Below are positions 1 to 24,682 of a stretch of DNA of 24,682 bases, piece after piece. Origin of the DNA: a virus; the IMG/VR virus record IMGVR_UViG_3300035698_010881, positions 1 through 24,682 of that record; one strand, written 5' to 3'. The notes beneath the pieces are model-generated. The model was not told the origin of the DNA. It saw only the letters and a list, made by a program, of their open reading frames with translations, and did not search any database. The position numbers were made by a program, and so were the translations under genes. The stretch's first letter is position 1. Each line of letters starts with the position of its first letter.

Positions 1-13
1 ATAGACGGCGTAC

Positions 14-46
14 ACTACCGCGCCCGCAGGCGGAAGGCGCGGTGGT
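14..46 (+). other. Strong hairpin before first gene
   Basis: Bases 17-24 (ACCGCGCC) are the exact reverse complement of 36-43 (GGCGCGGT). The stem extends outward to 14/46 with one G-T wobble, and the loop is 11 nt. No T-tract follows, so it is not a classic intrinsic terminator. It may be the end of an upstream transcript or a 5' leader structure of the gene at 78. Confidence 0.45.
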
Positions 47-77
47 CTATCCCGTTAACCTTAGATTGGAGAGTATT

Positions 78-389
78 ATGAGCGTTTCAGACATCAAAAG
101 CCTGTTGCCGTTGCAAGTCGCCTTTGACGAAAACCCGCGATTATCGCCTGAGATTCACGCTCAGCAAGGCTGGGAGGTTTCTCTTGTGGAGACCGGCGAG
201 CATGACCTCAACGTTGAAATGTCGCGTTTCATCGCCCTGGCCTGTAACAGTCACTACAAGCTTGTAGAGGCGTTGCAGGCGATGGTTGCGGCCGGCCTCA
301 CTCAATTCGACCGTGGTACCCATAAGATCGGGCTTGATAATATCGATCTTCTCGCCAAAGCCCGCGCCGCCCTGGCCGCTGCCGAGTAG
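78..389 (+). CDS. Small phage hypothetical protein with CNSHYKLVEALQ-type helix
   Basis: A 103-residue protein of unknown function. I chose ATG 78 because GGAGAG lies just upstream at correct spacing; an in-frame ATG at 42 lies inside the hairpin and has no ribosome site. The protein is mainly acidic and helical. Residues 50-75 carry the pattern hydrophobic-AxACNxHxxLVxALQxM, followed at the C-terminus by an alanine-rich helix (LAKARAALAAAE). The same pattern recurs in the protein at 606-1040 and, as LIEAAPDLL, in the one at 2270-2572. It resembles the conserved tail of many small phage accessory proteins (family knowledge), but the function is unknown. The stretch 390-468 downstream holds hairpin-forming sequence and no gene. 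Confidence 0.7.
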   Translation: MSVSDIKSLLPLQVAFDENPRLSPEIHAQQGWEVSLVETGEHDLNVEMSRFIALACNSHYKLVEALQAMVAAGLTQFDRGTHKIGLDNIDLLAKARAALAAAE

Positions 390-401
390 AACCTGAGCCG
401 A

Positions 402-421
402 GCGCCTGCACGTGCGGGCGC
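402..421 (+). repeat. Near-perfect 20-nt palindrome
   Basis: GCGCC-T-GCAC is followed directly by GTGC-G-GGCGC, a self-complementary element broken only by one T/G pair. A second outer pairing, GAGCC (395-399) with GGCTC (430-434), could enclose it. It lies in the 79-nt gap after the first gene. It may be an RNA hairpin between cistrons; no T-run follows. Confidence 0.4.
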
Positions 422-468
422 AAGGGCACGGGCTCTAGCGTGAGTCCCAACCGAGTAGGATCTGAACG

Positions 469-609
469 ATGACATTCAGGAAAACGAAAAGTTTCGGCCC
501 GAAAGTGGCGTTGACCGACCTCCAGGCCGAGCGGCTGGAGACGATGGTCGTCGCGGCGGGTCCGGTGTCGGGGTCAGTGGACTCTAACCGAAAGGAACGT
601 GTATTATGA
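469..609 (+). CDS. Putative 46-aa protein
   Basis: ATG 469 follows AGGA at 457-460. The frame is open for 46 residues and ends at a TGA (607-609) that overlaps the ATG of the next gene (606), an arrangement typical of translational coupling in phages. The product begins MTFRKTKSFGPKVALTDLQ and has no recognisable domain. Its last third is encoded by the left inverted-repeat arm (562-580) and the leader repeat (578-594), so the C-terminus may be dictated by non-coding constraints. Function unknown. It may be a leader peptide for the next gene rather than an independent protein. Confidence 0.45.
   Translation: MTFRKTKSFGPKVALTDLQAERLETMVVAAGPVSGSVDSNRKERVL
562..580 (+). repeat. Left arm of 19-bp perfect inverted repeat
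   Basis: The reverse complement of this segment, ccactgaccccgacaccgg, occurs without mismatch at 1034-1052. The two arms bracket the gene at 606-1040. The arm lies 26-44 nt upstream of that gene's ATG. In the transcript the arms could pair over the whole gene; at DNA level they could be recombination sites. Confidence 0.85.
578..594 (+). repeat. Leader direct repeat, copy 1
   Basis: The 17-mer TGGACTCTAACCGAAAG lies 11 nt before the ATG at 606 and is repeated exactly at 1081-1097, 10 nt before the ATG at 1108. Its 3' end forms the ribosome binding site (AAAGGAA here, AAAGAAGG there). A weaker relative, AACCGAGTAGGA, lies before the ATG at 469. It looks like a duplicated translation-initiation leader. 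Confidence 0.8.
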
Positions 610-1040
610 TCGAAGCAACCTATAAAGTGACCGGAACGGTATCGGCCCCCGACGAAAGAGGGAAGGTATGGCAAATCGGGTATACCGCCAACATCAGCGA
701 CCGAGAAGACACCTGCGACCCCGAGATGCCCATCAACATGGAGGAGTACGACGGGCGATTCGATGCCGTAATGGAAGCGTGCTACGCCGACGCCTACCGG
801 CAGATCGGCGAAGAGGGCGAGAAGGAGCCCGACCCCAACCACAACGACGACGATCAAGCAACCTGTCACGCTAACGCCGACTTCGCCGAATTGGCTTGTA
901 ATAATCACGACACGCTGGTCGTGGCATTGCAGGATTTAACCGATGAGATCAATCTGAGCAAGCTCAATGTCCGCAAGGATTTCTCTCTTATGAACGCGCA
1001 CGCCTGCGCCCTTAAGGCTCTGCATAGCTTAGCCCACTGA
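606..1040 (+). CDS. Hypothetical protein, relative of the protein at 78-389
   Basis: A 144-residue acidic protein of unknown function. ATG 606 overlaps the preceding TGA and is preceded by AAAGGAA. The N-terminal half (to about residue 65) has alternating polar and aromatic residues, for example YKVTGTVSAPDERGKVWQIGY, suggesting a small beta-rich domain. A very acidic linker, EEGEKEPDPNHNDDDQ, follows at about 75-90. The C-terminal 50 residues contain FAELACNNHDTLVVALQDL and a final helix rich in Ala and Leu, parallel to the first gene's FIALACNSHYKLVEALQAM. The gene sits between the arms of a 19-bp perfect inverted repeat, and the right arm covers its stop codon. It may be a cassette gene or duplicate. 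Confidence 0.65.
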   Translation: MIEATYKVTGTVSAPDERGKVWQIGYTANISDREDTCDPEMPINMEEYDGRFDAVMEACYADAYRQIGEEGEKEPDPNHNDDDQATCHANADFAELACNNHDTLVVALQDLTDEINLSKLNVRKDFSLMNAHACALKALHSLAH

Positions 1041-1052
1041 CCCCGACACCGG
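1034..1052 (-). repeat. Right arm of 19-bp perfect inverted repeat
   Basis: It is the exact reverse complement of 562-580 and spans the TGA stop of the gene at 606. It also contains CCCCGA (1041-1046), which can instead pair locally with TCGGGG (1058-1063). A small intergenic hairpin therefore competes with the long-range pairing. Confidence 0.85.
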
Positions 1053-1080
1053 GCCTCTCGGGGCTCGGACTCGGAATCAC

Positions 1081-1097
1081 TGGACTCTAACCGAAAG
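1081..1097 (+). repeat. Leader direct repeat, copy 2
   Basis: Exact copy of the 17-mer at 578-594, at nearly the same distance from the following ATG (10 nt against 11). The 67-nt gap 1041-1107 holds only this repeat and a short hairpin. Confidence 0.8.
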
Positions 1098-1107
1098 AAG
1101 GTGTAGT

Positions 1108-1755
1108 ATGAGTACGAGAGATACATTACAGGCTATTCGCAACGATTGTGACCGCTTCCTTGCAAATGATATGGATATCAGCTTCGAGGACTTGCTCGCG
1201 GCGTTCTCCGAAGCGTGTACAGACGCCCTGAACGACCGCGCCGTGGACCACATGGAGGCGGATCTCGCCGCAGACCCCCTCGCCCTCCCCTCCCCCCTGG
1301 CGTGCCTGAACGACCTCACCCTGGCCGCAACTCGTGTTATGGCCGCGTGGGGCGGCGGAGACCTCGCCGGGGCTGTCCGAGAGCTTGAGGCGGTCCGGGT
1401 GGAGGCTACGCGGGTGCTCAAGGAGGCGGGAGAGATCGGCGATGCGCCCGACTGTCCCCACTGCGGACGCTCCACAACCTCTAAGCTGGCTGAAACTAAA
1501 GAGTGGAAATTCGCGTGTATCTGCGGGTATCATTTCAATCGGGACGAATGCGGCACCTTGTCACCTACGCCCAAGCCCAAAGGCGACACCCTCCCCCTCG
1601 TCGAGCCCGACCGCCTGAATCGCCGACACCTCCCCCTCGAGCACCCGGATAGCCCGGTCGGTCGCCTGGCGGCTGATCTCGGCTGCACGGTCGGCGAGGC
1701 GTATCTCGCCTTGGTCGAGGCAGGGCTGATGGAGAGAAGGGGGTGGCTGATATGA
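1108..1755 (+). CDS. Hypothetical protein with zinc ribbon
   Basis: A 215-residue protein with three visible parts. The N-terminal 115 residues are a helical acidic region. A zinc-binding segment follows, with CPHCGR near residue 116 and CICGYHF about 20 residues later (CxxC...CxC). The C-terminal segment, HLPLEHPDSPVGRLAADLGCTVGEAYLALVEAGLM, looks like a short helix-turn-helix or UBA-like fold. The ribosome site is GAAGG before ATG 1108. The stop overlaps the next start (ATGA at 1752). No family is recognised. A nucleic-acid-binding accessory protein is plausible from the zinc ribbon, but this is inference. Confidence 0.65.
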   Translation: MSTRDTLQAIRNDCDRFLANDMDISFEDLLAAFSEACTDALNDRAVDHMEADLAADPLALPSPLACLNDLTLAATRVMAAWGGGDLAGAVRELEAVRVEATRVLKEAGEIGDAPDCPHCGRSTTSKLAETKEWKFACICGYHFNRDECGTLSPTPKPKGDTLPLVEPDRLNRRHLPLEHPDSPVGRLAADLGCTVGEAYLALVEAGLMERRGWLI

Positions 1756-1984
1756 GCAAAGAAACAATTGGAGAATGCGGTTGCTGCGGATTTGAGGGCG
1801 TCCTGGTAAAATCGTACCCTCGGCGGCAGGGTGAGACTATACTTTTGTGCAAGCTATGTGCTGGCACGTTATCAGCAACCATACGGTACACGCTGGCTGC
1901 AAGACCAGCAACGATGATCTCGCCAAGGCCATTGCCTATATTGGCAATGCGATCCTCGCGGAGATCAAGAAAGGAAGTGAGTAG
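1752..1984 (+). pseudogene. Small zinc-finger protein with probable frameshift
   Basis: ATG 1752 overlaps the previous stop. The first 38 residues look natural: CGCCG near the start and CKLC later form a CxxC pair around GFEGVLVKSYPRRQGET. From about 1863 the same frame turns Arg/Ser/Pro-rich (SPRPLPILAMRSSRRSRK), which looks like non-native translation. In the -1 frame the DNA encodes a natural segment ending DDLAKAIAYIGNAILAEI and stopping at TAG 1982-1984, just before a strong ribosome site and a new ATG. I infer a one-base insertion (or sequencing error, or ribosomal -1 shift) between about 1860 and 1900. If read without a shift, the frame continues to 2273 and fuses with the next gene. 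Confidence 0.5.
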
Positions 1985-1985
1985 C

Positions 1986-2273
1986 ATGAAGGTTTACATA
2001 CAAATGCAAAAAGCTGCCGACCACGCCCTCCTGATGAAGGGCACAAGACTCTTTACGGGAATTTTGGCTGTCTATCCCGGCTCGAATCCGAAGCTGGATG
2101 TTTCGCTTATTAGCGCGGACGGGTCTCGCACCACGCTGGCCATGTCACTGGATGAAGCGGTCCAATTGCAGGCCGCGATTTACAAGGCTATTCAGATGCA
2201 CCCGCTGGATGAGTTCGGTGGGACAATGACGGAGCTATTCCCAGATGATGGCGACGAGGGGGTGTCCCCATGA
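1986..2273 (+). CDS. Hypothetical 95-aa protein
   Basis: I chose ATG 1986 because AAAGGAAGTGAG precedes it at good spacing; the frame is also open back to 1752, but that upstream part reads as out-of-frame sequence. The protein starts MKVYIQMQKAADHALLMKG and looks like a small alpha/beta fold with a predicted strand (FTGILAVYPGSNPKLDVSLIS) and a helix (LDEAVQLQAAIYKAIQ). The tail is acidic, ending GDEGVSP. The stop overlaps the next ATG (ATGA at 2270). No family recognised. Confidence 0.6.
   Translation: MKVYIQMQKAADHALLMKGTRLFTGILAVYPGSNPKLDVSLISADGSRTTLAMSLDEAVQLQAAIYKAIQMHPLDEFGGTMTELFPDDGDEGVSP
2250..2273 (+). repeat. Repeated gene-junction sequence, copy 1
   Basis: GGCGACG followed by GGGGGTGTCCCCATGA occurs here and at 2551-2572, each time as the last codons of one gene (encoding GVSP) overlapping the start of the next. 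This copy has two extra bases (AG). GGGG/CCCC could form a 4-bp hairpin right before the start codon. Confidence 0.75.
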
Positions 2274-2572
2274 GCGGATCAAAACACGCATCAGCCCCGT
2301 GGAAATGGAAAGAAGAGCCCGGCTACCCCGAAACCTACCTATACGGTCCCAACCCAAAAGATAAATACGATTGCATATTAAGCATTTGCGAGAGTCACGG
2401 CGGCGGACAAGTTCCGGCCGATGCTGACAAGGCATTGATTGAGGCCGCGCCTGATCTGTTGAAAGTGTGTATTCGCCTCGCGGATTTGGCACGCATAGGG
2501 GTGACGCCGTGGTCGGATGATATGCAGGCTGCTCGTCTCGCGATTGCCAAGGCGACGGGGGTGTCCCCATGA
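2270..2572 (+). CDS. Small phage protein with LIEAAPDLL motif
   Basis: A 100-residue protein. Its ATG overlaps the preceding stop. The N-terminal half contains Trp, Tyr and Pro-rich segments (APWKWKEEPGYPETYLYGPNP). Residues 50-66 read PADADKALIEAAPDLLKVC, which matches the conserved ADAxLIxAAPxLLxxx motif seen in many small phage accessory proteins (family knowledge). A C-terminal helix and the tail ATGVSP follow. The tail has the same DNA as the end of the preceding gene. The stop overlaps the recombinase start. Function unknown. Confidence 0.7.
   Translation: MSGSKHASAPWKWKEEPGYPETYLYGPNPKDKYDCILSICESHGGGQVPADADKALIEAAPDLLKVCIRLADLARIGVTPWSDDMQAARLAIAKATGVSP
2551..2572 (+). repeat. Repeated gene-junction sequence, copy 2
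   Basis: GGCGACGGGGGTGTCCCC then ATGA: same junction as at 2250-2273 without the AG. It encodes the GVSP tail and supplies the start codon of the recombinase. Confidence 0.75.
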
Positions 2573-3249
2573 CTGCCATCATCTACACCCGATTCAGCCC
2601 CAGGCGTAACGCCGATAAGTCGGAGAGTTGCGAGACCCAAGAGGCGCTGTGTCGCGCCCACGCCGAGGCACAAGGCTGGCCGGTCGGCTCGGTCCACGCC
2701 GACCGAGGCAAGAGAGGCAAGGACGCGGACAGGCCGGGACTCGCTTCCGCCCTCGCCGCTTTGCGGCGGGGCGACGTACTGCTGGTCTACAAGCGAGACC
2801 GGATCGCCCGCCAAGTGCTGACTATCGAACTGACCAAACGGCAGGTTAAGGCAGCAGGCGCCACGATAGCGGCGGTCTCCGGCGACATCGCGGGCGACGA
2901 TAACGACCCTACGGTCATATTTGTGCGGCAAGTGATGGATGCGGTTGCGGAACTGGAGCGGAAGCAGATCGCGGTGCGGACCAGTGACGCGATGCTGCAA
3001 TTGCAGCGGCAAGGCCGGCGGATGGGCAGGTACGCTCCGTATGGGTGGCGGATCGACCCCGAGGACTCGACGATGCTGCTGCCCGCGCCCTCCGAGCAGG
3101 CTACGGTCTTGTGGATAAGAGATTTGGCCTCGCAGGGGCTTGGGATTGCCGATATTCTCCACCGACTCAGCGCGGAAGCAAGGGGCTCTGCACGGTCGGG
3201 CTCGTGGAGTTACAACGCGGTCAAACGGATACTGGTCAGAGAGATGTAA
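2569..3249 (+). CDS. Small serine recombinase
   Basis: Site-specific recombinase of the serine resolvase/invertase/integrase superfamily, 226 residues. The N-terminal catalytic domain (1-140) starts IIYTRFS, with R8 and the presumed nucleophile S10. It continues with SCETQ (20-24) and VYKRDRIAR (73-81), which carries the active-site arginines, then an E-helix-like segment with ELERKQIAVRTSDA. Residues 150-222 (GRYAPYGWRI ... GLGIADILHRL ... SWSYNAVKRIL) match the beginning of the recombinase DNA-binding domain. The protein lacks the zinc ribbon and coiled coil of full-length large serine integrases (usually over 450 aa), so it is either a natural short form or truncated. It is last in the rightward block and may be the integrase or may act on nearby inverted repeats (inference). 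Confidence 0.88.
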   Translation: MTAIIYTRFSPRRNADKSESCETQEALCRAHAEAQGWPVGSVHADRGKRGKDADRPGLASALAALRRGDVLLVYKRDRIARQVLTIELTKRQVKAAGATIAAVSGDIAGDDNDPTVIFVRQVMDAVAELERKQIAVRTSDAMLQLQRQGRRMGRYAPYGWRIDPEDSTMLLPAPSEQATVLWIRDLASQGLGIADILHRLSAEARGSARSGSWSYNAVKRILVREM

Positions 3250-3266
3250 GGCGCGCGGCCGGACCG

Positions 3267-3302
3267 GCCCCCGGTGAGTGAGAGCTTGCCGGGGGCTCTT
3301 TA
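3267..3302 (+). terminator. Intrinsic terminator between convergent genes
   Basis: GCCCCCGG (3267-3274) pairs with CCGGGGGC (3289-3296) around a 14-nt loop, followed by TCTTTATT. It lies just after the recombinase stop. The leftward sigma-factor gene ends inside it (stop complement at 3300-3302). The leftward direction lacks a T-run, so it serves mainly the plus strand. A 13-nt palindrome, GGCCGGACCGGCC (3257-3269), partly overlaps and would compete. Confidence 0.7.
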
Positions 3303-3878
3303 TTGCAAACTCGGCCTCGACCGCTCACCCGCCGCGAACTCCCTGGCCCGCGTCCGCCTGAGCTTCGTAAGGGCCTCTTTCTTTATCCATGAGACCGCAT
3401 TTTTGTTGATGCCCATTAGCTTGCCTATTGTCTTCAGCATCATATCTTCATCAAAGTGCAGAACCAAAACTCGCTTCTCTCGGTCCGACAGCCCCCTCAG
3501 CCACTCGCGACAACTTGTGCGGACGTAATGTTCTTGCGGGACGCCCATACAACTATGCTCCGCGAATAGTATTTCTTCGCCGTCGTCGCCGCGAAGTGCT
3601 GAGCCTTGCATCGTGGCTGGTCTCTTTTTGTATCTCGGATCGTTTCGCACAATCCCGTGATGTGCCCGCAGTTCATCGACGGCCAGGTAAAAACCCTTGG
3701 TGTGCACCCATGCGAGTCGGGACGATCCGATGAACTTTTGCTCATACACGTCATTGGCCTGGACGGCGCCGAGCATGGCACATCCGAGCAGTTCGTCCTT
3801 TTCGATCCATGGCCATTTGCGGCGCAGCCGAGCGGCGATACACTTGCCGATCCTGAGCCAGTCAAGTTCTTTGGTCAT
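3300..3878 (-). CDS. Sigma-70 family RNA polymerase sigma factor
   Basis: A 192-residue sigma factor-like protein. Residues 5-75 resemble region 2 (CIAARLRRKWPWIEKDELLGCAMLGAVQA ... WVHTKGFYLAVDELRAHHG), including the DELR motif seen in FliA/SigF-type factors. A basic linker follows (PRYKKRPA). Residues 124-178 are a convincing region 4: WLRGLSDREKRVLVLHF, then a helix-turn-helix (LKTIGKLMGINKNAVSWIKKEALTKLRR) that would contact the -35 element. It is the last gene of the leftward operon and its start overlaps the previous stop (ATGA). By position it could turn on later phage genes by recruiting host RNA polymerase. That role is inferred; the family assignment is fairly firm. Confidence 0.8.
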   Translation of the reverse strand: MTKELDWLRIGKCIAARLRRKWPWIEKDELLGCAMLGAVQANDVYEQKFIGSSRLAWVHTKGFYLAVDELRAHHGIVRNDPRYKKRPATMQGSALRGDDGEEILFAEHSCMGVPQEHYVRTSCREWLRGLSDREKRVLVLHFDEDMMLKTIGKLMGINKNAVSWIKKEALTKLRRTRAREFAAGERSRPSLQ

Positions 3879-4174
3879 GTTTCTAGTCCCTGTCCGATAA
3901 CCAACCGCCCCGCCCCGCTAATCCCCCACTCTTCCCAGAAGACTCCGCCGTTGGCTTTTAGGACCTCTCCGACCCGCTCAATCCATCCAGCGGCCATTAC
4001 TATTCGAGTAGTCGCCGGGCTGACGAGCGCCGTGCCGCAGCACGCGCACCGTATCCAGTTGATCTCGCCGGTGTCAGGGTCGCGGTACAACACTTTATGG
4101 TCGGCGAGTTGTTTCAGGATGTCAATCCTGCTCTTGCACGGGGCGTAGGTTTTTGTTTTCTCAGGGTTGGTCAT
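3875..4174 (-). CDS. Small protein with CxxC and winged-helix-like C-terminus
   Basis: A 99-residue protein; ATG 4174 has AAAGGAG 8 nt upstream. Residues 42-46 are CACCG, a single CxxC knuckle. The C-terminal half (ATTRIVMAAGWIERVGEV ... WGISGAGRLVI) resembles the helix-wing pattern of small winged-helix DNA-binding proteins, in which a GW-I segment is followed by an ITxAGR-like motif. The stop overlaps the sigma-factor start, so the two are probably translated together. A transcription-related role is possible but not shown. Confidence 0.6.
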   Translation of the reverse strand: MTNPEKTKTYAPCKSRIDILKQLADHKVLYRDPDTGEINWIRCACCGTALVSPATTRIVMAAGWIERVGEVLKANGGVFWEEWGISGAGRLVIGQGLET

Positions 4175-4186
4175 CAGCGTGCTCCT

Positions 4187-5146
4187 TTACGACAGCAGTG
4201 AATGCAGCAGTGATTGCCCCTTAACCAGTCCGACATTGATCGGCTGGAACAGCCCGGACTTCGAGACCAGTTGCAAGTGATATCCGGTCGACCAGTTATC
4301 GGGTTGAAAGACATTCCATAGCCGGACACGCTGGCACAGACAGCCGGGCGACCATCCGCCGATGACGGACGAAGTCACCGTGTTAATAATGCAGCTATCG
4401 ACCCGGTGCGTGTGGCCATAGACGATGTTTCCGCCGAACCGTTCGACGTGTCGAGCCGCGGCGTGTTTACACGCCGTTATGCCGTGCGTAGCGAAGACCG
4501 GAATCTTTGCCCGACCGTATCGAAACGTGCCGCGAATCGAAACGCCCGGAACCCTCTCGCTCTGGCTGATGTACCTGATGCCTCGGCGTTCCAGCCCGAG
4601 CACTGCCCGAGGGCTGAACAGGTTAAATAGCATCCGGGCATCTTTTTGGTTGGCCAAGGTCTTCGTCACACACCACTTCTCGATCCGGTGCTCGTGGTTG
4701 CCTTCCAGATAGACGATACGCGCGTTCGGGCACGCCTTTTGTAATCGGGTCAAGAAGTCGTTCGCAGCCGCGACGTCGTCCGCGAACGAATACCGAGTCT
4801 CGGCCACGAATCCCATCGTGTGATGCTGCGCCAAGAATCCGCCGCAGTCGACCATATCGCCCAAAAGGCAGATTTCCGCCGGCTGAAGCGCCAGCATGTC
4901 GGCCAGGAACGGCCTGACGGCCTTGGGGTCTTGGGCATAGCCGTGCAGATCGCCGGCAAACACGCGGGCATGGTCGGTCCGCAGCGATCCGGGGGCTGTC
5001 TTAGACCGGGGTGGCTTCTTGGCCCGCCGCATGTCCGTTACCGCTTGTTCCGCGATACTGAGCCGCTTCCGAAGTTCGGTGTTCTCCGCTTGAAGTTCCT
5101 TCACAGGCTTCGCTTTTGCTTTTCTCAACTCTTTTACAGTCGTCAT
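4187..5146 (-). CDS. Calcineurin-like metallophosphoesterase
   Basis: A 319-residue phosphoesterase. The N-terminus (about 1-45) is a charged, heptad-like segment likely to form a coiled coil (VKELQAENTELRKRLSIAEQ). The catalytic domain carries the full metal-binding set: GDLHG (65-69), GDMVD (96-100), GNHEHR (149-154), ATHG (219-222) and GHTHR (244-248). This family hydrolyses phosphomono- or diesters using two metal ions. Phage members are often annotated as DNA-repair exonuclease-like or nucleotide phosphatases, and the substrate cannot be told here. The start overlaps the previous stop (ATGA at 5143). It lies between a small HTH-like gene and the sigma-factor pair. Confidence 0.9.
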   Translation of the reverse strand: MTTVKELRKAKAKPVKELQAENTELRKRLSIAEQAVTDMRRAKKPPRSKTAPGSLRTDHARVFAGDLHGYAQDPKAVRPFLADMLALQPAEICLLGDMVDCGGFLAQHHTMGFVAETRYSFADDVAAANDFLTRLQKACPNARIVYLEGNHEHRIEKWCVTKTLANQKDARMLFNLFSPRAVLGLERRGIRYISQSERVPGVSIRGTFRYGRAKIPVFATHGITACKHAAARHVERFGGNIVYGHTHRVDSCIINTVTSSVIGGWSPGCLCQRVRLWNVFQPDNWSTGYHLQLVSKSGLFQPINVGLVKGQSLLHSLLS

Positions 5147-5418
5147 TTGAATTCCTTGTTATACGCCGCTATAGTCCTGGGATTGCCGAACAGGACCATC
5201 CTCAAACCCTCTACGAGCGCCAGCGTCCAATAGTTATCCAGTAAGGCATGTGCCTTGGCTTCTCGGATAGACGTTTTGCCCATCCTTAGTCTTGTTTGTA
5301 ACTCCCGGTAGGTCAGGAGTTCGCCGTCCGGCACGGCGTCCAGGTGCTCTTGCACCCTTATGACTCGGGCGGGCGGGGCGCCGGCTTGGAGGGCTGTGTT
5401 TTTGACGGTGAATTTCAT
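5143..5418 (-). CDS. Small HTH-like protein
   Basis: A 91-residue protein. I set the start at 5418 because this ATG overlaps the TGA of the upstream gene (ATGA); an in-frame ATG at 5436 lies inside that gene. The sequence RVIRVQEHLDAVPDGELLTYRELQTRLRMGKTSIREAKAH reads as helix-turn-helix: a Tyr-Arg-Glu-Leu recognition lead-in, then a turn and a second helix beginning KTSIRE. It ends FGNPRTIAAYNKEFK. No named family is recognised. It could be a small DNA-binding regulator. Confidence 0.65.
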   Translation of the reverse strand: MKFTVKNTALQAGAPPARVIRVQEHLDAVPDGELLTYRELQTRLRMGKTSIREAKAHALLDNYWTLALVEGLRMVLFGNPRTIAAYNKEFK

Positions 5419-6242
5419 AGCTGTTCGGGCTCCCATCGCTCAAATCCTGGACACATGCTGCAAGTTTTATCATTCGCTTCCGCTGACCTCCTATGTCGGC
5501 ACGTCGAACACGTCTGGTCAGCACGTACAGCCTTTACTATCCTTGCCGCCTTCGCCTCCAAGTCTAATTCCAGCACCGCCAATGCCCGCCACGCAACCGC
5601 CGTCCAGTCCCCTTCCATAACGTGCCGGAGGATGCAATCGGCGTGATCGCTCGACTTCTCCCTCGACCAATGCAGGGGCTCGCCGGGGTTGTGCTTCTCA
5701 TTGCCCTCGTAGCTCAGGTGCGCGACAGCCGCGATCGCCCGCGGGAAGTATCGCATGAAACCGGTGTAGACGGGGTAAGTTTTCCGCTCCGCCGAGTCGG
5801 TCGGGAGGGGGCCGGAGTCGACCAAGGTATTAGCTTCGTCAAGAATTTCGTCCAGTTCTGCGATAGTCTCGAAAAACGTCTTCGCCAACGGATCACCCTC
5901 CGCCCCCTGCTCGAAGATATCCAATTGCAGGAACTCGGCGACCGCCCGCTCCATCTTGGAGCCGGTGCTGTCCTTCCATCCGTCCAGCAGATAGATCACA
6001 TCGCACTGTCGCAGGGCATTGATGTCACGTCCGAGGCAGGCGTCCACGTCGAAGCCATCGGGTATTCCGTTCCAGTCGAAGTCTTCCGGGAAGTTCGCGG
6101 GGTCAAACCCTATCGCCCGATCAAGTTCGGCAGGGCTGATAACCTCGCAGGCTAAGTCGCGGAATCCCGCAGCTGCTCGATCAAATGCAGGGAAGTTGTA
6201 GAGTCGATACTTTCTCATTGGTCCGGCAATGTAAATCTTCAT
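5415..6242 (-). CDS. DUF4406 / dATP-dGTP diphosphohydrolase-like (DUF5664) fusion
   Basis: A 275-residue, multi-domain nucleotide-metabolism protein. ATG 6242 is chosen because AAGGA lies 7 nt upstream and the next gene upstream ends at 6245. Residues 1-115 match DUF4406, related to nucleoside 2-deoxyribosyltransferases: MKIYIAGPMR, NFPAFD, VISPAELDR, CDVIYLLDGW. Residues 155-235 match the family called dATP/dGTP diphosphohydrolase N-terminal (DUF5664): YPVYTGFMRYFP, LSYEGNEKHNPGEPLHWSR, KSSDHADCILRH. The C-terminus has four cysteines (C245, C248, C261, C264), a zinc knuckle. The combination suggests control of the deoxynucleotide pool; the exact reaction is not established from sequence alone. 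Confidence 0.8.
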   Translation of the reverse strand: MKIYIAGPMRKYRLYNFPAFDRAAAGFRDLACEVISPAELDRAIGFDPANFPEDFDWNGIPDGFDVDACLGRDINALRQCDVIYLLDGWKDSTGSKMERAVAEFLQLDIFEQGAEGDPLAKTFFETIAELDEILDEANTLVDSGPLPTDSAERKTYPVYTGFMRYFPRAIAAVAHLSYEGNEKHNPGEPLHWSREKSSDHADCILRHVMEGDWTAVAWRALAVLELDLEAKAARIVKAVRADQTCSTCRHRRSAEANDKTCSMCPGFERWEPEQL

Positions 6243-6244
6243 AT

Positions 6245-6631
6245 TCAATCCTTTTTCGTTATCGTCAGTTCCACCCGCGAGCACTCTCGATCGATCGAGA
6301 ATAACGCAGGCCGTGTTTGTAGGTGCTCCGAATCGTCATCGACCAGCAGGCCGGAGTCGACCAGTCCGTCATACGCGGGCTTGAGCATCGCCAGATGGTT
6401 CACGTCGTCGCGGCGCCTCTTCTGCTTATGGAAGAAGTGGGCGTCAAGGGTCACGAACTCCCACGGGCAACTCGCGATCTGTTCGCCCAGGGCCGCCTCT
6501 TTAGCCAGCCGGCGGTACTTCTTGGCCGCTGCCGCCTTGGCCATCCGACCGCCGAGGCTTCCCGGAGGCTGGTTCGGGGACAGGATGGCGGGGGGGAGGG
6601 GGAGGATGATTGTTGTGGTCTCAGGCTGCAC
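6245..6631 (-). CDS. rusA: RusA-like Holliday junction resolvase
   Basis: A 128-residue endodeoxyribonuclease of the RusA family (typically about 120 aa), which cuts four-way DNA junctions during recombination or packaging. It uses a GTG start at 6631, with AAAGGAG about 8 nt upstream. It overlaps the end of the preceding gene by 11 nt. The N-terminal strand LPLPPAILSPNQ and the basic helix RMAKAAAAKKYRRLAKEA are typical. The catalytic block is KRRRDDVNHLAMLKPAYDGL (71-90), with acidic residues D75, D76 and D88 and lysine K84, followed by VDDDSEHL. The final strand, RVELTITK, also fits. It sits with helicase, primase and nuclease genes in one operon. Confidence 0.85.
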   Translation of the reverse strand: MQPETTTIILPLPPAILSPNQPPGSLGGRMAKAAAAKKYRRLAKEAALGEQIASCPWEFVTLDAHFFHKQKRRRDDVNHLAMLKPAYDGLVDSGLLVDDDSEHLQTRPALFSIDRECSRVELTITKKD

Positions 6632-7142
6632 AGCCGCTCTCCTTTGCGAATGTCTCAGCCCATGCCCTCGTCCGCTCGCCTACGAAGCTGTACCATTGTT
6701 CTGGGGTCAACTCGTCGCCATTGACCACAAAAGAATCTCCAACCTCGCCCATATATTCGTCCAGTTCGCCAGTCGCCCGGACCATCGGCAGGTAGAGCCA
6801 AGCGGGAGTCAGTGAAGTCACCATCTTATCGGCGGCGCAGAGCCGCGAAGGCACCCGGCCCCATACCTTAGCAGTGGACCGCGAATGAAATATACAGAGG
6901 TTGCCCCATTCCATTCCAAACCATCGTCTCATTTTCCTTGCCGCCCATCGCGGGTGCATTTTCCCCTCCTCGCCGTCCATGTTCGGCGAGCCCCAATAGC
7001 CCCAGTCGTGGATGATAAACGCGACCCATAGCCGAGGGTCCCAGGGGAAGCCGTAGAGCAGCCACCAGCCCCAAGCGACGAACAGGGGGTGGAGGATGAA
7101 CTGATGAGCGCCGAATAGGAGGCTTTTTGTTCCGATTGTCAT
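6621..7142 (-). CDS. HD-like metal hydrolase, phage type
   Basis: A 173-residue protein. A histidine/aspartate set resembles an HD-domain phosphohydrolase: H18, H45-D46 (FIIHDWGYW), H63 (KMHPRWA), H86 (FHSRST) and D105 (CAADKMV). The N-terminus has aromatic hydrophobic stretches (LFVAWGWWLLYGFPW) that could be membrane-associated or the fold core. The segment LTPAWLYLPMVRATGELDEYM is a pattern I associate with phage proteins of this type. The HD family hydrolyses phosphate bonds in nucleotides or signalling molecules; the substrate is not predictable. ATG 7142 overlaps the upstream stop, with GGGAGA 8 nt before it. I consider HD assignment likely but not certain. Confidence 0.6.
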   Translation of the reverse strand: MTIGTKSLLFGAHQFILHPLFVAWGWWLLYGFPWDPRLWVAFIIHDWGYWGSPNMDGEEGKMHPRWAARKMRRWFGMEWGNLCIFHSRSTAKVWGRVPSRLCAADKMVTSLTPAWLYLPMVRATGELDEYMGEVGDSFVVNGDELTPEQWYSFVGERTRAWAETFAKESGCAA

Positions 7143-7654
7143 GGCGTGGTCTCCCTTGGTGGGCGGTTGGAAATTAGAATATCGTCCGCTCTGGCAATCA
7201 ATACCGTTTCCCCAGGTTGGTAATCTTCCACTACCCCGAGAAGATCATCGCATAGCGATACTAATTCCGCGATTCGCTTCTGGGCTGTCGATAGCGGATG
7301 ATCCGGGCATTGCTCGATGTGTTCTTTAAGTACGTCGGCCATGGGCACGGGCGTATCTACTCTCGGCCCATAGCGATGACCGCAGTAGACACAGTTGATA
7401 TACATACCGCTCTGTAGATCGTCTACCCATTGCCTCAGCTTGCGGCATTCGTCGGCCCAATTTGCCGCTGCCCCCATAACCATGCGGTCGTGAATGGCGG
7501 TGGCCTCGATCTCAGAGGGTTTCTCCGCACCGCGATAGCCGCATCCGTCATCCATACATCCGACATAATAAGAATACGGAGAACCGTCTGCATCAGGGCC
7601 ATAAATACCAACATCACATACGCCTCCGCAAAATGGGCAATTCTTTATTGTCAT
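7139..7654 (-). CDS. Lar-like zinc protein with second zinc module
   Basis: A 171-residue protein starting at ATG 7654, which overlaps the methyltransferase stop (ATGA). Residues 1-55 resemble the Lar restriction-alleviation family: NCPFCGG, then strands with YYVGC and DGCGYRG, and EATAIHDRM in place of the usual A-W-N end. A second module follows at about 90-115: NCVYCGHRYGP then LKEHIEQCPDHP, a C-x2-C ... H-x3-C arrangement typical of a zinc finger seen in phage proteins. The C-terminal part (RIAELVSLCDDLLGVVEDY) is a helix. Lar proteins ease host type I restriction; direct evidence here is limited to the cysteine pattern, but its position next to a DNA methyltransferase fits DNA protection. 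Confidence 0.7.
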   Translation of the reverse strand: MTIKNCPFCGGVCDVGIYGPDADGSPYSYYVGCMDDGCGYRGAEKPSEIEATAIHDRMVMGAAANWADECRKLRQWVDDLQSGMYINCVYCGHRYGPRVDTPVPMADVLKEHIEQCPDHPLSTAQKRIAELVSLCDDLLGVVEDYQPGETVLIARADDILISNRPPRETTP

Positions 7655-8445
7655 TCTTGCTTCTCCGCAATATCGGCGATTCTCTGGCTGGCTGCTTTGA
7701 AGTATTCCGCGTCCAGTTCGATGCCGATGAACTCGCGCCCCAGGCTCTTGCACGCCACGCCGGTTGTGCCGCTGCCCATAAAGGGGTCCAGAATGGTGTC
7801 GCCAGTGTTGCTCCATGATATAATATGGTCATTAGCTAAGGGCAGAGGAAAGATAGCCGGGTGATCCAGTGCCCCCGAGTACGAATGTCCGCCACCGATA
7901 GGACACTCCCAGATATTAAATCTCTGTCCGTATTCTTCCAGCTTCCCACCGGCCGACTTTGAATCCAGTCTGCGAGTTCCGTCTTTATTCCTACCGCCCG
8001 ATCCCCCCATTCGCTTGCATTTATTACGCCTGTCCTTGATGGAGTTAAATGTCGGTCTCCCCTTTGTAAATACAAACATGTATTCAAAAGTCTGGTGATA
8101 TCTAGTCCGTGACGGGAAGGCGAAACTACCCTTACTCCAGATCATTGTATCATGGAGATTGAGACCGCATTTATCTTTAGCGTATATAGCTTGACGGAAC
8201 GACGTGCCGGTTTCGCTCCGTTTAATAGTTGCGTCACCAACAATCCAGACGCACACTCCCCCGTCTTTTAAGACTCTGGTAATGTGATCCAAACACGGCC
8301 CCCAGATACGCGGTCCCCATTTGCTAAAGTCTTTCCCGTAGTCCCGCATATTATCATATGGTGGACTCGTTAAAACCATATCAACCGAGCCGTCAGGGAT
8401 CTGGCCCATCAGTTCCAGGCAATCGCCTTGTAGTAGTTTACTCAT
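7651..8445 (-). CDS. DNA methyltransferase (beta class, N4-cytosine/N6-adenine)
   Basis: A 264-residue type II-like DNA amino-methyltransferase that transfers a methyl group from S-adenosylmethionine to adenine N6 or cytosine N4. The catalytic motif IV TSPPYD (26-31) precedes the AdoMet-binding motif I, LDPFMGSGTTG (219-229), which defines the beta arrangement. The region between them (about 130-200: RTRYHQTFEYMFVFTKG ... GGHSYSGALDHPAIFPLPLA) includes the likely target recognition part and conserved HPA-FP. The start overlaps the previous stop, with GGAG 5 nt upstream. No cognate restriction nuclease gene is visible, so it is an orphan phage methyltransferase, probably for protection from host restriction. 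The target sequence is unknown. Confidence 0.92.
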   Translation of the reverse strand: MSKLLQGDCLELMGQIPDGSVDMVLTSPPYDNMRDYGKDFSKWGPRIWGPCLDHITRVLKDGGVCVWIVGDATIKRSETGTSFRQAIYAKDKCGLNLHDTMIWSKGSFAFPSRTRYHQTFEYMFVFTKGRPTFNSIKDRRNKCKRMGGSGGRNKDGTRRLDSKSAGGKLEEYGQRFNIWECPIGGGHSYSGALDHPAIFPLPLANDHIISWSNTGDTILDPFMGSGTTGVACKSLGREFIGIELDAEYFKAASQRIADIAEKQE

Positions 8446-10724
8446 ATCAACTCCACTTCCTTCTCAACCTCAGTCCAGCGGGCCATACCAAGGGAAATAA
8501 TTGCCTGTGCTGCCCGGACAGCAGCGGCGACTTTCTTGTATCTGGCAGGTTTCGCTCGTTGTAAGAGTCGCATCGTAACCTTGCCATTCCATTTGACTCG
8601 GATAAGTTCGACCAATGCGATCGCACGTTGATGCACGGCCTGTTGGGTAGCGAATCCGTAGATTTCCATTTGCTGTGCGAGACACCACAGCATCCATTGC
8701 GTTCCCGCGATCGCGCTCTCCTCGCCTATCGGCTTGTCCAGACTCGTCGTATTATTCTCTGCCATTACCAGCCCGTGATGTATCAGACACATCCGGGCAG
8801 CGTTGGACTGCGCCTTGGTCGCGAACGCTTCCGCATCCGCATTGATCGAACCATGCACGACATCGTCCATATCATTATAAAATGATGTAAATATGTTCTT
8901 GGCCTTAGGACTGAACTTCAGGACGTGCGGCATGTGTTGGCGAGTATTGGTCTTTATATTCTTGAACGGTCGCGTGCGAAGCCACTGGATCGTATCATGC
9001 CACGCCGCGTCTTCCTCGTGGCCGACAACCGCTTCGGTCCACTGTTTCCGGCGAGGCGGGGGGCAGGTGACGAGGATGCGGGGCACGAGGCCGGAGTCGA
9101 ACGATTCGGGATCGAAGCAGTTGGCCAACACTTTGGGCTGAATGCCGCCCATGACCGCGCACGCCGCAGTTGGGATTCTAACCCGCTCCCGGTTGGTCTT
9201 ACGGTGCAGCTTGTAGGACCCGGCGTTCCAGAACGATATCCATGCCTGTTTGTCGCCGCCCCCGCCCTTGCCCTGTTTGTACTTGCCGAAACTGTTGATC
9301 CAAGCTGCGATCTCATCGCAGAAGGCCAGGATACCGCGAGGGTTTTCCTCCAGTAGTTGAACAAGGGCCTCGACCGTCAGATCGCTCACGACGTTGTCCG
9401 TGCTCGTCGGACTCAGCATGTCGTCACCGACCGTGCCAGGCGGTATCGGCTCCTCCAACGGGGCCTCGACCTTACTCAGCGGCGAACTCTTATTGGCCCC
9501 GCTCGCCCCTACAAGTATCATCCATAGCACGGGCGGGACGATAAAATCCTTCTTGAGTTCGAGCCGCCAAGCGTTGCCCATCGCGGCGCCCGCAACAACC
9601 AGCATCGGCATCCCGACATAGGACGGATAGACGCAATTGGCCTCGGCGACCTGCGTACAGTATTTAGCCAGGCGGGGCGGGAAGAACTCGGTCGGGAATG
9701 GCGTCCATACCCGCACGTCATCGTCAATGTCATCTTTCGGCGGAACGTATTCGCCAACCTGAGTCTTGGCGTGCTTAGCCAGCAGAGCAACGGCGTGTCG
9801 GTTGCTTCCGATGATATTCGCCATCGCATCGGCGTCCGAACGTAGACTGTATTCGTCCAGTAACCAGCCGGAAGGCTTCTCGCTCGGCGTGCTGCGGGCC
9901 TGCCCGACCTTCCGCTCAAAGTCTTTACGCTCCGTTTCGGGGTCCCAGGGCGGTGAGCACCGGGGATTGAACTCCGCCCAGAGCAATGAATTCGCCATAT
10001 CGTCGTCGAGTTGGAAGCCGACGACCATCGCCCGAGCCGCCCACAGCAGGGCGTCATGTCCACCAGAGCCCTGAACAGCGGGATCGCACTCAGCCAAGTA
10101 CAGCTTTGCCCGCTCGATAATAGGAGTGGACCCTATTATCGGTACGTGGGCACGTTTCGGCTGCTCCTCCGATCGATCCCACGGGGCTCTTTTCTTTTTG
10201 ACCGGTGATATGACGTCGAGCCACACGCCGGGGATGTCAGCAATCGGCGTGTCCTCACCATAAGGCCAGTCGTATGGCTTGCCGTTCGGATGGATTGACG
10301 GGGGCAACACGACATACCCGCCCTCGCCTCGGATATCGATACCGGGGCGGAGCGCCTGCTTGTTGCGAACGGGTCTAGCCGCTGGCCAGCGGAAGAACAG
10401 GTGGCGCCCGCCGCTCCCAGTTCGCTGCTCCAGCGTCTCCGGTAACGGGCCGATCTCGTTTTCCATCTCGGTCAGGGACCGCGAGCCCTCCTCACCGTCG
10501 ATATCAACCACAAAGACCTCGGCGATCTTGCCCGTAGCCATCCCGATATTGGCGTCAGTGTGCTCGTCCCACATCCGGGTGAGCAAGATATCGTTCGTCG
10601 CCGCGTCCTTGAAGCCACGCGAGCCCTTGAGAGGCACCTTGTCTCCGGGTTGCAGCGCGAATACAGGCCAACCGCGTTCGGCGTATCGGGTAGCGTGGTC
10701 TAGCATTTCTAGCTTGTCAGGCAT
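8442..10724 (-). CDS. Primase-polymerase fused to DUF3987 helicase-like ATPase
   Basis: A 760-residue replication protein; ATG 10724 follows GGGAG and overlaps the upstream gene by 8 nt. Residues 1-175 are a bifunctional primase/polymerase (archaeo-eukaryotic primase) domain with metal-binding D74 and D76 (VVDIDG), GSGGRHLFFRW (103-113) and IRGEGGYVVLPPS (131-143). Residues 200-280 look like a helical primase C-terminal region. Residues from about 345 match DUF3987, with Walker A GASGANKS (406-413) and Walker B LAFCDE (466-471), then FEDSGLVPRIL-type segments. The family combines primer synthesis and DNA unwinding in one polypeptide in phages and plasmids. Downstream neighbours are the methyltransferase and RusA; upstream is an SF2 helicase. 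Confidence 0.9.
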   Translation of the reverse strand: MPDKLEMLDHATRYAERGWPVFALQPGDKVPLKGSRGFKDAATNDILLTRMWDEHTDANIGMATGKIAEVFVVDIDGEEGSRSLTEMENEIGPLPETLEQRTGSGGRHLFFRWPAARPVRNKQALRPGIDIRGEGGYVVLPPSIHPNGKPYDWPYGEDTPIADIPGVWLDVISPVKKKRAPWDRSEEQPKRAHVPIIGSTPIIERAKLYLAECDPAVQGSGGHDALLWAARAMVVGFQLDDDMANSLLWAEFNPRCSPPWDPETERKDFERKVGQARSTPSEKPSGWLLDEYSLRSDADAMANIIGSNRHAVALLAKHAKTQVGEYVPPKDDIDDDVRVWTPFPTEFFPPRLAKYCTQVAEANCVYPSYVGMPMLVVAGAAMGNAWRLELKKDFIVPPVLWMILVGASGANKSSPLSKVEAPLEEPIPPGTVGDDMLSPTSTDNVVSDLTVEALVQLLEENPRGILAFCDEIAAWINSFGKYKQGKGGGGDKQAWISFWNAGSYKLHRKTNRERVRIPTAACAVMGGIQPKVLANCFDPESFDSGLVPRILVTCPPPRRKQWTEAVVGHEEDAAWHDTIQWLRTRPFKNIKTNTRQHMPHVLKFSPKAKNIFTSFYNDMDDVVHGSINADAEAFATKAQSNAARMCLIHHGLVMAENNTTSLDKPIGEESAIAGTQWMLWCLAQQMEIYGFATQQAVHQRAIALVELIRVKWNGKVTMRLLQRAKPARYKKVAAAVRAAQAIISLGMARWTEVEKEVELI

Positions 10725-11043
10725 TAAGAGTCTCCCACTCCTGAATCGCCTCGACCACAGAACGATAATTAGCAAGTTCTGTAAAGCCGTCCATGGCCTG
10801 CCCTTGGCATGAAGCGAGGGGCTTCTGCCCGTCAGCCGCTTCTTTGATTGCAACCAAGTGGGCTATAAACCCCTTCAGCCTCGCGATCTGCCCCTTCATA
10901 CAACCGTATCCACCGGGAGAATGGGGCTTCCGGCACGCGACGATTTTCTTCTTGACGCGCATCTCCCCCTCGACCATCAGGGTCGTCTTGGCTGGCGTCA
11001 GCCATTCGCCTTCGGTTCCGCATTCGGGGCATTTATCTGGCAT
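10717..11043 (-). CDS. Zinc-ribbon hypothetical protein
   Basis: A 108-residue protein. ATG 11043 is chosen because AGGAG lies 7 nt upstream; earlier in-frame TTG codons lack a site. The N-terminus is MPDKCPECGTEGEW, a CxxC, with further cysteines in KIVACRKP and GGYGCMKG, forming a four-cysteine zinc ribbon. The rest is helical (QIARLKGFIAHLVAIKEAA). Its first four residues, MPDK, are shared with the downstream PrimPol protein. Its end overlaps that gene, so translation is likely coupled. Function unknown; possibly a replication accessory. Confidence 0.65.
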   Translation of the reverse strand: MPDKCPECGTEGEWLTPAKTTLMVEGEMRVKKKIVACRKPHSPGGYGCMKGQIARLKGFIAHLVAIKEAADGQKPLASCQGQAMDGFTELANYRSVVEAIQEWETLNA

Positions 11044-11057
11044 CAATATTCTCCTAT

Positions 11058-12764
11058 TCAAAACGGAATCGAATCCTCTTCCTGTAGGGCCGGAGCGATC
11101 TCCGGCATATTGGCATCCGGCCTATTCTTCAGCCCGTAGCCTATGATCTCGGGATGTTTGCCCTTGCGGACAACAGTGATTGTATCGGTAAGTTCCTCGA
11201 CTCGCTGCGGAAGCCAAAGGTGTTCCAACGCCTCGTCCACGGTCATCGTCGCGGCCGGTTTGGTCCCAAACCGCATCGCCCACCACTCACGGGCTTTTCG
11301 GCCCGCAAAGCCCTCGTGATCGAGGCATATCCATTCCCTGAACACCAACGCTCCGCATCGGTACTGCACTCGAAGCGAATCGGGCTTGCCCGGCTTCCGG
11401 TGGCGGTGAAAGATGACGTTATCGACCGCCAAGTCTTCCGGCTCGCTACCGAGTATGGCTCGCTGCGATGCTTCCCGCTCGTGCATCCGCCGCTCGCTCT
11501 CCACAGCCTCCATGCGCTCGATTTCTTTCTTCGGGATCGCCCACCCGCAATTCGGACAGACCCGGACGGCCCGCGAGAACGAATCGCCACACTCTCCGCA
11601 TTCGACAATAGTGACCTCGCCGCCGTCCAAACAGTCTATTGGCCCGTGCGTATCGATGCAATGAGCGTAGTCGAGGACGAGGCAATCGGTCTTGGAGGGG
11701 TGAACTCGCAGGCCACGGCCGACCATTTGGGCGAACAGACCGGGCGAAAGGGTGGGACGGAGCAGGACGATGCAGTCAATTCGCTTCGCGTTGAAGCCCT
11801 CGGTGTACACATTGACGTTGCATATCGCTCTGTAACGGCCCGAAATGAAGTCGGCGGCTATCCGGTCCCTCTGCTGCGGAGCGGTCTTTCCAGTCACTAT
11901 AGGCGCCTCAAGGCCATGCTTCCTCAACTCCTGCGAGACATGGGTGCAATGGTTCATGTCGACGCAGAAGAATACTACCGAATTCCGCTCCTCCGCCCGG
12001 ATAATGTGCATCGCAGACCGCATGGTCTCTTGTACCAGTTTCGGCGTATCAGTAGCCGTTGCAAGTGACTTTGTGATGTAATCGCCGCCGGAGTTTCGTC
12101 TGACATCGTCCATCTTCGGCGCCGTAGCACTGACCTTCGATCGGAGCTTGCAGAGGTAGCCATCATGGATAAGTTCGGCGATTCCCGCTTCATAACATAC
12201 CTCGTGTAGAATATGGTCTTTGTGGCATATCGGCCCGCAGCCCATTCGGAACGGGGTCGCAGTAAAACCGACGACACACAGATTGGGATTAACTATCCGG
12301 CATCCTTCAATGAAGGTCCGGTACTTACCTTCGCCACTCGGCGGGATGCGATGGGCTTCGTCAATAATCAGGCAGTCGAACGCCGGGAACTCGCCCCACC
12401 GCTTATAGATGCTATCGATCGAGGCGAAGATGACGGAATGGTCCGTATCGCGACTCCGGAGGCCCGCGGCATACACGCCGATGTCTCCGCCAGGCCAGAG
12501 GCCGTGCAGTTCGGTCGCGTTCTGCTGGACGAGTTCTTTCCTGTGGGCTAGGATGCAGACGCGGAATCCGGCATAGTCCCGCTTCCACATCTGGATCGCC
12601 CACGCCATCAGCAGGCTCTTCCCGCCGCCGGTAGGAATGACAACGCACGGGTTGGTATCCTTTGTCCGCAAATGCAGGTCAAGGGCTTCCAGGGCCTCGA
12701 CCTGATAAGGGCGAGGGCGGAGGGTGCCGGCGTCGATGGGCGGTGGCGTGAAGAGGGCTGTCAT
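11058..12764 (-). CDS. Superfamily 2 DNA/RNA helicase
   Basis: A 568-residue DEAD/DEAH-box helicase that would unwind or translocate on nucleic acid using ATP. Visible motifs are the Q-like RPYQVEAL (18-25), Walker A PTGGGKS (44-50), Ia LAHRKELV (72-79), II DEAH (135-138), III TATP (168-171), a motif-V-like VYTEGFNA, and VI QMVGRGLR (346-353). After the helicase core comes a zinc ribbon (C389, C392, C403, C406) and about 150 further residues ending SIPF. The domain order resembles phage and RadD/UvsW-like SF2 enzymes. The start overlaps the preceding nuclease stop (ATGA). Association with the neighbouring PD-(D/E)XK protein is likely from gene order. Confidence 0.92.
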   Translation of the reverse strand: MTALFTPPPIDAGTLRPRPYQVEALEALDLHLRTKDTNPCVVIPTGGGKSLLMAWAIQMWKRDYAGFRVCILAHRKELVQQNATELHGLWPGGDIGVYAAGLRSRDTDHSVIFASIDSIYKRWGEFPAFDCLIIDEAHRIPPSGEGKYRTFIEGCRIVNPNLCVVGFTATPFRMGCGPICHKDHILHEVCYEAGIAELIHDGYLCKLRSKVSATAPKMDDVRRNSGGDYITKSLATATDTPKLVQETMRSAMHIIRAEERNSVVFFCVDMNHCTHVSQELRKHGLEAPIVTGKTAPQQRDRIAADFISGRYRAICNVNVYTEGFNAKRIDCIVLLRPTLSPGLFAQMVGRGLRVHPSKTDCLVLDYAHCIDTHGPIDCLDGGEVTIVECGECGDSFSRAVRVCPNCGWAIPKKEIERMEAVESERRMHEREASQRAILGSEPEDLAVDNVIFHRHRKPGKPDSLRVQYRCGALVFREWICLDHEGFAGRKAREWWAMRFGTKPAATMTVDEALEHLWLPQRVEELTDTITVVRKGKHPEIIGYGLKNRPDANMPEIAPALQEEDSIPF

Positions 12765-13444
12765 GCCGGGGCCTCAGATATTGGATAGATCAACATATTG
12801 CGACCAACCCGGCGCCGGCACACGCCGGGAACCTTGCCGAATCGAATCCACTTGTGCAGGCACGATACGGCAGTGCTGTCCCTTTCGTAATGGTGTTGAC
12901 TGTTCACAATCGCGTCTTTCAGCGAACAGCCCGGATTGGCTGTGACGTATTCCAATAATCTGGCGCATGTCGCCCGGAACGGTGTGTGATAACTATTGCG
13001 GCTTCCCGCAATTCCTTTCTCGATATGGGCATCGCACAGACTTTGCGTTATCAGGCCGGTGCGAGCGTGTCGGTTGAGCCGGGGCGGAATCATTGACTGC
13101 ACGCCATTTATTCCGGACACGCGCAAATACCCAATTCCTTTCCATCGCAAAATTTCGCGCTTCAGTTCTGATTCGGCTCGGCGCTGTTGCCATTTTCTCG
13201 GCGTGGCGATACTTATCCAATGCGCATGGGACATCCAATTGTTTGCCTGGGCAATCACGGACAAGCTAAAAGACGTTTTGCATTCGATCACCCAAACACG
13301 CCCGGCTTGGACAGCGACGATGTCCGCCCTTGGCCCGCCTACTTGCGGTCTGACTTCTGGATAGACCTTCCAGTGCTGCTTATGGAGCCAGCCGGTTACT
13401 TGGGCGGCCAAATCAGCTTCGGTTATTTGGTCCGACCGTGTCAT
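12761..13444 (-). CDS. PD-(D/E)XK nuclease with winged-helix-like C-terminus
   Basis: A 227-residue protein. ATG 13444 overlaps the stop of the small upstream gene. The N-terminal 60 residues form a compact restriction-endonuclease fold core: E30, then RADIVAV (D41), then WVIECKTS with E54 and K56, i.e. E...D...ExK. The middle part is basic (RKWQQRRAESELKREILRWKG). The C-terminal 100 residues (TCARLLEYVTANPGCSLKDAIVN ... VSCLHKWIRFGKVPGVCRRR) look like a winged-helix DNA-binding domain. The combination suggests a structure- or sequence-directed DNA nuclease paired with the following helicase. Exact family not identified. Confidence 0.75.
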   Translation of the reverse strand: MTRSDQITEADLAAQVTGWLHKQHWKVYPEVRPQVGGPRADIVAVQAGRVWVIECKTSFSLSVIAQANNWMSHAHWISIATPRKWQQRRAESELKREILRWKGIGYLRVSGINGVQSMIPPRLNRHARTGLITQSLCDAHIEKGIAGSRNSYHTPFRATCARLLEYVTANPGCSLKDAIVNSQHHYERDSTAVSCLHKWIRFGKVPGVCRRRVGRNMLIYPISEAPA

Positions 13445-13629
13445 GTCGTCATCACCGCCTGCGTGTCCGTCCAATGGTTAATCCCTCTCGGCTTCCGCTC
13501 CTGTCGAATCCGATCCTCTGGCTTCACGTTCATAAAGTATTTCGGAGCGGACAGCCAGGCACCGATCCCAGCGTTCACCGCCCGCCTGCGTCGTTTGAGT
13601 ATTTTCAGGACTGTTTCGGATGGTTTCAT
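13441..13629 (-). CDS. Small basic protein, 62 aa
   Basis: The start at 13629 overlaps the upstream stop (ATGA), and its own stop overlaps the nuclease start, so it is a stitched-in member of the operon. The protein begins MKPSETVLKILKRRRRAVNAG and is strongly basic, with a later segment NVKPEDRIRQERKPRG. No family recognised. Charge suggests nucleic-acid binding. It could be a partner of the adjacent nuclease. Confidence 0.55.
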   Translation of the reverse strand: MKPSETVLKILKRRRRAVNAGIGAWLSAPKYFMNVKPEDRIRQERKPRGINHWTDTQAVMTT

Positions 13630-13880
13630 TTTGTTATCACCCGCTCCGCCGCGAGCCGTGCTCGGCGGAACCACGATTGCCTTTTCTTGGGTATCGAGTC
13701 AATTGGTTTGGCGCGATGCTGTGGCTGCCGAGTCGCCTTACTGAGTAAACGGGCAGCCCAGTGGGCTTTTCTCTTCAGCCGCCTGCCTATGTTGTGCAGC
13801 GCCACCGCTAACTGCTCTTTCGACGTGCGGCAACCGACGATCCGGACTCGCTGCTGATGTCCTTGCATTTTAGCTTTCAT
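13626..13880 (-). CDS. Small highly basic protein, 84 aa
   Basis: ATG 13880 overlaps the Cas4-like nuclease stop. The product is rich in Arg, Lys and His (NIGRRLKRKAHWAARLLSKATRQ ... KKRQSWFRRARLAAERVITK) with few acidic residues. The central segment could be an amphipathic basic helix. No family recognised. Together with the next gene it forms a pair of small basic proteins between two PD-(D/E)XK nucleases. Confidence 0.55.
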   Translation of the reverse strand: MKAKMQGHQQRVRIVGCRTSKEQLAVALHNIGRRLKRKAHWAARLLSKATRQPQHRAKPIDSIPKKRQSWFRRARLAAERVITK

Positions 13881-15217
13881 GTCTTCCCTTTCCAGATCGC
13901 CGCCCAGTTATCCTTCTTGTAGACGACAACGCAGATATCATTCATGCCATCGGGCAGACTCTTATACTCATACGCCGCGTGGGCGTCGTCTTCCTCGAAG
14001 CGATCGGGTGCTGCATAATCCAAATCGCCGGGGAGGCCAAGATCCAATAGCCCTTCGGATAGGTCTTCAGGCAGGCCATCCCACAGCCGCTCCGCATCGC
14101 CGGGCGAATACTGATGGACCAACGGTGTCCGCTCGCACTCGCCCCCGAACGCCTCCTTGACCCTCTCCACACTCTTGTCGCCGACGGCTGCGCCGGGACT
14201 CCGCATCAGTTCGGCGGTCGACCACAGGCCATCGCCATAGCCATGCTTCCATCTCGCTTTGTCTGCCAGATTCTCGAATTCGATCCAATCGTCGCCGGCG
14301 TCGACCGGAGCGGCGAACCAGACCAGGCCAGGCAGTAGCAGGTGTCCGTCGCAGCCGACTCCCATCTCACCCGGTGTCAGATCGCGATTCTGCACAGAGC
14401 ATGTCCAGACGGCGTCCGGGATGTCCTCGTACACGCCGTCGAGTTCCGGCGTGGCGTGGCAGCACGTTTGGCAGTTGCGGCAGGGGATAGGGACAGCCGC
14501 CTCCTCCATATTGCCCCAGCAAAGGGCGTGGGCATCGCAGTCCTCGCACTTGAAGTTGTCGCTGCGAGTGGCACAGCGTTCCAGCGGGGCGTTACTGCGG
14601 ATGATCCGCTCGGCACGAGCCATGAGCTTCTTGAAGGCTTTAGAGTCGAAACGGACTCGCTCAGAATAGAGATGGTCGGTGTCCTTATTGCGGGCCAAGT
14701 AGAGGGCACGCTTCAGGCCGTTCAGCCCCATGTAGACCTGCATCTGCGCAAAGTGCTTGGGATATGCGACCTCCACGCCGACCTTAACGAGCTTGGCGAA
14801 GTATTTGGCCGCACACGTCTTGAATTCGAGGACATGCCACGTCTTCGGGGCCTCGGGGATGCCCAGGGCGCATCCGTCCATATGGCCGGAGAAGTGACCG
14901 CCCAGAGCACTGACTGCGAATTGTTCGCCGGTCTCGGGGTCGACCTCGTGGACCTCACATCCAATGGCCCGCAATTCCCGGACGAATCGAATCTCTTCCA
15001 AGTCGCCGGTCTCGAAAAGGCGGTACAGCCTGCCCTCGAAATTTCGTGGGACGCAGCCTCGGAACGTGTACCAAAGGAAGCGTTCGCACTCGTGCCCAAT
15101 GATCGAGGCGCCGAGATAGCCACGCGCTGGCTCGGAGTCACCCCGCCGCTTGTGGTACTCATAGATACGCCCGACCGTTTCGGATATCGGGCTTAGATGT
15201 TTACTTAGTTCGCCCAT
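13877..15217 (-). CDS. Cas4/AddB-like PD-(D/E)XK exonuclease with Fe-S cysteines
   Basis: A 446-residue protein. The nuclease core has the GHECERFLWY opening (C44), HMDG (112-115, D114), VLEFKT (129-134, E131 and K133) and QMQVY (158-162, motif with Q and Y). Cysteines C224, C227 and C233 (FKCEDCDAHALCWG) together with C44 make the C...CxxCx5C set that holds a 4Fe-4S cluster in Cas4 and AddB nucleases. A second cysteine group follows (PCRNCQTCC, 246-253) and an acidic C-terminal third. The family degrades or resects DNA ends, providing single strands for annealing by the Sak4-like ATPase and DUF669 protein. Start ATG 15217 has AAGGA about 10 nt upstream. Its first seven residues, MGELSKH, are shared with the DUF669 protein. 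Confidence 0.85.
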   Translation of the reverse strand: MGELSKHLSPISETVGRIYEYHKRRGDSEPARGYLGASIIGHECERFLWYTFRGCVPRNFEGRLYRLFETGDLEEIRFVRELRAIGCEVHEVDPETGEQFAVSALGGHFSGHMDGCALGIPEAPKTWHVLEFKTCAAKYFAKLVKVGVEVAYPKHFAQMQVYMGLNGLKRALYLARNKDTDHLYSERVRFDSKAFKKLMARAERIIRSNAPLERCATRSDNFKCEDCDAHALCWGNMEEAAVPIPCRNCQTCCHATPELDGVYEDIPDAVWTCSVQNRDLTPGEMGVGCDGHLLLPGLVWFAAPVDAGDDWIEFENLADKARWKHGYGDGLWSTAELMRSPGAAVGDKSVERVKEAFGGECERTPLVHQYSPGDAERLWDGLPEDLSEGLLDLGLPGDLDYAAPDRFEEDDAHAAYEYKSLPDGMNDICVVVYKKDNWAAIWKGKT

Positions 15218-15235
15218 GATGGTCTTCCTTGGAGG

Positions 15236-15361
15236 CTAATCAGTGTTGTGTGCGAGGACTGAAAAGATCAACGCAGTGAACAAAAACCATCCCCACCCCG
15301 GCATATCGCTTATCGCCGTTCCACCAGCGTACATAAGACTTACGAGGGCCATACCGCACAT
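15236..15361 (-). CDS. Small two-segment membrane protein, 41 aa
   Basis: Reading from ATG 15361 gives 41 residues, MCGMALVSLMYAGG at the start and WGWFLFTALIFSVLAH near the end: two hydrophobic stretches joined by SDMPG, consistent with a tiny membrane protein. An AGGAG lies about 20 nt upstream, further than usual. The frame also extends upstream through the tRNA-like region, but that part looks non-coding. Phage small membrane proteins include holins and superinfection factors; I see no basis for choosing. Moderate confidence that it is translated. Confidence 0.45.
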   Translation of the reverse strand: MCGMALVSLMYAGGTAISDMPGWGWFLFTALIFSVLAHNTD

Positions 15362-15395
15362 AAAATATTTCGTCGTTTTGCTCCTGTGTTGATAT

Positions 15396-15457
15396 TGCAC
15401 CGGGCAGGATTTGAACCTACTCGAACCTGGGCGGGCGATCAACTCCGCCCCCGGTGC
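15396..15457 (-). ncRNA. tRNA-like structure lacking an anticodon arm
   Basis: On the minus strand, GCACCGG (15457-15451) and CCGGTGC (15403-15397) form a perfect 7-bp acceptor stem followed by A. Immediately inside the 3' strand is a textbook T arm (15420-15404): stem GTAGG/CCTGC and 7-nt loop TTCAAAT, with the invariant G-TTC-A-A-C positions. Between acceptor and T arm there are only 30 nt, against about 42 in normal tRNA. They form one hairpin, GGGCGG/CCGCCC (15450-15429), with a D-loop-like loop (AGTTGATCGC), and no anticodon arm. It could be a deleted tRNA or a functional tRNA mimic. AGGTTCGA and AGGTTCAA occur 10 nt apart, hinting at a slippage duplication. Confidence 0.5.
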
Positions 15458-15461
15458 GTTT

Positions 15462-15524
15462 GCTGGCGTGGCCAAAATCCGTCTAACCGCGGGGCCTTCT
15501 TGGAGTCCGTCGCAGCACGCCAGC
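15462..15524 (-). repeat. 63-nt arm closed by a 9-bp perfect stem
   Basis: GCTGGCGTG and CACGCCAGC pair exactly over 9 bp. Inside, CTGCG/CGCGG can form a second stem around a loop containing GGACTCCAAG. It precedes the tRNA-like arm on the minus strand and has nearly the same length (63 nt against 61), but it has no TTC-type T loop. It may be a folded partner domain or a processing hairpin. Confidence 0.5.
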
Positions 15525-15536
15525 AATATTCAGTTT

Positions 15537-15992
15537 TTAGACCAACTTAACGGTGACAGCAACCTTTGCGGGCGTCGCAACGACGCACTCGGCGAGTTTG
15601 GCGGCCGCGCCGGGATTGTCGGCCCGGATCCTTTCATACGCCTTCTTGTCAAAGTCGTAATGACTCGGCACGAGTGTCAGCGGGATATCCACATCGCCGA
15701 GGTCCAACCCCCGGATCGCCTTGACGTCAGCCTTGTAGTTCAAGCCGCGTTTGACCGTAACTCGCATACCGTCTCCAGCGTCGACGGTCTTGCTACCTTG
15801 ATCGCCCTCAGTTGGCACCAGTTTGGCGATGGCCTTCTCAGCCTCGATACGTTTCGCTTTGGCCAGCGACTCTTCGCGTTTGGCATTGTAAAGCTGTACT
15901 GTGAGCACGTGGATGCCGGGCTCCGTCTGGGTACTCGGGGGAATAGGGGCGGGTGCGTCTTCGCCATTCAACCCATCGCCTTGTTCATTCAT
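15537..15992 (-). CDS. Phage hypothetical protein, 151 aa
   Basis: ATG 15992 overlaps the stop of the zinc-ribbon gene upstream. The N-terminal 30 residues are Pro/Glu-rich and probably disordered. Residues 35-60 form a charged helix (YNAKREESLAKAKRIEAEKAIAKL). The remainder is a compact alpha/beta module with strands MRVTVKRGLNYK and a C-terminal PAKVAVTVKLV, separated by VDIPLTLVPSHYDFDKKAYERIRADNP. I recognise the shape as a common unnamed phage protein found near SSB-like genes, but cannot give a function. Its position after the DUF669 gene suggests a role in recombination. Confidence 0.7.
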   Translation of the reverse strand: MNEQGDGLNGEDAPAPIPPSTQTEPGIHVLTVQLYNAKREESLAKAKRIEAEKAIAKLVPTEGDQGSKTVDAGDGMRVTVKRGLNYKADVKAIRGLDLGDVDIPLTLVPSHYDFDKKAYERIRADNPGAAAKLAECVVATPAKVAVTVKLV

Positions 15993-16171
15993 AATTCAGT
16001 TCCTTCATCATTGTCCGGGTCAATCATCTTAAAGCCGAGCGACAACCGCTCGCCGTAGGTGGGTTCGTCGGGCCGACACGCGGGGCATTCGGCATAGTCA
16101 TCGCCTTCGAGTTGGCAGAAGACGGAGCCGCAGGCCGTGCATCGGGGGTAGGTGGGGACGTACTCGGGCAT
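15989..16171 (-). CDS. Zinc-ribbon protein, 60 aa
   Basis: It starts at ATG 16171, overlapping the TAA of the DUF669 gene (TAATG). The sequence RCTACGSVFCQLEGDDYAEC contains CTAC at residues 11-14, then ECPAC at 28-32, a classical four-cysteine zinc ribbon with acidic linker. The tail is acidic (DPDNDEGTEL). Likely translated by coupling with DUF669. Function unknown. Confidence 0.65.
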   Translation of the reverse strand: MPEYVPTYPRCTACGSVFCQLEGDDYAECPACRPDEPTYGERLSLGFKMIDPDNDEGTEL

Positions 16172-16701
16172 TACTTATCCCAGGGCCTCTTGCCGCCGGT
16201 GGATGCTGCGGGTGCTTCTTCAGGAGGGACCTGAGACCCGCCGGCCTCGTCGCCTTTGGTCTTCGGCGCGGCCTTCGTCTTGCCGCCGCCGCCGATGGGC
16301 CTGTAGCCTTTGACTTCGTTGTCGGGATCACCGTTCTGGTTTTTGCAGACAACGAGCTTCATCTCACACCGCTTGCCGATCAGCATGTCCTCGTCGTCGA
16401 GGAGCGGGATGCCGCACGCCGCCGCCAGATCGCACTGTTCTCGGAAGCCGATGTTTTCGCACTCGGCGTTCGGATTGGACACGTTAATCCACGAGAATAC
16501 CTTGCGACCGTTGAATTCCTCACCGAAGACTACGGCTTCCAATTTTATCCCCACGCCGGTATTCTTGGAATTGCTCTTAATCTCGGCTTTCTCAATCTCG
16601 ACGCCTCGCCAGCCCGCAGGCATCGGAGGGTAGTCGCCTCTTTGTTCCGCGTCTTCGGCCCTGGCCGCGCCGCCCGGTTGATGTTTACTTAATTCGCCCA
16701 T
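16171..16701 (-). CDS. DUF669 family protein (phage SSB-like)
   Basis: A 176-residue member of the DUF669 family, found in phage recombination cassettes and thought to act like a single-stranded DNA-binding or annealing partner. The core (25-135) shows the family signature: YPPMPAGWRGVEIEKAEIKSN, then GVGIKLEAVVFG, GRKVFSWINVSNPN, LAAACGIPLLDDEDMLIGKRCEMKL and NEVKGYRPI. A flexible Gly/Lys/Pro/Ala tail follows and ends GGKRPWDK, reminiscent of an SSB tail for protein contacts. ATG 16701 has AGGAA about 9 nt upstream. The first seven residues, MGELSKH, are identical to those of the Cas4-like nuclease. Confidence 0.85.
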   Translation of the reverse strand: MGELSKHQPGGAARAEDAEQRGDYPPMPAGWRGVEIEKAEIKSNSKNTGVGIKLEAVVFGEEFNGRKVFSWINVSNPNAECENIGFREQCDLAAACGIPLLDDEDMLIGKRCEMKLVVCKNQNGDPDNEVKGYRPIGGGGKTKAAPKTKGDEAGGSQVPPEEAPAASTGGKRPWDK

Positions 16702-16739
16702 GATTCTGTTCCTGTACCTTGGTTAATGGATTGGTTGGA

Positions 16740-17144
16740 TTATGAATGTTTTTCGAGACCGTTTCTTGCCCATGCGAGAACGAATTTGAGATGCCGTACC
16801 AGAAGTCTCGTGGCCGTTCCCTTTGTTGCCTCTATGCAATGGAAGTCTGTTATGGTCCTCAAATCAGTGATTCTTTCACTGCCCCCAAAGGGGAGCCCTT
16901 TTAGATTCGCCGAGAAGGTGTCCGCGTCCTGTTCCACAATGCGAGAGGCATCGCACAGCGGGAAACAAGCCGCCTCAAACTGAGGCCTGGGGCACCAGCC
17001 CTCATAGCCGTCAGGGTAGCGAACGAGATAACCCTCTTCATTGAGGTCTTCGCCCTCTCGCGGCGCCCTTCCGATGCGAGTATTAAATTCGGCGCTCGTC
17101 ATTGGCTCGGCTTCGGTGAGTTTTACGCTTAAGTAGGTTTGCAT
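16740..17144 (-). CDS. Phage hypothetical protein, 134 aa
   Basis: ATG 17144 follows AAGGAG about 9 nt upstream. The N-terminal 60 residues read MQTYLSVKLTEAEPMTSAEF, then EGYLVRYPDGYEGWCPRPQFEAA, a pattern I associate with a widespread small phage protein domain (EGYLV-YPDGY-W-P). The second half, from about residue 68 (RIVEQDADTF ... GSERITDLRTITDFHCIEA ... RHLKFVLAWARNGLE), forms helices and looks like a separate module. Fusion of the two may be natural. No function known. A relation to anti-defence proteins of the Acb2/Tad group was considered for the C-terminal half but is not supported by clear motifs. Confidence 0.7.
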   Translation of the reverse strand: MQTYLSVKLTEAEPMTSAEFNTRIGRAPREGEDLNEEGYLVRYPDGYEGWCPRPQFEAACFPLCDASRIVEQDADTFSANLKGLPFGGSERITDLRTITDFHCIEATKGTATRLLVRHLKFVLAWARNGLEKHS

Positions 17145-17183
17145 TAGTATAACTCCTTAGTTAATGGTCGTGCGCGACCGGGA

Positions 17184-18017
17184 TCACTTGCTTTTGGCCG
17201 GGGCGACCGCCGCCACCGCGTTCTCGAACTCCTGCCAGTCCAGCGGAAGTTCGTAAGGAAGCTGGCCATAGATGCCGCGACCGCCGCCTGGATGGTCGGG
17301 CCGCTTCTGAGTGAACAGATACCGCTTGCCTTCCGTTGTGTCAATGGCGGTCCGCTTCGCCTTGCTGAACTTGGTGTCCTCGCCCTGCTTCTTGACGACG
17401 ACTTTGGTGTTCGCAAACAGGATAACGTCGGCCCATCGCTTCAGCAGTTCAGCGACGTCCCCGTTGTCCAGATCGAAGTCGTACATATCGTAGTCGTCGC
17501 CGGACGGGTTCTTCATCTTCTTCACCCGAATGTGGCCGATGATAATGGTCGACATATTCTTCTCGGCCCGGAGCGCGTCGAAGCCGTCGAGGATGCCTCG
17601 CCATCTGTTGAGAACGGCGGCCTCGCCGGTTCGGAAACCGGGGACCTTGCGAATGTTGGTGACGTCAAACTCTTCGCACACGTCATCATTGATGAGCATC
17701 GCGGCCGCACTCGCCGAATCGAGGACATCGGTGCGGTACTTATGGTCTTCCGAGTAGAGCGAACCGATCGCTTCAAGAATGTCCTCGTATTTCTGACACG
17801 TCGGGAAGATCGGGACGTCGAGGCCGTCCGCTCCCTCCTCGCCGCGAATGGGAATGACGATCGGGTCATTGATCCCAACTCGGGTCATCACTCCTTTTTT
17901 ACTGAACTGGGCTCCGCATCCGAAACAGGTCTTGCCGATCTTCTCGACGCCGAGGACGATGATCCTCGGAGCCCGTAACGTGATGCCCTTGGTGATACTT
18001 TTCAGGTTAAATGCCAT
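17184..18017 (-). CDS. Sak4-like RecA-fold ATPase
   Basis: A 277-residue ATPase of the phage AAA_24/Sak4 type, RecA-core proteins that promote single-strand annealing or recombination. Walker A is GVEKIGKT (23-30). Walker B-like VLDS (98-101) follows a strand. GHIRVK and DYDMYDFDLDNGDVAELLKRWADVILFANTKVVVK match the conserved later strands, and a glycine-rich segment (DHPGGGRGIYGQLP) lies near the end. A 30-residue insertion (GVMTRVGINDPIVIPIRGEE) follows the Walker A helix. The gene overlaps the Tat-signal gene by 11 nt, with AGGAG 7 nt before its ATG. It is upstream of DUF669 and the Cas4-like nuclease, a classical recombination set. Confidence 0.85.
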   Translation of the reverse strand: MAFNLKSITKGITLRAPRIIVLGVEKIGKTCFGCGAQFSKKGVMTRVGINDPIVIPIRGEEGADGLDVPIFPTCQKYEDILEAIGSLYSEDHKYRTDVLDSASAAAMLINDDVCEEFDVTNIRKVPGFRTGEAAVLNRWRGILDGFDALRAEKNMSTIIIGHIRVKKMKNPSGDDYDMYDFDLDNGDVAELLKRWADVILFANTKVVVKKQGEDTKFSKAKRTAIDTTEGKRYLFTQKRPDHPGGGRGIYGQLPYELPLDWQEFENAVAAVAPAKSK

Positions 18018-18507
18018 GGTGGGTCTCCTGTAGTTGGCGAGTTAGCGACTTATTCGCAAGTCGGCGATGATGCCGATACTGAGCCCTGGATGGCTTGAAT
18101 AGCGATCTGAATGCCCTGTCGTCCATAAAGGTCCGATCGTAAACATCGGGACCATACAAAATGAGCCATTGACCGTCGTGGGAGGCTCGCCATGCCCTAG
18201 TCAGGCCGAATATCGGCTTCGTCCAGCCACGGTATTTCCCCGTACCCGTCGCCCCTACTAATCTGGCCACCAGGCGATCGTTCCGTCCAGCGCGATATCG
18301 AATAGCCTTGACTGGGCACGGGGCGGGAGGTATTCCACTATCTAGGGAGTGCCATTTATAGAAAGATAGGCCGTCGCACCCTAGCTCATAATCAGTAACC
18401 GATATCTCCTGAGCGAATACTGGGTCGACGGATTTGGCCACCTCCCCCGCGCCTAACACTCCAGCCGCTCCGCCGGTCAATGCGACCATAAATGATCTAC
18501 GATTCAT
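18007..18507 (-). CDS. Tat-signal exported protein of unknown function
   Basis: A 166-residue protein. ATG 18507 is chosen because AGGAG lies about 8 nt upstream; an in-frame ATG at 18585 lies inside the previous gene. The N-terminus MNRRSFMVALTGGAAGVLGAGEV is a twin-arginine signal: RR followed by F and M, then a hydrophobic segment. Cleavage could follow VFA at about 32. The mature part has aromatic and basic residues, two cysteines (GCDG, APCPVK) and a very basic C-terminus (RAQYRHHRRLANKSLTRQ). No family recognised. Export in an early replication operon suggests an envelope role such as superinfection exclusion, but that is inference. Confidence 0.65.
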   Translation of the reverse strand: MNRRSFMVALTGGAAGVLGAGEVAKSVDPVFAQEISVTDYELGCDGLSFYKWHSLDSGIPPAPCPVKAIRYRAGRNDRLVARLVGATGTGKYRGWTKPIFGLTRAWRASHDGQWLILYGPDVYDRTFMDDRAFRSLFKPSRAQYRHHRRLANKSLTRQLQETHHGI

Positions 18508-18532
18508 AATAGGTCTCCTGTGTGGTTTAAGG

Positions 18533-18745
18533 TTAAAGGGGGCGGGACTTCTTGACCAATTCCAGCCATGCAAATTGCTGGACATAAACTAGCCCCCTAT
18601 CAGGGGAGATGAACCGCCATGAATCGCCCGTTGCCTGGGGGGTATGTAATACTCTGCAATCGCTGAATCTGGCATACGCGGTCCCGTTGGATATAAAAAT
18701 GACATTTATAATATCGCCGACTTCGATTTTTAGTGCATTGCTCAT
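18533..18745 (-). CDS. First gene of leftward operon, 70 aa hypothetical
   Basis: Begins at ATG 18745, directly downstream of a promoter. The 70-residue product, MSNALKIEVGDIINVIFISNG..., looks like a small beta-barrel: strands IINVIFIS, YARFSDCRVLH, WRFIS, GLVYVQQFAWLEL. There is no Shine-Dalgarno at usual distance (GGAG is about 19 nt away), in line with leaderless initiation. No family recognised. An SH3-like or OB-like small domain is possible. Confidence 0.6.
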   Translation of the reverse strand: MSNALKIEVGDIINVIFISNGTAYARFSDCRVLHTPQATGDSWRFISPDRGLVYVQQFAWLELVKKSRPL

Positions 18746-18751
18746 ACAAGT

Positions 18752-18780
18752 ATATTAGACATGCTCCCGGTCGGAGTCAA
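18752..18780 (-). promoter_or_regulatory. Sigma-70-type promoter with UP-like tract
   Basis: On the minus strand TTGACT (18780-18775) is separated by exactly 17 nt from TAATAT (18757-18752). The ATG of the first operon gene starts 7 nt after the -10 element, so transcription would begin at or next to the start codon. An AT-rich tract (about 18781-18806, AAAAATATATTTTATGG on the minus strand) lies just upstream, as for an UP element. The 60-nt gap 18746-18805 holds nothing else. It separates the giant gene from the replication operon. Confidence 0.7.
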
Positions 18781-18805
18781 CCATAAAATATATTTTTCTT
18801 TGAAA

Positions 18806-21800
18806 TTAGTTGCCCGCCTGATTAAAGGCTATTCTGAGCCGCCCGAGTCGTTTTTTCCACGCCGGGGTCCCAACCTTCCGACCGGAGCGCTTACCCTTTA
18901 GTGTGAACCGCCATCGGTCATTGAAGGCCGCGGCGACGAACCTGAAATCATCTTCATACTGCTTATTGCTACGCATCGCGTCAAGCAGTTCTTGCTGACG
19001 AAGTTTCGGCACATCCTCCTCGGTCAGCCGATACGCCGCGTTGCGAATAATCCGGATGTCAGCAGCGACCTGATTATCGACCTGGGCCTGAGTCAGCTTC
19101 AGTTCATAGTAGATGGCCAGCACATCATCGTCGGGTTGCGGCGCATCGATTCGCTTCTTTAGCAGACGGTCCCATACCTGTTTCCGTTCGTTGCGGCTGG
19201 CGACGGTAAAGACATTGACCGCCTCATTAAATGATAGTTTCCTAAAAGAGACTTGGAATGATGTCTGCTTGGCATCTCGCTTGATTCCTGTCCGCTGACG
19301 GGAGGTAAAGCCCTCCCATCGATCGGCCGTGACCTTCTTGCCCGACCGCAAATCGCGGACAAGCTGCCGGCGGCGATCAGACATCTCGGCATCGGCCTGG
19401 GAGATATGCCGCCGCCCGCCCCGCCCGCGGAGATAGTTAATCATCAGCGACTGGGCGGGTGATCGGGTGATATAGGCCGGGGCGGGTGATACACCGGTGG
19501 CACCGATGAGTGCCGCTATCGGAATTGTCTCGCCGTTCTCGTGTAGCTTGAATGCGTTACGAACGGAGAAGGGTGTGAACATGTTATTAACGAAGTATGT
19601 GATTCCCTGCTTGACTTGCTCCGCCGTATCGCCCTCGCGAATCTGCCGACCGAAGTAGTCTTCGTTGCTCCAAAAAATATCAGTCGCAGTGCCCCAGACT
19701 GGATTCAGCTTATGCTGAAGGGTCTTGATCGGGTCGCGAAGCCACGCTACGATATCCTTAGAGTAATGAGGCATCGACAGTCGCTCGTCACTGCCGTCAG
19801 AGTTCTTTCGGCCCGTCCGAGGGAAATACAGGTCTCTCATTTCTTTCGGAGGCTCGCCGGAAAGAAAATATTGCAGTGCCATACCCTGAAGAGCATACGA
19901 AATCGCAGCGCCGAAGGCGTATGCCATTTTGCTCGTGATGATATCCTTATCCTTACCAAACCGCGTCCAGAACGTCGCGGCGTCGTAGGCCCCACCACCG
20001 AACTCTCGAATCGAACCGAGTGTCCAACCAGGCGCCCGGAACGCCAGCATGACTATTTCCTTAGTTGTACGATCCCAATTGAGATTGTCGTAGTTTAGCT
20101 GGCCCATCCGGTTTTCAACGTCATCCCAAGCCTCCGCCATCTCGGACCGAATACGAAAATCATCCCACCCCCGCTTATTGGCCTGCTCGTAGATGTCGCT
20201 GGCCATGTAGTAGAAGACACCCAGTTTAAGGCGGGGCACTTCCCATTTCATAATCGGTACAGACAGCAGTTCCACCAACGACATCGCCGCATGGACCGGG
20301 GCCGCCGCCGCACCCGCAATCTTTGTGCCGACTCCGCCGAACCTGACATTCCTGAAGGCTTGTACTAGGTTCGCCGCCGCATTATTTCTATACGCCGCGT
20401 CCATGCTGGCCCGCGCTCCGGCGTCAAGAGCCGCCTCGATAATCGACCTCATAATAGGATCGGCAATTTCTTCCAACTCCGTCCGCATCGCCGCCTCTAC
20501 TTTTTTACCAAGAGAGTAGACTGTCTTCCACGCCACCGGGGCCTCCGCCAACAGCTTCCCGCCTCCCGCAACATCCCCCCGGCTGATCTTCTGCATACCC
20601 AAGGCGGCAAGCGAGTTGGTCGCGTCGCCCCCAACATTGACACCGTGGAATGCGCTCAGGCCATGACTGATCTGTAAAGTCAGATTACGGAGTCTTCGCA
20701 GCCCCTCGTAGACGTTGCGAATAATTATGTTCTTGCTGGAGCCGAGGCCCGGAGATAAATGGCGGTTGATAATCGTGGCCGCTTCTGCCGGCACAGCCCA
20801 CTTGCCGATTTCATGCACGCCCTTGAGCGTGACCGTCTGCGCACTCGTGCCGAGCACTACCGATCGATCCAGGTTCAGCAACGGCGCCACGGCCTCGTTG
20901 TTCGCCAGAAAGTCTTTCCATACCGCGGTGATCTTCGGTGCGACCTCGGCCATTTTCTTGGGCGCTGCGAGCCATGCTTCGAGAATGACAGCCTCCTTTT
21001 CCGCCTCCTCCCGCAGATACTTACGATGAGACTCGCTGACCTCTGCCTGCCCCTCGATACGCAAGTCGGCCAATGCACGGAACTCTTTACGGATCGCCGC
21101 CCGGTTGGCAGTCCGGTCAGCCTTGACTGGTTGGCCCTCCTTCTTGCCCGACTCGAATACGCGACCGATGGTATGGGCACTGTGTAGCATAAAGTCGTAC
21201 AGGCCGTACCGATCGCCGATCTGATGCCCGATCTCGTGAGCAATGACAGACTCGGGGCCGGCGAAGAGTGTTTTAATCCGCTTGCCCGGACCGCTCTCGC
21301 CCCATCGCCTGCCACGCATCTTTGCCATTCTCTTATACGACACGCCCATCTTGGTCGCAACGCCGAGAAGCTGGTCGACCAGCAGCTTGTCATACGCCTC
21401 TTTCATCGAAAAGGTCGGAGTCGCCCGAACGATCAAATCGGGAATTTCAACGAACTCCCAGCCCTGTCGCTTGTAGTCTGCCTCCATGTCCGAGGGAACG
21501 AATACGGCGAGTCCGAACTCTTTGAGGTCTTGAATGAAATTCTTGCCCGCGACATATTTGTGCATCTCATGCAGTCGCAGGATCACCATCTCAACCGGAT
21601 TGTAATGGGCCAGCTCCAAGCCAGCGTCGAGACCCTCTGTCAGTGTGAGATACTTTCGCTTCTGGAGGAAGCCCTTTGGCACCAAGCTCCGCTTCGACAG
21701 CAGGCCGGATATCACGTTCTTGGCCTTCTTGAGATTCTTAAATAAGTGCGGGAAGTAGTTCTCGATATACTCTTCGAGTACGCCGAACTTCTGGACTCTC

Positions 21801-24682
21801 GCTCGCCCCTTGTCAAGCGTCTCGCGGAGGATCGCGGCAATTTCGTCTAGTTCCGCGGTCTCTTGCGGTCGCGGACCCTCTGGGTCCTCCATGCGGTCAA
21901 TGAAGTCAACAATCTCCGCCTCTGGCATGAAGCGAAAGAGCTTCGAGAATCCATGCAGCTTCGCCCTCACTACTTCGTCCAATTGAGCGGCCTCGGCCAT
22001 TCGCCGGCGGCGGATCAGATCGGCGATCTTGCCGTATACCCTCTTTGCGGGCGAAATGATTTCCATCACACTATCGGCTATTTCAGCGATAGTGGCCTTG
22101 GCCGCCGCGGCTCGCGTAGTGACTTCGGCAGGGGGCTCCGGCCCGTTGCCGTCCTCGTCCCGCTTGAAACTATCGCCCTCGGCGATAGCCGCCATTGCTC
22201 CACCTGTGGCACCGGTGCTGGGGGTGGAGGGGGGCTTGTCGGCCTCGCCAAACGTATGGTCAGGAGCCTTCTTGTTTCGCTCGCGCAACTCTTCGTTGAC
22301 CGCGGCTTGGGCCGCGGAGGGCTTCGCTACTTTGCGGCCCTTCTTCTTGGGCTTAGGAGCTGATTCCACCGCTTTAGACGATGTGTCCGGCTTGGCCTCC
22401 GGCTTCAAGTCCGGATAGTCGGCCAGGACGCGATCATCGACATCCTCACCCTTCTCGACTGCCCGCCGCACGGCCTCGCGATGAAACTCTTCGTAATCAG
22501 CAAACGGTGCAGCCTTAGTCCCCGACTCTTCCGACTGGCCGAGGAACCGCCTATTGGCCCGCTGTAGTTCTATCCACTCGGCTTGTGTAACTTCGTCAGC
22601 CTCGAATCCCTTGGCCTCGAATTCGTCCAGAGTTATCTTCCCTGCGATCGTGGTCGTAGGCTCGTGGGCGGGCTTCGCCCCCGCCTTCTTTCCCATTAGG
22701 AACCTAGCGTAGTCATATCCAGTTTTACCGAGGTCGAAGCCGTTGACCCTATAGACCTTTTTAGTCCCGGCATCGTCAATCTTCTTCTGGTGGGCATCCT
22801 GTTCCGCCTGAGTGGCCCGATGACTCTGCATCGGCGTCATCGGCTTGATTTTGGCTTCGTCAAAAACACCCAGATACACATCGCCATCGGCCACCATCTC
22901 GCGAATATGATCCTTTCTGGTTCTGACTTCCCCGCCGCTGAGTGTAAGGGTCTTATTGAGTGCCTTTTTCGCCCGCCCCCGCTGTAGGGCTGTTTTGTCT
23001 TCGGCGAACCCGTCGATATCGTCGGCGACTGCCTGCTTCTCCGCTTCCTTTTCCGCCTTCTCGGCAGTCGCCTTGCCCTGCTTGGCTTGGAATTTTGCGT
23101 TGGCCCGCTCGATCTTCGCGGCCTCGGCGATATGAGTCTCCGCCTCCTCACGGCTATTGAAGATTAAATCCCCAAATCCACTAGGCTTCTCGCCGCGGAT
23201 GGAAACCTTGTCGCCGAGCGGATAGATATCGCCTTGCTTCACCTTCCGCCCCTTACTTTTCGGCTTCGCTTCGGGTGTCACAGCGGCAGGGGCCTTTTTT
23301 GTGACCGGTACTTCCGTTTCCTTCAACTCGCCCACGGGTGGAGTAGGGGCGACTGGAGCGGGTTTTAAGGGGGCCACCAACTCCGATACTCCTCCTGGGA
23401 TCAGCCTGTCAATAAAAGCGCGTATTTTGTCGAATAGGGTATTGATCCCGGTAACATCGCGCTGTCGGCGGTATGCGTCTGCTGCCTTCTCTTCTGACCC
23501 ATATCTCTTTATAAGTTTGGCAAACTCGCCACTGCTCAGGGATGCCCTTGCCAAGAAGTGAAAATGCTCATGTGCAATTGAATCAGCGCCGGGCGCAAGT
23601 TCCATAAGGAACTGATTATTCCCAAGGTCTGACAGTTTCCCAGCCGCCGATAATCGCCCCTCTTCTGCGTACTTGAGAAGTTTCTTGATCGGAATACCAG
23701 TGTCCTTTGCGACTTTCTTGATATCGAAAGTTATAGCCGCCTGATTCGCCGCCACATATACCGTCTGACCAGCGGGAAGTTTGACTGAAAGGGCGTCGGT
23801 TTCGCCATCTATAAGCTTTATCCGAACCGGTTTGATTACAGCGGCGGGGCCGAATATCTCCCCAGCCAGACGCTTAACATTTTCATCCACCCGCACGCTG
23901 ACTGTCTCTGCAACGACTTCAGCAGGTGCTTCTTCCGCTACAGGCTCCGTAGATGCCTGTTCTTGAGGTGCTACGGCCTCTGGTTCGGCCTCAACCGGCT
24001 TTGCCTTCCGTCCGCTCCTCTTCGCCTTGGCGACATCCTTACCAATTTCCAGCCTTGTTCGCCCCTCGGTCGGAATCCCGAAGCTCTTGGCGGCTCGGTG
24101 CAGCGTATCGAGGTCTGCTTGGGCCTCGAACTCCGTGAGTACTCGGTCCGCGAAGCTGGACTTGCCTTTAATACTGGTAATTGTGCGGCGTATGGCTTCG
24201 ATAATCTTGGTAAATAGAGTCGGATTTGCCTTCTGCAAACGAGCACGGGCTTCCGGGCTTCGCATAACTTCGCCGATCAATAGTGCGACGGCTTCCCGAT
24301 TCAACCCGGCGGAATCCTTTTCGAGAGCAGCCCTGTATTCCGGCGTGGACCTGTCGAGTGTCCGCTGGCGGGCATCGGCCAGATCGGAGTCGTCAGCATG
24401 CTCTTCAAGCAGCGTGTCCATGCCGGTCGCGTGAGCAGCTTCATGACCAACAGTTTCCCAAATCAGATCGGTGGACAGCCCGGACCGCACAAAAGCCGTG
24501 TTCTCGCTTCTCCGACCTTGGAACGTCTCATCGCTCGTTTCCACAAACACCACATTAACATCGTGTTCTGCGGCGAAGTCAGCGGCCTGTTGTTCGTCTT
24601 CTGATTTCGGCCCTACATCCTTCGCGTCAGGGATTTCTCGCTGTAGCGTTTCGATAGGCTTGGGCTCCGCTTCTACAGGGGC
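18806..24682 (-). CDS. Giant polyvalent phage protein with three HExxH motifs (5' partial)
   Basis: The frame is open from the window edge (24682) to the stop at 18806, giving 1,958 visible residues; the true start is outside. HExxH zinc metalloprotease motifs occur at HEAAH (80-84; bases 24431-24445), HEHFH (371-375; 23558-23572) and HEIGH (1149-1153; 21224-21238), each in its own fold context. Between them are long Lys/Ala/Glu/Pro-rich linkers and coiled-coil-like charged segments. The C-terminal 600 residues contain hydrophobic helices (for example SMSLVELL-type and AFGAAISYALQGMALQYFL) and a basic end. Large multi-domain proteins of this kind, with peptidases and LPD-type domains, are known as polyvalent proteins injected with phage DNA. 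The function of each part is not provable here. Confidence 0.8.
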   Translation of the reverse strand, partial: APVEAEPKPIETLQREIPDAKDVGPKSEDEQQAADFAAEHDVNVVFVETSDETFQGRRSENTAFVRSGLSTDLIWETVGHEAAHATGMDTLLEEHADDSDLADARQRTLDRSTPEYRAALEKDSAGLNREAVALLIGEVMRSPEARARLQKANPTLFTKIIEAIRRTITSIKGKSSFADRVLTEFEAQADLDTLHRAAKSFGIPTEGRTRLEIGKDVAKAKRSGRKAKPVEAEPEAVAPQEQASTEPVAEEAPAEVVAETVSVRVDENVKRLAGEIFGPAAVIKPVRIKLIDGETDALSVKLPAGQTVYVAANQAAITFDIKKVAKDTGIPIKKLLKYAEEGRLSAAGKLSDLGNNQFLMELAPGADSIAHEHFHFLARASLSSGEFAKLIKRYGSEEKAADAYRRQRDVTGINTLFDKIRAFIDRLIPGGVSELVAPLKPAPVAPTPPVGELKETEVPVTKKAPAAVTPEAKPKSKGRKVKQGDIYPLGDKVSIRGEKPSGFGDLIFNSREEAETHIAEAAKIERANAKFQAKQGKATAEKAEKEAEKQAVADDIDGFAEDKTALQRGRAKKALNKTLTLSGGEVRTRKDHIREMVADGDVYLGVFDEAKIKPMTPMQSHRATQAEQDAHQKKIDDAGTKKVYRVNGFDLGKTGYDYARFLMGKKAGAKPAHEPTTTIAGKITLDEFEAKGFEADEVTQAEWIELQRANRRFLGQSEESGTKAAPFADYEEFHREAVRRAVEKGEDVDDRVLADYPDLKPEAKPDTSSKAVESAPKPKKKGRKVAKPSAAQAAVNEELRERNKKAPDHTFGEADKPPSTPSTGATGGAMAAIAEGDSFKRDEDGNGPEPPAEVTTRAAAAKATIAEIADSVMEIISPAKRVYGKIADLIRRRRMAEAAQLDEVVRAKLHGFSKLFRFMPEAEIVDFIDRMEDPEGPRPQETAELDEIAAILRETLDKGRARVQKFGVLEEYIENYFPHLFKNLKKAKNVISGLLSKRSLVPKGFLQKRKYLTLTEGLDAGLELAHYNPVEMVILRLHEMHKYVAGKNFIQDLKEFGLAVFVPSDMEADYKRQGWEFVEIPDLIVRATPTFSMKEAYDKLLVDQLLGVATKMGVSYKRMAKMRGRRWGESGPGKRIKTLFAGPESVIAHEIGHQIGDRYGLYDFMLHSAHTIGRVFESGKKEGQPVKADRTANRAAIRKEFRALADLRIEGQAEVSESHRKYLREEAEKEAVILEAWLAAPKKMAEVAPKITAVWKDFLANNEAVAPLLNLDRSVVLGTSAQTVTLKGVHEIGKWAVPAEAATIINRHLSPGLGSSKNIIIRNVYEGLRRLRNLTLQISHGLSAFHGVNVGGDATNSLAALGMQKISRGDVAGGGKLLAEAPVAWKTVYSLGKKVEAAMRTELEEIADPIMRSIIEAALDAGARASMDAAYRNNAAANLVQAFRNVRFGGVGTKIAGAAAAPVHAAMSLVELLSVPIMKWEVPRLKLGVFYYMASDIYEQANKRGWDDFRIRSEMAEAWDDVENRMGQLNYDNLNWDRTTKEIVMLAFRAPGWTLGSIREFGGGAYDAATFWTRFGKDKDIITSKMAYAFGAAISYALQGMALQYFLSGEPPKEMRDLYFPRTGRKNSDGSDERLSMPHYSKDIVAWLRDPIKTLQHKLNPVWGTATDIFWSNEDYFGRQIREGDTAEQVKQGITYFVNNMFTPFSVRNAFKLHENGETIPIAALIGATGVSPAPAYITRSPAQSLMINYLRGRGGRRHISQADAEMSDRRRQLVRDLRSGKKVTADRWEGFTSRQRTGIKRDAKQTSFQVSFRKLSFNEAVNVFTVASRNERKQVWDRLLKKRIDAPQPDDDVLAIYYELKLTQAQVDNQVAADIRIIRNAAYRLTEEDVPKLRQQELLDAMRSNKQYEDDFRFVAAAFNDRWRFTLKGKRSGRKVGTPAWKKRLGRLRIAFNQAGN

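Follow-up and report, generated by a model that had tools for sequence, protein, structure and literature searches.

A tRNA-like element without an anticodon arm in an intercistronic spacer of a phage recombination operon

A phage recombination operon carries, upstream of its Cas4 gene, a 62-nt tRNA-like element (minus strand, 15457-15396, in the same sense as the operon) that, judged by its predicted fold, resembles the top half of a tRNA and is unable to read codons. The element lies in a viral DNA of 24,682 nucleotides (IMG/VR record IMGVR_UViG_3300035698_010881), hereafter the window, and comparable elements recur in the same operon of more distant relatives. We tentatively propose, ahead of the other readings considered, that it is a tRNA-derived or tRNA-mimicking intercistronic RNA, serving as RNase P/RNase Z punctuation or as mRNA-end protection between cistrons.

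Results

Read 5′ to 3′, the element consists of GCACCGG, GGGCGGAGTTGATCGCCCGCCC, AGGTTCGA, GTAGG TTCAAAT CCTGC, CCGGTGC and A, and its predicted minimum free energy (MFE) fold is a three-way junction formed by the acceptor stem, one inner hairpin and the T arm:

15396-15457, minus strand: tRNA-like element with acceptor, D-like hairpin, linker, T arm and discriminator A (fold and scanner)
15451-15457, minus strand: acceptor 5′ strand GCACCGG (sequence and fold)
15429-15450, minus strand: single inner hairpin GGGCGG-AGTTGATCGC-CCGCCC with a D-arm-like loop (fold)
15404-15420, minus strand: T arm GTAGG-TTCAAAT-CCTGC (sequence and fold)
15397-15403, minus strand: acceptor 3′ strand CCGGTGC, with A15396 as the discriminator (sequence and fold)

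All seven acceptor pairs are Watson-Crick, the T stem is paired at 5/5 positions including one G-U, and the T loop TTCAAAT has every canonical residue. The inner hairpin is D-arm-like but lacks G18G19 (AGTTGA), and an 8-nt linker (AGGTTCGA) joins it to the T arm. RNA folding gave an MFE of -32.3 kcal/mol (z -3.57), a stability equaled by none of 200 shuffles, so that the 62-nt tRNA mimic with perfect acceptor and T arm, which the original prediction had described from the letters, holds up. The same is true of the missing anticodon arm: the best 17-nt fit has three pairs and no U33. The element thus has the 7-bp acceptor and the 5-bp T arm with TTCRA loop of a canonical tRNA, without the anticodon arm (5-bp stem, 7-nt loop, U33) and without recognition by tRNA models. 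RNase P prefers RCCA; no CCA is encoded after the element, where the discriminator A is followed by ATATCAACACAGGAG. At 15428-15409 (minus strand) two 10-nt units, AGGTTCGAGT/AGGTTCAAAT, form an imperfect tandem repeat; the linker resembles a duplicated T-arm start and is perhaps a trace of deletion or slippage.

The operon reads, in order, Sak4-like ATPase, small ORF, DUF669, small ORF, phrog_2480 (DUF7173), spacer, orphan ORF, Cas4-domain nuclease, VRR nuclease, helicase and primase, the VRR nuclease being named from its own sequence and from the gene order of related phages rather than from a domain search of the ORF. The features around the element are the following:

17184-18017, minus strand: Sak4-like/AAA_24 annealing ATPase (domain/family assignment)
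16171-16701, minus strand: DUF669 protein (domain/family assignment)
15537-15992, minus strand: phrog_2480/DUF7173 protein, the gene upstream of the element (domain/family assignment)
15460-15526, minus strand: 11-bp hairpin TTGCTGGCGTG..CACGCCAGCAA, separated from the element by 2 nt (shuffle p 0.003)
15381-15385, minus strand: Shine-Dalgarno-like AGGAG in the context CAACACAGGAG (sequence; like the pre-Cas4 site in L001 and L007)
15236-15373, minus strand: small orphan ORF downstream of the element, a possible membrane peptide without homologue
13877-15217, minus strand: Cas4-domain exonuclease (phrog_1990), the downstream gene (domain/family assignment)

The element-bearing spacer is the only long untranslated sense spacer in the Sak4-to-Cas4 block. 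It spans 163 nt up to the orphan ORF and holds, in order, the 11-bp hairpin (15526-15460), 2 nt, the tRNA-like element and CAACACAGGAG; no promoter-like site was seen in it. A 96-aa ORF overlaps the element and has no Pfam match and no homologue in the loci compared, which leaves unsupported the idea that the region is translated within a longer protein. The upstream hairpin was considered as a conserved partner of the element and dropped, as it is significant in the window only (p 0.003) and marginal in one relative, L085 (0.05). Elsewhere in the window (24553-18806, minus strand), a 1915-aa ORF with HEAAH and HEHFH metalloprotease-like motifs probably encodes a large polyvalent phage protein.

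To gauge rarity we used a scanner for a TTCRANN T loop, a 5-bp T stem and a 7-bp acceptor at tRNA spacing. Among 14,826 shuffles of the window, 22 contained an equally high-scoring element (p about 0.0015), and 115 contained any 7/7 plus 5/5 element above a lower score. Since this p value alone leaves chance possible in a large scan, the surroundings of the element matter. ARAGORN called no tRNA or tmRNA at the element, and at gathering thresholds nothing in Rfam, its tRNA model included, matched there. The covariance search suggested earlier gave sub-threshold matches only, to mascRNA (16.7 bits) and tRNA-Sec (14.6 bits), the former against a curated score of 42.5 bits for mascRNA/menRNA (RF01684); the covarying pairs that the original prediction also called for appear among the recurring elements described below.

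We then scanned Cas4 relatives in IMG/VR for recurrence. The spacer between DUF669 and phrog_2480 of five contigs contains nine such elements, one to three in each, and a contig pair has one at another place in the operon:

L085: one element, sense
L095: two elements, sense
L021: three elements, sense
L049: two elements, sense
L042/L087: one element, sense
Contig pair L011/L012: one element after Sak4, sense

Most of the nine end in ...CGTC-TTT, and the recurring elements always lie between genes, in sense, in the same recombination operon. Markov-shuffling 5.4 Mb of the relatives' sequence produced about ten matches at the display threshold, so that the few isolated intragenic matches are expected noise, which does not hold for nine elements within five short spacers. 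Compared with the first carrier, the phrog_2480 proteins of this group are only 49-60% identical, and an element is kept in all five spacers. Only two of the recurring elements are recognized by ARAGORN, as tRNA-Lys (CTT) at L021 1984-2053 and tRNA-Met (CAT) at L049 1841-1915. Pattern scans of the whole of IMG/VR, run with the five-contig family and the L011 element as targets, returned no additional contigs, and the more distant phrog_2480 relatives L251-L266 have no tRNA-like element and in some cases have long hairpins. In two of these, L257 (4484-4821) and L258, the DUF669-to-phrog_2480 spacer encodes long structured RNAs sharing a stem of the GGACGCGAGC..GC(T)CGCGTCC type, about 21 bp in L258, with inner domains that differ between the two; they are possibly another conserved intercistronic RNA. 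In a 102-nt tRNA-like element of L084 (2147-2248; Infernal tRNA 18.7 bits), both acceptor and T arm are intact; the single long inner hairpin contains GAGGAAAGTC, which resembles a motif conserved in RNase P RNA. In L013/L112/L015, ARAGORN finds a tRNA-Ser(AGA) (L013 4784-4857) that is above the Rfam tRNA cut-off and has an anticodon arm unlike a normal stem-loop.

To see which parts are retained, we analyzed pairing in 13 elements: the nine of the five-contig group, that of the window, and those of L011, L084 and L013. Acceptor and T-stem cells are paired at 94.9%, compared with 36-58% in slid-partner controls. Changes on both sides occur in 10 of the 12 acceptor/T-stem pairs, a covariation that is not pure evidence of selection because the elements were found through paired acceptor and T arms and possibly derive from different ancestral tRNAs. 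A proper anticodon arm (5-bp stem, U33, purine at 37) is present in 2/13; canonical phage tRNAs treated alike had U33 and four to five anticodon-stem pairs in 5/5 cases. A check anchored on the T arm, in which the second L049 element was read by eye, showed an acceptor of at least 6/7 pairs at the tRNA position for 9/9 T arms of the five-contig group, bar seventh-pair G-A mismatches. Among the recurring elements, then, acceptor and T arm are favored over the anticodon arm; like the structure, position, sense orientation and recurrence of the elements, this preference was computed directly.

The spacers of the lineage are often structured. Among non-redundant relatives, z falls below -2 for 14/32 DUF669-to-phrog_2480 spacers and for 9/19 phrog_2480-to-Cas4 spacers, compared with 11/100 Cas4 coding segments. 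In the window the full spacer, delimited to include the orphan ORF, is no more stable than its shuffles (z -0.36), and the element alone is exceptional. Judged by this spacer structure, tRNA-like elements may take the place of ordinary intercistronic stem-loops or supplement them.

At the homologous site, the nearest relatives compared (Cas4 protein 54-58% identical) have no tRNA-like element before Cas4, carrying other hairpins or none; the element is therefore not conserved at its exact place. Four of them (L001, L007, L016 and L017) show single plain 11-12 bp stem-loops before the Cas4 gene, and two (L001 and L007) have a CACAGGAG site ahead of it. Comparable elements turned up solely in a different spacer or in phages less closely related. 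The cultured relatives H40/1, CRP-901, NP1, R3, RHph_TM3, Yong-M3-232, CGphi29 and ct3Oc712 have no such element near the operon, and a similar-DNA search of annotated phages yielded only scattered T-arm matches.

Discussion

Within a pre-tRNA, RNase P and RNase Z recognize the acceptor together with the T arm. Known substrates of RNase P include operon mRNAs (the his operon and other polycistronic messages), phage M3 RNA and the precursors of phage P1/P7 C4 RNA (PMC11143913). Because these enzymes read the acceptor and T arm, and because RNase P processes operon mRNAs and phage RNAs, punctuation or end protection is the reading that we place first. The predicted acceptor stacked on the T arm would form a minimal substrate for RNase P and the tRNA 3′-processing enzymes: RNase P would cut before G15457, and the 3′-processing enzyme near A15396. 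Cleavage would split the message into a Sak4/DUF669/phrog_2480 part and a Cas4/helicase part; the 11-bp upstream hairpin would be left as a protected 3′ terminus on the first, and the AGGAG site just downstream would end up close to the newly made 5′ terminus of the second. Cleavage, mRNA separation and protection are what we infer here from the fold, the rarity, the sense position in a spacer, the recurrence within the operon, the retained acceptor and T arm and the structured spacers across the lineage. Pointing the other way are the site without an element in closer relatives, an upstream hairpin that is not general, the lack of an encoded CCA and the unexceptional whole spacer. The processing signal named in the original prediction thus gains indirectly, through predicted structures, from the recurrence of non-decoding elements in the operon, and loses in that the element is not kept at the exact site in close relatives. 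The similar pieces in the operon of distant relatives are probably markers for cutting or protecting mRNA.

The main rival, a serious one that we hold quite possible and place behind processing, had also been raised at the outset: an ordinary phage tRNA gene whose anticodon arm was deleted and which is now functionless. Over its last 25 nt the element differs by one A/G change from the 3′ half of a genuine phage tRNA(TAT) (L239), a match that is weak proof of descent because the T-arm consensus alone favors tRNAs; by sequence, descent of the element from a tRNA is nevertheless likely. Decay would also fit the canonical anticodon arms that persist in related phages, in the Lys-CTT element of L021 and the Met-CAT element of L049, and the absence from the closer relatives compared. 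It does not readily explain why both the acceptor (7/7) and the T arm (5/5) survive whole when the anticodon arm is lost, or why each of the nine T arms in the five-contig group retains its acceptor within the limits given above, as decay should not spare the top half repeatedly.

The compactness and high stability of the element, its tRNA-like look at both ends and the tandem copies, two to three, in L021, L049 and L095 could suit a stable small RNA acting in trans, either a decoy for tRNA-targeting host defenses or an sRNA with tRNA-like ends; we consider this unlikely, given that there is no decoding loop for anticodon nucleases, no sequence common to the middle parts and no promoter-like site in the spacer. 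Slightly less likely still is chance, whereby a strong intercistronic stem-loop of the lineage happens to look like the top half of a tRNA: plain stem-loops do occupy the same spacer in four relatives, and a probability of about 0.0015 per window applies to many windows in a genome scan, but the T-loop consensus is correct, the element is sense and intergenic, and other phages have comparable elements in this operon. Attachment sites often have a tRNA 3′ half as their att core. The attachment site suggested earlier, taken here as one that carries a host tRNA gene's 3′ end, is nonetheless very improbable, as the 24-nt 3′ half, with up to one mismatch, occurs in 0/1,097 genomes of three host groups (385, 343 and 369; these may not include the phage's own host), so that no host tRNA parent was found there, no integrase adjoins the element, the only recombinase seen lies about 12 kb off, and the acceptor 5′ strand, unneeded in an att core, is perfectly paired. 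That recombinase, a resolvase-type serine recombinase, is on the opposite strand (2569-3249, plus); L095 has a similar gene (2053-2721). In L154 (14071-14120) we noted the 3′ portion of a host-like tRNA-Asn for which no gene is called; it is possibly what remains of an integration site.

Several known systems resemble the element in part. Like the RNase P substrates of operon mRNAs and phage RNAs (PMC11143913), it is a structured RNA, tRNA-like or stem-shaped, that lies within a longer transcript; their cleavage is experimental and that of the window element is proposed, and the likeness is one of description, not structure by structure. With phage tRNA genes it shares the acceptor, T arm, D-like arm, discriminator and sense position in an operon, but it is only 62 nt long, lacks the anticodon arm and is missed by ARAGORN and the Rfam tRNA model. 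mascRNA and menRNA, which are cut by RNase P/Z, are likewise short and tRNA-like, their acceptor and T arm being good and their middle reduced; they are eukaryotic nuclear RNAs, and the window element stays below their threshold. The tRNA-like domain of tmRNA is also a tRNA upper half without anticodon arm, whereas the element has neither tag ORF nor pseudoknots. Mitochondrial tRNA punctuation uses tRNA structures as intergenic processing marks, but these are working tRNAs, while most of the phage elements cannot decode.

A broader and more doubtful extension of the processing reading is that degenerate, non-decoding tRNA-like elements serve this phage lineage as punctuation between genes of the recombination operon in a mitochondria-like manner, host RNase P and RNase Z setting the ends and separate lifetimes of the phage mRNAs. 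tRNA finders overlook such elements. If they are processing marks, these phages would recruit host tRNA-maturation enzymes to tune an operon, and the odd non-decoding "tRNAs" in phage genomes would have a simple explanation.
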